Notes under the pieces: generated by a model
What the model was told of the DNA's origin: nothing
The model's database searches: none
The model's input: the letters and a program-made list of their open reading frames with translations, nothing else
Assembly: GCF_020181655.1 (NCBI RefSeq)
Contig: NZ_CP084032.1
Location: 1,984,001 to 2,048,000 of the forward strand
Source of the DNA: Pectobacterium colocasium
GTDB taxonomy: Bacteria; Pseudomonadota; Gammaproteobacteria; Enterobacterales; Enterobacteriaceae
Length of the DNA: 64,000 bases
Direction: 5' to 3'
In this document: piece after piece, positions 1 to 64,000 of the stretch
Layout of the letters: every line of letters begins with the position of its first letter
Numbering within the stretch: position 1 is the stretch's first letter
Translations under genes and position numbers: made by a program

Positions 1-215
1 GAAAGTATATTTTCATTCGTGCTGTAGCGATTAGGTTCGCCAAGTATTCTTTCGGGCACTTTATAACTTGAAGATACATTAGGGCCGGGCGTATAGCTTA
101 CGATTTCCGTGGCAAAACCCACTGCGGTACCCGGAATATCGGGATAACCTTTATAGGTTTCTGCAAAGGCTGAAGCTGATAATAGGCACATTAATGCAAT
201 TGCATATTTTTTCAT
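1..215 (-). CDS. secreted protein, N-terminal part only
   Basis: The frame starts at the ATG at 215 behind a good ribosome binding site (AGAGGACG) and runs off the left edge, so only about 71 residues are visible. The first 18 residues (MKKYAIALMCLLSASAFA) form a typical signal peptide with an AFA cleavage site. The mature start (ETYKGYPDIPGTAVGF) continues into a hydrophilic stretch rich in Pro, Tyr and Ser. It resembles secreted or cell-surface hypothetical proteins, but I cannot name a family from this fragment. It is exported to the periplasm or beyond by inference from the signal peptide. AT-rich composition and position left of the island scar suggest accessory DNA. Confidence 0.75.
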   Translation of the reverse strand, partial: MKKYAIALMCLLSASAFAETYKGYPDIPGTAVGFATEIVSYTPGPNVSSSYKVPERILGEPNRYSTNENIL

Positions 216-326
216 TTCACGTCCTCTTAATATAAAAATCCCACGATTATGGGGAATTCATTGATGTTATTTTACGTTTGCCAGTTCGTTAGTAATTAGC
301 CCACGAAAATATCAATGGACATTGCA

Positions 327-590
327 CTAGCACGTAAGCATCACGTGTAATCGAACCGACAATAGGCTGCACCTAATAGTACTGACGACCGATTCACGTT
401 GAGCAATGATCTCGCAAATCCTCGATGCTTCATTTAAATTCGTTTTAATATTTATCCAAGGCAGACTTTCCTGATGGATGAGCCTGTTATAGCGATGAAC
501 GGTCAGCGCAAACCGCACAATGGCTCTGATATTCTCAACCTGCTTTGCGTAACGTTGTGTTATTGATTTTGTTATCTGAGATATTTACTG
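327..590 (-). other. unrecognised open frame, possible gene remnant
   Basis: A reading frame without a convincing start is open from about 590 down to a stop at 327. The ATG-initiated part is 63 residues and includes VHRYNRLIHQESLPWINIK. The upstream in-frame part (QRYAKQVENIRAIVRFALT) also looks protein-like. No ribosome binding site or family was recognised. It may be the end of a decayed gene in the older island remnant, or chance. The rest of 216-636 shows nothing else I can support. Confidence 0.2.
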
Positions 591-636
591 CTGGAAGGGA
601 ACCGATATTTTTAGGATTGCAGGTAGGTCTTATCAT

Positions 637-866
637 TCACTATTTTGACAGTAAAACGCCTGTGCGTATAAAAGACGCATAGAATTTAGATCATGTTGTC
701 TTTCACGCGGTAGGGGATGATGTGGGGATAGTGCGTTAACACCCGCTCACGTGTTCCGGATACACGGGCGGGCTTCCGATTGTTGGTCGCTGAGGTAGTC
801 ATTCCACTAGCTTTACGAACTGGCTGTCTGCCAGTGGATCGTCTTGCGCGATATAGAGGTACTCGG
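637..866 (-). pseudogene. broken second copy of the ParE-like toxin
   Basis: This stretch aligns base by base with the intact toxin gene at 2133-2417 but is no longer translatable. Shared segments include the codons for YIAQDDP near 845, the HYP-IIPYRVKD region near 700-730, and the C-terminal tail near 650. It has lost some bases in the middle, which shifts the frame. A CAG codon has become TAA in the segment after RVKDNMI. Its 5' end is missing and replaced by an integrase fragment at about 862-870, so a recombination joined the two genes. It is a remnant of an older element carrying the same toxin-antitoxin module. Confidence 0.8.
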
Positions 867-1095
867 CTTCCCGCATTTGTCTGGCATCAGCCAAAGAAAT
901 TGCCGGATAGCTGCCAAACGTCAACGTAGTGCGCTTTTTAGTTTGTGGGTGGTAATAGCGAAAACGCCATGTCTTTGTGCCGGAAGGTTTGACGAACAAT
1001 AGCAGCCCGCCACCATCATGTAGCGACAATTCTTTGTCTATTACTTTAGCGGCTTTGACTTCCGTGTTTGTGAGGGGCTTTGCCTGAATGTCCAT
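799..1095 (-). pseudogene. truncated P4-type integrase, N-terminus fused to toxin fragment
   Basis: The open frame is 98 codons. Residues 1 to about 76 match the N-terminal DNA-binding (DUF4102) domain of the intact integrase at 9680-10930: both share PLTNTE-KAAK, GG-LLLVK-SG, KTWRFRYY and TKKR. From residue 77 on (AEYLYIAQDDPLADSQFV) the sequence is the toxin homologue instead, and it stops at 799. The core-binding and catalytic tyrosine recombinase domains are absent, so it cannot recombine DNA. A peptide could still be made because the frame is open, but there is no reason to expect function. Confidence 0.85.
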
Positions 1096-1160
1096 GATCG
1101 TTATCTTTGTGACTACGGTTTTATGGGACTACGCTGATTTAGTCCCAAATGTAGTCCCAA

Positions 1161-1272
1161 ACTTTCCGGCTGTAAACGGGGTATCCCGATAGATAACAGG
1201 CAACAAAAAAACCGCAAACTCAGTGAGAATGCGGGTTTTTGTGGGGTTTCCGGTAGTAAACGATACTAACCG
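1161..1272. repeat. direct repeat copy 1 (island boundary)
   Basis: This 112-bp segment is nearly identical to 10986-11097, with only a few mismatches. It lies upstream of the broken integrase, just as the other copy lies upstream of the intact integrase. It contains the same CCCGCA/TGCGGG hairpin. The arrangement marks the int-proximal end of an older related element. Confidence 0.9.
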
Positions 1273-1288
1273 CACGAGAGAAATTGAA
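1272..1288 (-). other. degenerate attachment site, remnant of proL 3' end
   Basis: The 17 bases gcacgagagaaattgaa match 15 of 17 positions of the T-arm and acceptor part of the proL gene (11114-11130). The segment sits at the end of the 112-bp repeat, where an integrated element would leave its distal attachment copy. Compared with the intact locus, about 17 bases including the CCA end are missing between this match and the repeat. I infer it is the left boundary of the satellite. Confidence 0.6.
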
Positions 1289-1429
1289 TTTGCATTATAA
1301 CAACCTGTTTTTATTGTTCATGTTATGATTCGTTTTTTGTTCATATAACTAAACGTATAACTAAAACGAAAAGTCATCCTGAAAAATAGTCTGCGCATGA
1401 CAGTAAGGTTTCGTTTGATACGCTGATTT

Positions 1430-1789
1430 TTAGTGCTGGGTGCGATGTACATTTAATTTTGCCTTACGACGCTCCAACACCATCATTTTGCGTGTGTGCT
1501 GCCATAAAATCCCATCGAGCAACATAAACTCACGCCATTCGGCTGTACCCAAAGAAAGAGATCTGTGCATCAACTCGCCGACACGTTCAGCAAGAAGTAG
1601 GTTTCTTACTCGTAGCAATTGCAACGGCGTGAATCGCCCATCATCACCCGCCAAAGGAAAGAATGCCTGGCGGCTGCGTTCCCCATGTTTCACTGCATTG
1701 GTGTTACCTACGGGAGCACCTGCACCGATACGTTTACCGCCCCAGCCGGACGATCTTGATTGTTGGTCGTGTTTTTTGTTGTCTTTCAT
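1430..1789 (-). CDS. small conserved island protein of unknown function
   Basis: The protein is about 119 residues from the ATG at 1789; a TTG at 1828 would add 13 residues and neither start has a strong ribosome binding site. Near the N-terminus is a Gly-rich basic motif, GWGGKRIGAGAPVGNTNAVK. Motifs of the form GAPxGNxNAxKHG occur at the start of phage small-terminase-like and other mobile-element proteins. The remainder is helical and Arg/Leu rich. It ends the same-strand cluster with the RelB-like and toxin-antitoxin genes. Function is unknown; nucleic-acid binding is a guess from the basic motif. Confidence 0.6.
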   Translation of the reverse strand: MKDNKKHDQQSRSSGWGGKRIGAGAPVGNTNAVKHGERSRQAFFPLAGDDGRFTPLQLLRVRNLLLAERVGELMHRSLSLGTAEWREFMLLDGILWQHTRKMMVLERRKAKLNVHRTQH

Positions 1790-1846
1790 GGCTGAGTGGC
1801 GATTAGTTAGTGGATGTGCGTTCGTCAAAACCCAAAAAGTAAAACA

Positions 1847-2095
1847 CTAAAGATCATCCAGCGTCATGCGTACTGGCTTGGGGTTGTGAAGATGTTCACG
1901 GACAACTTCAACTAATTCTACGTCTTCATCATTGAGTAACTTTTGTTTAAATGGGAGTCTTTCATTTTCAGCAACGTATTCCAACGTAAGGCGCAATGCC
2001 TCAGAAGGTGTAATACCCAGTTTCTTCAGTGCTGCATAAGAGCGCCTTTTAAGATCGTCATCGATACGGAAAGTAACATTACCCATCATATTCAC
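1847..2095 (-). CDS. RelB/DinJ-type antitoxin, apparently orphan
   Basis: This is an 82-residue protein. The N-terminus (NVTFRIDDDLKRRSYAALKKLG) is the ribbon-helix-helix DNA-binding region of the RelB/DinJ family, followed by the typical ITPSEALRLTLEYV helix. The C-terminal third is acidic and likely to wrap a toxin. The expected partner, a RelE/YafQ endonuclease directly downstream, is absent: the next gene (1430-1789) does not resemble a toxin. Upstream lies the ParE-like gene, which already has its own antitoxin. The start is a GTG at 2095 or the ATG pair at 2089/2086. It may regulate its own promoter or act as an anti-addiction antitoxin. Confidence 0.75.
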   Translation of the reverse strand: MNMMGNVTFRIDDDLKRRSYAALKKLGITPSEALRLTLEYVAENERLPFKQKLLNDEDVELVEVVREHLHNPKPVRMTLDDL

Positions 2096-2132
2096 CGGTG
2101 TACTTAGGTTTACTTTTGTGAAGGTTCGTTGT

Positions 2133-2417
2133 TCACCATTTTGCGGGTAAACGTCTGTGTGTATGAAAGACGCGTAGAATCTGGATCATATTATCTTTCA
2201 CGCGGTAGGGGATGATGTAGGGATAGTGAGTTAACACAAGTTCACGCGTTCCAAGTACACGGCCAGGTCTTCCCATTGCTGGCTGTTGCGGTAGTAATTC
2301 CGTCAACCTTTGGACTTCATCTATGAATTGGCTGGCGGCTTGTGGATCGTCCTGCGCGATATAGCGGTACTCGGCTTCCAAATTGGCCGCAGATTTACGC
2401 AGCCATTTAATTTCCAT
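2133..2417 (-). CDS. RelE/ParE superfamily toxin
   Basis: This is a 94-residue protein with the ParE-type fold signature. An N-terminal helical hairpin (NLEAEYRYIAQDDPQAASQF) is followed by GRPGRVLGTREL, the strand HYPYIIPYRV and the C-terminal strand ILRVFHTHRRLP. Family members inhibit gyrase (ParE) or cleave ribosome-bound mRNA (RelE); the GRPGRV and LRVFH motifs favour ParE. Its start overlaps the end of the antitoxin gene by 11 bases, the usual antitoxin-first translational coupling. A mutated, truncated copy sits at 637-866. Likely role: stabilisation of the island. Confidence 0.85.
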   Translation of the reverse strand: MEIKWLRKSAANLEAEYRYIAQDDPQAASQFIDEVQRLTELLPQQPAMGRPGRVLGTRELVLTHYPYIIPYRVKDNMIQILRVFHTHRRLPAKW

Positions 2418-2652
2418 GTCTTGCCGTACCTAACTTTTTAAACAGATTGTCCATCTCATCTGATGAGACAAAATCGCCTGCATCGGCTTCTTTAATAGCT
2501 TGCTCGATCTCTGTTATCTGCCAGGCTTCCCGCGCAAGATAGTCTTCAATAGCTTGTCCAGCCAGAAAAGAGCGGGTACGTCCCGTAGCTTTAGCCAGCG
2601 CATCAAGCTGCGCGGTTGTTTCATCATTTAATCGAACGGACATGACACCCAT
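2407..2652 (-). CDS. ribbon-helix-helix antitoxin of the ParE-like toxin
   Basis: The protein is about 81 residues. The ribbon-helix-helix DNA-binding domain is at the N-terminus (SVRLNDETTAQLDALAKATG, then RTRSFLAGQAIEDYL), followed by an acidic C-terminal tail that would neutralise the toxin. The start is placed at the ATG at 2652, where GAGGTGG lies six bases upstream; an ATG at 2643 is possible and one at 2664 is less well placed. It overlaps the toxin gene downstream. Autoregulation of the operon promoter in 2665-2750 is expected for the family. Confidence 0.85.
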   Translation of the reverse strand: MGVMSVRLNDETTAQLDALAKATGRTRSFLAGQAIEDYLAREAWQITEIEQAIKEADAGDFVSSDEMDNLFKKLGTARHGN

Positions 2653-2844
2653 ACGCCACCTCACTACATTGTGTGTTTTGTATACATTGTAGTTACTAGG
2701 GATATAGGAGGCAAGCTACTACTTAATGGTATTCGGGATGTTGTTCTCTATGCATGTATGGATTAGCAGCTGGCGTCTGTTAAGAGAGTGCAGTGAGCTG
2801 AACCGTGGTATGTTAGGCAACCTAGAACTGAAAACCTAAAAAGG

Positions 2845-3045
2845 ATGTCACTTCCGGTGAACAATTGTCAGACCTGTAGCCAGCCAATGAGCAAAACGCC
2901 AGAAACACTTAATTTTGATTGTGGTGGCGATTGTTTAAGTTGCATGGCTTGGCATGGTGATCCAGACGCAATTGAGGTCGTTGAGAGACTTACTGGCGAT
3001 AAAGTTAATGTCCGTGAACTTTCATATCGTACCTGTAAAGGTTGA
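2845..3045 (+). CDS. small cysteine-rich protein, putative zinc ribbon
   Basis: The protein is 66 residues from ATG 2845, or 62 from the GTG at 2857, which has AAGGA 11 bases upstream. It contains CQTC near the N-terminus and a dense motif FDCGGDCLSCMAWHGDPDA in the middle, six cysteines in that span, and one more near the end. The GGDCLxCM-x-GDPD pattern resembles short hypothetical proteins of Gammaproteobacteria I have seen, though I cannot name the family. Metal binding is inferred from cysteine pairs. It lies divergent from the antitoxin genes, in the cargo part of the satellite. Confidence 0.5.
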   Translation: MSLPVNNCQTCSQPMSKTPETLNFDCGGDCLSCMAWHGDPDAIEVVERLTGDKVNVRELSYRTCKG

Positions 3046-3054
3046 AGGTCAACC

Positions 3055-3285
3055 ATGAGCGAGGAGCGGAAATTCATACTGTTTTACAGTCAGATAGAGG
3101 TATCACTAACTTCGCTGTTTATCAATAAAGTGGGAGCAGGTCAAACGGGTGCAGCAGTAAGCGCGGACTTAGCCGTTCTTTGGCCAACGTCGGTCTCTGT
3201 ATGCTTAGAGAGTTGTCGAAAAGATCGTCTTGCTCCTAAATGGTCTATAAAGTGGAATTCTGCTGTGTATATTTTGAGAAAGTAG
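3055..3285 (+). CDS. uncertain small open frame
   Basis: This 76-residue frame begins 10 bases after the cysteine-rich gene. No family was recognised; composition is mixed with no clear domain, signal peptide or membrane segment. A GAGCGAGGAG-like stretch is inside rather than before the frame, so the ribosome binding site is poor. It could be a coupled partner of the preceding gene, a decayed gene, or chance. The stretch 3286-3386 holds only the leader of the next gene. Confidence 0.25.
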   Translation: MSEERKFILFYSQIEVSLTSLFINKVGAGQTGAAVSADLAVLWPTSVSVCLESCRKDRLAPKWSIKWNSAVYILRK

Positions 3286-3386
3286 TATGCACAGCGACAT
3301 TGTAATCCGACAGAGTGGTCTCTTGGCCAAGACTACCCTGTAGAACTAATCTCACTACCAACCTATTCTAATTTACAGAAGGTATT

Positions 3387-4709
3387 ATGGAAAAAAAATA
3401 TCAGGTATTTTTGAGCTCCACCTATACAGATTTGGTGGAGGAGAGGGAAAGTATCATTAAAGCAGTCCTAGAATTGTATCATATCCCGATTGGAATGGAG
3501 ATGTTCAGTGCAGAAGATGAAGATCAATGGGAAATAATAAGAAGAACCATAGAGGTAAGTGATTATTACATCTTAGTGTTAGGGTTAAGATATGGTTCAA
3601 AAACGTCCGGTGGGATAAGTTTCACCCATAAAGAATATAATTATGCCTTAGACAAAAAAATCCCTGTTCTTGCATTCTTAATGAATGACACTGTGGCTTT
3701 ATCTGGAGATAAACGAGATGACGATCTCACTGACATTAAAAAATTCCGCAATACTGTTCTAACAAATTCCAAAATGGCACAGTTTTGGGACACAAAAGAC
3801 CAATTAATAAAAAATGTTTCAGTTTCCTTAATGAAGCAGATTATGCAAAAACCTGGGATAGGATGGATACGCGGAGACAATACTTTTGTCAGTGAGTCTC
3901 TATCCAACGAATTATCAGTTCTAAGTAAAGAAAACAGAGAGTTAAGAGAAAAAATTACATTGCTTGAGTCAAAAATAGAAATTAAAAAACCAGATATCAA
4001 ACTATTCATAAATCATCCGTCTGTTGATGAAAAATTCAATTCATTTGCAAAAGTCAGCATGCCTGAAGAATTAAATATAAATGACATCAACCCACACCTC
4101 ATTGAATTTATTTCAGAAGATGATATTGAGCAGCATAATAGCCTCATCCCTAGTGAGCTTGAGCTTGAACAGTTTAACATTGAAAGCGAAAAACACTTCA
4201 AAATAGAAAACTACTCTACCGCTTTAAGAGTTGAAGTTTCCAACAAAGGAACTGCCAAAGCAAATAACATATTTATAGAACTGACCTTTCCTCCAGAAAT
4301 TCTCATATATGAAATTGATAAAAAGCCAGAAAAACCGAAATCTCCGGTCCCTTTTGATCCACGAATCAGGGCGCAAGCGCTTTACCAAAAAAAGCAGGAT
4401 GATTTGAATTCCCTGAAATCATTTTCTATTTATAACCCAATGTCTATGCGTGGGTTAACCGTAACGAATGATTTCATCGACACAAATATTTTCAGAAACA
4501 CCAAACTGGCTGATACCTTGTTTTATACCGTACTGAGAGACAACACTATCACTATTAAACTTGATAACTTAATTCATACAAGGTTAAGAAGGTTTAGTGA
4601 TGAGTACATGATTGTGCCTTTAAATACGGGAAAGCACATTGTTGAAGCTGATATTATTTGTGAAGAATATACTCAGCTTGAGACTGTAACGATTGAACTG
4701 CAAATCTAG
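3387..4709 (+). CDS. DUF4062 (TIR-like) protein, candidate defence effector
   Basis: The protein is 440 residues, preceded by AGAAGG five bases before the ATG. Residues 1 to about 105 form a DUF4062 domain: the hallmark VFLSSTYTDLVEER is at the N-terminus, followed by DYYILVLGLRYGS and FTHKEYNYALDKKIPVLAFL. This domain is related to TIR/SEFIR-type nucleotide-handling folds and is often fused to sensor modules in bacterial immune proteins. Residues about 165-195 look like a coiled coil rich in Leu, Glu and Lys. The C-terminal half is beta-rich (NKGTAKANNIFIELTF) with no family recognised. The gene is far more AT-rich than the backbone and stands alone as cargo between the origin-like repeats and the toxin-antitoxin genes. 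A defence role is inferred from domain and location, not shown. Confidence 0.75.
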   Translation: MEKKYQVFLSSTYTDLVEERESIIKAVLELYHIPIGMEMFSAEDEDQWEIIRRTIEVSDYYILVLGLRYGSKTSGGISFTHKEYNYALDKKIPVLAFLMNDTVALSGDKRDDDLTDIKKFRNTVLTNSKMAQFWDTKDQLIKNVSVSLMKQIMQKPGIGWIRGDNTFVSESLSNELSVLSKENRELREKITLLESKIEIKKPDIKLFINHPSVDEKFNSFAKVSMPEELNINDINPHLIEFISEDDIEQHNSLIPSELELEQFNIESEKHFKIENYSTALRVEVSNKGTAKANNIFIELTFPPEILIYEIDKKPEKPKSPVPFDPRIRAQALYQKKQDDLNSLKSFSIYNPMSMRGLTVTNDFIDTNIFRNTKLADTLFYTVLRDNTITIKLDNLIHTRLRRFSDEYMIVPLNTGKHIVEADIICEEYTQLETVTIELQI

Positions 4710-4849
4710 TTAACACACTACCCCTCGAATGTAGGATGATGGGGAGCGGACAAGCCAGGTGTGCCGGTCGCGTCAGGATGGTTTCTTGTTTGATCGGTAC
4801 GGTTCTGGCGGGATGCCGTACCGGATGTGATTCATTCTGGTATCAGTGG

Positions 4850-5081
4850 CTAGCAGTCTGGATTTGCTCTGCGGTCGCCGCGCCCGGGAGACCGTAATGG
4901 TTTTTGGCATGGCATTGCTCACCAGCATCACGATCAGGCCCGGCGTGCCTGTGAGACCCAGCGTCTGCGCCAGTTGATTATTTTTCTACAGGTGGCTGCT
5001 GTAATCTGCCTCCAGTTTCTCTCCCATCCCCGCCGATTTGGCCGCAGCGTCGATGTCCTCTGCAGTCAGTTTGCCTTCATT
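4850..5081 (-). pseudogene. decayed DsbA-family thioredoxin-like gene
   Basis: Translation of the minus strand from about 5081 gives NEGKLTAEDIDAAAKSAG and then a TAG stop. In the same frame it continues as NNQLAQTLGLTGTPGLIVM, the cis-Pro TGTP region of DsbA/ScsC-type thiol oxidoreductases. A frameshift near 4880 is needed to read the family-typical end (PGAATAEQIQTA). The N-terminal half with the CxxC active site was not found. It is a nonfunctional fragment of a periplasmic disulfide enzyme carried into the island. Confidence 0.65.
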
Positions 5082-5473
5082 GTGGCCAGTCCGGTGACCT
5101 GCTACCCGTTGAACTCACAGCACACAGCAGACTGTCGAGCTTGGCCAATCTCAGTATTGTTTTACTCGGCCATAGATCGAAACCGTCCCTAATCTACCAT
5201 TTCAAGCACATTCCCCGTCGCGCCGACATCGCAAAAACCATAGCATTTCTATACATGCGTACCGACCAAAAAATTGATTTCAAATTGAATAAAATGAGGT
5301 GTGGTGCGGGTTGCAGCGAGGTACGCAGTTCGTACAGTAATGCGTACAACTGCGTACCACATTGCGAATTTTTCTGTAACCGCTCAGTGTCGGTTTGCGC
5401 ACTTTCGTGCTGGCAATGGTTTAACCCATCATGATTTTTTGTGTGCGTAAATTCTTATAGATAGGCAAAAGTG
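5082..5473. other. non-coding stretch without recognised content
   Basis: Short frames occur on both strands but none shows a ribosome binding site or family resemblance. The part near 5082-5200 may hold further debris of the DsbA-like gene. The part from 5270 has AT-rich and GTACG-containing short repeats (tgcgtaccg, gtacgcagttcgtac) of unknown meaning. Confidence 0.4.
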
Positions 5474-5501
5474 GGTCGGTTCGGTAGGTTCAGTCGGTTC
5501 A
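5474..5501 (+). repeat. 28-bp perfect inverted repeat, left arm
   Basis: The arm begins GGTCGGTTCGGTAGGTTC and ends AGTCGGTTCA, and it is the exact reverse complement of 5703-5730. It contains three of the iterons. The two arms face each other across 201 bases. Confidence 0.95.
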
Positions 5502-5702
5502 CGTAGTCAACTGATTGATAGATAGGGTAATTATTTTTAGAATTGAACCGACTTATGGGTAGGTTCACGCGGTGTGTAGGTCGGTTCATCAAGCCAGCCA
5601 GAAAAGAGGCGTTTGGTTAGGTCGGTTCAAAATAGCTAAAGTCGGTTCAAGGTCGGTTCACTATTCAAATAAAAATAACCATAAATCAATGTATTAAAAT
5701 AA

Positions 5703-5730
5703 TGAACCGACTGAACCTACCGAACCGACC
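5703..5730 (-). repeat. 28-bp perfect inverted repeat, right arm
   Basis: The arm is the exact reverse complement of 5474-5501 and lies between the primase-helicase stop codon (5752) and the AT-rich part of the iteron cluster. Identity stops immediately outside both arms. Confidence 0.95.
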
Positions 5731-5751
5731 TTATTTTACCTTACGCGTGAT

Positions 5752-8358
5752 TTACTCTTCCTCGTCGTCGAGCGTCATGAGCACCACAAAGCGTGGCTGC
5801 TTGCCGTCAATACGCAGTGATTTACGCGTGATGCCTTTGGCGGGTTTGTCCAGCATTCCAGCATCGGCCAGCACTTGCGCAAATGCTGTGGCATTGGCAC
5901 CAGTGGCAATTTCGTTATTGAACACGGCGGGGAAGGTGTGAAACACCAGCGTATCGGCTCCAGGTTTTTTCACCCGATACCCTGCCAAATCCTTGATGGG
6001 TAAATCGCGTGGATCAGGATTGGGGTGTGGTAAATAACGGCTGTAGCCGAACTGGTGCAAAAAGGCATCGGCCTGTTCTACCCAGGCTTTGGCTTCACGG
6101 TTGCCCATGCCAAATTCATTTACCCAGGCATAGAAGCTATGCTGTAACGCATCGTGACATTCCTGCGCCGTCCAGCCAGTAAAAGAGGCAGAAAGTAATA
6201 AAGCGGCTTCCAACACGGCAAAACGTGATGCTACACGCCGCACTTGTTCGCTGGCATCATCGGGCAAGAGTGATAACCAGCGACGCTCTGTTTCGCGGTA
6301 GGTTGCCAGCGCGTTTTCTTTCTGGCTGGCAAGGTGAGCGATCCACGCCCGGCCAACTGCTCCATAATGGGCGTTACTGGCATCACGGATCGCGTCGGCA
6401 TGGGCTTTGCCGTCCTGATAGCCATGAAATACCGTCGCTTTGGTGATCGGGACATTCAGCAGGCGCACCAATTGACCAGCATTTACCCGTCCACCGTCAG
6501 CGCGGATATAGCTTTCCAGATCGATCTCGCCGGTACTGAACGCCATTGCTCGCCAGCGTTTTAGCTCTCGGTTGCCGCCTTCTCTGGCTCCCTGAATTTT
6601 ACCCACGCCGTTAAATAGCGCATAGGCGGCATCGGCCACGGCTTTGCGATTGCTGCCTTGCCCGATTTCATCCAGCGGCATAAAGCCGTCATTGTGGGCG
6701 GCGGCTTCGTTCACCAGCCCTAGCGCAGTGGAATACCACGTTAGTTTAAGCGCATTAGGATCGCCATAGACAGAAGATGCGATATTGCCAGTGGTGGTTT
6801 TACCCGCAGAGGAACCGCCAAATAGATGGACGCCGAATCCGTCCGCGTTTACCAGCCCGATAAGCGGGGCAGCAAAGGCACAAGCGACCCCCAACATCAT
6901 GGAGGGATTACCCTGTGCCAGCGCTGCGACGTTTTCGCGCCAGCTTTGCTCTGTTCCGCTGGTGGCATAACCTTTGGCGGCACCCGATTTACCGTTGAAC
7001 AAGACAGGAATGCTCGGTGTGCCGATAACAGAACCGTCCGGCATTAGGTACGCTCCATGTTGCCAGCCGGTCGCGCTGGCGATTGCCCAGCGGCAACCCG
7101 CATGACTGCGACACAAGTGATCGGCCAGTATTGCCCGTAACCCGCCTTTGGCCGTGACTGCCAGCCCACCCGCACGTAATCGCGCCCAGCCTTCACGTTC
7201 GCCAATATCGCGCATTGGAATGGCTTCGGTGCGGGGCTGGCTTTCACCGCTTGGCGTCCAGCTTAAAACCAGATAACGCTCTGACTCATCCGATCCAATC
7301 CCCGCCACCGTAATAGGATCAGACAGCCAGCTTTCACGCTCGATAATGTCGCCGCTGTCATGGTCAGTCTTCGGCTCTACCCAATACAGCCCGCCATTAC
7401 GAATGTCTGCGTAAGGTTTTAAGGGGGAATTGGAAGACGGTAGCGGCTTTTGTCCTGGCTGATAAAGTGAGGCAGCAAAGGCCGATGTTGATACTGCCGC
7501 GCCATGCTGCTGGTAGTAATCATTCCAGTCGGCTTTTTCAGTGGTAGGCGGGAGCGCTACCCAACCGTTTACCGCCAGTGCCGCTTTTTCAGCCGCGATT
7601 TTTCCGGTGTTGCGACCATCGGTTTTATGGTCATTATCCGCAGCAAGGATGATTTTGGCATCCGGCCAGATAGCACGGCAAGACCGTGCAACGTGAATCA
7701 GATTCCCACTATCTAACGCGCTGATAGCGACACCCTGTATCAGTAACGATGCCGTAATTGCTGTGGCGTAACCTTCGGCAATGATCACTGTATCCGTGTG
7801 TTTGGGTAGGGTACTAACGGGAATGAATGCGCCTTTCTTGCGGCTACCGGCAATCAGCTTTTTCTCGCCATTAGGTTTGATTAGCTGTGCGCCAGTGGTG
7901 GTGCCGTTCATGTTTTGCAGTGCCAGCAACAGGGAACCATCATCCAGCAGTAGTGAGGGGCGTTGCAGCCCCTTATTCAGCAGATAGTCAGATTGACCCG
8001 ATACCGCTTTCGCCACCAGCGAATTTACCCGCTCGGCAATCAGACGATGTTCAGGCTTTTCACTGGCGGGGGGAACGACTGGCAACGGAAGCGCCAGCAC
8101 TTCGGCGACCCGTTCCGCTGCTTGCCATGCGTCACACTTGTTCACTTTCATCACCAGATCCAGTCCGGTTCCTGCGCCGCAGTGAGAACAAAAATAGGTG
8201 CCACGACCTTCTTTATCGTCAAAACGGTAGCGGGTATTCCCGCCACAGTTGGGACATTCACTTTCCTGCCGATTGGTCGGGATGCCTAACCGCTGCAAAA
8301 TTCCCTCCCAATGACCGTTGGCTTTTGTCCGCACGTCTTGAATAAACGTGTTGCTCAT
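5752..8358 (-). CDS. P4 alpha-like primase-helicase
   Basis: This 868-residue protein is the replication protein of the satellite. An N-terminal zinc-binding primase domain has Cys35, Cys38, Cys57 and Cys60 (CPNCGG and CSHCG). A Toprim domain follows (VIIAEGYATAITAS, then ILAADND). A DUF927-type helicase domain has Walker A GGSSAGKTT near residue 515 and Walker B-like MPLDEIGQG. In P4 the homologous alpha protein primes, unwinds and binds the origin. The start at 8358 overlaps the preceding gene's stop by ATGA; an open frame extends 40 codons further upstream but lies over that gene. The iteron cluster follows directly. Confidence 0.92.
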   Translation of the reverse strand: MSNTFIQDVRTKANGHWEGILQRLGIPTNRQESECPNCGGNTRYRFDDKEGRGTYFCSHCGAGTGLDLVMKVNKCDAWQAAERVAEVLALPLPVVPPASEKPEHRLIAERVNSLVAKAVSGQSDYLLNKGLQRPSLLLDDGSLLLALQNMNGTTTGAQLIKPNGEKKLIAGSRKKGAFIPVSTLPKHTDTVIIAEGYATAITASLLIQGVAISALDSGNLIHVARSCRAIWPDAKIILAADNDHKTDGRNTGKIAAEKAALAVNGWVALPPTTEKADWNDYYQQHGAAVSTSAFAASLYQPGQKPLPSSNSPLKPYADIRNGGLYWVEPKTDHDSGDIIERESWLSDPITVAGIGSDESERYLVLSWTPSGESQPRTEAIPMRDIGEREGWARLRAGGLAVTAKGGLRAILADHLCRSHAGCRWAIASATGWQHGAYLMPDGSVIGTPSIPVLFNGKSGAAKGYATSGTEQSWRENVAALAQGNPSMMLGVACAFAAPLIGLVNADGFGVHLFGGSSAGKTTTGNIASSVYGDPNALKLTWYSTALGLVNEAAAHNDGFMPLDEIGQGSNRKAVADAAYALFNGVGKIQGAREGGNRELKRWRAMAFSTGEIDLESYIRADGGRVNAGQLVRLLNVPITKATVFHGYQDGKAHADAIRDASNAHYGAVGRAWIAHLASQKENALATYRETERRWLSLLPDDASEQVRRVASRFAVLEAALLLSASFTGWTAQECHDALQHSFYAWVNEFGMGNREAKAWVEQADAFLHQFGYSRYLPHPNPDPRDLPIKDLAGYRVKKPGADTLVFHTFPAVFNNEIATGANATAFAQVLADAGMLDKPAKGITRKSLRIDGKQPRFVVLMTLDDEEE

Positions 8359-8522
8359 GCGGCCTCGTCCTCCTGCGCGCGGTGGAGCGCATCGAGCCGT
8401 TCGGCAAGAATGAACATCAGGATCTCTTTTGCCTGCGGTTCCCTTAACTCCACGATGGCATAAGCCAGCGCACGGCACTGATCGATCAGTTCTTCCTGTT
8501 CCAGCGGCGTGTTATCAAACAT
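8355..8522 (-). CDS. small protein of the satellite replication operon
   Basis: The 55-residue protein begins MFDNTPLEQEELIDQCRALA and has an excellent ribosome binding site (AGGAGG) before the ATG at 8522. It is acidic and mostly helical, without a signal peptide or membrane segment. It overlaps the primase start by 4 bases and the Icd-like stop by 8 bases, so it is coupled to both. Small proteins of this type commonly precede alpha genes in P4-like islands; function unknown. The same frame is open upstream to 9134, but that part overlaps the Icd-like gene and the C4-type RNA and is not accepted as coding. Confidence 0.7.
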   Translation of the reverse strand: MFDNTPLEQEELIDQCRALAYAIVELREPQAKEILMFILAERLDALHRAQEDEAA

Positions 8523-8712
8523 GGCGCACCTCCTGAATCGGAAGGCGGCCAGCAAAGAACAGAATAAAATCGGGCTCAAAATGCTGACGTGCGGATCGCT
8601 CATTCGGCGCAATAATGGTTTTACGGTGCGGTTTTCCGTGCGGCGCTGTGCGGTAGACCGCCAGAAAGAGAAAGGTAAAATGAGGGTGAAACAGCGTAGG
8701 GGTAGCAACCAT
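8515..8712 (-). CDS. Icd/Kil-like host cell division inhibitor family protein
   Basis: This 65-residue protein has AAGAGG eight bases before its ATG. The C-terminal pattern (FEPDFILFFAGRLPIQEV) and the central RTAPHGKPHRKTIIAPNER resemble the short Icd-like proteins encoded in P4-like satellites, which in P4 inhibit host cell division. The ribosome binding site (8716-8731 region) is complementary to a loop of the C4-type RNA upstream, so translation is likely repressed by that RNA. Assignment rests on motif memory and context. Confidence 0.6.
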   Translation of the reverse strand: MVATPTLFHPHFTFLFLAVYRTAPHGKPHRKTIIAPNERSARQHFEPDFILFFAGRLPIQEVRHV

Positions 8713-8789
8713 AGCGGCGGCCTCTTGTACGGGGTTGAAAACCCCACCACACCGCTGCTAAACAGGGTGGTGGGACGTAACAGGGTTAG

Positions 8790-8850
8790 CAGACCGGCGT
8801 ACAAGAAACCGGCGAGCCCGAAGGCTCCCCCATTACGCCCCACCATAATT
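8790..8850 (-). ncRNA. C4-type antisense RNA (P1 c4 / P4 CI RNA family)
   Basis: The minus strand carries a hairpin with a UUCG loop (stem GAGCC/GGCTC, 8814-8827), flanked by two single-strand segments complementary to the downstream mRNA. The segment at 8799-8812 pairs over 14 bases, two of them G-U, with 8718-8731, which covers the ribosome binding site of the Icd-like gene. The segment at 8833-8844 pairs over 12 bases, one of them G-U, with 8769-8780. This two-box design is that of C4 RNA, which is processed from the leader and blocks its own operon, giving superinfection immunity in P1 and P4. Ends are approximate. Confidence 0.8.
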
Positions 8851-8960
8851 TGGGCATAACTTGGTTTACGGACGTAAAAAAACCGCATGAAACTAAAGCG
8901 GTCGTCCGCTTGTACATTCAGGCTGCTAAACCTGGTCGCCGATTTTGCGGCAACGGTGAA

Positions 8961-8990
8961 ACGATAAGCCAGATGCCCCGCCAGCGTCAA
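8961..8990 (-). promoter_or_regulatory. possible promoter of the C4-primase operon
   Basis: On the minus strand TTGACG and TATCGT are separated by 18 bases, about 110 bases upstream of the C4-type RNA. The match to the -10 consensus is moderate. The stretch 8991-9187 contains no other supported feature. Confidence 0.3.
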
Positions 8991-9187
8991 TACGTTTTGT
9001 ATTGGGTTTGCTAAGTGTTGCGCATTTTTCAGAGAGAGAAAAATGAACTCGCTATTGTGTATAAAAAAGGCTGTTTCCTGATTTTGGGCGTAGCAATGCC
9101 CGTTCCAGACAGTGCCAGATTTTTGGATCATCATATTTTTTGATTCCGATATACCGCTAGCGCGGCAATAAAAATGAAGGTGTCGGA

Positions 9188-9403
9188 TTATGCGGTTTCG
9201 GTTTGCTGGTCACGTTCGGCAATGCGTTGCCTTAACCAATCGCTAACTTCGTCCTCGAACCAGCCTACGCGCCGTAAGCCAACCCGAAACCCTTTGGGGA
9301 ATTCTCCGGCATTGATCATTTCCTGAAAGCTGCTGTCTGAACTAACGCGCAGAATGGCTTTCACTTCTTTCTTTAACAGGATTTTTCTGTCTAACAGATT
9401 CAT
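9188..9403 (-). CDS. AlpA/Vis-type regulator of the satellite
   Basis: The 71-residue protein has a winged-helix DNA-binding fold of the AlpA family. The start (MNLLDRKILLKKEVKAIL) is followed by RVSSDSSFQEMINAGEFPKG and the recognition wing VGLRRVGWFEDEVSDWLRQR. P4 Vis and AlpA homologues regulate late promoters and act as excisionases with the neighbouring integrase. GGAGATAAAG precedes the ATG at 9403. It sits between the integrase and the leader of the replication operon, the standard P4 order. The 276 bases to the integrase (9404-9679) have a weak 60-codon frame I do not accept and probably hold promoters. Confidence 0.85.
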   Translation of the reverse strand: MNLLDRKILLKKEVKAILRVSSDSSFQEMINAGEFPKGFRVGLRRVGWFEDEVSDWLRQRIAERDQQTETA

Positions 9404-9679
9404 ACGTCTTTATCTCCAATGAAACCGGCGTTGTCCGGTCAGTGCAGATAGTTAAACGGTTCTTGAGGGAGGAGTATGATAATTTAGGTTTAAATTTGGG
9501 AAAATTAAGTAAATTCTTGAAATAATGGTTCTGATAACTGAACGCTGCCTTACAGCCAGTTTATGAAAGAATTCATTCTTATTCTGCGTGTTCTCACTGA
9601 GAACATCACCGACTATATGCGCTACATATTCCACGCGTTTTTTCTGGTTTAGTTTATTATCCCATATATAAACACAGTA

Positions 9680-10930
9680 TCAGCCATTGGCGATGCGCAA
9701 ACCTCTGGCTCCTTCTGACGCCATGACTTTTCCCGTTGCGGCTGTTTCGACAAATTCACCCCACCAGCACATCAATATTTTGCGCTGTTCCAGATAAGTG
9801 GATCGGTTATAGGCGCGGCGCACTTCGTTGGTGTCTACATGGGCGAGGGCGGCTTCGATCACGTCTGGCGGGAACCCTTCTTCATTGGCCGCTGTACTGA
9901 ATATGGCGCGCAGGCCATGAGACACCAGCACACCTTTGTAACCCATACGGCGCAATGCGGCGTTAGCAGTCTGGCTGTTCATCGGCTGCTTAGGGTCTTT
10001 ACTGGAAGGAAACAGGTATTCACGGTGTCCGCTGATGGGCTTCATGGCGTCCAGAATAGCTAATGCCTGCGGAGGTAGGGGAATAACGTGATCACGACGC
10101 ATCTTCATACGGCCAGCGGGGATCGTCCAGGTGTTCTCCGTCAGGTTTATTTCGCTCCAGCGGGTTTCAGCGGCTTCGGCAGGGCGGGTAACGGTGAGTA
10201 GCTGCCATTCAATCAATAAGCGGGTCTGTAACTCAATGCTGGCGACCGATAGCGTTTTCATCAAGCCAGGTAATGCCTCTGGCCGGATAGTTGGCATATG
10301 GGTTTTCACCGGCGTCTGAAAGGCTTTGCGGATCTTGGCGGCGGGGTTAGCGGGAATCAGCCCAGAGTTAACTGCATAATCCATCACCTCGTTAATTCGC
10401 TGGCTTACCCGCTTGACGGTTTCCAGTTTGCCGCTGGCCTGTATCGGTTCCAACGCGGTGATGAAGTGACGAGCGGTAAGCTGGGTGATCGGTAAGGTTC
10501 CGATGAACGGGAACACGTATTTTTCCAGCGAACGCCAGATATCTTTAATGGTGTTCTCGGCCAGCGGTTGAGACTTTTTCACTTCGTACCAGTCGGCGGA
10601 AACTTTGGCGAACGTGTTCAGGTTGATGGCTTGCTCTTGTTCGCGCTGCTGTTGCTGGTGGAATTGTGGATCGATTCCTTTGCTGATAAGCGCCTTTGCC
10701 GCCTCACGTCGTTGTCGAGCTTCGGCCAACGAAACCGCAGGGAATGAACCAAAGCTGATTAACGCACGTTTCTTCGTATCGGGGCGGTAGTAGTTAAAGC
10801 GCCAGATTTTAGAGCCGCTCGATTTCACCAGCAGATACAACCCATCCCCGTCCTGTAGCGTGTATTCCTTCTCGGCAGGTTTGGCGGCTTTGATCTCGGT
10901 ATTGGTCAGTGGGGTAGTTATACGAGCCAT
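9680..10930 (-). CDS. P4-type site-specific tyrosine integrase
   Basis: The 416-residue protein has an N-terminal DUF4102 DNA-binding domain (PLTNTEIKAAKPAEKEYTL), a core-binding domain and a C-terminal tyrosine recombinase domain. Catalytic residues are visible: Arg249 in LTVTRPAEA, His338 and Arg341 in SHGLRA, His364 in ALAHVD and Tyr374 in RRAYNR. It integrates and, with the AlpA-type protein, excises the element at the tRNA 3' end. The gene lies 178 bases from proL with its start facing the tRNA. Length and residues are complete, so it is probably active. Its N-terminal portion is duplicated as a remnant at 799-1095. Confidence 0.95.
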   Translation of the reverse strand: MARITTPLTNTEIKAAKPAEKEYTLQDGDGLYLLVKSSGSKIWRFNYYRPDTKKRALISFGSFPAVSLAEARQRREAAKALISKGIDPQFHQQQQREQEQAINLNTFAKVSADWYEVKKSQPLAENTIKDIWRSLEKYVFPFIGTLPITQLTARHFITALEPIQASGKLETVKRVSQRINEVMDYAVNSGLIPANPAAKIRKAFQTPVKTHMPTIRPEALPGLMKTLSVASIELQTRLLIEWQLLTVTRPAEAAETRWSEINLTENTWTIPAGRMKMRRDHVIPLPPQALAILDAMKPISGHREYLFPSSKDPKQPMNSQTANAALRRMGYKGVLVSHGLRAIFSTAANEEGFPPDVIEAALAHVDTNEVRRAYNRSTYLEQRKILMCWWGEFVETAATGKVMASEGARGLRIANG

Positions 10931-10985
10931 CGTAGTTATACGCTTTTGTAGTTATATGGGGCGGTATAACTAAGCGTATAACTAA

Positions 10986-11097
10986 ACTTTCCGGCTGTAA
11001 ACGGGGTATCCCGATAGATAACAGGCAACGAAAAACCCGCAAACTCAGTGAGAATGCGGGTTTCTGTGGGGTTTCCGGTAGTAAACGATACTAACCG
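10986..11097. repeat. direct repeat copy 2 (between integrase and proL)
   Basis: This 112-bp segment is nearly identical to 1161-1272. It includes the hairpin that terminates proL and the spacer up to 10 bases from the tRNA 3' end. Together the two copies bracket the satellite. Confidence 0.9.
11031..11060 (-). terminator. terminator of proL
   Basis: On the minus strand the hairpin CCCGCA...TGCGGG has a short inner CTC/GAG stem and is followed by TTTTTCG. It lies about 50 bases beyond the tRNA end. Confidence 0.65.
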
Positions 11098-11107
11098 AAG
11101 TTGTATT

Positions 11108-11184
11108 TGGTCGGCACGAGAGGATTTGAACCTCCGACCCCCGACACCCCATGACGGTGCGCTACCAGGCTGCGCTACGTGCCG
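11108..11184 (-). tRNA. proL: tRNA-Pro(GGG)
   Basis: The 77-base cloverleaf begins CGGCACGTAGCGCAGCCTGG and ends in an encoded CCA. The acceptor stem CGGCACG pairs with CGTGCCG, the anticodon loop AUGGGGU gives anticodon GGG, and the T-arm contains GGTTCAAATCC. Sequence and neighbourhood (next to yejM) match E. coli proL. Its 3' end is the integration site of the satellite and remains intact after integration. Confidence 0.97.
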
Positions 11185-11262
11185 ATGCTATGGGCATTTA
11201 TACTACCTTTTCCTGACCTTATTGCAATAGCCTGATGGAACGACTGCTTTAGATTTAGGCAG

Positions 11263-13011
11263 TTAGTTGGCAATAAAGCGTCTTTCGTTCGTTAGTACCT
11301 GCAAGAGCAGGGCAAGCTGTGGTTTTTCATCATTCAGCCGATTTCCCGCCATGTCGTAAGCTCGGTAGTTGCCGTTGCCTTCCAACACGATGAGCTGATC
11401 CTGCGTTGTGATTATCAGCGTGCCGCCATTGCCGTTAATCAACCACGGGGAGCGTCGTTGGGCAGAGAAGAGGTCTTCGCCCTGTGAATAATCATCCGTG
11501 CTGTTTTTAACATGAAGCAGACGCTGCATCAGGGTGGTCATGACGTCCTTGTTGTCCGTCATTTTCGTAATAGTCTGCGCAGGGGTATTCGGCCAATGAA
11601 CAATGAGCGGCGTTTGCCACTGGGTTCGCACAAAACGTGCCGCATTGCTGGTGTTGGCATTCTGGTTTTGTGCCGTTGTTATGATGACGACGGTATTATC
11701 CAGAATGTTTTTTTCCTGCAGGGTGCGAATAATTTGGCCAATCTGGCGGTCAACGTCCTGAATATTTACACGGGCGTTGGTGTCTGTAATTTTGCCATCT
11801 GCGGTTTTCGGCGCACTGCTGAGTTCAATGTAAGAGAACCAGGGGGCAGGGTTATTATCGCGGTTGAGCCACTCCTGCCACTGCGTGATGATGACATCGC
11901 CGTTTTGCTGCTGTGGTGCAGGCAAGGAGAAATCAGAAAGCAGCGCCTGGCGATAGAGCGGGCTGTTGAAACCGTTCACCGAAAAAAGCCCGAACTGATA
12001 GCCCTGCTGGCTTAATGCGGTGATTAACGCTGACGGTTTACGTGCGCTCAGTACGCCATCCATATAGGTCGTCGAGAGGCCGTAAAACAGGTTAAACAAG
12101 GCGGCATCTGGCTGCGAACCTGAATCATAATGATCGCTGAAGCGCACATTTTCTGCGGCGAAGCGTGACAGGTTAGGCATGCGATTCTGCATTGCATCAG
12201 GTGGGGTATCGTCGATCATCACCATCAGCAGATTGTAGCCGCTGCCGTTATCGCGGAAGGTGATGTTATTGAGCGGGTACTCCACTGTTATGGCTTCAGG
12301 ATTACCCTGTTGCGTCAGCCGACGCTGATATTCCTGTGCATCCAGCAGACCATGTTTTTCCAGAAACTTGCGGGCTGTCATCGGATAAGACAGCGGCAGA
12401 TTGGCGCGTTGCATCGTAATCGGGCGATAGAAATTGGCATCGGCCCAGATGTACATCAGGTGCGACGCAAAGAACGCCGAGATGAAAACGCCTGCCAGCG
12501 GCTTGCCAAAGTGGCGGCGATTCAGGCTGCGTAATTTTTGCCAGCACCAGGTGCCGAACAGCATTTCCACCATGAAAATCAATGGAATGCCAATAAACAT
12601 CCACTGCCAGTCGCGGGCAATTTCGCCTTGCCCCGGGTTGACGACAAGTTCCCAGACGGTGCTGTTGAGGTGCAGGTGAAAACGTGTAAAGACCTCAACA
12701 TCCACTAGCAGTATCGTCAGCCCAGCCGTTGCCAGCGCCGCAGACAGGAACCTCAGCAGGCGCTGCGACATCACAATAAATGTGAGCGGGAAGATGACCA
12801 GCAGATAGGCGGCAAAGACGATAAAACTGAAATGACCGAGCCAGCTAACTAGCGCGTAAATTCGACCGAACAGGGAGGTCGGCCAATCGGCAACAAACAG
12901 ATAGCGGCTACCCAGCCCCAAAGTGAGCAAAATGTTGAATAAGGCGAACCAGTGTCCCCAACTGATCATCTGGGAGACTTTTTCGCGGTAGCGCTGACGG
13001 TTGGTTACCAT
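11263..13011 (-). CDS. yejM: inner-membrane regulator of LPS synthesis YejM (PbgA/LapC)
   Basis: The 582-residue protein (E. coli 586) starts with the family-typical MVTNRQRYREKVSQMISWGHW. Five membrane segments lie in roughly residues 1-190, followed by a basic linker (ITMQRANLPLSYPMTARKF) and a periplasmic sulfatase-like domain. The protein senses LPS in the inner membrane and controls LpxC turnover through LapB-FtsH. The C-terminus (LTNERRFIAN) is as in E. coli. It is the second gene of a yejL-yejM pair with a 14-base gap. Confidence 0.95.
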   Translation of the reverse strand: MVTNRQRYREKVSQMISWGHWFALFNILLTLGLGSRYLFVADWPTSLFGRIYALVSWLGHFSFIVFAAYLLVIFPLTFIVMSQRLLRFLSAALATAGLTILLVDVEVFTRFHLHLNSTVWELVVNPGQGEIARDWQWMFIGIPLIFMVEMLFGTWCWQKLRSLNRRHFGKPLAGVFISAFFASHLMYIWADANFYRPITMQRANLPLSYPMTARKFLEKHGLLDAQEYQRRLTQQGNPEAITVEYPLNNITFRDNGSGYNLLMVMIDDTPPDAMQNRMPNLSRFAAENVRFSDHYDSGSQPDAALFNLFYGLSTTYMDGVLSARKPSALITALSQQGYQFGLFSVNGFNSPLYRQALLSDFSLPAPQQQNGDVIITQWQEWLNRDNNPAPWFSYIELSSAPKTADGKITDTNARVNIQDVDRQIGQIIRTLQEKNILDNTVVIITTAQNQNANTSNAARFVRTQWQTPLIVHWPNTPAQTITKMTDNKDVMTTLMQRLLHVKNSTDDYSQGEDLFSAQRRSPWLINGNGGTLIITTQDQLIVLEGNGNYRAYDMAGNRLNDEKPQLALLLQVLTNERRFIAN

Positions 13012-13025
13012 ACGTTGGTCAAAAC

Positions 13026-13256
13026 TTAGTGAGCTTTATCGGCTTTTTTAATCGAAGCCTGTAAGGCTTCAGCGAAAGAACGCGCCATAACCTGACGTTG
13101 CGCAGGCGCGATGCTGGTGTTAATCAGGTTTGTCACCATATTACCGAGCACCATCAAAGCAAGATCGGTCGGGGCGTGGTGCTTTTCCAGAACATTGACC
13201 ATCTCAGAAAGCAGTTGTTCAACGTGTTCGTCACTATAACGGGATGATTGTGGCAT
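13026..13256 (-). CDS. yejL: DUF1414 protein YejL
   Basis: The 76-residue protein starts [20 protein letters not shown] and matches the enterobacterial YejL family. It is helical and cytoplasmic with no known catalytic residues; the role is unknown. It lies directly upstream of yejM and divergent from yejK; the 235-base gap 13257-13491 must hold both promoters. Confidence 0.9.
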
Positions 13257-13491
13257 AAAATGGCGTATCTCAAGCTGGTAAAGTCGCTTATCTTACCGTA
13301 TAGGCTTATGCTTTTCCGCACTTTTATCATTACCGTACTTTTATCCCAAACGGACTTTTATCAATAAACGGAATTTTATCAATAAGTAGTGTAGACGCTT
13401 AGCGCGTGTAAGGTATGAAGGGCGGCTTTATGTGTTGCGGGCTGTCCGCATCAGTGTTTGAATACGCTCCTTGCTAAAAGGAGAGTTTATC

Positions 13492-14502
13492 ATGAGTCTG
13501 GATATCGCCCAGATTGCCCTGCATCAGCTAATTAAACGTGACGAACAAACGCTGGAAATGGTGTTGCGTGATTCCCTGCTGTCGACCAATGCGGCAGTCG
13601 AAGAGATGATGGCTGAGCTGCATCGCGTATACAGCGCCAAGAGTAAGGCCTATGGGCTGTTTAATGAGCAAAGCGAGCTGGCGGATGCGCTGCGAGCCTG
13701 TCGCAAAGGGGATGAGGACTTTCTGAGTTTCTCACGCGCTGCCACCGGGCGCCTGCGTGACGAGCTGGCGAAGTACCCGTTTGCCGAGGGCGGTATTGTG
13801 TTGTTTTGCCAGTACCGTTATCTGGCGGTCGAGTATTTACTGATATCGGTGCTTAATAGCTGCAATAGCATGCGGGTTAATGAGCAGTTGGATATCAGCA
13901 CCACGCATTATCTGGATATCAATCATGCCGATATCGTCGCACGTATCGATTTGACCGAATGGGAAACCAACCCAGAATCTACCCGCTATCTGACTTTCCT
14001 GAAAGGGCGCGTTGGGCGTAAAGTGTCTGATTTCTTCATGGATTTTCTGGCTGCCTCGGAAGGGCTGGACACGAAAGCGCAAAACCGTGTCTTGTTGAAA
14101 GCGGTCGATGAGTATTGTGATGAAGCGCAGTTAGATAAAAACGAGCGTCAGAATTACCGTCAGCAGGTGTATAGCTACTGTAATGAGCAATTGCAGTCCG
14201 GTGAGGAAATCGAACTGGCGTCGCTGTCACAGGAATTACCACCGCTGGGTGAGAAAACTTTTCAGCAGTTTTCAGCCGAGCAGGGTTATGAGCTGGAAGA
14301 AAGTTTCCCTGCCGATCGTGGGACATTGCGTCAGTTGACCAAATTTGCCGGCAGCGGCGGTGGCATCAGCCTGAATTTTGATGCGCTATTGCTCGGTGAG
14401 CGGATTTTCTGGGATCCGGCGACGGATACGTTGACAATTAAAGGCACACCGCCAAATCTGCGCGATCAGCTACAGCGCCGGACGAGCAGCGGCAAGCAGT
14501 AA
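13492..14502 (+). CDS. yejK: nucleoid-associated protein YejK (NdpA)
   Basis: The 336-residue protein begins [20 protein letters not shown], with AAAGGAGAG before the ATG at 13492; an upstream in-frame ATG at 13471 has no site. It belongs to the NdpA/37-kDa nucleoid protein family, found on chromosomal DNA and able to bind topoisomerase IV subunits. No transmembrane segment or signal is present. It is divergent from yejL-yejM, as in E. coli. Confidence 0.95.
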
Positions 14503-14521
14503 ACCTCGTTCCAGAAAACGA

Positions 14522-14559
14522 CGTTGCCCTTTTTCTTATCACCAGGAAAAGGGCAACGA
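14522..14559. terminator. hairpin between convergent yejK and the membrane acyltransferase gene
   Basis: CGTTGCCCTTTT pairs perfectly with AAAAGGGCAACG across a 13-base loop. It lies 20 bases after yejK and 27 before the end of the next, convergent gene, so it may serve both. Confidence 0.6.
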
Positions 14560-14585
14560 CGGTTGATGTCAGGAAACGATAATGG

Positions 14586-15734
14586 TTAGAAATATTTAAG
14601 CCAGCGGATGTCTCGGCGACGGGCTTTTAGGCGGGCAAACGCTTGAACCGGCGAAAATAATACGATCATTAGCAGCAGAGTATACCCCCACAATTGCCAG
14701 ACGGCGGAAAAGCCGAACCACTCTCCCTGATTTTTCCCCCAGACTGCGACGGCGGTTAAATACATGCCTTTTAAAACATACAGATGCAATAGGTAGAAAA
14801 ACATCGGAGCGGCACCGAAGCTTGCCAGCATAATAAGCCAATGTTTCTGCTGCTGACGTTCAAACACTGCAAGCAGGCAAAGCCCGATACCGAGCGTCAG
14901 GCAGAGAAATAGCAACGAGGGTGGATACTTCGTGATGTTGAAATAGCTCATGAGTGTCTGCGTGATGACATCACTCCGCTGCCAGGGTTTTTCACCATAC
15001 AGATTGATACTGCGCAGAACGAAGAACAGCGCCAGCGTGATACCCGACGCGATGAACAAGACTTTCTGACGCTGAAGCGGAAAAATGCCTTTCCGGTATA
15101 GTGCGCCAGTCGCATAACCAAGTGAAATGACACCAATCCAGGGAAGTACCGGATAGGAAGTGCGTATACGGAAAGTTTCGCCAATTTCTATCCAACCGCG
15201 ATCGTGCAAAATCGCCCAGGGAATGGACCAGATGGAGTCTGCGGAAGCGTGCAGAGGATCCAGCAGATTATGTCCGCCCACGATAACGATGCCGAGTATG
15301 AAAACCAAGCTGACAGGTAACCAGATTAGCGCGCTGAGAGCGAGCATGCTCATGCCGATGGCCCAGATGACCTGTAAATAGATAACCTGTGGCGGGAACT
15401 GGAACGTCCACGCGAAGTTGATCAACGTGAGTTCAAGAAGAATAAGAATTAAGCCGCGCTGGAACAGAAAGAGGGCTGTTTGTCGGCGATCTTGTACTTT
15501 CTGATGGTAAAGCGCGGCAGAGAGCCCGGTTAAAAAGACAAACACGGGAGCACACAGATGTGCCAGCGTACGGTTGATGAATAGCATGGGGTCGGTGCTG
15601 GTTACATCAATCGGATCGGTGAGTTGCAGGTGCAGATAAAAGGTTTCCCGCACATGGTCTAGCAGCATAAGCACCATCACCAGACCGCGTAGGGCATCAA
15701 TAGCGATAAGCCGCTGTGGGATATCACGAGACAT
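14586..15734 (-). CDS. DUF1624/HGSNAT-like multi-pass membrane protein
   Basis: The 382-residue protein starts MSRDIPQRLIAIDALRGLVM at the ATG at 15734, which has AAGGA eight bases upstream; a GTG at 15740 is too close to that site. RLIAIDALRGLVMVLMLLDH is the signature of heparan-alpha-glucosaminide N-acetyltransferase-like (DUF1624) membrane acyltransferases. About ten membrane segments follow. Such proteins transfer acyl groups to envelope sugars, but the substrate here is unknown. It is absent from this position in E. coli, between yejK and rplY. Confidence 0.75.
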   Translation of the reverse strand: MSRDIPQRLIAIDALRGLVMVLMLLDHVRETFYLHLQLTDPIDVTSTDPMLFINRTLAHLCAPVFVFLTGLSAALYHQKVQDRRQTALFLFQRGLILILLELTLINFAWTFQFPPQVIYLQVIWAIGMSMLALSALIWLPVSLVFILGIVIVGGHNLLDPLHASADSIWSIPWAILHDRGWIEIGETFRIRTSYPVLPWIGVISLGYATGALYRKGIFPLQRQKVLFIASGITLALFFVLRSINLYGEKPWQRSDVITQTLMSYFNITKYPPSLLFLCLTLGIGLCLLAVFERQQQKHWLIMLASFGAAPMFFYLLHLYVLKGMYLTAVAVWGKNQGEWFGFSAVWQLWGYTLLLMIVLFSPVQAFARLKARRRDIRWLKYF

Positions 15735-15763
15735 GTTCACATTCCTTTGCGAATTAGCTAATT

Positions 15764-15794
15764 TTTATAAAAAAAACGCCGCATAAGCGGCGTT
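15764..15794 (-). terminator. rho-independent terminator of rplY
   Basis: On the minus strand AACGCCGC TTAT GCGGCGTT is followed by a run of eight T. Confidence 0.9.
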
Positions 15795-15833
15795 CTTCTT
15801 TTCCGGCGTCCCGGAAAACAACTTCAGCGCGAA

Positions 15834-16118
15834 CTAAACGCGAACGAAGTCGATGTGAGTCAGTTTTGGCTTGTAAACGTGACGTTGTACAGCCTGAACT
15901 TTAACTTGTACTTCTTTGCCATCGATAGACAGAGTCAGTGCAGTACCGTAGAAGCCTTCTTTCGCTTCCTGGTTTTTCACTGAGTCGTGATCCAGTTCGA
16001 TAGAAACTGGTGCTTCTGAACCACCGTAAACGATGGCTGGGAATTTACCAGCGGAACGCAGGCGGCGGCTCGCACCCTTACCCTGATCCTTACGTACTTC
16101 TGCTTTGATAGTAATCAT
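15834..16118 (-). CDS. rplY: ribosomal protein bL25
   Basis: The 94-residue protein ([20 protein letters not shown]) is the short, single-domain L25 of enterobacteria that binds 5S rRNA. Conserved features include [14 protein letters not shown] and the C-terminal HIDFVRV. It stands as a single transcription unit with its own terminator, upstream of the acyltransferase-like gene. Confidence 0.97.
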
Positions 16119-16253
16119 TTTATTCTCTACTTATATAAAGTAACCCTGCTACAGGCGACCCAGCAGCAGGCGGGGTTATTCAGCTTTTGCGAACAAAAGC
16201 GGGCTGAATTCTAGCGGAATATGGCTCTGCGGGCAAATGAATCTCGGAATTAC

Positions 16254-18032
16254 TTAGCCGCGTAGCTCATTGGCGCGGCGGAAGCGCCCCTGATAGTCAA
16301 AGAGCTTTTCACGGATTTGCCAGAATTTTCCGTGTTTGCGGGCGACGATAAAATCGGGGGGGCGCAATAACGCCTGTTGCGTGATAACGTCGTCGGCATG
16401 CTGCCAGTTAAACGGCGTTCCCGGTGCGCGCTGATGAACGCGCAAAAACTGTTGCAGGAAAACGTGGCGCTGCGCGGTGGAATGCAGGCGAAAACGTTCG
16501 CTCACTTCGGCACCATCCTCATCGTGGTAGATGATTTTCAGCCATTCTCCTTTTGCATCTTGCCCCGGCTCGAAGCTCATGCCGCTACAGCGTAAAACCA
16601 ACGCATCTTTCAGCTTCAGCGCCGCTTTCAGCATATCGTCGGGATCGACCAACACCTCGTTACACTGGTGGCAGCGCCGCGCCGCGATATCGTTTTCTGC
16701 GCCGCAGTGCGGGCAGACTTTAAACCGAAACCGAAAATCACACTGCTGGCGCTGGCCGTTTTCCGCCGTTTCCCAACCCTGACAGCGACGGCCATAGTGT
16801 TCGATGATATCGCCGTCTGGGGTGGTTTTGCCCCAGAACAGGTTAGCAAAGCCGCATTCAGGGCAGAAAACTTGCACTGGCTGGCTACCCGTATGCGGCT
16901 TGCTGTTGCCGACTTCCGGCGTATAGAGATCGTGCGGGTTGCCAGCGTAATCCAGTATCAGGCAGTCCGTTTTTCCTGGATAGAGGCGTAAACCGCGTCC
17001 GACGATTTGCTGATACAGGCTGACGGATTCTGTCGGGCGAAGGATGGCGATAAGGTCAACATGCGGGGCGTCAAAACCGGTTGTCAGCACCGCCACATTG
17101 ACCAGATATTTCAGCGACTGCTGTTTAAAGGCATCAATCAACGCATCGCGTTCGGTTGCTGGCGTATCGGCGCTGACCAATGCCGCCTGGCCAGCCGGCA
17201 ACAAGGCCGTAATTTCTTTGGCATGTTCGACGGTGGAGGCGAAAATCATCGCACCGCGCCGTGTTTGCGCATAATCAATGACCTGGTTGATGATGTGCGG
17301 CGTAATGCGTTGCTGACGTTTGAGTTCAAGATTCAGGTCAGCTTCGCTGAATAGCCCGTTGCTGCGGGCGACGAGCTTGCTGAAATCATATTGCACTACC
17401 GGCATATCCAGCCTGTCAGGCGGCACCAGAAAGCCATGTTTGATCATATAGCGCAGCGGTAGCTCATAGATGCAGTCGCGAAATAAACAGCGCTCGTCGC
17501 CACGTATCATACCGTGATAGTGATATTGGTATATCCAGCCTTTGCCAAGCCGATAAGGCGTGGCGGTTAAGCCGAGTAGCCGCAGCTGTGGATTGGTTTT
17601 TTGCAGATGCTGGATGATTTGTTGATATTGGCTGTTATCGTCATCGCTAATACGGTGACACTCATCAATGATCAACAGAGAGAACGCATTATCGAACTGA
17701 TCGAGATTCCGTGCGACAGACTGTACGCTGCCAAAAACCACTTTCCCCTGACTGTCTCGCTGTTGCAGCCCGGCGGCGAAGATATCCGCATCCAGCCCCC
17801 AGGCGCAGTATTTGGCATGATTTTGCGCGACCAGTTCTTTAACGTGCGCCAGCACCAGAACACGACCGCGAGCAAGTCGCGCCAGTTCGGCGATGACCAG
17901 GCTTTTCCCCGCACCGGTAGGTAAAACGATAACGGCTGGTTGGGTATGGCGGCGAAAATAGTCGAGGGTGGCGGAAACGGCCTCACGCTGGTAAGGCCGT
18001 AGTGTGAACGAGACAGACGGTGTGAACGACAT
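16254..18032 (-). CDS. radD: RadD (YejH) superfamily 2 helicase-like ATPase
   Basis: The 592-residue protein has Walker [10 protein letters not shown] near residue 40, a DECH box in [10 protein letters not shown], helicase motif III-like [10 protein letters not shown] and motif VI-like [12 protein letters not shown]. The C-terminal part holds cysteine-rich zinc-finger segments (CPECG, CQGW, CPHCG, CHQCN). E. coli RadD acts in double-strand break repair and stimulates RecA-mediated strand exchange with SSB. The start is two bases past the stop of the yecH-like gene, so the two are probably one operon, an arrangement different from E. coli. Confidence 0.95.
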
Positions 18033-18034
18033 AA

Positions 18035-18274
18035 TTAGTGCTGACAGATTTTACTGGCGCTGGTGGTAAAGCCCGCATCGTGCGGAATAAATTTTCCGCG
18101 TTCAGCCAGAAACTGTACCAGCATCGGGGCCGTCATATTCTCGGCGGAGCAGGTATGAAAACGCGCCTCGCTGCCAAAGCGCGCTTCTATCGTGCTAATC
18201 AATTGTTCGGTAGTAAACGACTCACCGGACGCGAGCATCATTTGCAAAACTTCATGACCGTGAATAGATGACAT
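18035..18274 (-). CDS. YecH-like DUF2492 protein
   Basis: The 79-residue protein starts [20 protein letters not shown] and contains [13 protein letters not shown] and the C-terminal [12 protein letters not shown]. These are the hallmarks of the YecH family, in which the His/Cys residues suggest metal binding; function is unknown. In E. coli yecH lies elsewhere; here it directly precedes radD, suggesting co-expression. Confidence 0.85.
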
Positions 18275-18483
18275 AGCGTTGCCCTTAAAAGAGAGAAATT
18301 GCCCCTATTATGCCTGTTGACAATACACCGTGCGAGAATGTGCAACCCGAAGGTGGGCTAAAAGAGCCACTTATGGGCGGTGAATTGCAGGACGCGCGAA
18401 CAAACCCCCGTTATACTACGATCTCATCATTTGTGGTCTCATGATTTGAGACTGGCAGTATTTGAGACAGGTAGTGAGTTTTA

Positions 18484-19179
18484 ATGCGATTGGACAAATT
18501 TTTATCCCAGCATCTGGGAATCAGCCGTTCGCTGGTGGCGCGTGAACTGCGCGCGCAGCGTGTTACCGTCGATGGCGACGTGGTGAAAAGCGGTGCTTTC
18601 AAACTCTCCCCCGAGCATAACGTTGAATTTGATGGCAATCCGCTAGAGCAGCAGAACGGTCCGCGCTATTTCATGTTAAATAAGCCTCAGGGCTATGTCT
18701 GTTCAACGGACGATCCCGATCACCCGACCATTCTGTATTTTATGGATGTTCCGGTGGCGCACAAACTGCATGCGGCGGGGCGACTGGATATTGATACCAC
18801 GGGGCTGGTGCTGTTAACGGACGATGGACAATGGTCGCATCGTATTACCTCGCCTAAGCATCAGTGTGAAAAAACCTATTTGGTAACGCTGGAGCAGCCG
18901 CTGGCCGAGGATACCGCCGCGCAATTTACCGCCGGCGTACAGTTGCATAACGAGAAGAGCCTCACTAAACCCGCTACGCTTGAGAAAGTGACGGATCATG
19001 TCGTTCGACTGACGATTAGCGAAGGTCGCTATCATCAGGTGAAAAGGATGTTTGCTGCGGTGGGGAACCGGGTCGTGGAATTACATCGCGAACGTATCGG
19101 CGACATCTGGCTGGATAGCGAACTGGAACCGGGGGAATTCCGCGAATTAAGCGATGATGAGATCGCCAGCGTGACATGA
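18484..19179 (+). CDS. rsuA: 16S rRNA pseudouridine(516) synthase
   Basis: The 231-residue protein has an N-terminal S4 RNA-binding domain ([20 protein letters not shown]) and a pseudouridine synthase domain with the catalytic Asp in [17 protein letters not shown]. It converts U516 of 16S rRNA to pseudouridine during 30S assembly. The partner bcr follows 40 bases downstream, the E. coli order. Confidence 0.96.
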
Positions 19180-19219
19180 TTTTGCTCAGAACGACCTTCT
19201 TTCTACTCTGGAGTTATTA

Positions 19220-20410
19220 GTGCAATTACGCCGCTCTTCTCATCTTGGGCTGATCTTTATTCTTGGCCTGATTTCGATGCTAATGCCGTTAGCCATCGAT
19301 ATGTATTTGCCTGCATTACCAACCATTGCTAACGAGTTTGGCGTGGGGGACGGGCACGTTCAAATGACGCTCAGTACCTATGTGCTGGGCTTTGCGATTG
19401 GCCAGATGTTCTACGGACCAATGGCGGATAGCCTGGGACGCAAGCCTGTGATCCTCGGGGGGACGCTGGTTTTTGCGTTTGCAGGCGTGGCCTGTGCGTT
19501 AGCGCAAACGGTCGAGCAGCTTATCTACATGCGCTTCCTGCATGGGGTTTCTGCCGCGGCCGCTGCGGTGGTGATTAATGCCCTGATGCGCGATATGTTC
19601 TCGCGGGATGATTTTTCTCGCATGATGTCGTTCGTCGTGCTGGTGATGACGGTCGCACCGCTCATTGCGCCGATTGCTGGTGGCTGGTTGCTGCTGTGGT
19701 TTAGCTGGCATTCCATTTTCTGGACGATCTCTGGCGCAGCGTTTCTGGCAGCCGCGCTAATTTTCTTTTTTATCAAAGAAACGTTACCGCCTGCGAAGCG
19801 GCAAAAATTTCATCTGCGTACCACTATCGGGAATTTTGCCATCCTGTTCCGCCATAAGCGGGTATTCAGCTATATGGTGGCAAGCGGCTTTTCGTTTTGC
19901 GGTATGTTTTCCTTCCTGAGCGCCGGGCCATTTGTGTATATCAACCTGCATGGCGTATCGCCTCAGAATTTCGGCTATTACTTTGCTTTGAACGTCGTCT
20001 TTCTGTTTGTGGTGACGTTGTTTAATAGCCGTAATGTGCGTCGGCTAGGCGCGCTAGCGATGTTCCGTGCGGGGCTGGTGATCCAGTTTGCGATGGGAAT
20101 ATGGTTAGTGATTGTCTGCCTGTTTGATCTCGGGTTCTTACCGCTGGTATTTGGTGTCGCGCTGTTTGTCGGCTGTATTGCCATGGTTGCGTCGAATGCG
20201 ATGGCGGTTATCCTCGATGATTTCCCTCACATGGCAGGGACGGCGTCGTCGCTCGCGGGCACGCTGCGCTTCGGTCTTGGCGCGATGGTAGGCGTTATCC
20301 TATCGCTGGCCTCATTCAACAGCGCCTGGCCGATGGTGCTATCGATGGCCCTCTGTTCGATTGGTGCGTTTCTGCTGTACCTGTACGCAAGCCGCTCGGC
20401 TGCGTCCTGA
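19220..20410 (+). CDS. bcr: Bcr/CflA family drug efflux transporter
   Basis: The 396-residue major facilitator protein has about twelve membrane segments. It starts with a GTG at 19220 behind GGAGTTATTA. The first helix ([20 protein letters not shown]) and the loop motif [11 protein letters not shown] are those of the Bcr/CflA group, proton antiporters for bicyclomycin, sulfonamides and dipeptides. It is probably cotranscribed with rsuA. Confidence 0.93.
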
Positions 20411-20424
20411 TTCTCCCTTCTTAT

Positions 20425-20465
20425 CAGATGCAGGAAAGGTGTTCCTGCATCTGAGTCTGTTTCTT
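20425..20465 (+). terminator. terminator of rsuA-bcr
   Basis: CAGATGCAGGAA pairs perfectly with TTCCTGCATCTG over 12 base pairs, followed by a T-rich tail. The stretch 20466-20791 beyond it is AT-rich and non-coding; it must hold the yejG promoter. Confidence 0.85.
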
Positions 20466-20791
20466 CTTTCCCTGTTTTCTTTCTGACGGCGATACCTTGT
20501 TATGGTTTTTTGTTTTGCGAATGTAAAATATTTGACCCAAAAGTGAACGAGCGGGTTAAAAAGGGTTGAGATATTAAATGGAAAAGGTTACATATAGCCG
20601 GAAAAGAAGAAAGATTCGTGATCAATTTGGCATTAATAATGCTTGCAATCAGGCTTGTTAGCCACTAACACGATATGAAAAAGGTGTGTTTGTTGTTTTT
20701 TTGTTCACGAAAGGTGGCAAGAAATGGTGTGAACACGCTACTATGATAAATATGTTACTATTTTGTGAATTATTACCTGAGGAAAACAGTA

Positions 20792-21136
20792 GTGGACAGT
20801 TTCCAACTTTCGGTAGTTCATCGTTTGCCGCAAAGTTATCGCTGGTTATCGGGTTTTGCAGGTGTCAATGTTGAACCGATTCCGCTGAGCGGCAGAGAAG
20901 AAGAGAATAACCTGATTGGCCTCAAGCTGCTGAGCCATGACGGCGATATTGCATGGAAAATCATGCACCAGTTGCATCAGTCTCTGTCTGAAATTCAGGT
21001 TGAATGCGCCGTTCTGGAATGGGAAGGCGAACCGTGCCTGTTTTTACATCGCAATGATGAAAGTACGGCAATGTGCCGTCTGAAAAACGTCGGTGTCGCT
21101 ATCGCTGAGTCCGTATCGGCACAATATCCCTTTTAA
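20792..21136 (+). CDS. yejG: YejG family protein
   Basis: The 114-residue protein starts with the GTG at 20792, preceded by GAGGAAAA, giving a length equal to E. coli YejG. An ATG frame from 20765 would add nine residues unlike the family. Conserved blocks include [24 protein letters not shown] and [12 protein letters not shown]. No enzymatic function is known. It is convergent with yejF. Confidence 0.9.
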
Positions 21137-21166
21137 ACCGCAGCGTCAGCAGACTGGCGCTGCGGT
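21137..21166. terminator. hairpin between convergent yejG and yejF
   Basis: ACCGCAGCG pairs with CGCTGCGGT, with a partly paired loop, immediately after the yejG stop. On the minus strand it is followed by TTTAAAA. Confidence 0.55.
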
Positions 21167-21175
21167 ATTCCCGCA

Positions 21176-22792
21176 TTATGCCGACGGTGTTTCCGTTGTG
21201 TAGGATGAAAACTGTAGTAATTCCCGTGTGTAATGTTCGGCAGGGTGCGTGAATACCTGTTTACATTCACCTTGCTCAACCACTTCGCCTTGTCGTAGCA
21301 CAATAACCTGATGGCACAGTGAGCGGATAACCTGCAAATCATGGCTGATAAACAGGTAGGCGATTTTGTGCTTTTCCTGTAATGACTTCAGCAACGCCAG
21401 AATTTGCGCCTGAACCGTTCTGTCCAGTGATGATGTCGGTTCATCAAGGATCAGCAGCTCCGGTTGCAGTATCAGGGCGCGAGCGATAGCGATACGCTGA
21501 CGCTGACCGCCAGAAAATTCGGAGGGATAGCGGTAACGGGTCGCAGGATCCAGCCCAACTTCCTGCATCGCCTCAACCACGCGCTGGTCTCGCGCCTCTT
21601 TGCTTAACTTGTGATGGACGGTCAAGCCTTCTGCAATGATTTGCTCCACATTCAGCCGTGGGTTCAGCGCGGAGTTCGGATCCTGAAAGACAACCTGGAT
21701 CCGGCTGCGGAAAGGTAATAGCTGCTTGCGGGTGAGTCCTTGTAAGGGCTGGCCGTCAAACCAGATATCACCACGTGAGTGAATCAGGCGCAGCAGTGCT
21801 AGCCCGGTTGTGCTTTTACCGGAGCCGGATTCTCCCACCAGACCGAGACTTTCGCCGCGTCGCAAGGTGAAGTTGATATTGTTCACTACCTGCTTTTCGT
21901 CAACGGTACGGCGCAACAGGCCGCGTTTGATGGGAAACGAAACCTGTAGTTTTTCCACTCGCAGGAGTGGCTCACCGTCATCCTCGACTGGAAGCGGTTC
22001 GCCTGATGGTTCTGCATCCAGCAATTGGCGTGTGTAAGGGTGTTGCGGTGCGCTGAAAAGCTGCTGACAGCGATTATGCTCCACGGCCTGACCGGCTTTC
22101 ATGACCGATACGCTATCCGCTAACTGACGGACAATATTCAGGTTATGGGTGATGAACAGTAAACTCATCCCCAACTCCTGTTTCAGCTCATTCAGCAATT
22201 TCAATATTTGCGCCTGAACGGTCACGTCCAGTGCCGTTGTGGGCTCATCGGCAATCAACAAATCCGGCTGTGTCAGCAACGCCATCGCAATCATGACGCG
22301 CTGGCGTTCCCCGCCGGAAAGCTGGTGCGGAAAGTCATTCAACCGGCTTTTCGCCTGCCGAATCCCTACGCGATCCAGACAGGTGATGACTTCGCTGCGG
22401 GCTGCCTCGGTACGCATCCCACGGTGGAGCGACAGCACTTCAATCAGCTGTTTCTCAATGCTTTGCAGAGGATTCAGCGACACCATCGGCTCCTGAAAGA
22501 TCATTGCGATCCGGTTGCCGCGTATCTGACGCAGTGTTTTTTCATCAGCATGCAGCAGCGATTGTCCGGCGAAGCGGATATCCCCCTGTGGATAGATGAC
22601 GGGCGGGGAAGGGAGCAAACGCAAAACCGACAGCGCGGTGACGCTCTTACCCGAACCTGATTCACCGACTAGCGCCAGCGTCTCACCCGCGTTCACCGCC
22701 AGCGACAACTGATCGACGACGCGTTGCTCCTGATCGCCTTTGCGGAAGGCAATGCTGAGATTATCTATCTGCAATAAAGGTGAACTGGACAT
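21176..22792 (-). CDS. yejF: YejF, dual ATP-binding subunit of the peptide importer
   Basis: The 538-residue protein has two fused ABC ATPase halves. Each has a Walker A GESGSGKS, and the signatures are LSGGERQR and FSGGQRQR, with Walker B LLIADEP and LLILDEP. It powers YejABEF, which imports oligopeptides, including microcin C. The start is ATG 22792 ([14 protein letters not shown]), one base from the yejE stop; the upstream frame lies in yejE. Last gene of the yejABEF operon. Confidence 0.95.
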
Positions 22793-22793
22793 A

Positions 22794-23819
22794 TTAATGC
22801 GCCTTGCTGGGGTCAAAGGCGTCGCGCACCGCTTCGCCAATAAAAATGAGTAAGGAAAGCACGATGGAAAGCACCATAAACACGGTAATGCCCAGCCACG
22901 GTGCCTGAAGGTTATTTTTTCCTTCCAGCAATAAGGTGCCTAATGACGGCGAGCCCATCGGCAGACCAAAGCCGAGAAAGTCCAGCGATGTCAGCGTGGT
23001 AATTGAGCCGCAGAGAATGAAGGGCAGATAAGTCAGCGTGGCAACCATCGCGTTTGGCAGCATACAGCGGAACATAATGGCGCGATCGCTGACGCCCATC
23101 GCCTGCGCCGCGCGGATATAGTCAAAGTTTCGGGTACGCAAAAACTCTGCTCGCACCACGCCAACCAGGCTCATCCAACCGAAAAGGACGGTAATCGCTA
23201 ATAGCCACCAGAAGTCTGGCTGAATCACGCTGGACAGCAGGATGATGAGAAACAATGTCGGCATACCTGACCAGACTTCGATAAAGCGTTGTCCCCACAG
23301 GTCGAGACGCCCGCCGTAATAGCCCTGTGTCGCCCCGACGGCGATACCAATCACGCTGGACAGGATCGTAAGCGCCAGACCGAACAGCAGTGAGATACGG
23401 AAGCCATATAGCACCTGTGCAACCACGTCTTTCCCCTGGCTGTCTGTGCCCAGCCAGTTCTGCCAGTCTGGCGCAGACGGGAAAGATGCCGTCGTGGCAT
23501 AGTTGATGGTGTCGTAGCTGTAGTGAATTAGCGGCCAGATAGCCCAGCCGTGGCTGCTGATACGCTCGGCGATATAAGGATCGCGGAAGTCAGCGGTGGT
23601 ATCTAACTGTCCGCCGAACGTCCTCTCGCTGTGATCAATGAGAACCGGCGTATAGAACTCACCGTCATATTTCACCAGCAGCGGTTTATCATTGGCAATG
23701 AGTTCGGAAAACAGGCTGACGATAAACAGCACCATGAAAACCCACAGCGACCAGTAACCGCGATGATTACTTTTAAAACGCGCCCAGCGCGCCTGATTAA
23801 TCGGGCTTAAGCGGCTCAT
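22794..23819 (-). CDS. yejE: YejE, permease of the peptide importer
   Basis: The 341-residue inner-membrane protein has about six membrane segments and a large periplasmic insert near residues 60-130. The permease EAA-type loop region ([20 protein letters not shown]) contacts the ATPase. It pairs with YejB as OppC-type subunit. The start overlaps the yejB stop by 4 bases (ATGA). Confidence 0.95.
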
Positions 23820-24913
23820 TGGCGTCCCTCAAAATCGATACGCGGATCCACCAGCGTATAAGTCATGTCGCTGACGATGTTCAGCAGTAGGCCGATCAGC
23901 GTGAAGATATACAGCGTACCGAACATGACGGGATAGTCACGTTGCAGCGTCGCGTCATAGCCCAACAGACCCAACCCGTTGAGGGAGAACATCACCTCAA
24001 TCAGCAGCGAACCAGTAAAAAACATACTGATAAATGTGGCAGGGAAACCGGCGATCACCAGTAGCATCGCATTACGAAACACATGGCGGTAGAGAATGCT
24101 CTTTTCATCCAGCCCTTTAGCGCGTGCAGTAACCACATACTGCTTGCGAATCTCATCCATAAACGAGTTTTTGGTGAGCATCGTTAAGGTGGCAAAACCG
24201 CCAATCACGGAAGCCAGAACCGGTAACGTGATATGCCACAAATAGTCGGTAATCTTGCTGTACCACGGCAGGGTATCAAAATTGCTGGAAACCAGCCCGC
24301 GCAGTGGGAACCAGTCCAGATAACTGCCCCCCGCGAACAGCACAATCAAAATGATCGCAAATAAAAACGCCGGAATGGCATAACCGATAATGATTAACGT
24401 ACTGCTCCAGGTATCGAACGGCGTGCCGTTCTTTACGGCTTTCTTGATGCCAAGGGGAATGGAAATCAGGTAGACGATCAGCGTACTCCACAGCCCCAGC
24501 GTGATGGAAACCGGCATGCTTTCTTTAATTAATTGCATCACCGAAGAACCGCGAAACAGGCTGTCGCCGAAGTCAAAGCGGACATAATCCCACAGCAATT
24601 TAAAATAGCGCTCATGGATCGGTTTATCGAAGCCATAGCGTTTGGTGATTTCTTCGATCACTTCCGGGTCGAGCCCACGAGCCCCCCGGTAGGCGTTCTC
24701 GATATTGGGTGCGCCGCCGGTGCCAGTACGTGCCATACCGGCATCCATTCCGCTATTGGCGGTAAAACCGCTGCCGTGCCCCATTTCAATGGCTGCGATG
24801 GCCTGATCGACTGGCCCACCGGGGGCAATTTGTACAATAAAGAAGTTAATCGTGATAATCGCCCACAGGGTTGGAATGACCAGCAGGAGGCGGCGTAATA
24901 GATACGTTCCCAT
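23816..24913 (-). CDS. yejB: YejB, permease of the peptide importer
   Basis: The 365-residue OppB-type permease starts [20 protein letters not shown], its first membrane helix. The N-terminal periplasmic loop is long and Gly-rich, as in E. coli YejB. The cytoplasmic loop [16 protein letters not shown] is the ATPase-contact segment. It lies 9 bases after yejA. Confidence 0.95.
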
Positions 24914-24922
24914 TTTGATTCC

Positions 24923-26731
24923 TTAACGTCGCTCTGCGGGCAGCGTAGCCGCCTTTTGGTTATCGAACCACCAGCCGTCGAAGCCCAGCGAATAAGCCGG
25001 GCGCACAGCGGGCATAGCAAATTTGTTCCAATAGGCGAAGCGGTCATGATTGGAATACCACATCGGAATCATGAACTGGTTCCAGGTCAGTACTCTGTCC
25101 AGCGCGCGCCCCAGCGAGAGCAGCGGCGCTTTCTGCCCTTGATGCTTAACGATTTCCTCAACGAGAGCATCAATCGCGGGATCGCTGACGCCAGGTCTGT
25201 TATAGGTCGAGTCGATGTATTGTGAGCTCCAGAACATTTGCAGGTTGTCACTGGGGTAGAGAAACGCGCTGTAAACCGTTGCCGTCATATCGAAGTCCCG
25301 CTTACGAATACGGCTGTTGAACTGCGTGCTGTCGATATTACGCACGTTCATGGTGATGCCCAGTTTCTTCAGGCTCTGTTGAAACGGCAGGACGTACTGT
25401 GAATTGCCCGCGCTTGGCAGCAACAGTTCAAACGCAAAGGGTTGTCCAGTTGTGCGATTCACCAGTTGTTGATTTTTCAATTCCCAACCGGCTTCTTCCA
25501 GCAGCTTGAGTGCCTTAAGCCAGTTTTGGCGGTCATAGCCGCTGCCGTCGGAGGAGGGCGGTTGGTAGCTGGGACCAAAGACTTCGGCAGGCACCTTGTC
25601 CTTAAGCGGCGTTAGCCAGGCGAGTTCTTCTGCGCTGGGTTCGCCTTTGGCGGCATAGTCGGTGTTTTGGAAATAGCTGTCGGTACGTTGATAGGCGTTG
25701 TAATACAGCGCCTTGTTCATCCAATTGAAGTCAAAGGCCAGCGTTAGCGCCTGACGGACTCGGCGATCCTGAAACAGCGGCCGTTGGATATTGAATGCCA
25801 GCCAGCGTGTATCCTGTGCGGACTGATTTACCTGATCCTGTTTGATGATATAGCCGCGTGCAAAGTTGCCGCCTTGATATTGCGTCGCCCAATTCTTTGG
25901 TGACCCTTCCTCGCGCAGATCGAAGGCTCCGGCTTTAAAGGCCTCCAGCGCGACGCTGTCGTCCAGATAGTAGTCGTAACGAATGCTATCGAAATTGTAC
26001 TGACCTTTATTTACCGGTAGATCAGCACCCCAATAATCTTTCACGCGTGAATAGGTGACATATTGGCCGGTACGATAGGCGGTGATGCGGTAAGGGCCAC
26101 TGGCGGGTGGTGGGTACGATAGTGGCTCACTGAGTTTATGATTCTTCCAGAACTTCTCCGGCATGATGGGCAATGTCATCAAACTGAACATGCGGTTTTT
26201 GTCGGAAACCGGAAAATCGAAGCGTACGGTTAGCGGTGCAACGGCTTTCGCGGTGACATCTTTAAAATAGATGCGGAATTGCGGCACGCCCTGCGTCATA
26301 AACATATTGTAGGTGAACGCGACGTCGGCTGCGGTGATCGGTGACCCGTCGTGAAAGCGGGCTTTGGGATTCATCTCGATCTCAATCCAGCGGAAATCCG
26401 CTGAATGGCGTGTTGTCAGGGCAACCAGTGGATAATAACTGCCGGGCTCGTCATCAGAGGAAACAAAGAGCGAATCATAGAGGCGTTCAGTGCGCGCCGC
26501 TGCCACGCCGCGTAGCGCGTAGCGGTTGAAATTGTCAAAGGTTCCTAGTGCGCTGAGCGTGATGCTACCGCCTTTGGGCGCATCGGGATTCACATAATCA
26601 AAATGGCGGAAGTTCTCGGCGTATTTGGGCTCCCCCAAAAGTGCAAAGCTTGTGCTGTTTTCAATCGTTTCGGCATGCAGCCCAAAATGGGTTGTGCAAA
26701 GCAATACGGCAGCGATAACGCGTTTTAACAT
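24923..26731 (-). CDS. yejA: YejA, periplasmic peptide-binding protein
   Basis: The 602-residue family 5 extracellular solute-binding protein has a signal peptide (MLKRVIAAVLLCTTHFGLHA) and the family block RFHDGSPITAADVAFTYNMF. It delivers oligopeptides to YejBE. The order yejA-B-E-F matches E. coli. Confidence 0.95.
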   Translation of the reverse strand: MLKRVIAAVLLCTTHFGLHAETIENSTSFALLGEPKYAENFRHFDYVNPDAPKGGSITLSALGTFDNFNRYALRGVAAARTERLYDSLFVSSDDEPGSYYPLVALTTRHSADFRWIEIEMNPKARFHDGSPITAADVAFTYNMFMTQGVPQFRIYFKDVTAKAVAPLTVRFDFPVSDKNRMFSLMTLPIMPEKFWKNHKLSEPLSYPPPASGPYRITAYRTGQYVTYSRVKDYWGADLPVNKGQYNFDSIRYDYYLDDSVALEAFKAGAFDLREEGSPKNWATQYQGGNFARGYIIKQDQVNQSAQDTRWLAFNIQRPLFQDRRVRQALTLAFDFNWMNKALYYNAYQRTDSYFQNTDYAAKGEPSAEELAWLTPLKDKVPAEVFGPSYQPPSSDGSGYDRQNWLKALKLLEEAGWELKNQQLVNRTTGQPFAFELLLPSAGNSQYVLPFQQSLKKLGITMNVRNIDSTQFNSRIRKRDFDMTATVYSAFLYPSDNLQMFWSSQYIDSTYNRPGVSDPAIDALVEEIVKHQGQKAPLLSLGRALDRVLTWNQFMIPMWYSNHDRFAYWNKFAMPAVRPAYSLGFDGWWFDNQKAATLPAERR

Positions 26732-27087
26732 CTGACGGTAATCTCCTGCGAGCGGATGTTATCGGGTTGGGGATCGTCTGATGCAGACGTGCCATACCGT
26801 AACGTCAACAACGCCGATTTTCTCGGCATAAAGTTCTTGAAATAATTAACATTCCCATCGGGAAGCGGTGTGTTTTCTTTTTATCATGAAATCAGGTGAT
26901 AAACCTACTTTAATCACGGCTTGTTAATGTTTCAGGTTGTTGAGTGAGTCATATTTTGCGCAGTGCGCCGCAAAAGGGGGCAAATGTGAGCAGGATTCGG
27001 GCAAAACAGGCATAAAAAATTTCCGGGAGAAATTTGTAACGTTGCGTCAGCAACGGCCCGTAGGGTGATGGACAAGGATGTCCATCA
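26732..27087. other. yejA promoter region, otherwise no recognised content
   Basis: This 356-base gap upstream of yejA has no credible frame. It must contain the yejA promoter; I could not assign one convincingly. Confidence 0.4.
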
Positions 27088-27117
27088 TAAAAAAACGCCG
27101 CTTATTATAGCGGCGTT
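27088..27117 (-). terminator. rho-independent terminator of mepS
   Basis: On the minus strand AACGCCGC and GCGGCGTT form a stem with an eight-base TATAATAA loop, followed by TTTTTTT. Confidence 0.88.
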
Positions 27118-27162
27118 CATGTCGTCTCGTTTCGTTGGCTACAGCAAGGGAGCGGATATTGA

Positions 27163-27747
27163 TTAGCTGGTCGTCGTTCCTTTACTCAGAACACGGCGTC
27201 CTTCCTGATAACGCTTATTCCAGTAGTCTTCCGTCATTTTAGAAATGATGACGCCGCTGCTGGTTGAAGCGTGGACGAACTGATCGTTGCCGAGGTAAAT
27301 ACCAACGTGGCGTCCGGTTGAACCCGCACGGAACAGAACAAGATCGCCAACGCGCAGTTTATTACGCTGAATTTTCTGGCCCATCTCTTGCTGTTCATAG
27401 GTTGAACGCGGTAGAACCATACCAAACTGTTCGCGGAAGGTGCGCTGAACGAAAGCTGAGCAATCAATGCCACCGCGACTATCACCGCCTAAGCGATAAC
27501 GAACGCCTTTCCAACTGGCATATTGGTTGAGTAATTTGGACTTGATGTCCACATTACGCACTAATGCTTCAAATTCATCCTGAGAGGCTTGCAGTAAAAG
27601 ACTATCTTTGTCATTAACTGCACGCATATCAGTTTGAGCTTTATGGTTGTACGCACTGTTACTTCCACATGCGGAGAGCATCATTGCCACCGCGACGGCA
27701 GGCACTGCCCGCCAGATATATCTCAGAATCGGTTGAGACTTGACCAT
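27163..27747 (-). CDS. mepS: murein DD-endopeptidase MepS (Spr), lipoprotein
   Basis: The 194-residue protein has a lipoprotein signal peptide ending in the lipobox LSAC. The NlpC/P60 domain follows, with catalytic Cys in [13 protein letters not shown] and catalytic His in GRHVGIYLG. It cleaves peptide cross-links to allow insertion of new peptidoglycan and is degraded by the NlpI-Prc system. E. coli has rtn between mepS and yejA; here that gene is absent. Confidence 0.95.
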
Positions 27748-28068
27748 TATTGTTATGTTCCCTTGCTGTCCTTAACGATAAATATCGCTATGTAGTATCC
27801 CCATTTCACTGGGGTATAAATGCCAAACGAAAACGAGACTCAGACTAAAACAGAGTTTCTTCTTAGCCAAACACTCATCGGCGAAAATGTGTCGGAATGC
27901 ACATTATTTCTCTTGCCGCTGCTAGTTCAGTATGTGCTAAAAAGCAAACTTGAACGAGACTACCGCAACAGCAGCAGGATTGCGAGAAGTTTTAACTATT
28001 TTATTTATAAGATTTAATGATGTGTTCAGCTAAAAAATGTCGATGTAAAAAATCTGAAATCATAGGAA
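27748..28068. other. AT-rich gap upstream of mepS
   Basis: The region holds the mepS promoter and the end of the lpxT transcript. A plus-strand frame at 27820-28017 lacks a ribosome binding site and family resemblance and is not accepted. Confidence 0.4.
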
Positions 28069-28069
28069 T

Positions 28070-28771
28070 TTATACTGTCGATTTTTTAGGTAATAGTCGG
28101 TTTAACAGGGCAATAGCGGCATCGCTTGCTGGCGTTAATAGCCACCAGCTCAGGCCGACCAGAACAACTGAGAGCGAACCGACTGCAATATCGGTAAACC
28201 AATGCGCGCCAATCATGATGCGAGGTAATGAGAAAATTACCATGATGGCCAGACCGATAACAAAAGCGGTGCGGGTGAAATAGCGCAGCATAAAAGCGGC
28301 AAAGATCATCAGCATCATGCCGTGGTCGCCAGGGAAACTGTCTGATGAAGCATCTTTGGTCGGAATACCGGTTAAATCTGAAACGCGGTTGACGTCGCTA
28401 AAATAGAGCGTCGGGCTGGCGTGTTGTACGGGTAATAAATGTCCTGCCTGATTCAGCACCACGGCGGTTAGCAGCATGATAAAGCCAATGATCAGCAAAC
28501 GGCGGCGCTCTGTGGGCGTGGCTTTCAGATAAAATGACAGATACAACAAGCCCATCGCCATGAGCGCACAGCCGTCAAAGGCGCGATTGTTGGTGATGGC
28601 AACCAGATGTAAAAATGCCGGGCTATCGACTAAGAGACGGTTGAAATAGAAAAAGATATGGCTGTCGAGCGTGAGCCAAAAACCATGATCTTCCAGCAAA
28701 TACCAGGATAAGAACAAACCCATGCCCAAGGCATTGAGCACTAAAATAGAAGAAAGACGAGCAAAAGACAT
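28070..28771 (-). CDS. lpxT: LpxT, lipid A 1-diphosphate synthase
   Basis: The protein is 233 residues from ATG 28771, whose N-terminus aligns with E. coli LpxT; ATG 28783 is an alternative. It is a PAP2-family phosphotransferase with about six membrane segments. The motifs KDASSDSFPGDHG and HWFTDIAVG contain the catalytic His residues. It transfers a phosphate from undecaprenyl diphosphate to the 1-position of lipid A on the periplasmic face. Confidence 0.92.
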   Translation of the reverse strand: MSFARLSSILVLNALGMGLFLSWYLLEDHGFWLTLDSHIFFYFNRLLVDSPAFLHLVAITNNRAFDGCALMAMGLLYLSFYLKATPTERRRLLIIGFIMLLTAVVLNQAGHLLPVQHASPTLYFSDVNRVSDLTGIPTKDASSDSFPGDHGMMLMIFAAFMLRYFTRTAFVIGLAIMVIFSLPRIMIGAHWFTDIAVGSLSVVLVGLSWWLLTPASDAAIALLNRLLPKKSTV

Positions 28772-28809
28772 AAGGCAAAGCATCCAAATAAAGACGAAAA
28801 GACTCCAGT

Positions 28810-29796
28810 TTAGTCTACGTTAGCTAAACGAGCCTTCAACAATGAGGCTTGTAACGTATTCCATTCTGCTGGTGTTTCATTGATGATTTCGATACGGCTA
28901 TCAATCGGTGCCGCCGATCGGGTTTCTATGTGAAGATCGTGTCCCTGACGGTTCACGACGAGTGTCCCTTCCTTTATACGCATCACCCCTTTAACCCGGC
29001 TTACGGGAGAAAGACGAACCCAGTCCAGCAGCGCGGCGGTATCAAAAGCGGTTTCAGGTGCGAATATCCAGCCGCAGGCGTGGTAGCCTTGTCCCTGATT
29101 GAGAGAGCGGCGCCAGGATTGTCCACCCGGTAATTGCAGCGCGGCCAGACCATTTTTTGGCTGATGCGCATGGTGATGCGCACCGTCCGGCAATTCACGC
29201 ATGTTATATCTAGGCTGATCCAGCAGTTGTCGGTCAACGTTTCCCTGACTAGCCTCGATAATTTGCCGGCCATCGCCGCTTGCCTGCTGCCACTGTTGTA
29301 AGGCCGCGAGATCGTCGGCGGTATAAGTATCGCGCTTGTTGGCGATAATAATGTCAGCGGCGGCAAGCTGATCGCGGAAGTTCTCATTTACTGTGTAACG
29401 TGTTTCACTTAACTGGCGTGCATCCAGCAGACACAGCGTGGACTGTAATGTCAGCCAGGGCTGATAGATATCACTCGTCAGCAAGGAGAGAATTTGTTTC
29501 GGGTGGCCGAGCCCCGTGGGTTCGATGAGCAACCGATGAGGCTTTTTCTGTTGCAGCAGCATATTCAGGCCAAGCTGCATCGGCAAGCCGTTCACGCAGC
29601 ACATGCAGCCGCCGGGAATTTCTTTCAGGACGGCACCGCTGTCCGCCAGTAACGCACCGTCAATGCCCACTTCGCCGAATTCATTGACCAGCACCGCCCA
29701 GACTTCGTCCTCAGGCTTTTGCGACAGAAGATGACGAATCGTGGTGGTTTTTCCACTACCCAGAAATCCCGTAATCAAATTGACTTTCGTTAGCAT
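28810..29796 (-). CDS. yeiR: YeiR, COG0523-family zinc-binding GTPase
   Basis: The 328-residue protein has Walker A GFLGSGKTT at the N-terminus, the metal-binding GGCMCCVNG motif (CxCC), ANKRD for guanine recognition, and a His-rich segment (DGAHHHAHQ) near residue 210. COG0523 members act as metallochaperones; YeiR binds zinc and hydrolyses GTP. The C-terminal CobW domain is complete. Confidence 0.93.
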   Translation of the reverse strand: MLTKVNLITGFLGSGKTTTIRHLLSQKPEDEVWAVLVNEFGEVGIDGALLADSGAVLKEIPGGCMCCVNGLPMQLGLNMLLQQKKPHRLLIEPTGLGHPKQILSLLTSDIYQPWLTLQSTLCLLDARQLSETRYTVNENFRDQLAAADIIIANKRDTYTADDLAALQQWQQASGDGRQIIEASQGNVDRQLLDQPRYNMRELPDGAHHHAHQPKNGLAALQLPGGQSWRRSLNQGQGYHACGWIFAPETAFDTAALLDWVRLSPVSRVKGVMRIKEGTLVVNRQGHDLHIETRSAAPIDSRIEIINETPAEWNTLQASLLKARLANVD

Positions 29797-29883
29797 GGCA
29801 GGCTCCTAATGCGGGGGAGGGGTGACGTGTGCCGGATTGGTCATCCGGCGACAAGTATTGTGCGGAAAGCACAATATAGACTG

Positions 29884-30456
29884 TTAGTCTGCGCGACCCA
29901 TATAGCGACGTTCTGGAATATGAATGCGGATCTTTTCACCTGCGCTCAGATATTCTGGAACAGGGATAACCAGACCTGTGCTCATGGTCGCAGGTTTGTT
30001 GCGCGAACTGGCTGAAGCACCTTTAATGCCCGGTGCCGTCTCAATAATTTCCAGATCGACCGTTTGTGGCAGTTCCAGCGCGATGATTTGGCCGTCCCAG
30101 CTCAATACCTGAATCCCCGGCATGCCGCCTTCAGGGATAAACAGCAGCTCTTCTTCTATTTGATCTTTTTTGAAGAGGTAAGGAGTGTAGTCCTCATCAT
30201 CCATAAAGACATACTCATCGCCGTCAATATAGGAAAAAGTAACCGTGCGGCGCGTCAGCGTGATGGTATCGATAATGTCGTCGCCTTTAAAACGTTCTTC
30301 CACTTTCAAACCCGTGCGGACATCAGAAAAACGCATTTTGTACAGCGTGCTGGCTCCGCGGGCGCTAGGGCTCTGGACGTCGATGTCCTTTACCAGCAAT
30401 AACTTGTCGTTATAGTTAACGACCATTCCGCGTTTAATCTCGTTCGCTCTTGCCAT
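29884..30456 (-). CDS. yeiP: elongation factor P-like protein YeiP
   Basis: The 190-residue protein has the three-domain EF-P architecture ([20 protein letters not shown], then a [14 protein letters not shown] domain 2 start). In the position of the EF-P lysine loop it has [11 protein letters not shown] instead of the modified-Lys sequence, typical for YeiP (EfpL). EfpL relieves ribosome stalling at specific proline-containing motifs. Confidence 0.93.
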
Positions 30457-30618
30457 AAAAATTACCTGCTATAAAGGAGTGTGATTTTTGTGGCGACACG
30501 TTACTCGCGCCGGAGAATTCAGGCAAGCATAAGATACGTGGTCTTATATTGGTTTTTGGTAGAAGGGCTGTTATGGTGGCGCTCTCTACTTCTTGTCAGC
30601 CCACCGGAGAGCCTGCTG

Positions 30619-30873
30619 ATGGACTGTCGCCCCCATTGCGGTGCCTGCTGCATCGCGGCATCGATTTCAACGCCAATGCCGGGCCTGCCGCACGGCAAGC
30701 CCGCGAACACGCCCTGTATCCATCTTGATGACGCGATGCGCTGCGGATTATTTCATTCACCGTTGCGACCCGCGGTCTGCGCAGGGCTACAGCCGCGCGC
30801 AGATATGTGTTTCAGCCATCGGGATGAGGCGATGATTTACTTGCTCAAACTGGAAGCCGATACGGCACCTTAA
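30619..30873 (+). CDS. yeiW: YeiW, YkgJ-type cysteine cluster protein
   Basis: The 84-residue protein starts at ATG 30619, with GGAGA nine bases upstream. The longer frame from 30481 adds residues unlike the family. Cysteines are arranged as [21 protein letters not shown] and VCAGLQ, a pattern typical of zinc- or iron-sulfur-binding YkgJ-family proteins. Function is unknown. It is divergent from yeiP. Confidence 0.88.
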
Positions 30874-30883
30874 CGTGCGACCA

Positions 30884-32062
30884 TCAGGCGTCTTTGATAC
30901 GCCACATACAATAGATGGAACCGACGATCATCAGCAGGGCGAAGAAGAAAACGGCGTGATAGTTCCAGATTTCCGCAACGATCCCAGCCAGTGAACCAGA
31001 GATGATCCAGCCAACGCGGGTGGTATTGGTGAACAACGTGGTGGCAGCACCGGCCTGTCCGGGCATCAAATCCTGAAAATAGAGCATGCCGATTCCGGCC
31101 AGAATGCCAATAAAGATCGCGTTCAGCGCTTGTAATCCCAGCAGCGCAATTTCCCCATCGAGAACCAGCAAGCCGCCGAAGAACAGCAATCCGGAGGCAA
31201 CGGCAAGCCGCATCAGGAAACGTTTCCCGAAGCGTTTCGCGACGTAACCCGCAATCAGCATGACCGGAATTTCCAGCCCGGCCGCCACGCCCATCATGAT
31301 CCCCGCCAGCTTTTCCGGTAGATGCAGTTCATGCACCAGATACAGTGGCATATTAATGAGGTAAATCCCGTTGCAGGTCCACATCAAGGTACAGGCAACG
31401 AACAACAAGAGCGTGTCTCGGCGATTACGACGCGGTGATTCCAGCGTTGAGGTGGTCTTTTCCACCGCTTTGGGCATGGAGGGCAGAAAGAGTTTGACCA
31501 GAATGCCGCACAAAATAAAGACGGCCGCCGCAGTCAGGTACATCGTGGTGAAGCCGAACCCTAGCGCCAACGCAAAAGCGATTGGCGGGCCAACAACCCA
31601 GGCGAGAGAAATTTGGGCGCGGAGGATGGAGCTGAACATCGCCGCTTCACGACCTGTTTTATCTGCGTGCTCCCGTGCCAGCGCAAAGAGCTGTGGGTTG
31701 GCGGTGGAGCCAAAACTGCTCAGCAGAACGCCAATAAAAAGCAGAATAAAGTAGTTACGGTTCCAGGCAAACAGCATGCAGGCCAGTGCGCCCAGCAGGC
31801 AGCACACGAAGATCAGCGATTTGCGATCGCCCTGACGGTCCGAACGCGTAGCCAGCATCTGACTAACGACAATACCGATAACCGCACTGCCGGTATAAAA
31901 CATCCCCACCAGAAAAGGGCGAGCCTGTACTTCACTGGAAAGAAAGAGGCTGAGCGTAGGAAGTTGCAGGGCGCCGGCTGTTCCGGTCAGAAAGGCAATA
32001 ACCAGGAATGCTGACGATGTCAGATCAAGCGGGCGTCGTGTTGTGTTTGCAGGAGTGAACAT
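30884..32062 (-). CDS. setB: SetB-like sugar efflux transporter
   Basis: The 392-residue major facilitator protein has about twelve membrane segments. It starts at ATG 32062; a longer frame to 32212 lacks family similarity in its extra 50 residues, although neither start has a strong ribosome binding site. Motifs AFLTGTAGALQLPTLSLFL and GSAVIGIVVSQMLATRSD match the Set family, which exports lactose, glucose and related glycosides. It is next to the fructose PTS operon and divergent from it, as in E. coli. Confidence 0.9.
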   Translation of the reverse strand: MFTPANTTRRPLDLTSSAFLVIAFLTGTAGALQLPTLSLFLSSEVQARPFLVGMFYTGSAVIGIVVSQMLATRSDRQGDRKSLIFVCCLLGALACMLFAWNRNYFILLFIGVLLSSFGSTANPQLFALAREHADKTGREAAMFSSILRAQISLAWVVGPPIAFALALGFGFTTMYLTAAAVFILCGILVKLFLPSMPKAVEKTTSTLESPRRNRRDTLLLFVACTLMWTCNGIYLINMPLYLVHELHLPEKLAGIMMGVAAGLEIPVMLIAGYVAKRFGKRFLMRLAVASGLLFFGGLLVLDGEIALLGLQALNAIFIGILAGIGMLYFQDLMPGQAGAATTLFTNTTRVGWIISGSLAGIVAEIWNYHAVFFFALLMIVGSIYCMWRIKDA

Positions 32063-32294
32063 AAATTGATAGCGCTTGGAAAATAGGCAGAGGCTGTCGA
32101 GCGCGACATAGTACTCGGGTTTATAATGAAACAGAAATCTTGTTTCATTATTTTTCGTCAGCACGGCTTCAGCCATTGGGTGATTTTTGTTGGCGGGCAG
32201 CGCGTCATCCACGTTAAAATGTGCGTGATGTCAAAATTCTGTTACGTCAGCAGCGCAGAAAGCTTGCATAAATGGCGTAATAGAATGAGACTTT

Positions 32295-32306
32295 TGAAAC
32301 GTTTCA
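32295..32306. promoter_or_regulatory. Cra (FruR) operator 1 of fruBKA
   Basis: TGAAACGTTTCA is a perfect 12-base palindrome matching the Cra consensus TGAAWCGNTTCA. It is about 90 bases upstream of fruB. Confidence 0.85.
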
Positions 32307-32361
32307 GCGGAATTTTTTTTGAAACGCCCTAACAATCGACACATTTTTTTCTCATAAAAGC

Positions 32362-32373
32362 TGAAACGATTCA
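32362..32373. promoter_or_regulatory. Cra (FruR) operator 2 of fruBKA
   Basis: TGAAACGATTCA fits the Cra consensus and lies 23 bases before the fruB start. Two operators in this arrangement are known for the E. coli fru operon, where fructose 1-phosphate releases Cra. Confidence 0.88.
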
Positions 32374-32396
32374 ACTTTCAGCAAGAGAGGAGAGCC

Positions 32397-33530
32397 ATGT
32401 TCCAGTTGTCACAGCAAGATATTCATTTGGGCGCAGCGGCCAGCAACAAGCAGGAAGCTATCCAGCTTGTTGCTTCAGCGCTGACCGATGCCGGGTGCGT
32501 TAACGCAGGGTATGTCGACGGCATGCTCCAGCGCGAACAGCAAACATCCACCTATTTGGGAAGCGGCATTGCTATCCCTCATGGCACCACTGATACCCGC
32601 GATCTGGTATTGAAGACCGGGGTTCAAGTATTCCAGTTTCCTCAGGGTATTGCCTGGGGTGAAGATCAAACCGCCTATGTGGTACTCGGTATTGCAGCCC
32701 GTTCTGATGAACACCTTGCGCTGCTGCGTCAACTGACCCACGTTCTGAGCGACGATCGCGTAGCGGCTCGCTTGGCAAGCACAAAGTCAGCGGAAGAACT
32801 GCGTAGCCTGCTGATGGGCGAGCAACAACTGGCGGAATTCCGCTTTGATACCTCGCTGATTGCGTTGGATGTGGCGACCGATAATCTGCTGACGCTTCAG
32901 GCGCTGAATGCCGGTCGTCTTCAGCAGGTCGGTGCAGCCGACGCCAGCTTTGTCAGCACCGCGGTCAGCAACAAGCCGCTGAATCTGGGGCAAGGTGTGT
33001 GGTTCAGCGATAGCGCGGTGGGTAACCTCAGCAGCGCAGCCGCAGTGGCGCGTCCGGCTACGCCTTTCAGCGTTGATGGTGAAAACGTGGCGTTATTGGT
33101 CACGGTAGCTGCGGCTGACGATCAGGCTTTTGCGCCGATCGATTATCTGAGCAACCTGCTGATTGCACAAAAAGCGGAACGTCTGCTGACGGCTGATGCG
33201 CCGACGCTGCTGGCACTTTTGACCAGCGACGTACCGGAAGAGAGCGAAGTGCTGACGGCAGAATTTACCATTCGCAACGAGCACGGTCTGCACGCGCGTC
33301 CGGGCACTATGCTGGTGAATGTGATCAAACAGTTCAGCAGTGATATTACCGTCACCAATCTGGATGGCACAGGCAAACCGGCAAATGGCCGCAGCCTGAT
33401 GAAAGTCGTCGCGCTGGGCGTGAAGAAAGGCCATAAACTGCGCTTCACCGCCAGCGGTAGCGATGCGGAACAAGCACTGGCCGCCATTGGCGACGCGATT
33501 ACGTCCGGTTTGGGCGAGGGGGCAGCATGA
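32397..33530 (+). CDS. fruB: fructose PTS diphosphoryl transfer protein FPr
   Basis: The 377-residue protein has an N-terminal EIIA domain with the phosphorylated His in [10 protein letters not shown], a central M domain and a C-terminal HPr-like domain with its active-site His in [12 protein letters not shown]. It passes phosphate from enzyme I to FruA. AGAGAGGAGAG precedes the ATG. First gene of fruBKA; its stop overlaps the fruK start. Confidence 0.96.
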
Positions 33531-34465
33531 GCAGGAGAGTAGCCACAATCACCCTGAATCCAGCTTATGACCTGGTTGGCTATTGCCCGGAAGTTGAGAA
33601 AGGCGAAGTCAATCTGGTTCAGACAGCGGGTCTGCACGCCGCAGGCAAAGGCATTAACGTTGCCAAGGTGCTGAAAGATCTCGGGATTGATGTCACGGTA
33701 GGTGGCTTTCTGGGCAAAGACAATCAGGATGGTTTTCAGCAACTGTTCAGCGAGCTGGGCATTGCTAACCGTTTCCAGGTTGTGCCAGGACGTACGCGCA
33801 TTAACGTCAAATTAACCGAAAAAGATGGTGACGTCACCGACTTCAACTTTTCCGGTTTTGAAGTGACACAGCAGGACTGGCAGCGTTTCGTCAATGATTC
33901 GCTGAGCTGGCTGGGGCAGTTCGACATGGTTGCGGTAAGCGGCAGTCTGCCTGCTGGCGTCGATCCTGATGCATTTACCGACTGGATGTCTCGTCTGCGT
34001 ACGCAGTGTCCTTGCATTATTTTCGACAGCAGCCGTGAAGCGCTGGTGGCGGGATTGAAAGCCTCTCCCTGGTTGGTGAAACCAAACCGTCGGGAGCTGG
34101 AGATATGGGCTGGGCGTAAATTACCTACGCTGGCTGATGTGGTGGATGCCGCTCACGCGCTGCGTGAACAGGGTATTGCACATGTTGTGATCTCACTGGG
34201 TGCGGAAGGTGCGCTGTGGGTGAATGCATCGGGTGCGTGGCTGGCTAAACCACCTGCTTGTGATGTGGTAAGTACGGTAGGTGCGGGCGACTCCATGGTT
34301 GGGGGGTTGATTTATGGCTTATTAATGCGTGAGTCCAGTGAGCACACTCTGCGTTTGGCGACGGCAGTTTCGGCTCTGGCCGTGAGCCAAAGTAATGTTG
34401 GTATTACCGATCGTCCTCAGTTGGCCGCGATGATGGCGCGCGTCGACCTGAAACCCTTTAACTGA
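33527..34465 (+). CDS. fruK: 1-phosphofructokinase
   Basis: The 312-residue PfkB-family kinase phosphorylates fructose 1-phosphate to fructose 1,6-bisphosphate. The N-terminus [10 protein letters not shown] and the C-terminal [13 protein letters not shown] with the catalytic Asp are typical. The start overlaps the fruB stop (ATGA). Confidence 0.96.
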
Positions 34466-34483
34466 TACAGCAGGAGATAAACA

Positions 34484-36175
34484 ATGAAAACGCTGCTGAT
34501 TTTGGATAAATCACTGGGCCTGGCGAGAAGCCAACTGGTGAAGAACCTACTCGGCGCTGCCGCTGCGAAAGCAGGGGTGACGTTTACAGAACAGGCTAAC
34601 GACGCTGAACTGGCGATCGTTCTGGGTGCATCCGCTGCGGCGGACAGCGCACTGAATGGCAAGCAGGTTTATGTCGGTGACATTGAGCTGGCTGTTTCGC
34701 AGCCGGAAGCCTTTTTGGCAAAGGCGCGGGCTGAAGCAACGACGTATCAGGCTGTCGCGTCAGCTTCCGTTCAGCAACCCGCTGCTGCCAAGCGCATTGT
34801 TGCCGTAACGGCGTGTCCGACTGGCGTCGCGCACACGTTTATGGCAGCAGAAGCGATTGAAAGTGAAGCTAAAAAACGCGGCTGGTGGGTTAAAGTGGAA
34901 ACGCGCGGCTCCGTTGGCGCGGGCAACGCGATTACCCCAGAAGAAGTGGAACAGGCCGATCTGGTGATCGTTGCTGCGGATATTGAAGTCGATCTGGCGA
35001 AGTTTGCGGGCAAGAAGATGTATCGCACTTCTACAGGGCTGGCGCTGAAGAAAACGGCGCAGGAGCTGGATAAAGCACAGGCTGAAGCGAAAGTGTATCA
35101 GCCGTCTGGGCAAACCAATGCCTCAAGCGCGAGCGAGTCTGCTCAGAAAGGCGGAACGGGTCCTTATCGTCACCTGCTGACCGGCGTATCCTATATGCTG
35201 CCGATGGTGGTGGCGGGTGGTCTGTGTATCGCCCTGTCGTTTGTCTTTGGTATTGAGGCCTTTAAACAGGAAGGTACGCTGGCCGCGGCGCTGATGAAGA
35301 TCGGTGGCGGTTCTGCCTTCGCACTGATGGTGCCAGTGCTGGCGGGCTATATCGCTTTCTCCATTGCGGATCGTCCGGGATTAACGCCGGGTCTGGTTGG
35401 CGGGATGTTAGCGGTGAGTACGGGTGCGGGCTTCCTCGGTGGGATCATCGCGGGTTTTCTGGCCGGTTATGTGGCCAAAGCGATCAACAATAAGCTGATC
35501 CTGCCGCAAAGTCTGACGGCGCTAAAACCGATTCTGATCATTCCGCTATTTGCTACGCTGATCACCGGTCTTATCATGATTTATGTCGTCGGTACGCCGG
35601 TGGCGAAAATCCTGACTGGCCTGACAGGCTGGCTGCAATCCATGGGCACGGCGAATGCGGTGATTCTGGGTGCGATCCTGGGTGCGATGATGTGTACGGA
35701 CATGGGCGGGCCGGTTAACAAAGTGGCTTACGTCTTCGGTACGACCTTGCTCAGTAGCCAGATTTACGCACCGATGGCCGCCGTTATGGCAGCCGGTATG
35801 GTGCCACCGCTGGCAATGGGTCTGGCGACCGTGCTGGCAAGCAAGAAATTCAACCCGACCGAACGTGAAGGCGGTAAAGCGGCGTTTGTACTGGGCCTGT
35901 GCTTTATTTCCGAAGGGGCGATTCCTTACGCGGCGCGTGATCCAATGCGCGTTCTGCCTTGCTGTATCATCGGTGGCGCACTGACTGGTGCACTGTCGAT
36001 GGCGGTGGGCGCTAAGCTGATGGCACCACACGGTGGTCTGTTCGTGCTGTTGATTCCTGGCGCGATTACCCCGGTTATTGGCTACCTGTTAGCGATCATT
36101 GCGGGAACCGCAGTGGCTGGCGTGCTGTACGCGCTGCTGAAACGCTCTGATGAACAACTGGCGAAAGTCGCGTAA
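34484..36175 (+). CDS. fruA: fructose-specific PTS enzyme IIB'BC
   Basis: The 563-residue protein has an N-terminal IIB' domain, a IIB domain with phosphorylated Cys in TACPTGVAHTFMAAEAIE near residue 110, and a IIC membrane domain of about ten segments from residue 220. It imports fructose as fructose 1-phosphate. It is the last gene of the operon and is followed by a strong hairpin. Confidence 0.96.
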   Translation: MKTLLILDKSLGLARSQLVKNLLGAAAAKAGVTFTEQANDAELAIVLGASAAADSALNGKQVYVGDIELAVSQPEAFLAKARAEATTYQAVASASVQQPAAAKRIVAVTACPTGVAHTFMAAEAIESEAKKRGWWVKVETRGSVGAGNAITPEEVEQADLVIVAADIEVDLAKFAGKKMYRTSTGLALKKTAQELDKAQAEAKVYQPSGQTNASSASESAQKGGTGPYRHLLTGVSYMLPMVVAGGLCIALSFVFGIEAFKQEGTLAAALMKIGGGSAFALMVPVLAGYIAFSIADRPGLTPGLVGGMLAVSTGAGFLGGIIAGFLAGYVAKAINNKLILPQSLTALKPILIIPLFATLITGLIMIYVVGTPVAKILTGLTGWLQSMGTANAVILGAILGAMMCTDMGGPVNKVAYVFGTTLLSSQIYAPMAAVMAAGMVPPLAMGLATVLASKKFNPTEREGGKAAFVLGLCFISEGAIPYAARDPMRVLPCCIIGGALTGALSMAVGAKLMAPHGGLFVLLIPGAITPVIGYLLAIIAGTAVAGVLYALLKRSDEQLAKVA

Positions 36176-36229
36176 GTCTGATTATCGTCATTAAAAAATC
36201 ATGCCATAACACAAGGATGTGGATGAGAT

Positions 36230-36262
36230 AGCGCCAGTTGGGTAAACCAACTGGCGCTTTTT
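36230..36262 (+). terminator. rho-independent terminator of fruBKA
   Basis: AGCGCCAGTTGG and its complement form a 12-base-pair stem, followed by TTTTTAC. It lies just before the end of the convergent nfo gene. Confidence 0.88.
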
Positions 36263-36286
36263 ACTATTATGGAGTCAAGAAGCTAA

Positions 36287-37132
36287 CTAGCGCTGCGCTT
36301 CGGATTTGAGCCAGGCGATTTCGTCAGCCCAGATATCAGGGTTGATCGTTTCCAGAATCATCGGGATGCCGTCAAAACGGGCATCTTTCATGATATAGCT
36401 GAAAGCGGTTTTGCCAATATTGCCTTCCCCTAGGCTATGGTGTCGGTCAACACGGCTGCCGAACGCGCTTTTGGCATCATTCAAATGCATTCCGCGCAGA
36501 TAGCGAAACCCAACAATGCGATCGAATTCAGCGAAAGTGGCTTCGCAATCGGCTTCTGTCCGCAGGTCATAGCCACCGGCGAAAGCGTGGCAGGTATCGA
36601 TACAGACGCCGACGCGGCCTTTATCTTCTACGCCGTCGATGATGGCTGCCAGATGCTCAAAGCGGAAACCCAAATTACTGCCTTGCCCGGCGGTATTCTC
36701 AATCACGGCGGTGACGCCATCCGTTTCCGCCAGCGCGATATTGATAGACTCGGCGATACGTGCCAGACAGTCCGTTTCCTTTATCTGTTTCAGATGGCTG
36801 CCGGGGTGAAAATTCAGCAGGCTTAGCCCAAGCTGCTGGCAGCGGGACATTTCATCAATAAACGCGCTGCGAGATTTCTCCAGCGCTTCGGCGTCCGGGT
36901 GACCCAGATTAATCAGATAGCTATCGTGGGGCAGAATCTGTGCTGGCGTATAGGCGTACTGCTCACAGGCGGTTTTAAAACGGTCGATGACCTCTGTACT
37001 GAGCGGCGCGGCCTGCCATTGGCGCTGATTCTTGGTAAATAAAGCGAAAGCCGTCGCTTGTATCTCATGTGCGCGAATCACGGCCTGATCGACTCCGCCA
37101 GATGCGCTAACGTGCGCCCCGATGTATTTCAT
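36287..37132 (-). CDS. nfo: endonuclease IV
   Basis: The 281-residue protein is an AP endonuclease that cuts at abasic sites. Metal-ligand motifs are visible: [41 protein letters not shown] and the C-terminal [10 protein letters not shown]. It starts at ATG 37132 ([13 protein letters not shown]), with AGAGGAGA seven bases upstream; an in-frame start at 37159 is not needed. Confidence 0.96.
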
Positions 37133-37200
37133 GTTGGTCTCCTCTGATAACGGAGACATTATGCAGGTTAATGAGACGTTAACAGGTAAATAATTTATCG

Positions 37201-38274
37201 TTAGCCGAATAAATGTTCGAAGAACAGATTAATGCCCGCACCGCCAACGACCAGCCAGAGAAACAGAACAAGTGCCAGCAGCAGCGGCTTTGCACCTGCC
37301 TGACGAATGGCACTAAATCGGGTCGTCAGCCCCAGCGCAACCATTGCCATGGTCAGCAGAATATTATTAAGTTGAACTAACTGCGTGACGAGTGTCGGAG
37401 AGAGGAGTGAGAAAGAGTTGAAGGCGGCAACGGCGATAAACCCCAGAGCAAACCACGGAAACATCAGTGGAATCGCGTCTTCCGCGTCACTTTTTTGCGT
37501 CGCTTTTTTCAGGTAAAACCCAAGAATGAGAAGGAAAGGGGCCAGCATCATCACGCGCAGCATTTTGCTGATGACGGCGATGTTCTCTGTTGCACCATCA
37601 ATGGCATGTCCTGCGGCAACAACCTGAGCGACTTCGTGTATCGTTGAGCCAAAGTACAGGCCGACAATCTGTGGTGTGATGTCAATCCAGTGATGATCGA
37701 GATTGAGCTGATAGAGCCACGGATACAAAAACATCGCCGTCGTACCGAAAATCACCACGGTGGAAACGGCGACGGCAATGGCGTTGCTGGACGCTTTGAC
37801 AACGGGGGCTGTTGCCATGATCGCCGCCGCACCGCAGATGCTGCTGCCAGCGCCGATGAGCATTACGGTTTCATCGTCGAGTTTCAGCCAGCGTTTGCCT
37901 ATCCAGCAGGCGAGTAGAAACGTCAACGTGACGACGGTAAGATCGACCGCGACACCGGTAAAGCCAACGGCAGCAACCTGCTGAAAGCTGAGGCGAAAAC
38001 CATAAAGTATGATGCCCCAGCGCAGTAAATGCTGTTTGGCCCACTGCACGCCCGGATCGCACAGAGGATGAAGACGCGGATAAACGCTGTTTCCCAGAAC
38101 GATCCCAATCAGGATCGCCAATGTCAGTGAACCGGGTCCCCAATGGGCGATTTTCGGAATATTTGCCAGCCAGAGGAGCGAAAAAGTTATTAAACTTACT
38201 AACAGCAGACCGGGCAATCGCGCTTTTGCTCCATCGGGTGGGGCTATCGTAGGTAATGTCGCAGGAAGAGCCAT
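37201..38274 (-). CDS. yeiH: YeiH, UPF0324 membrane protein
   Basis: The 357-residue protein has about nine to ten membrane segments and the family motifs [24 protein letters not shown] and [21 protein letters not shown]0324 proteins are putative sulfate or sulfite-type exporters, unproven. It is transcribed divergently from the LysR regulator YeiE, which probably controls it. Confidence 0.9.
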
Positions 38275-38394
38275 GGATTTAGTGCCTATTCTGACCGTAC
38301 CGAAAATTGAGAAGCCAGCTTATAATCCACAAGATTAAAAGAGAAATTGATTATATATTTATAACCTATAAGTATTTTAGATAAAGAGCGCACT

Positions 38395-39267
38395 ATGCAT
38401 ATCACGTTACGTCAACTGGAAGTCTTTGCCGAAGTCCTGAAAAGCGGTTCAACGACACAGGCCTCCGTTGTGCTTGCCCTGTCTCAATCGGCCGTCAGCG
38501 CGGCTCTGGCGGATTTAGAAGGGCAGTTGGGTGTTCAACTTTTCGATCGCGTGGGCAAGCGTCTGGTGGTTAATGAACATGGCCGCCTGTTGTACCCCAA
38601 AGCGCTGGCATTACTTGAACAGTCAATGGAAATTGAACAGCTTTTCCGCCGTGATAATGGGGCGCTGCGCATTTATGCCAGCAGTACTATCGGCAACTAC
38701 CTGCTGCCCGCGATGATTGCCCGCTATCGCCATGACTACCCTGATATACCGCTGGAACTTCATGTAGGCAATACGAAAGATGTGATCACCCGGGTGTCTG
38801 AATTCAGTGTTGACCTGGGGTTGATCGAAGGGCCTTGCCATCATCCTGATTTGATTACGCAGCCCTGGCTGGAAGATGAACTGGTGGTGTTTTGTTCTCC
38901 CGACCATCCGCTCAGCCGGGGTACGGTATCATTAGCGGCGCTGGCAGATGCACATTGGATCCTGCGTGAACGAGGTTCAGGCACGCGTGAGGTGTTGGAT
39001 CATCTGCTACTGACACACCTATCGCATTTTCATTTGGTGATGGAATTAGGCAACTCGGAGGCGATTAAACATGCGGTTCGCCACGGGATTGGTATCAGTT
39101 GCCTGTCACGACATGTGATTGCCGAACAGCTAGCGTCAGGTTCGCTGGTGGAACTGAAGGTGCCGCTGCCTAAACTCACGCGGACGCTGTATCTGGTACA
39201 TCACCGGCAGAAACATCTGTCAAATGTGCTGCAACGTTTCCTGAGTTATTGCTGTGAAACGCCATAG
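38395..39267 (+). CDS. yeiE: LysR-type regulator YeiE
   Basis: The 290-residue protein has an N-terminal winged helix ([20 protein letters not shown]) and a C-terminal substrate-binding domain of the CysB/CbbR type. The shared, AT-rich 120-base region upstream (38275-38394) carries the divergent yeiH promoter. YeiE homologues have been linked to sulfite response and lysP/iron genes; here lysP follows downstream. Confidence 0.9.
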
Positions 39268-39402
39268 CGAAAATATTTTCTGCTGCTAATAATCGGACGT
39301 GAGTTATTAAGCTCTCTTATAACTCGACGATCTTAACTATCCCGCACAACGCGATTTGCTACAATCCCGCCTCGATTTTTAGCACGAGCACGCGGGATGA
39401 CA

Positions 39403-40878
39403 ATGGCTCAGCACGATATTCAACAAACTACACAGGGCGCACCGACCCTGCGCCGTGAACTGAAAGCACGGCATTTAACGATGATCGCCATTGGCGGATC
39501 GATTGGCACCGGATTATTTGTCGCGTCTGGTGCGACGGTTTCACAAGCAGGCCCGGGTGGCGCACTGTTGTCTTATGCCCTGATTGGCCTGATGGTTTAC
39601 TTCCTGATGACCAGCCTGGGTGAACTGGCGGCGTTCATGCCAGTTTCCGGTTCATTCTCCAGCTATGGTTCCCGTTATGTAGAAGAAGGATTCGGCTTCG
39701 CGCTGGGCTGGAACTACTGGTACAACTGGGCGGTGACCATCGCGGTCGATCTGGTGGCGGCGCAACTGGTGATGGGATATTGGTTCCCAGAGGTGTCCGG
39801 CTGGATCTGGAGTGCGCTGTTCCTGGCGCTGATGTTCCTGCTTAACTACATTTCCGTGAAAGGGTTTGGCGAGGCGGAATACTGGTTCTCACTGATTAAA
39901 GTGGCGACGGTCATCATTTTTATCGCCGTTGGCGTGATGATGATTACGGGCATCATGAGCGGTGCGGAAAATGCCGGATTCCACAACTGGGAAATTGGCG
40001 ATGCGCCGTTTGCCGGTGGCTTCTCTGCCATGATAGGTGTGGCGATGATCGTGGGCTTCTCTTTTCAGGGAACGGAACTGATCGGCGTGGCGGCAGGGGA
40101 ATCTCAGGAGCCAAGCAAAAACATTCCGCGTGCCATCCGTCAGGTTTTCTGGCGTATCCTGCTGTTCTACATCTTCGCGATTCTGATTATCAGCTTAATC
40201 ATTCCCTATACCGATCCGAACCTGCTGCGTAATGACGTCAAAGACATTACGGTAAGCCCGTTCACGCTGGTGTTTGAGAACGCGGGCCTGCTGTCTGCTG
40301 CTGCGGTGATGAATGCGGTCATCCTGACCGCGGTGCTGTCGGCGGGTAACTCGGGGATGTACGCCTCTACGCGTATGTTGTTTACGCTGGCATCGGAAGG
40401 CAAAGCGCCGCGCATGTTCGCTAAGCTGTCAAAAGGCGGTGTACCGCGTAATGCGCTGTATGCCACCACTGTAGTAGCGGCACTGTGTTTCCTGTCTTCT
40501 TTGTATGGCAATCAAACGGTTTATCTGTGGCTACTGAATACGTCGGGTATGACCGGCTTTATCGCCTGGTTGGGGATCGCTATTAGCCATTATCGCTTCC
40601 GTCGCGGGTACGTTATGCAGGGGCATGATCTGAACCGCCTGCCTTATCAATCAAGTTTCTTCCCGTTGGGGCCGATATTTGCGTTTGTGCTCTGCTTGAT
40701 TATCACTTTGGGACAGAACTATCAGGCGTTTCTGCAAGACAAAATCGACTGGTATGGCGTGACGGCAACGTACATCGGTATTCCGCTGTTCCTGCTGATT
40801 TGGTTCGGCTACAAGCTGTGCCGTGGAACGCGTTTTATCAAATATCAGGATATGACGTACCCCGATCATAAAGACTAA
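39403..40878 (+). CDS. lysP: lysine-specific permease
   Basis: The 491-residue amino acid permease has twelve membrane segments and the family motif AIGGSIGTGLFVASGA. It imports lysine with a proton and in E. coli also tunes the CadC acid response. Start ATG 39403 is preferred over 39397 because GGGATGAC gives better spacing. Located between yeiE and the CirA-like gene as in E. coli. Confidence 0.94.
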   Translation: MAQHDIQQTTQGAPTLRRELKARHLTMIAIGGSIGTGLFVASGATVSQAGPGGALLSYALIGLMVYFLMTSLGELAAFMPVSGSFSSYGSRYVEEGFGFALGWNYWYNWAVTIAVDLVAAQLVMGYWFPEVSGWIWSALFLALMFLLNYISVKGFGEAEYWFSLIKVATVIIFIAVGVMMITGIMSGAENAGFHNWEIGDAPFAGGFSAMIGVAMIVGFSFQGTELIGVAAGESQEPSKNIPRAIRQVFWRILLFYIFAILIISLIIPYTDPNLLRNDVKDITVSPFTLVFENAGLLSAAAVMNAVILTAVLSAGNSGMYASTRMLFTLASEGKAPRMFAKLSKGGVPRNALYATTVVAALCFLSSLYGNQTVYLWLLNTSGMTGFIAWLGIAISHYRFRRGYVMQGHDLNRLPYQSSFFPLGPIFAFVLCLIITLGQNYQAFLQDKIDWYGVTATYIGIPLFLLIWFGYKLCRGTRFIKYQDMTYPDHKD

Positions 40879-40932
40879 AGTGTAAGCGCGTGGTTAACTA
40901 TCGCTGCTTTTTACTTTAGCGTATCGCCTTTC

Positions 40933-40970
40933 ACGCCGCTGATGACATGTGATCAGCGGCGTTTTTATTT
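40933..40970 (+). terminator. rho-independent terminator of lysP
   Basis: CGCCGCTGAT pairs with ATCAGCGGCG across an eight-base loop, followed by TTTTTATTT. Confidence 0.92.
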
Positions 40971-41111
40971 GATAAAACTATCACTTTTATATCAAATATT
41001 TTGAGTTTAATTATTCTTGTAAAGTCCTTCCTGACCGTTTTCATTCTTCCTGGTAAGTGCTTTCGTGCTACGAAAACTGGCATTTCTAAACCGTAGTTAA
41101 ACGAAATAAAT

Positions 41112-41130
41112 AATGCTAATACTTATCATT
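41112..41130. promoter_or_regulatory. Fur box of the CirA-like receptor gene
   Basis: AATGCTAATACTTATCATT resembles the 19-base Fur consensus GATAATGATAATCATTATC, with ATAC replacing part of the centre. It lies 65 bases before the start, so iron-repressed expression is likely. Confidence 0.65.
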
Positions 41131-41194
41131 TACGTTTAAATGCATTCCTTTACACTCTTTCCTGCAAAAAAACTCAATAAAATAACGAGGAATC

Positions 41195-43312
41195 ATGAAA
41201 GCAAATTCTCTGATTAATCTCAAGAATGCAGTAGCACTGGCTCTGGCGGCAACAGCAACAAATGTCGCGATAGCGGCAGATAGTGATGATGTTTTAGTTG
41301 TCACCGCGAGTGGTTATGAGAAAAAGTTAACGAACGCACCTGCATCGATTTCTGTCATTAGTGAAGAGGCGCTTTCCCAGAAAAACTATCACGATCTGGG
41401 AGAAGCGTTAAGTGGCGTGGAAGGGGTTGATGTGCGCAGCGGTACGGGTAAAACGGGTGGTCTGGACATCAGTATTCGTGGTATGCCGAGCAGTTATACC
41501 CTGATTCTAATCGATGGAGTACGTCAGAATGCCAGTGGAGATACAACGCCGAACGGTTTTGACACCATGAATACGGCGGTGATGCCGCCATTGTCAGCCA
41601 TTGAACGTATTGAAGTGATCCGTGGGCCTATGTCGACGCTGTATGGTTCTGATGCGATTGGCGGTGTGGTCAACATTATTACGAAGAAAAACAGTAAACA
41701 GTGGAGTGGCAGCGTTAATCTGTCACATACGGTGCAAGAACACCGTAAATGGGGTGACAGCTCAACGCTGGGGTTCTATACCTCCGGCCCGTTGGTGAAC
41801 GATCAATTTAGTTTGGCATTGCGCGGTAATGTGGAGCATCGTCAGGGATCAAGCGTCACCTCACTGAGCGGGACGGGTGACACGCGTGTTCCGTTCCCGA
41901 CCAAGACTGATAACTACACTGTCGGTGGGAAACTGAGCTTTAAAACCAGCGAAGCGAATACCCTGTGGATTGATGGCGATGTGTCACGTCAGACTTACGA
42001 TAACCGCAGTAGCCAACTGGGCCCGATTGGTGTTAGTGGCGGTGGATACCGCGATGAATTGCGCTTTGAGCGTAATAAACTGGCAATTGGCCATGACACC
42101 GACCTCTCGTTTGGTCGTTGGAGCTCAAATTTGTCATATGCAGTGACCGAGAACAAGGGGCGACTGCTAACACCACGCGTATTGAATACCGCCAATGCAA
42201 GCCTGTCTGGTCGCGACCGCGAGCTGAAGAATACCAACACTATTTTCGATACGATGCTCGTGTCGCCAATCGGGGAGGATCATCTGCTAACGGTTGGTGG
42301 GCAATTCTGGGATTCACGCCTTAAAGATGGCATTGTGTTGGCAAACAGCGGTGAAACGTTTGAACAAAAAAGCTGGTCACTGTATGCAGAAGACGACTGG
42401 CAGCTACTCGATCCGTTGTCACTGACGTTAGGTGCCCGCTATGAGAAACATGATAGCTTCGGTGGACATGTTAGCCCGCGTGCCTATCTGGTATGGAATG
42501 TCGCGGATGACTGGACGGTAAAAGGTGGTGTGAGTACCGGATACAAAACGCCTTCTCTTGCGCAATTGCATAATGGTGTCAGTGGCGTAGCCAGAAATGG
42601 CGCTGCAACGACCATCGGCAACCCAAATCTCAAGCCTGAAGAAAGCACCAATTTTGAGACGGGGGTGTATTATGAAAACGATGCGAATGTAAAAGCGAAT
42701 ATCACAGGATTCGTGAACCATTATAAAAATGCGATTGACTCGGTTGAACTCAATAGCTCAACGAGCACGTATCGCAATATTGGCAAAGCCAGAACACAAG
42801 GTGTGGAACTCGCGACATCTTTCCCAGTATTCGTGCCGGATGTCACTCTGGCGCTGAACTACACCTATACGCATAGTGAACAAATCGGTGGAAAGAATCC
42901 TGGCGCAGCATTGACAACGACGGCCAAACACATGGCGAATGCCCGTTTGAACTGGCAGATCGATGAGCAATGGAATAGCTGGTTGGCAGCGGAATACCGA
43001 GCGAAGACACCACGTTTCACTGCCAATTATGCGAATCTGAATACGGCTCAAAAATTGGTGTATGACGATCGTGGTGCCGACCTGAAATCCTGGACGGTAG
43101 TGAATCTGGGCACTTCGTATAAAGTAACGAAGGATGTTACGCTGAACGGCACGGTAAACAATCTATTGGATAAGGACTTCTCTCAAGTACAGCGCTATGA
43201 GTCAACTGATAGCTCATATTATGCGGGTGATTACTTCGGAAACAGTGCTTTTACGACAGGTTATGTAATGCCAGGACGTAATTACTGGTTATCAGTTAAC
43301 GTCAACTTCTGA
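41195..43312 (+). CDS. CirA-type TonB-dependent catecholate siderophore receptor
   Basis: The 705-residue outer-membrane protein has a signal peptide, a TonB box (DVLVVTASG), a plug domain (VISEEALSQKNYHDLGEAL) and a 22-strand barrel ending in Phe (NYWLSVNVNF). Synteny after lysP and overall form fit cirA, the receptor for catecholate breakdown products and colicin I. The barrel sequence is not close enough for me to assert one substrate. AACGAGGA precedes the ATG. Confidence 0.85.
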   Translation: MKANSLINLKNAVALALAATATNVAIAADSDDVLVVTASGYEKKLTNAPASISVISEEALSQKNYHDLGEALSGVEGVDVRSGTGKTGGLDISIRGMPSSYTLILIDGVRQNASGDTTPNGFDTMNTAVMPPLSAIERIEVIRGPMSTLYGSDAIGGVVNIITKKNSKQWSGSVNLSHTVQEHRKWGDSSTLGFYTSGPLVNDQFSLALRGNVEHRQGSSVTSLSGTGDTRVPFPTKTDNYTVGGKLSFKTSEANTLWIDGDVSRQTYDNRSSQLGPIGVSGGGYRDELRFERNKLAIGHDTDLSFGRWSSNLSYAVTENKGRLLTPRVLNTANASLSGRDRELKNTNTIFDTMLVSPIGEDHLLTVGGQFWDSRLKDGIVLANSGETFEQKSWSLYAEDDWQLLDPLSLTLGARYEKHDSFGGHVSPRAYLVWNVADDWTVKGGVSTGYKTPSLAQLHNGVSGVARNGAATTIGNPNLKPEESTNFETGVYYENDANVKANITGFVNHYKNAIDSVELNSSTSTYRNIGKARTQGVELATSFPVFVPDVTLALNYTYTHSEQIGGKNPGAALTTTAKHMANARLNWQIDEQWNSWLAAEYRAKTPRFTANYANLNTAQKLVYDDRGADLKSWTVVNLGTSYKVTKDVTLNGTVNNLLDKDFSQVQRYESTDSSYYAGDYFGNSAFTTGYVMPGRNYWLSVNVNF

Positions 43313-43319
43313 TGCAACA

Positions 43320-43352
43320 TCTCCCCGGAATGTCAAATGTGTTCCGGGGAGG
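43320..43352 (+). terminator. hairpin after the CirA-like gene
   Basis: CTCCCCGGAA pairs perfectly with TTCCGGGGAG. No T run follows, so it may act as a stabilising or rho-assisted end. Confidence 0.5.
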
Positions 43353-43804
43353 ATGCCCTCCGCTCGCTTTCCCTTTCCAGCCACATAGCACCCTTTCTAC
43401 GGTTTTTTTCGCACAGTTATGCCTTCTGATTAACGACGGGATTCGTCATCATCCTTTATTGCCGCCATCTCTTTGCTGATGACATGGGAGTAATACGCAA
43501 CTATCCGCGGTGTTTCATTGTTTTTGTGATATTTCTGAATATCGTCGCTAACAACGTCGATGAATGGAATTCATTATATTAGGTATTGTTAATTGCTTTA
43601 ATGCTGACTACGCTTCACCTTACGGAGTGATGGATTCCCGATGAGGCAGGAAGTGTAACGTTATTAATACGTTCGTTGTCTTGTGTCGTACAGAGAATTT
43701 AATTCATTATTTTTGTATGAGAATACCTGTCGTGATTGCCGATTGCGGAGCACTCGATATCTGCAATCGGCAGTCAGTGTATGAATAGCAACCAGGGCAC
43801 GATG
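43353..43804. other. non-coding region upstream of the dehydrogenase gene
   Basis: No convincing frame. It presumably holds the promoter of the next gene; I could not assign it. Confidence 0.4.
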
Positions 43805-44770
43805 ATGTTAAAAATTACCTTTTTGGATAAAGGCTCACTGCCTGAAACCATTTTCCTGAAAAAGACGAGTTTTAGGCGGCCCCAATGTCGCCATGAATGG
43901 ATTGAATATAACCACACCTCGCCCGATCACGTTATCGCCCGAGCAAAAGACACCCACGTTATCATCACGAATAAAACCCTATTAACGCGAGACACCCTGG
44001 CCGCGTTGCCTGAGTTGAAGCTGATTGCCGTGACGGCAACGGGAACCGACAATATCGATCTTGCTGCGGCCAAAGAGCTGGGTATCACGGTCAAAAATGT
44101 ACCGGGCTACTCAGCGCAGGCGGTATCCGAACACGTGATAGCCATGATTTTCGCGCTAAAGCACAGCCTGATGGCGTGGTATCGCGATCAACTGAGCGAT
44201 CGTTGGGCCAGCCAGTCGCAGTTTGCTTATTTTGATCATCCCGTCAAAGACATTGCGGGCGCGACGCTGGGCATCATTGGGGCCGGTACGATTGGGCGGG
44301 AGGTTGCACGTCTGGCTCAGGCGCTGGGGATGAAGGTGATTTTTGCCGAGCACCGAGGGGCCGCACAGTGTCGTGCCGGCTATCTGCCGTTTGAAGACGT
44401 TCTGCGGCTGGCGAATGTGATTTCACTCAACTGCCCGCTCAATACAAGTACGCAGCATCTGATTAATGCGGAGACGCTCGCGCTGTGTAAGCCCACCGCG
44501 TTTATTATTAACACCGCCAGAGGCGGATTGATTGATGAACACGCGCTGGCAGAGGCATTACAGCAGCGCATCATCGCCGGCGCAGCGCTGGACTGCCTGA
44601 CGCAGGAACCACCGCAAAAAGACAATCCATTGATGGTCGCGGCGAAAACCCTGCCGAACCTTTTGATTACGCCGCATATCGCCTGGACGTCTGCGTCATC
44701 GCTGCAACTACTGATGGAAAAGACGATTGAAAATATTGATGAGTATGCTCAGCAGAACGGATACAAATAA
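43805..44770 (+). CDS. D-2-hydroxyacid dehydrogenase, glycerate/hydroxypyruvate type
   Basis: The protein is about 321 residues from ATG 43805; ATG 43802 is also possible, and a longer frame to 43736 has no site. It has the NAD-binding motif GIIGAGTIGREVA and catalytic Arg (INTARGGLID), Glu (TQEPP) and His (TPHIAW). It reduces hydroxypyruvate or another 2-keto acid, or oxidises D-glycerate. Not in E. coli at this position. Confidence 0.85.
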   Translation: MLKITFLDKGSLPETIFLKKTSFRRPQCRHEWIEYNHTSPDHVIARAKDTHVIITNKTLLTRDTLAALPELKLIAVTATGTDNIDLAAAKELGITVKNVPGYSAQAVSEHVIAMIFALKHSLMAWYRDQLSDRWASQSQFAYFDHPVKDIAGATLGIIGAGTIGREVARLAQALGMKVIFAEHRGAAQCRAGYLPFEDVLRLANVISLNCPLNTSTQHLINAETLALCKPTAFIINTARGGLIDEHALAEALQQRIIAGAALDCLTQEPPQKDNPLMVAAKTLPNLLITPHIAWTSASSLQLLMEKTIENIDEYAQQNGYK

Positions 44771-44776
44771 GCTGTA

Positions 44777-44836
44777 GTTTGATTTCGCAGGATGCGGTTT
44801 GATTTCGTAGGATATAGTTTGATTTCGCCGGGTATA
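44777..44836 (+). repeat. three tandem 20-bp units
   Basis: The phrase GATTTCG plus a variable core recurs at exactly 20-base spacing (44781, 44801, 44821), directly after the dehydrogenase stop. Units differ by a few bases. Confidence 0.8.
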
Positions 44837-45196
44837 AAGGAATATTGCCCGGCAGCGAAAATATGATATTCATCAATTTTAATTGATTACTAAAATTGAA
44901 CGTTTCATCAGATTGAATCTTTTGTCATCGATTATCTGCGCCAGACGCATTATATCCGTGAAGGAATATCTCCACTCAGGAATGAAAGATTTCTGCGAGA
45001 GAATGAAAATGCTTCACATCAAACCTAAAGCGAAACGTTATTATTTGTGATTATTCTGATTACTCTCTTTGTTGTGTGAGGGAATATTTATTTCTTAATA
45101 ATAACGGGAGTGAATAATAAAACGGATGTGGTGATATATTTTTGTGGGATAAATCCGACTTAATGACGGAGGGTTGTCGTGGGCTGAGTAGTGAAT
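44837..45196. other. AT-rich non-coding gap
   Basis: I see no frame, RNA or repeat here that I can support. Confidence 0.4.
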
Positions 45197-45224
45197 CCGC
45201 CCCGAATCCAGATACACGGGGCGG
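45197..45224 (-). terminator. hairpin at the end of the sugar ABC operon
   Basis: CCGCCCCG pairs with CGGGGCGG, immediately after the permease gene. No T run follows, so strength is uncertain. Confidence 0.45.
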
Positions 45225-45237
45225 AAGTTAGTGTGAA

Positions 45238-46233
45238 TCAGCGTTTCTGGATATACGTCATTGCCAGCGCGAGTGCCAGAACCAGACCTTTAATGATATC
45301 CATGGCATAGTAAGGCACGGAAAGCATTACCAGCCCATTCTGTAAGACGCCAAGAATAACGGCACCGAGCAACGTACCCAGTGCGTTCGGTTTACCGGAT
45401 CCTGCCAGCGAGAAACCGATGTAGGCAGCGGCAACGGCATCCATCAAATAGCCGCCACCGGCATTGACCTGAGAAGAGCCGATGCGTGATGCCAGTAAAA
45501 TGCCGCCCAGCGCCGCAAGTAATGAAGAGAACACGTACGCTTGTACTCGATAACGCGCCGTGCGAATCCCTGCCAGTCTTGCCGCCTCGGGGTTGCCGCC
45601 GATGGCGTACATCCGGCGACCGTGTTTGGTGAGGGACAGGTACAACTGCACCAGTACCGTTACCGCCAGCATGATGACGACAATGACCGGTACCTGGCCC
45701 AGTGTGGCAAAGAACTCAGGAATGATGCCCTCCGCCATCTCTCCGCTGGGCAACACCATGTTCTGCGTGATGGAGCCGCCATAGCTGTACGTCATCGCAA
45801 CGCCCTGAATGACGAACAGGCTGGCAAGCGTCGCCAGCATATCGGGAATCTTCAGCACGACGATGAGGAAAGCGTTGAATAGCCCGACCAGCGTACACAG
45901 CAGTAGCGTCAGAATGATCGCACCTGTAGTGCCGAATCCGTACCAGACAAACAGCGAGATAACCAGCGCGTTGGCTAGCGAGGCGGTCGATCCCACGGAA
46001 AGGTCAAACCCGCCGACGGACAGCGAGATCGAGACACCAATGGCAATCACTGTGACGATAGCGATAGAGCGCAGAATATTGATGATGTTATAGGGATCGA
46101 GAAAGTTATCCGAGGCCAATCCGAAGAGGGCAATCAGCGCGACAACCGTGATCAACATGCCCCATTTATAGAGAAACTCGAAAACGTGGTGACGGAAGGG
46201 GAGCGCCCCGTTAGATGAAAGTGGGTGACTCAC
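45238..46233 (-). CDS. ribose-type ABC transporter permease
   Basis: The 331-residue inner-membrane protein has about ten membrane segments and matches the RbsC/AraH family (SVGGFDLSVGSTASLANALV; GGNPEAARLAGIRTARYRV). It forms the channel with the upstream ATPase. Start overlaps the ATPase stop by 4 bases. No binding protein is adjacent, so the sugar is unknown. Confidence 0.85.
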   Translation of the reverse strand: MSHPLSSNGALPFRHHVFEFLYKWGMLITVVALIALFGLASDNFLDPYNIINILRSIAIVTVIAIGVSISLSVGGFDLSVGSTASLANALVISLFVWYGFGTTGAIILTLLLCTLVGLFNAFLIVVLKIPDMLATLASLFVIQGVAMTYSYGGSITQNMVLPSGEMAEGIIPEFFATLGQVPVIVVIMLAVTVLVQLYLSLTKHGRRMYAIGGNPEAARLAGIRTARYRVQAYVFSSLLAALGGILLASRIGSSQVNAGGGYLMDAVAAAYIGFSLAGSGKPNALGTLLGAVILGVLQNGLVMLSVPYYAMDIIKGLVLALALAMTYIQKR

Positions 46234-47741
46234 GCGGGAGTTCCTCCAGTTGAATATAAAAGTAGGGTTTCTTCGTCAATTTCGGCGGCACTCAGCTCTG
46301 CGACGATGCGGCCATCCCAGAGCACGCAGATGCGATCGCAGAGTCCGACCAGTTCGGAAAACTCGCCCGAGGCATAAATAATGCCTTTTCCCTGACGGGC
46401 GAGGCCGTCAATCAGCGTGAACAAGTCCTGTTTGGCCTTGATATCCACGCCTTTGGTGGGTTCGTCAAAAATCAGCACCTGTGCTTCACTGCGTAGCCAC
46501 TTGCCGATCGCCACTTTCTGCTGATTCCCACCCGACAGACGCGCCAGCTTTTGTGCCGGGCCGGTGGTGCGAACCGCAAGCTGTTCAACGATCCGTTTCG
46601 CCCAGCTCACTGCCTTACTGCGGCTGAAGAAACCCCAGCGGGAAAAACTGTCGGTGGCCGTGATGCTCAGATTCATGGTGACGGATTCATCAATAAAAAT
46701 GCCTTCTTTGCGCCGCTCTTCAGGAACCAGCGCCAGACCCTGTTCGACGGACTGGTGTGGCGAATGTGGTCGCCAGGGTTTGCCGCGATATTCGCCTTGT
46801 GCGATCTGGCAGGGTTCCGCACCGAACAGCGCCTTACACAGCTCGGTTTTCCCTGCGCCCGCCAGCCCGGCAATGCCCAGAATTTCCCCTTTGCGTAGCG
46901 TAAGAGAAATATTGTGCAGCAGCGTTTCGTCGTGCAAACCCGTGACCTGAAGCAGCGTCTCGTCAGTAGGTGCAGTGCGTCGCGGTGGGAAAATGTCATC
47001 AAGCCGATGCCCCAGCATTCTCTCCACGATCTCTTCGCCGCTAAGCCCTTGCATTGCGCCGCTGCTGACAAATTCGCCGTCACGCAGCACGGTCAACGTA
47101 TCGCAGATCTCACTCAGCTCATGAATACGGTGGGAAATAAACACGATCCCGATGCCGTCGGCCTGTAAACGGCGCACGACCTGAAAGAGTCGTGCACTTT
47201 CAGCCTGATCCAACGGGGCCGTGGGTTCATCTAAAATCAGGAAGCGGCATTCGTGTGACAAGGCGCGGGCGAGCAGAATTTGCTGCTTCTCGGCCAGCGA
47301 ACAGGTATCCAGTCGCTGACGAACATTCAGGTGAACGCCAAGCTGATCGAGCAGCGTCTGCGCCTGACGGTATATCTGCGACCAGCTCAGCAGATGCCCA
47401 TCCTGCGCCAGCGTATCCAACATAATGTTTTCCGCCACGGACAGGGTGGGAACCAGCGCGGCATCGACTTCCTGCTGTACCAGATGAATACCGTACTGCT
47501 TGGCATCACGCGGTGAATGGACGTCGACCTGCTTGCCATTAATCAGAATATCGCCCTGATAGTGATCGTAAGCGCCTGATAAGATCGTCATTAGCGTGGA
47601 TTTACCCGCGCCGTTTGCGCCAGTCAGGGCATGAATCGAACCACCTTCCAGTGTGAAATTAACCTGCTTGAGGGCGTGGAAACCAGAAAAGGAGATGGAA
47701 ATATTGTGCATTTCCAGTCGGCTTTGGGGGGTAGGAATCAT
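46230..47741 (-). CDS. ribose-type ABC transporter ATP-binding protein
   Basis: The 503-residue protein has two ABC domains as in RbsA/MglA: the first has Walker A GANGAGKST, and the second has the degenerate GLAGAGKTE with C-loop LSGGNQQK. Walker B LILDEP and LIFDEP are present. It energises sugar uptake with the following permease. Confidence 0.88.
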   Translation of the reverse strand: MIPTPQSRLEMHNISISFSGFHALKQVNFTLEGGSIHALTGANGAGKSTLMTILSGAYDHYQGDILINGKQVDVHSPRDAKQYGIHLVQQEVDAALVPTLSVAENIMLDTLAQDGHLLSWSQIYRQAQTLLDQLGVHLNVRQRLDTCSLAEKQQILLARALSHECRFLILDEPTAPLDQAESARLFQVVRRLQADGIGIVFISHRIHELSEICDTLTVLRDGEFVSSGAMQGLSGEEIVERMLGHRLDDIFPPRRTAPTDETLLQVTGLHDETLLHNISLTLRKGEILGIAGLAGAGKTELCKALFGAEPCQIAQGEYRGKPWRPHSPHQSVEQGLALVPEERRKEGIFIDESVTMNLSITATDSFSRWGFFSRSKAVSWAKRIVEQLAVRTTGPAQKLARLSGGNQQKVAIGKWLRSEAQVLIFDEPTKGVDIKAKQDLFTLIDGLARQGKGIIYASGEFSELVGLCDRICVLWDGRIVAELSAAEIDEETLLLYSTGGTPA

Positions 47742-48006
47742 GGTCGGTAACGCTCTTGGCGGTCAGGTCATGAAATAACGGAAAAGAAAGGTAGCACATA
47801 TCTCAGAGCATTTAATACAGCTTCAAGTGTTTGAGCCGGTTTGGCTATGAACGAAAAAGTATAAATTAAGCAAAAAAGTTCTTAATCTGCCGCAAGCAAG
47901 TGAATAAGATGGGATTATCAACAGGGTAGCGCAGCATATTCGGCTGTCAAAAAAACATACGATAAGAGCCGTGCTCAAGAAAGGGCGCGGCGAGGAAGAT
48001 TCAAAC
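47742..48006. other. divergent promoter region
   Basis: This 265-base gap separates the divergent ABC operon and hcxA. No other feature is recognised. Confidence 0.4.
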
Positions 48007-49095
48007 ATGCACACAACGGCAGTCCGCGTACAGGTTGGTCCCGCCAACTATTTTTCTTTCTCTGGCGCTATCGATAAGCTGCTGGATTTTTATCCGCCGG
48101 AGGCGCTGAAAAACGCACTGTGGATCTACGGTGAGCGGGCGATGGCTGCGGCGCGGCCGTATTTGCCCGCCGAATTCGATGCGCCTTCAGCCCGACGCGT
48201 TCAGTTTGGCGCGCATTGCAGTGAGGGGGAAGTCGCAAAACTGGTGGCACAGGCGGGCGATAACTGTCAGGTTGTTATTGGCGTCGGCGGTGGGGCGGTG
48301 CTGGATACCGCGAAGGTCGCGGCGCGCCACATTGGCGTGCCGCTGGTGGCGATTCCGACTATTGCGGCGACTTGTGCGGCCTGGACGCCGCTGTCCGTCT
48401 GGTATAACGATGCCGGACAGGCGCTGCGCTTCGAGATTTTCACCGATGCTAACCATCTGGTGCTGGTGGAGCCGCGGATTTTGCTGGCAGCGCCGGTGGA
48501 ATACCTGCTGGCTGGCGTCGGTGATACCTTGGCGAAATGGTATGAAGCCGTCGTCCTTAGCCCTCAGCCAGAAACGCTGCCGCTTTCTGTCCGACTGGGC
48601 TTACAGGCTGCACTGGATATCCGCAATGTGTTGCTGCAACAAAGTGAGGCGGCACTGGAAGCTGTCAAACATGGTGAACTGACGCAGGACTTTCTGGATG
48701 TGGTCGATGCGATCATTGCTGGCGGCGGCATGGTTGGCGGGTTGGGTGAGCGTTACACGCGTGTGGCAGCGGCGCATGCGGTTCATAACGGTTTGACGGT
48801 GTTGCCGCAAACGGAACGCTTCCTGCATGGTACTAAAGTGGCTTATGGCATTCTGGTGCAGAGTGCTTTGCTGGGGGATCGTGAGACGCTGCGTCAACTG
48901 AAGGCGGCATTTAAGGCATTCGGTTTGCCAACCTCACTGGCCGCGCTGGATGTAGATATTCACGATCGCGCGTCGCTTCAGGCTGTTATTGCCCGCACCT
49001 TGCAGGAGGGGGAATCCATTCATTATCTGCCGTTGGTACTGAATGAAGACGTTCTGCTGGCGGCTTTTAATACCGTTGAGTTTGCCGAAGAATAA
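48007..49095 (+). CDS. hcxA: hydroxycarboxylate dehydrogenase A (YbdH-like)
   Basis: The 362-residue member of the iron-containing/glycerol dehydrogenase family has the NAD site GVGGGAVLDTAK and metal-ligand region (GVGDTLAKW; HAVHNG; HGTKVAYG). Its sequence closely follows E. coli YbdH/HcxA, which reduces 2-oxoglutarate and other 2-oxoacids. Start is ATG 48007 (MHTTAVRVQVGP), with GAGGAAG upstream; the frame from 47971 is longer than the family. Confidence 0.9.
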   Translation: MHTTAVRVQVGPANYFSFSGAIDKLLDFYPPEALKNALWIYGERAMAAARPYLPAEFDAPSARRVQFGAHCSEGEVAKLVAQAGDNCQVVIGVGGGAVLDTAKVAARHIGVPLVAIPTIAATCAAWTPLSVWYNDAGQALRFEIFTDANHLVLVEPRILLAAPVEYLLAGVGDTLAKWYEAVVLSPQPETLPLSVRLGLQAALDIRNVLLQQSEAALEAVKHGELTQDFLDVVDAIIAGGGMVGGLGERYTRVAAAHAVHNGLTVLPQTERFLHGTKVAYGILVQSALLGDRETLRQLKAAFKAFGLPTSLAALDVDIHDRASLQAVIARTLQEGESIHYLPLVLNEDVLLAAFNTVEFAEE

Positions 49096-49111
49096 ATCGG
49101 TGGTAAGAAAA

Positions 49112-49138
49112 GGGCGGAGAGTACCTTCCGCCCTTAAA
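49112..49138 (+). terminator. terminator of hcxA
   Basis: AAGGGCGGA pairs with TTCCGCCCTT around a short loop, with a T-rich tail about ten bases later. Confidence 0.7.
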
Positions 49139-49180
49139 GATGATTTTTATTTTTAAAAACAGCGTGTTATAGTTAAATGG

Positions 49181-49393
49181 CTATTGTGTTTTCTCGTAAG
49201 GGAATGAATTTTTGATGTAGCTGGCGTAGTAACGGTACTTCGTCTTGCTGGCCATCAGCTCTTCATAAATCATGCGTGCTACGCCGCTGTAGAGATAGAT
49301 GCTCCCATTTAGCAATTCGACTTCCAATTGGCTTTTTTCTGCATCGTATCCGACGGAAAACAATTCTGTTGATGAAACGCGTTTTCTCTGCAA
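49181..49393 (-). CDS. KTSC domain protein
   Basis: The 70-residue protein contains the features VGYDAEKSQLEVELLNGSIY and ASYIKNSFPY of the small KTSC domain. Initiation is at a TTG at 49393 with GGGAG upstream; no ATG fits. Function is unknown. The gap 49394-49636 shows nothing else. Confidence 0.7.
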   Translation of the reverse strand: MQRKRVSSTELFSVGYDAEKSQLEVELLNGSIYLYSGVARMIYEELMASKTKYRYYASYIKNSFPYEKTQ

Positions 49394-49636
49394 AATTAAT
49401 CACTCCCAACGTGTCAATGCCGCATCCTGACGGTATACCACCCTCTTTCGAGTTCTCTAGCTATATTGTGTTATAACCTTAAGAATAGTGTTATAGCTCG
49501 AAATATATCGCGGGTAAACAGCAGCATATCGTTATTAGATCATGAATAATCAGTAAACGCTCACAGAATTCTATCTCTGTCGTTCCTCTAACGGTTTGTT
49601 GTTTATCGCTGATAAGATGATGGCCTTATTGTTTCG

Positions 49637-50281
49637 TTAATCCTGAGCGATAGCCCGTTGAAAAGCAGGCTGGCTCTCTATCCGCTCAATGTATTGCTGG
49701 ATATGCGGATAGCGGCTGAAATCCAGACGCGTTTTCGCCAGCACCAGCGGGACGGCCATTTGTATATCGGCACCGCTGAGCGACTCTCCTGCAAACCAGT
49801 CTTTTGTGCTCAAATGCTGTTCGATGAACTGAAGTTGCGTCGTTAGCCTCGGCACAATAAAAGCCTGTTCGATACTGTGCACAATTTTTCGTGCCACGGG
49901 GCGGACGAAGAATGGCATTGGCGCGGACTCTGTTTTCGCTAATACCAAACGCATCACCAGCAACTGCATGAGCGATCCTTCAGCAAAATGTAACCAGAAG
50001 CGATAGTCCAATAGCGCTTGTCCGCTCTGCGGACGAAGCCTGCCGTTGCCGTAAGTCTCAATCAGGTATTCCACAATCGCCCCGGATTCGGCAACCGTGA
50101 GGTCACCATCGGTAATGACCGGTGATTTACCTAGCGGGTGGATTTGTTTGAGCGATGCGTGAGCACTAAACGTTTTTGGGTCACGCGTGTAGCGAATGAT
50201 TTCATAATCAACGCCCAGTTCTTCCAACAGCCAGGTCACGCGGGTCGAACGGGATTTTTCGAGGTGATGAACGTGTATCAT
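49637..50281 (-). CDS. glutathione S-transferase family protein
   Basis: The 214-residue protein has an N-terminal thioredoxin-fold domain (SRSTRVTWLLEELGVDYEII; GKSPVITDG, then ESGAIVEYLIE) that binds glutathione, and a C-terminal helical domain. It begins at ATG 50281, AAGGAAA upstream. It lies close to the glutathione-dependent frmA-yeiG pair, so a shared detoxification role is possible but unproven. Confidence 0.88.
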   Translation of the reverse strand: MIHVHHLEKSRSTRVTWLLEELGVDYEIIRYTRDPKTFSAHASLKQIHPLGKSPVITDGDLTVAESGAIVEYLIETYGNGRLRPQSGQALLDYRFWLHFAEGSLMQLLVMRLVLAKTESAPMPFFVRPVARKIVHSIEQAFIVPRLTTQLQFIEQHLSTKDWFAGESLSGADIQMAVPLVLAKTRLDFSRYPHIQQYIERIESQPAFQRAIAQD

Positions 50282-50437
50282 CAAGGTTTCCTTTTTTTCT
50301 TTTTTTATCCGTCATGCTGCACGCGGTAGGCGCGTTCATGTTGTTCAGGGATTATGACGATTGGGAGAGAAAACGCGCTCAGGAGATTCCTGAGCGCGGC
50401 GCTCAACGAGGTAAGCATAGCACTATTATTCGGACAG

Positions 50438-51283
50438 CTAGTCTTCCAATAAATAGCGGGCGTGAAAGCGCAGGTGATCCTCGATGAAACTGGCGATGAA
50501 GAAATAGCTGTGGTCATAGCCAGACTGTGTCCGCAGCGTCAGCGGCCAGTCATACTGGCTTGCCAGCGCTTCCAGCTTCGCCGGTTGCAACTGATCGGGG
50601 AGGAACTGATCGCAATCGCCCTGATCGACCAGCATCGGCAGCTTCTTCTGGCTATTTGCCAGTAAATGGCAGCTGTCATACTGCAACCACTGCGTTTCAT
50701 CCTCGCCGAGATAGGCAGTCAGCGCCTTGCGTCCCCAGGGAACCTGACTTGGGTTAACGATCGGTGCGAACGCCGATGCAGACAGGAATTTTTCCGGGTT
50801 GCGTAGCGCCAGCATCAGCGCGCCGTGTCCGCCCATCGAATGCCCGCTGATGGACTGACGACTATTCACGTTAAAATGCTGCTGAATCAGTGCTGGCAGT
50901 TCACTGCTGATGTAGTCATACATCCGGTAGTGTGCCGACCAAGGCGCCTGCGTGGCATTCACGTAGAACCCTGCACCCTGACCCAAATCGTACCCTGCAT
51001 CGTTCGCTACGCCATCGCCGCGTGGGCTGGTATCCGGCATGACCAGCACCAGACCCAGCTCGGAAGCAATGCGCTGCGCGCCCGCTTTTGTCGTAAAATT
51101 TTCGTCGTTGCAGGTTAACCCGGACAGCCAGTAAAGCACGGGCGGCGGTGTATCATCCTGCGTCGGCGGCAGATAGATGCTGAACGTCATCGCGGTGTTC
51201 AGCGTGTCTGACACATGGCGGTAGCGCTGTTGCCAGCCGCCAAACATACGGTGTTCTTCCAGCAGTTCCAGTGATGAAGTCAT
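50438..51283 (-). CDS. yeiG: S-formylglutathione hydrolase
   Basis: The 281-residue alpha/beta-hydrolase (esterase D family) has the nucleophile Ser in [10 protein letters not shown], Asp in [10 protein letters not shown] and His in GYDHSYFFI. It hydrolyses S-formylglutathione to formate and glutathione. It is close to E. coli YeiG and lies before folE in the same neighbourhood. It follows frmA by 40 bases and is probably cotranscribed. Confidence 0.94.
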
Positions 51284-51323
51284 CGCTGTACAGCCTCCTT
51301 TTTCTGTTCCTGACGGTGTGCAA

Positions 51324-52505
<1,182 letters not shown>

Positions 52506-52556
52506 TCATCGCTGTGTCGTCCTGTCTCGAAAAGGGTTACTCAGGGAAAATAAGGG

Positions 52557-53447
52557 TTATTCCTGCTGAGTAGGTGGTTCAATCATGCTGCACTGTTCAA
52601 TAATGAGTTTTTTCAGCGCTTCAACATTGGGGCCGAAGGCGTCGCGCCGCCAGACGAGCCAGGTAGACGCGGTGGCGATGTCGAGCGGCAATTCATGTAC
52701 CTGAACGCGCGCACCAGCGGGCAACGATTCAAGGACGGTATACGGGAGCATGGCGAGCCCAGCACCGCTGGCTACACAGGCAAGCATGGCATGGTATGAG
52801 TGAATTTCCATGATAGTACCGGGCACTACGCCATCTTGCTGGAACCAGCTCTCAAGGCGCTTTCGATAGGAACAACTGGGGCGGAAAGCAAACAGCGTAT
52901 CGTGGCTGGCATCCCGCGCATGGCTAATCGGCGCGTGCGTCGTGTCGGATATCAGCACGAGTCGTTCCGTAAAGCATGAACAGCCATTCAGCTCATCGTA
53001 AACGACGGGGCCATCGACTAACGCTGCTGCCAGCGTTCCTGCACGTACGCGCTCAATGATTTCCCCGGAAGTACCGGTATTCAGAGACAGCGACACGCTG
53101 GGGTAACGCTGATGGTAAGCCGCTAATAGCGTAGGTAAACGGGTTGCCGCCGTGCTTTCCATTGAGCCTAGCGCGAAATTACCTGCGGGTTCGCCCGTAC
53201 GCGTCATGCTGATCGCTTCTTCGCTAAGCGCCAGAATACGCTGGGCATAGCATAAGAAATTGTGCCCAATCGGTGACAGGCGCAGGCGCTGTTTCTCACG
53301 GATGAACAGGTCGGTACCCAATTCCTGTTCCAACTGGCGTAACCGCGTGGTCAGATTTGAGGGCACCCGATGAAGCTGTTCCGCGGCGCGTGCGACGGAG
53401 CCCGTTTCAGCAACGAGACAGAACATGCGGAGCTGGGTCAAATCCAT
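52557..53447 (-). CDS. LysR-type regulator, probably of frmA-yeiG
   Basis: The 296-residue protein has an N-terminal winged helix (LTQLRMFCLVAETGSVARAA) and a C-terminal effector-binding domain. It lies 111 bases upstream of frmA in the same direction, which suggests control of formaldehyde detoxification in place of FrmR. The effector is unknown. Confidence 0.8.
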   Translation of the reverse strand: MDLTQLRMFCLVAETGSVARAAEQLHRVPSNLTTRLRQLEQELGTDLFIREKQRLRLSPIGHNFLCYAQRILALSEEAISMTRTGEPAGNFALGSMESTAATRLPTLLAAYHQRYPSVSLSLNTGTSGEIIERVRAGTLAAALVDGPVVYDELNGCSCFTERLVLISDTTHAPISHARDASHDTLFAFRPSCSYRKRLESWFQQDGVVPGTIMEIHSYHAMLACVASGAGLAMLPYTVLESLPAGARVQVHELPLDIATASTWLVWRRDAFGPNVEALKKLIIEQCSMIEPPTQQE

Positions 53448-53910
53448 ATCTTTCTCTTTTTGTAATGAACTGGTGTTTGATTATTCATTTTTTGTGAAGT
53501 GTAGCGACAAGCTGCGCGTTTCGCAACTGGCTTAGGCCACATTGATGTGAACGTTACGTAAACCCGACGTGATGAAATGTGCGCTGAATGATGAAAATGA
53601 CGGGCGTAATTATCATCAGAATTAATATTTTGGCTTAGAAAGAGATAAAACGATCACGACCTGAATTAATAGCTCCACAATCAACTTTATAACGAGTAGG
53701 GGCATATTTTTCAGAGAATAAGACCAGAATGGAAAATAAGAATAATCACAGGAAAATAAACCTGTGTTTTACCCTCGCACAATAGTGAAGCAGGAAGTAA
53801 ATATATAATTAAAATAAATAGTTAAATGTATAAATAAATTATCGTATCAAAACAATAGCCAAAAACTATCGCAATATATTGTTTTGATCGCATTTACTAA
53901 TGAAATGACG
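53448..53910. other. AT-rich non-coding region
   Basis: The region between the LysR gene and the chemoreceptor promoter is very AT-rich. I see no gene; it holds the LysR promoter. Confidence 0.4.
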
Positions 53911-53937
53911 TAAAGTGCCTGCCAGAAGTGCCGATAA
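53911..53937 (+). promoter_or_regulatory. sigma-28 (FliA) promoter of the chemoreceptor gene
   Basis: TAAAGTGC and GCCGATAA are separated by exactly 11 bases; GCCGATAA is the perfect -10 consensus and TAAAG the -35 core. It lies 200 bases before the gene, leaving a long leader. Confidence 0.85.
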
Positions 53938-54137
53938 TGTTAATGTATGGTAGGAATATCTTATCATTATTGTAAGGAAGTGTATCTTTTGGTCATTAAA
54001 GGAAAATAACTCTAACTAATGAGAGCATCTGCTTTTCATTAAATGACGTAACACCAGGCGTATTTCCAATTAAAAATGTGCAGCTATGTTGCAGAAAGCG
54101 CAGAGGAAAGTCGCCAGATAATTTATAGGAGTCTTCT

Positions 54138-55820
54138 GTGAATTTTTTTAAAAATATTACCATCAGGGCAATGCTTTTAACAATATTGGGTCTGTTTCTG
54201 GTTGTATGGGGAGGCGCGTCTTTCTTTACTACCACCTCATTAAGCAGCATGACCAAGTTATTAGAATCCGGTGAAACTCAACGTAAAAACGTAGAGATGC
54301 TGGCAAAAGGCAATGACCAATATTTTCGTACGGTTACTCGTGTCGTTCGCTCGATGGATTTCCAGCAAACGGGTGATGTCGCTGATGCGGAAAAAGTATT
54401 CACGTCTGCCACTGCGGCATTTAAAATCACGTCAGATCAACTGGCTGCTTTTAAAGCCGTTGAGCACGTCGGCGTTGATAAAGCAACCGTAGATAATATG
54501 ATCGCCGCGTGGACCCAGCTACTGGATAACGGGTTGACGCCGATGCTGAATGCTGCGCGTGAGAATCGTCAGGAGGAGTTCCGTCAGCTTTTCCGTAAAA
54601 CCTACCCGCCGTTGAGCGTGGCATTCGGCGCTAATATGGAGAAATACCAGACGGCGCTCCTTTCCTCGTCACAGGCGTCAATGAGCGAGGTCTATGGGCT
54701 GGCTAACTGGAGTAATCATATACTGTTGGGCGCGGCCATTCTTGGATTGCTCATCCTGCTGTTGACGGATCGCTATCTGGTTCACTACCTGGTTAAGCCG
54801 TTGAATATAATCAAAGGGTATTTTCAGTTGCTGGCTGCCGGGCAACTTAACCACCCGATTGACGAGTTTGGTCGTAACTGTGCCGGGCAGTTGATTCCTT
54901 ATCTGAAAGAGATGCAGGGCAGTCTGGTTAATACGGTGTCCATTATCCGCGACAGCTCTGCCTCCATTCATCAGGGTTCCAGTGAAATCAAAAGCGGCAA
55001 TAACGATTTGTCCGCACGTACCGAGCAGCAGGCTGCGGCACTGGAACAAACGGCCGCCAGTATGGAAGAGCTGAGTGCGACGGTGAAACAGAATGCTGAT
55101 AACGTTCATCAGGCCACCAAGCTGGCGCAGGATGCTTCCGTTGCGGCGAAGAAAGGGGGCGACGTCACGGCAGATGTGATGGCGACGATGGCAAGCATTA
55201 CGACCAGCTCGAAGAAAATTGCTGATATCACCAGCGTGATTAACGGCATTGCCTTCCAGACCAACATTCTGGCGTTGAACGCGGCAGTGGAAGCAGCCAG
55301 AGCCGGTGAACAAGGGCGTGGTTTTGCAGTGGTGGCGGGTGAAGTGCGTAATCTGGCGCAGCGCAGTGCTCAGGCGGCGAAAGAAATTGAAAGCCTGATT
55401 ACGGAATCGGTTGAACGTATCAACACGGGGTCAAATCAGGTTACGCAAACTGGCGAAGCGATGGATTCCATCATTTCTGCCATCACCCGGGTGAACGACC
55501 TGATGGGGGAAATCGCATCGGCATCAGATGAGCAAAGCCGCGGTATTACTCAGATTGGTCAGGCGGTGACCGAGATGGATGGCGTGACACAGCAGAACGC
55601 CGCGCTGGTACAGGAGTCTGCCGCTGCCGCTGCATCGCTGGAAGATCAGGCTCGCCAGTTGACTGAGGCTGTATCGGTATTCCAGCTGTCGGCCGCAGAG
55701 GCGCATCGTCGCCCTCAGCAGCGTCTGGCAGAGAAAGCGCCAGCGGTGGAGAAGCCGATGTTATTAGCGGCCACAGGTGGTAGAAAAGGCAATGCTAACG
55801 ACAACTGGGAAACCTTCTGA
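54138..55820 (+). CDS. methyl-accepting chemotaxis protein
   Basis: The 560-residue receptor starts at a GTG behind AGGAG. It has an N-terminal membrane helix, a periplasmic four-helix ligand domain (about 40-190), a second membrane helix, a HAMP domain and a signalling hairpin with the conserved tip ([20 protein letters not shown], then [20 protein letters not shown]). It ends in NWETF, the CheR/CheB docking pentapeptide, so it is a high-abundance-type receptor like Tsr and Tar. Ligand unknown. Confidence 0.93.
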
Positions 55821-55882
55821 TAGCCCTACGACACGCGGCGTCAGCGCGCTGACGCCTGCAAAAGTCAGATGATTTATCGCTA

Positions 55883-55912
55883 AAAGCACTGGGATTTTCC
55901 CGGTGCTTTTTT
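55883..55912 (+). terminator. rho-independent terminator of the chemoreceptor gene
   Basis: AAAGCACTGGG pairs with CCCGGTGCTTT around ATTTT, followed by TTTTTG. The stretch 55913-56148 holds the folE promoter and nothing else recognised. Confidence 0.92.
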
Positions 55913-56148
55913 TGTTTATCAATGGAACATTGATGGCGGAATCGTGGTCTTCCTGTGCACAAGATTTCACCCCCCGTTACGGCACAGTGGTACACCCAAT
56001 GCGGGTGATAACCTGAATCTATTTCAACAATCATGACGTACAATCACTGGATAATCGTAACTCTCTCAACTAGAGTGTTGACGGCGCTAGGGTCTGATCA
56101 AGGCCGTGATAGTGCGATAGGCATAGTTACACCTGCAGGAGAATAATA

Positions 56149-56811
56149 ATGTCATCACTAAGTAAAGAAGCCGTTATGGTGCACGAAGCACTACTGGCAC
56201 GCGGCCTGGAAACGCCGCTGCGCGGGGCGCTGTTGGATCGGGATACGCGTAAGCAACGTATTGCCGAGCATATGACGGAAATTATGAATTTGCTGAGTCT
56301 CGATTTGAGCGATGACAGTCTGGCTGAAACACCGACTCGTATCGCCAAAATGTACGTTGATGAAATATTCTCCGGCCTAGACTACGCCAATTTCCCCAAA
56401 ATCACCATCATTGAAAACAAAATGAAGGTCGATGAAATGGTTACCGTGCGCGATATCACGCTGACCAGCACCTGCGAACACCATTTCGTGACGATCGATG
56501 GGAAAGCGACGGTGGCGTATATTCCGAAAGATGGCGTCATTGGGTTGTCGAAGCTCAACCGTATCGTCCAGTTTTTCTCTCAGCGCCCGCAAGTGCAGGA
56601 GCGCTTAACGCAGCAGATTCTCGTCGCGCTGCAAACGTTATTGGGAACCAATAACGTTGCCGTTTCGATCGATGCGGTGCATTACTGCGTGAAGGCGCGC
56701 GGTATTCGTGATGCGACCAGCGCCACAACTACGACATCGCTCGGCGGGCTGTTTAAATCCAGCCAGAACACGCGTCAGGAATTCCTGCGCGCGGTTCGCC
56801 ACCACAATTAA
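56149..56811 (+). CDS. folE: GTP cyclohydrolase I
   Basis: The 220-residue enzyme begins tetrahydrofolate synthesis from GTP. Zinc ligands are visible in [13 protein letters not shown] and HYCVKARGI, with the active-site [31 protein letters not shown] precedes the ATG. Adjacent to yeiB as in E. coli. Confidence 0.96.
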
Positions 56812-56949
56812 GCCCGCTCTGATTGGTGATGATGAAGGAGTTCCCTCTCGTCATCGCCACATCGGCTATCGTCAAATCAGTAAGCATCTTCGCTTTTTCC
56901 CTTTCTGTGCATACAATCGCTACTTCGATGATTTGAAAATGTAATTTGT

Positions 56950-58137
56950 ATGCCTTCTCACACTGTACCATCACCTCATTTGCCACTTTCGCGGCCACCT
57001 TCACGGATAGTTACGCTGGATTTCGCACGCGGCGTCGCCATCCTGGGTATTTTACTGCTGAATATTACGGCGTTTGGTTTACCGCATGCGGCATACCTCA
57101 ATCCAGCCTGGCAAGGAGAAGCCACGTTGTCCGATGCCTTGACGTGGGCGGCGATGGATCTGCTGGCGCAAGCAAAATTCCTGACACTGTTTTCTCTCCT
57201 TTTTGGTGCGGGGCTACAGCTATTGCTGCCGCGAGGGAAACGCTGGGCACATGCGCGTCTTTTCTGGCTGATGATCATCGGGCTAATTCATGCCATTTTT
57301 CTGTGGGATGGTGACATTTTGCTCGACTATGCGCTGATAGGGTTGGTGTGTTACGGCATGATTCACCATGCAGAAAGCAGCCAGTTGCTAATGCGCTCGG
57401 GGGCGGTTCTGTATCTGGTGGGAATCGGCGTGCTGTTTGTACTGAGTCAGATTCTGAGCCTGCAACCGGGGCGATTCTGGCTGCCGGGTATGGCGGATGT
57501 CACCTACGAGGCTTATTGGCGGGCGTTAGGCGGGCCGGAAGCGTGGAGTAATCGCGTCGATCTGCTCACGGAAAGCCTGTTGTCGCTGGGCGTGCAGTAC
57601 GGCTGGCTGCTGGCGGGATCGATGCTATTAGGCGCCGGGTTGATGCGCAGCGGCTGGCTGAAAGGGGAATTCAGCACGGCGCACTATCGTAAGGTGGCAC
57701 TGTGGTTGATTCCGCTGGGTGTGGCGATTAACAGTATCGGCGTGGTGGGGCAGTGGCTGGTGGACTGGGAATATCGCTGGAGCGGGCTGTTATTGCAAAT
57801 TCCACGCGAGCTGAGTTCACCCTTGCAGGCGATAGGTTATCTGGCGTTTTGCTACGGTTTTTGGGGCACGCTGTGCCAATGGCGCATCACGTACTGGATT
57901 ACGGATGTTGGGCGCATGGCGTTAACCAACTATTTGCTACAAACGCTGATTTGTGTGCTGCTGTTTAACCAGCTCGGTCTGTTTATGGCTTTCAGCCGCC
58001 TGCAATTGTTGGCGCTGGTTCCCATTATCTGGATCGCCAATCTGGTCTTTTCTCACTACTGGCTGCGCTATTTCCGTCAGGGACCGTTGGAATGGCTATG
58101 GCGCAAACTCACCCATGCGATAGGGAAAACCGAGTAG
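56950..58137 (+). CDS. yeiB: YeiB, DUF418 membrane protein
   Basis: The 395-residue protein has about ten membrane segments. It starts with a soluble Pro-rich segment, then the motif RIVTLDFARGVAILGILLLN; the C-terminal half has the DUF418 motif GRMALTNYLLQT. Function is unknown; transport or acyl transfer has been proposed for the family. Downstream of folE. Confidence 0.88.
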   Translation: MPSHTVPSPHLPLSRPPSRIVTLDFARGVAILGILLLNITAFGLPHAAYLNPAWQGEATLSDALTWAAMDLLAQAKFLTLFSLLFGAGLQLLLPRGKRWAHARLFWLMIIGLIHAIFLWDGDILLDYALIGLVCYGMIHHAESSQLLMRSGAVLYLVGIGVLFVLSQILSLQPGRFWLPGMADVTYEAYWRALGGPEAWSNRVDLLTESLLSLGVQYGWLLAGSMLLGAGLMRSGWLKGEFSTAHYRKVALWLIPLGVAINSIGVVGQWLVDWEYRWSGLLLQIPRELSSPLQAIGYLAFCYGFWGTLCQWRITYWITDVGRMALTNYLLQTLICVLLFNQLGLFMAFSRLQLLALVPIIWIANLVFSHYWLRYFRQGPLEWLWRKLTHAIGKTE

Positions 58138-58146
58138 AACAAGCCC

Positions 58147-58953
<807 letters not shown>

Positions 58954-59065
58954 CTAATCATGCCTCAAGGCTACTTTACCTGACTGGGGGACGCAAGGCG
59001 AAGGCGAGGAACGGGTTGTCTATTGATTGAATTTTCAGCGTAAGGTGAAAGGGCGTGAAAGTAAA

Positions 59066-59096
59066 ACGCCAGCCTTTCGGGCAGAAAAGCTGGCGT
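59066..59096 (-). terminator. rho-independent terminator of rimO
   Basis: On the minus strand ACGCCAGC and GCTGGCGT form the stem, followed by TTTACTTT. Confidence 0.75.
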
Positions 59097-59150
59097 GGTG
59101 GGCATACAGGTCTCGCTCCTAACCGATCGGCATGAAGCGTGATGGGCGTG

Positions 59151-60479
59151 TTAAATCCGGCTACCCCACAGATCGTATTCATCGGCGTGTTCGACTTTGA
59201 CCTTAACGATATCGCCGACTTTCACGCCAGTTTCTCCGTTCAGGTAAACCGCGCCGTCGATTTCAGGAGCGTCGGCCATGCTGCGGCCAATCGCGCCTTC
59301 TTCGTCGATTTCATCGATCAACACCAGCACTTCACGGCCAATTTTATCCTGCAAACGCTGGGTAGAAATGGCCTGCTGAAGCTGCATGAAACGATGATAG
59401 CGCTCTTCCTTGATCTCTTCCGGCACCGGATCCGGCAATGCGTTGGCGGCTGCGCCTTCGACCGGGCTGAATTTAAAACAGCCCACGCGGTCGAGTTTGG
59501 CTTCTTTCAGGAAGTCGAGCAGCATTTGGAAATCTTCTTCCGTCTCGCCAGGGAAACCGACAATGAAGGTAGAACGCAGCGTTAAATCTGGGCAGATTTC
59601 GCGCCAGCGCTTAATACGCTCCAGCGTTCTTTCTACTGCGCCGGGGCGCTTCATCAGTTTGAGAATTTTCGGGCTGGCGTGCTGGAGCGGGATATCCAGA
59701 TAAGGCAGGATTTTGCCTTCCGCCATTAATGGAATCACATCGTCTACGTGCGGGTAAGGGTAGACATAGTGCAGGCGCACCCACACACCGAGAGACGCCA
59801 GTTGCTCACACAGGCTGACCATGCTGGTCTTGACCGGCTGCCCGTTCCAGAATCCGGTACGCTGCTTCACATCTGCGCCGTACGCCGAGGTATCCTGAGA
59901 AATCACCAGCAGCTCTTTTACGCCGGCATCCACCAGACGTTTCGCTTCATCCAGCACCGAGCCGATCGGGCGGCTATCCAAATCGCCACGCATGGAAGGG
60001 ATGATGCAGAATGTACAGCGGTGGTTACAGCCTTCTGAAATTTTCAGATACGCGTAATGGCGCGGCGTGAGTTTCACGCCCTGCTCGGGAACCAGGCTGG
60101 TAAACGGGTTGTGCGTTGGTTTAGGGACATATTGATGCACGTGCGACAGCACCTGCTCGTAGCTGTGCGGGCCGGTAATTTCCAGCACTTTTGGATGCAC
60201 TTCGCGTATTTGATTTTCTTTGGCACCCAGACAGCCTGTGACGATAACTTTACCGTTCTCATTCAGCGCTTCGCCGATGGCTTCCAGCGACTCTTGTACG
60301 GCGCTGTCAATAAAACCACAGGTATTGACGATCACCAGTTCAGCGTCGTCATAGCGCGGGACGACCTGATAACCTTCAGTACGCAGTTCGGTCAGAATCC
60401 TCTCGGAGTCGACGAGGTTTTTCGGGCAGCCGAGGGAAACAAAGCCGATACGTGGTTGTGGGGGGGCGATATTGCTCAT
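59151..60479 (-). CDS. rimO: ribosomal protein S12 methylthiotransferase
   Basis: The 442-residue radical SAM enzyme has an N-terminal iron-sulfur domain ([16 protein letters not shown]), the radical SAM cluster motif CNHRCTFC and a C-terminal TRAM domain. It methylthiolates Asp89 of ribosomal protein S12. Monocistronic with its own terminator. Confidence 0.96.
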
Positions 60480-60847
60480 AAGGATAAAAAATAGTCAAAG
60501 TTATGTTCGTTAGGGCAGCGATTGTACCGATGTCAACATCAAATGCCTATAAGAAGATGAGGGAGAAAGTGATAACAATGGGTATTTTTATCCACGGGAC
60601 GTAGGGGCTAATACCGCACGTTTAAGCATTGATAGGCTCAGCGAAACCACGGGGAGAGGTGTTCCTGAGAACCTCTCCCCTATTTATCTTAAAAATGGCT
60701 TTAAGTGATAAGCATGAACGGTAGGACTCACTTTCTCCGTTTTCCGGCCAAATTGTAGCGAATCATTAAGATTAGTAGTCGGAAGTGTGGATGGTAGAAG
60801 CGATGTCTGTTAGTGGCCATGCCTTCCGGTTGTGCTTTACGCCAGAT
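60480..60847. other. intergenic region with a perfect hairpin
   Basis: GGGGAGAGGT (60651-60660) pairs exactly with ACCTCTCCCC (60671-60680) around a ten-base loop, followed on the plus strand by TATTTATC. It may be a bidirectional end signal; no gene is recognised. It also carries the rimO promoter. Confidence 0.5.
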
Positions 60848-62680
60848 CTAGCTTATCCCGACAAACCCATCCGTTTGATGCCGCCACAAACGGGCATATA
60901 CCCCCTCTTGTGCCAATAAATCTCTATGGTTTCCTACTTCGACAATTCTTCCCTGTTGCATTACCACCAGACGATCCATTTTGGCAATGGTCGATAGTCG
61001 GTGGGCGATAGCGATAACGGTTTTTCCCTTCATTAAAATATCCAGATTATCCTGAATAGCGGCCTCGGCTTCCGAGTCCAGTGCTGACGTTGCCTCATCC
61101 ATAATCAAAATAGGGGCGTCTTTCAGTAAAACGCGTGCGATGGCAATACGTTGACGCTGGCCTCCCGATAATTTGATACCTCGTTCTCCTACATGTGCAT
61201 CTAGTCCTGAACGGCCTTGAGAATCGGAGATTTGCATGATGAATTCATCTGCTTGTGCATTCCTCAGCACTTGCATCAACTCTTTATCAGTGGCGTTGTA
61301 TTTACCGTACAGCAGGTTATCGCGTATCGAGCGGTGCAGCAGCGAGGTATCTTGTGTAATCATCCCGATTTGCTCCCGCAAACTTTCTTGTGTCACGTCG
61401 GCAATATTCTGGTTATCGATGAGGATACTTCCACTTTGCAGGTCATAAAGGCGAAGAAGCAATCCGACCAACGTTGACTTTCCTGCTCCAGAAGGTCCGA
61501 CGAGACCGATTTTTTCCCCTGGCCTGATGCAAAAATTTAATCCTTCAATGATGTGATGTGATGTGTTGTAACAAAAACTAACCTGCTCAAAAGTGATGGC
61601 GCCATGTTGTACCTTCAAGGCTGGTGCATTTAATTTATCGGTAATACTGATCGGCTGAGAAATCGTCTTCATGCCTTCTTGTACGATGCCAAGACTTTCG
61701 AAGATGCTATTCACCACCCACATGATCCACCCTGACATATTGGTGATACGAATTACCAAACTTGTCACTATTGCGATTGCGCCAGCGCTTAGTAACGAGT
61801 GCGTCCAGAGCCATAGCGCAAAACCGATACTACCGACGATCAGCAGACTGTTCAGCATGATGATTGTCAGGTCCATACTGGTGAGTATACGGTTGGCCAT
61901 CTGCATTTTATGCGTATGTTCTGTTATAGCGTCCCTAACGTAGCGTGCTTCAAGCATGGTGTGAGAAAACAACTTCAAAGTGAAAATGTTGGTATAGCCA
62001 TCAACGATACGCCCAATGAGTTTTGAGTTAGCCTCTGTTGATTCAATGGATCGTGCTTTCACCCGTGGCACGAAATAGCGCAGGCAGCTGATGTATAGCA
62101 CCACCCAGATAATAAGTATTACCATTAAACGCCAGTCCATTTCTGAAAGCACGAACAGCGTACTTAATACATAAATCAGCACATGCCAAATGGCCGATAC
62201 AGCCTGAACAACAGAGTCACGTAAGGCATTCCCTGTTTGCATAATGCGGTGTGTGATACGTCCGGCAAAATCACTTTGAAAGAAATTTAGGCTCTGCTTG
62301 AGTACGGTATTGTAGTGCTGCCATCGAATCATGCTTGTCATGCAAGGGTTAATTGATTGATTAGTGAGTAAATTTCGTAATCCAAGGAAGAAGGGCTGAA
62401 TGATGAGCGTAAGGGCAGCCATCCAGAGAAGTTCATTACCATGTTCACTGAAGAAGTGGTTACTGGGGGTAATGCGGATGAGATCGATGATACGGCCTAA
62501 ATAACTGAGTATAACCACGTCAATGAGCGCAGTAATCCCCCCTACGACTAACAGCGCAGTGAAGCTTGGCCATACCTGATATAGATAGTGAAAATAAAAT
62601 GGTCGTAATCTATTTGGTGGTATATCTGCTGGTGCATCGCGAAATATAGTAATCAGTTGCTCAAATCGACGATAAAGCAT
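60848..62680 (-). CDS. ABC exporter, fused membrane and ATPase domains
   Basis: The 610-residue protein has six membrane segments in the first 330 residues and a C-terminal ABC ATPase with Walker A GLVGPSGAGKST, signature LSGGQRQR and Walker B ILIMDEATSALD. It belongs to the MsbA/multidrug group and acts as a homodimer exporter. It lacks an N-terminal C39 peptidase domain. The substrate is unknown; the glycosyltransferase upstream may be linked. Confidence 0.88.
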   Translation of the reverse strand: MLYRRFEQLITIFRDAPADIPPNRLRPFYFHYLYQVWPSFTALLVVGGITALIDVVILSYLGRIIDLIRITPSNHFFSEHGNELLWMAALTLIIQPFFLGLRNLLTNQSINPCMTSMIRWQHYNTVLKQSLNFFQSDFAGRITHRIMQTGNALRDSVVQAVSAIWHVLIYVLSTLFVLSEMDWRLMVILIIWVVLYISCLRYFVPRVKARSIESTEANSKLIGRIVDGYTNIFTLKLFSHTMLEARYVRDAITEHTHKMQMANRILTSMDLTIIMLNSLLIVGSIGFALWLWTHSLLSAGAIAIVTSLVIRITNMSGWIMWVVNSIFESLGIVQEGMKTISQPISITDKLNAPALKVQHGAITFEQVSFCYNTSHHIIEGLNFCIRPGEKIGLVGPSGAGKSTLVGLLLRLYDLQSGSILIDNQNIADVTQESLREQIGMITQDTSLLHRSIRDNLLYGKYNATDKELMQVLRNAQADEFIMQISDSQGRSGLDAHVGERGIKLSGGQRQRIAIARVLLKDAPILIMDEATSALDSEAEAAIQDNLDILMKGKTVIAIAHRLSTIAKMDRLVVMQQGRIVEVGNHRDLLAQEGVYARLWRHQTDGFVGIS

Positions 62681-62821
62681 ATCTAACCCCTTGTATATTC
62701 TTCCCTGAAGAAAGCGGCCTGTTCTACTATTCCATCCAGAACATACTCAGCCGCATTTAGCGATAACCCGTGAATGTTTATATTTATGCTCAATCTGGTA
62801 GACCGTGCTTAGAGCTGGGGC

Positions 62822-64000
62822 CTAGAGGGAGAGAAAAATATCTTTTCCGACAATTCGCACGGCATGGTCATAAAAACGAGACCAAAGTGCCGTCCCTTGA
62901 CCTAAATAGGCCAGGTGCCACGGCTTGGGCGTGCTGACAAAATGGACGATAGCCGCGTTTTCATACATAGCGCTCATTGGTCGACCTGGAGGCATATAGC
63001 AGTTATATTTTTCATCCAGCGTCAGATAGAGACCACGAATCGCTTTGTTCAATGCGCACTGATCTTGAAAAATAAGGACGCTATCTGTGTCTTCACTGTA
63101 GGCAATCGCAGCTTCTATTGCGGGTAATGTAGCTGGGTGATGGAAATCCAATAGCATCACGCCAGAGTTAAAATAGCGGCCATTAGGGATACCATGCAGT
63201 GTGACTGCATGGTCAACCAGAGGGCCCATCTGGTCATGGCACGCAGCCAACGGAAATTCTTCCATATCCATATACAACAGTGGCAGCGGTGAAGATTGGA
63301 TAACTACATCGGAATCAAGATATAGGGCCCGTGCTACACCACATTGGGATAGATAACGGCTGGCATAAAGTCGAGCGTATGCCATGGTGCTCAGCATATC
63401 TCCCATGGAATTAAACCCGTAGTGTGCCCGGCTCTGATCAAGTTGCATTTGCAACGTTGAGACTACCCGTAGCGTCAAAGACGGAAATTCTCTGTTGAAG
63501 CTGCTGGCGAGTTGTCCCCATAGACCATGTGCTTCCGGCAACACGAAAATATAGATGTCAGGTAAATTTTCGCTACGCTCGATGGCGATTGCCAGCGAGA
63601 TGAGGGCGACGATAGCCGGAGCCGTGTACGCCGTATCGGCACAGAAGAAAATGGCATTTTCAGAAACGGGATGGGGTGGTGAGAGAGAAACGCCAAGCGG
63701 ATAGTATGCAGTCAAGCTTGTGCTTTCGGTTTCATCCCCCTTGTCGTCCTCACGCTGAATGCGTCGTTGTGTAGCATCTAATGTTATTAGCGCGATGCGT
63801 AATCGGATCAGATCAGGTGAGGTAAACCAGCCGTGTAACTGCTCTATAGCGCGTATCAGCCTGATGGTTTCTCCAGTCTGGGTCGCAACCAGCAAAATAC
63901 GCTTAGCGGCCTCCTGATAAGAAAAATCGAGGTTAAACCATGCTTCGAGCAAAGGTATAACATCGTTGTAACGCGCTAAACTGATCAAGCACTGGATGGC
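62822..64000 (-). CDS. glycosyltransferase family 8-like protein, partial at the right edge
   Basis: The frame runs open through the right edge (codons AIQCLISLARYND at the border), so the N-terminus is missing; about 392 residues are visible. The first 115 visible residues are helical and repeat-like. The catalytic part begins near NAIFFCADTAYTAPAIVALI and has the metal-binding DxD in ALYLDSDVVIQ and the family end motif HFVSTPKPWH. Family 8 enzymes transfer glucose or galactose. It lies 141 bases upstream of the ABC exporter, likely one unit. Confidence 0.85.
   Translation of the reverse strand, partial: AIQCLISLARYNDVIPLLEAWFNLDFSYQEAAKRILLVATQTGETIRLIRAIEQLHGWFTSPDLIRLRIALITLDATQRRIQREDDKGDETESTSLTAYYPLGVSLSPPHPVSENAIFFCADTAYTAPAIVALISLAIAIERSENLPDIYIFVLPEAHGLWGQLASSFNREFPSLTLRVVSTLQMQLDQSRAHYGFNSMGDMLSTMAYARLYASRYLSQCGVARALYLDSDVVIQSSPLPLLYMDMEEFPLAACHDQMGPLVDHAVTLHGIPNGRYFNSGVMLLDFHHPATLPAIEAAIAYSEDTDSVLIFQDQCALNKAIRGLYLTLDEKYNCYMPPGRPMSAMYENAAIVHFVSTPKPWHLAYLGQGTALWSRFYDHAVRIVGKDIFLSL

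What the first reader, a model, noticed from the sequence alone, without database searches (positions are those of the whole stretch)
5474..5730. Perfect 28-bp inverted repeat enclosing twelve 8-bp iterons behind a satellite primase-helicase
The arms at 5474-5501 and 5703-5730 are exact reverse complements, each made of three overlapping TCGGTTCA-type units, and further copies fill the space between. This symmetric, both-orientation layout goes beyond ordinary crr elements and could be a binding array for the alpha-like protein that defines a bidirectional origin, or an end structure that directs replication or packaging. The location directly after the alpha-like gene parallels P4 crr.
Basis: partly seen in the sequence, partly recalled or inferred. 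Interest (0 to 1): 0.75.

Follow-up and report, generated by a model that had tools for sequence, protein, structure and literature searches.

The report
Doubled mirror-image satellite replication origin
A small mobile element in a soft-rot plant bacterium carries, beside its primase-helicase gene, what looks like two mirror-image copies of a known type of satellite replication origin placed side by side, while many relatives keep the two copies apart.

Summary
In detail: exact 28-bp inverted arms and twelve 8-bp units. Comparable arrays lie just 3' of related primase genes in most relatives (19 of 26 rows at 55-90% identity; 16 of 16 at 90% or more with flank held), so the array is very probably the origin read by that protein. 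The initiator is only half P4-like: its primase half resembles P4 alpha, its helicase half is DUF927, as in SaPI Rep. The known PICI origin (two iteron sets flanking an A+T tract, 3' of rep) is the right class. P4's crr and ori already hold repeats in both orientations, so that is not the unusual part. Unusual: the array is two such modules as mirror images, whose outer unit triples form the arms. In nine of twelve relatives with one adjacent module and downstream DNA fetched, and in a 12-kb circular E. coli record, a second module with the same unit lies 0.6-11.5 kb away, as P4's crr lies apart from its ori. Lineage-specific arm variants are shared by both arms, so the modules evolve in concert. 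A residue of the initiator's C-terminal domain co-varies with the unit. Function is inferred; the second module's role is open.

The parts
5474..5501 (+). Outer arm of module 2: three units (5476-5483, 5485-5492, 5494-5501) at 9-bp pitch
   Evidence: arms of relatives
5502..5543 (.). A+T-rich spacer of module 2 (42 nt); IHF-like WATCAANNNNTTR at 5508-5520 (-), 6 nt from the arm
5544..5551 (-). Inner unit of module 2, facing the left arm; start-to-start 50 bp
5560..5588 (+). Central units 5560-5567 and 5581-5588, assigned to module 2 by comparison with L010, where a stretch of other DNA separates the two modules
5622..5660 (+). Inner units of module 1 (5622-5629, 5642-5649, 5653-5660; spacing 20 and 11)
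5661..5702 (.). A+T-rich spacer of module 1 (42 nt); IHF-like site at 5684-5696 (+), 6 nt from the arm
5703..5730 (-). Outer arm of module 1: three units, exact reverse complement of 5474-5501
5752..8358 (-). Initiator (868 aa): Zn-ribbon/Toprim primase half, DUF927 helicase half, C-terminal domain; proposed reader of the units
8763..8967 (-). P4-type immunity RNAs: C4 antisense RNA 8763-8850, isrK 8876-8954, c4-a1b1 target 8915-8967
9188..9403 (-). AlpA-family regulator
9680..10930 (-). Tyrosine integrase
11108..11184 (-). tRNA-Pro (ggg), insertion site; its 3' end (11113-11132) is one att copy
1271..1290 (.). Proposed imperfect att copy at the far end (5 of 20 mismatches); element about 9.86 kb
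   Evidence: equivalent copies in L008 and L012, none at 5 mismatches or fewer in L005 and L007

Best explanation
The segment is the replication origin of a small integrative satellite-type element (P4/PICI kind) and is built of two mirror-image origin modules fused side by side. The C-terminal domain of the element's own primase-helicase binds the 8-bp units from both sides of each 42-nt A+T-rich spacer. Helicase rings load there and melt the spacer once the element is excised. The two modules, bound by the same protein, presumably also pair with each other, as is thought for ori and crr in P4 (recalled). Shown by sequence: the array, its conservation, the two modules, the shared arm variants, and the co-variation with the initiator. 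Inferred: binding, melting, pairing, and which module fires.
For: Position 3' of the initiator and unit conservation: across 10 distinct Pectobacterium-type copies, 92 of 96 unit bases are invariant, against 116 of 157 other bases inside the array, 158 of 200 in the end of the gene, 57 of 100 just beyond the array and 108 of 150 further on. Same layout in L009, L011, L014, L015 and L017 at 59-69% protein identity. A sequence-blind geometry scan gave 59 hits in 131 loci (1.046 Mb, overlapping loci included), all at primase-adjacent arrays or at the distant modules described here, and 0 in 15 shuffles of the window. Second module at a distance with the same unit: 9 of 12 stretches (7, 2 degenerate), plus both modules in a closed 12,152-bp E. 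coli record. Shared arm variants: 0-1 mismatch of 28 in 19 of 19 intact rows, 14 distinct genomes; perfect arms of 35 and 46 nt in L009 and L011. Unit-initiator co-variation: residue R with ..GGTTC in 20 of 20 distinct rows, V with GGTTT (1 row), S with TCGGTTA (2 rows) (position chosen after seeing the alignment). Published relatives work this way: PMC6092414 (section 6 and passages) and PMC7581432 (passages).
Against: No experiment. In seven relatives the second module's spacer is G+C-rich and conserved, so it cannot be an A+T melting site there. Two of 12 relatives had no second module within 12 kb on either side and a third ran into a contig end, so the second module may be dispensable. 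Rows at 45% identity or more with no array found beside the gene: L013, L016, L018, L020, L053, L062, L077, L083, L087, L088, L089, some of them fragments; only L083 and L089 were resolved. Spacers alone are clearly mirrored in only two of six fused lineages (L011, L014; window p 0.07). The co-variation fails in the CGGGTTA group (K, K, R with A). The structure model is of low confidence (mean pLDDT 66).
Confidence: 0.78

Rival explanations
1. One ordinary PICI-type origin (module 1) plus a second iteron cluster that acts in control, by titration or handcuffing of the initiator, not as an origin.
For: Module 2 spacer is G+C-rich in seven relatives; module 2 was not found or is degenerate in some; published Gram-negative PICI origins are described with one A+T region between two iteron sets (PMC6092414).
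Against: In the window lineage and in the split relatives the module 2 spacer is A+T-rich and mostly of equal or near-equal length; in 8 of 18 pairs it resembles the mirror of module 1 at p below 0.05.
Confidence: 0.35
2. The inverted repeat works as DNA or RNA secondary structure: cruciform, hairpin end, transcription terminator or packaging signal.
For: Strong single-strand fold, z -9.2; perfect arms up to 46 nt in L011.
Against: Arms are made of the same units that fill the centre; the loop is about 200 nt; no terminator-like site was found; in split relatives the two arms are 0.6-11.5 kb apart; no confident packaging gene in the element.
Confidence: 0.05
3. The arms are substrates for recombination that flips the 200-bp centre (a switch).
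For: Long perfect inverted arms, shared variants in both arms.
Against: The centre has the same orientation relative to the initiator in the window and in L009, L011, L014, L015 and L017; no recombinase other than the integrase among the proteins scanned.
Confidence: 0.03

Closest known systems
Gram-negative PICI origins (e.g. EcCICFT073; PMC6092414)
   Same: Origin 3' of the pri-rep gene; two iteron sets flanking an A+T-rich region; AlpA and integrase nearby.
   Different: Published description has one A+T region; here two mirror modules are fused, with 28-bp perfect arms. No confident helper-interference or packaging gene recognised in this element.
SaPIbov1 Rep / Cch (DUF927) initiator helicases with downstream iterons (PMC7581432)
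   Same: DUF927 helicase half; origin directly downstream; C-terminal domain recognises iterons in the SaPI proteins.
   Different: Here fused to a P4-alpha-like Toprim primase; Gram-negative host; the units of those origins were not compared here.
Satellite phage P4 ori and crr
   Same: 8-bp repeats in both orientations around A+T-rich gaps of fixed length (35 nt in all three P4 gaps); crr just 3' of alpha; two sites per element.
   Different: P4 sites are 4.7 kb apart, the unit is mostly TGTTCACC, the helicase half of alpha does not align, and P4 has sid, psu and delta.

Membership tests
Gram-negative PICI | integrase + alpA + primase/rep in one direction | tested here: met
   window 5752-10930, all on minus strand
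Gram-negative PICI | origin 3' of rep: two iteron sets flanking an A+T-rich region | tested here: met
   doubled here
Gram-negative PICI | discrete element with its own attachment site | tested here: met
   imperfect att copies at tRNA-Pro; 9.7-9.9 kb in window, L008 and L012; no second copy at 5 mismatches or fewer in L005, L007
Gram-negative PICI | att site not used by temperate prophages | not tested
   not examined
Gram-negative PICI | phage interference or capsid/packaging-related genes, cos or pac of a helper | tested here: inconclusive
   no confident family among the ORFs scanned; ORF 1430-1828 weakly resembles a terminase small subunit (17.1 bits, E 0.006); only some GN-PICIs carry capsid genes; cos not searched
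Gram-negative PICI | induction and transfer by a helper phage | not testable with these tools
   needs experiment
P4-type satellite | alpha protein over its whole length | tested here: not met
   hhalign covers residues 8-302 only
P4-type satellite | C4-type (CI) immunity RNA between regulator and primase | tested here: met
   C4 84.3 bits, gathering 45
P4-type satellite | sid, psu, delta genes | tested here: not met
   none among the ORFs scanned
DUF927 (SaPIbov1 Rep/Cch type) initiator | DUF927 helicase domain | tested here: met
   PF06048 155 bits; PDB 8tch and 5dgk by profile
DUF927 (SaPIbov1 Rep/Cch type) initiator | C-terminal domain binds iterons | tested here: inconclusive
   co-variation only; model shows strands and two helices at 793-863 at modest confidence

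The most novel reading that the evidence does not exclude
DUF927-type satellite replicons in general have a two-part, mirror-image origin comparable to P4's ori plus crr, with the second module overlooked because it often lies kilobases away. The window carries a natural fused version whose outer unit triples are kept alike by gene conversion, and unit specificity is set largely by a short stretch near the initiator's C-terminus.
Probability: 0.42. Interest if true: 0.65.

Novelty: new variant of a known kind. Interest (0 to 1): 0.5.

Why it matters
P4 needs two separate sites, ori and crr, to replicate, and why is an old question (recalled, not looked up). If PICI-type elements also carry paired mirror modules, the pairing is a general rule, and the fused natural version is the smallest system in which to test it. 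The unit-initiator co-variation gives a way to predict which satellites share an origin and would compete.

Tried and rejected
Equal spacer length as a universal rule: rejected. Equal in the window lineage, L009, L011, L015 (52/52), L014 (60/60), L017 (50/50) and L069 (54/54), but unequal in L022, L023, L024, L037, L049, L061, L063 and L071.

IHF site in the spacer: kept only as a hint. Exact WATCAANNNNTTR in 16 of 52 spacers; shuffle mean 0.53, maximum 3 in 300 rounds; the rows are not independent. In the second set 4 of 23 A+T-rich spacers matched (shuffle mean 0.26, maximum 3), and three of those are identical to rows of the first set. None of the three P4 gaps matched. Printed but left out: both gaps of L008 (near-identical to the window), one low-A+T gap each of L023, L037, L066 and L068, and the gaps of L003, L018, L072 and L076.

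Mirror of the spacers: weaker than I first thought. First 24 nt: 8 of 18 pairs at p below 0.05 (window, L010, L011, L021, L036, L038, L048, L098), ten not (L009, L014, L015, L017, L024, L056, L063, L069, L071, L085). Own pairs sum to 223 of 432; permuted pairings mean 181, sd 11.5, maximum 226 of 5000; shuffles mean 148, maximum 179 of 1000. Whole spacer without unit bases: p 0.001 (L014), 0.008 (L011), 0.06 (L009), 0.07 (window), 0.12 (L015), 0.24 (L017). The stronger figures (27-43 of 62) include the facing unit and, in L009 and L011, part of the arm, so they overstate it. Left out: pairs with a G+C-rich second spacer, near-duplicates (L008, L072, L079, L086, L090, L092, L101), L022, L049, L057, L061, L066, L073, and the degenerate second modules of L108 and L119.

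Row failures: two of 21 rows (L019 and L042, one decayed copy) were mislocated by the script and not counted; one search shows L019 has lost one arm unit. The 19 counted rows include five genomes twice.

CFT073 PICI for comparison: the stretch fetched was a lambdoid prophage, not the PICI. Foldseek was not run because the model is weak.

Papers seen: PMC6092414 passages and section 6; PMC7581432, PMC7145576, PMC4936722, PMC9942202 and PMC10111431 passages; the 1993 P4 review is not held. No title or abstract start in the listings of searches mentions a second distal module; listings were capped and the library lacks most subscription papers, so this is weak evidence of novelty.

Full report
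WHAT IS THERE. The claimed arms are exact over 28 bp and twelve 8-bp units fill 5474-5730. Read on the strand of the primase gene the order is >>> / A+T 42 nt / <<<<< / > / A+T 42 nt / <<<, with facing units 50 bp apart, start to start, around both A+T tracts (the register used reads 52/52). BLAST aligns the array with its own reverse complement over 90 nt at 75%.

THE ELEMENT. The array sits 3' of an 868-codon primase-helicase gene (5752-8358, minus strand). Beyond the gene come C4/isrK RNAs, an AlpA regulator and an integrase next to tRNA-Pro. Imperfect att copies at 11113-11132 and 1271-1290 would bound an element of about 9.86 kb; the same pair gives about 9.7 kb in L008 and L012, but L005 and L007 showed no second copy. 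No confident capsid, terminase, sid, psu or delta family was found among the ORFs scanned; ORF 1430-1828 has a very weak terminase-small-subunit match (E 0.006).

THE INITIATOR. Its primase half matches P4 alpha (residues 8-302, hhalign probability 100) and nothing beyond aligns. The other half is DUF927 and matches PDB chains 8tch, 'Pathogenicity island protein', and 5dgk, 'Active helicase'. PMC7581432 (passages) says that DUF927 Cch is related to SaPIbov1 Rep, that SaPI Rep reads its origin with its C-terminal domain, and that the origin of iterons lies directly downstream. PMC6092414 says Gram-negative PICI origins always have two iteron sets flanking an A+T-rich region 3' of rep, and that one such pri-rep-ori segment maintains a plasmid. 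So the array belongs to that class.

RELATIVES. In the genus 22 of 25 genomes have some match to the protein, and the array DNA is found in 14 of 25, 11 of them nearly full length. In the order 100 of 394 genomes matched the protein, in the family 145 of 372. By identity of the fetched rows, an array of units in both orientations lies within 520 nt 3' of the gene in 16 of 18 rows at 90% or more (two end at a contig end), 19 of 26 at 55-90%, 31 of 35 at 45-55% and 19 of 24 below 45% (two too short); some genomes are counted twice, and in the last band the layout differs. Across ten distinct close copies unit bases are far more conserved than the rest (92/96 against 116/157). A detector that knows only the geometry found 59 hits in 131 fetched loci (1.046 Mb, some overlapping), all at primase-adjacent arrays or the distant modules below, and none in fifteen shuffled windows. 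The 321-nt array had no blastn match in the plasmid or phage collections.

TWO MODULES. In many relatives only module 1 lies beside the gene. Of the 18 stretches fetched, twelve were downstream of such genes (a choice, not all of them). A second module with the same unit and facing orientation was found in nine: seven and two degenerate ones, under a looser rule, at 0.6 to 11.5 kb. L109 and L112 had none within 12 kb on either side, and L117 ended about 4.7 kb after the gene. A closed 12,152-bp E. coli record has both modules 1.9 kb apart, with 21 of the first 24 spacer bases mirrored. Only that record and the 0.6-kb case are certain to hold both modules in one element; for the others this is inferred from the shared unit. 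Two relatives without an adjacent array (L083, L089) carry the module 5.4 and 6.7 kb upstream, found with seven candidate units and again by the sequence-blind detector. L083's C-terminal sequence is close to that of L009, and its unit is the same.

CONCERTED EVOLUTION. Each fused lineage has its own variant of the middle arm unit, and both arms share it: TAGGTTCA (window), TCGGTTCA (L009), TCGGGTCA (L011), GTGGGTTA (L015), TCAGTTCA (L017). Mismatch between arms is 0 or 1 of 28 in all 19 intact rows (14 distinct genomes). Perfect arms reach 46 nt in L011, 35 in L009, 29 in L023 and 25 in L015, but only 13-19 in L014, L017, L024, L037 and L049; the control maximum is 9. Gene conversion between modules is the simplest reading. 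The spacers themselves are much less mirrored: clearly so in L011 and L014, not significantly in the window (p 0.07), L009, L015 or L017.

CO-VARIATION. One position three before the G of the GKQ motif (R849 here) is R in 20 of 20 distinct rows with a ..GGTTC unit, V in the one GGTTT row and S in both TCGGTTA rows. The CGGGTTA group breaks the rule with K, K and R; six further rows have units that cannot be aligned this way. The position was picked after seeing the alignment, the rows are related, and L017 was skipped by the script's pattern (read by eye it fits). The model puts this residue in a low-confidence stretch of a small C-terminal domain.

P4 COMPARISON. P4 has the same grammar: repeats in both orientations, three 35-nt A+T-rich gaps with facing units 43 bp apart, crr 3' of alpha and ori 4.7 kb away. 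That both P4 sites are required is recalled, not read here.

VERDICT. Origin of a PICI/P4-like element: very likely. Two modules in mirror arrangement: shown as sequence, by units and arms. A new variant of a known kind.

Noticed in passing
window 799-1275: Integrase N-terminal remnant plus a copy of the integrase-att intergenic stretch (1159-1272 resembles 10984-11097): trace of a second, tandem element at the same tRNA-Pro.
   Followed up: partly
window 1430-1828: ORF with a very weak terminase-small-subunit match over 26 residues (phrog_1889, 17.1 bits, E 0.006); no Pfam match. If real it would strengthen a PICI reading.
   Followed up: no
window 8763-8967: C4 antisense RNA, isrK and c4-a1b1 matches: P4-type immunity RNA kept in an element with a non-P4 helicase.
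   Followed up: no
window 5313-5365: A second small repeat set (TGCGTAC-type, inverted 18 nt) about 110 nt beyond the array; GTACGCA-type copies also follow the array in L007 and cluster in L108.
   Followed up: no
L023, L037, L076, L097, L099, L103, L104 downstream of the primase: In these relatives the second module's spacer is a conserved G+C-rich 34-38-nt element with a GGCGCGG core instead of an A+T tract. Purpose unknown; could be a cos-like or regulatory site.
   Followed up: no
L047 (G007) and G012:C1:3779413-3779579: L047: array kept where only a short piece of the primase end matches. G012: half an array without a near-identical primase match in that genome.
   Followed up: no
G000:C1:824008-826611 and 465208-466158 (L002, L003): Two more related primase genes in the same chromosome have downstream repeats with other units (GGTTACA, TCCCCCA): apparently separate origin specificities in one host.
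   Followed up: partly
window 1847-2664 and 3387-4709: Cargo: RelB/DinJ-type antitoxin, ParE-type toxin with ribbon-helix-helix antitoxin, and a DUF4062 protein; no PADLOC match.
   Followed up: partly
L113:6445-6706: Cluster of GGTAACA repeats downstream of the L083 primase, with a unit other than that of its origin module.
   Followed up: no
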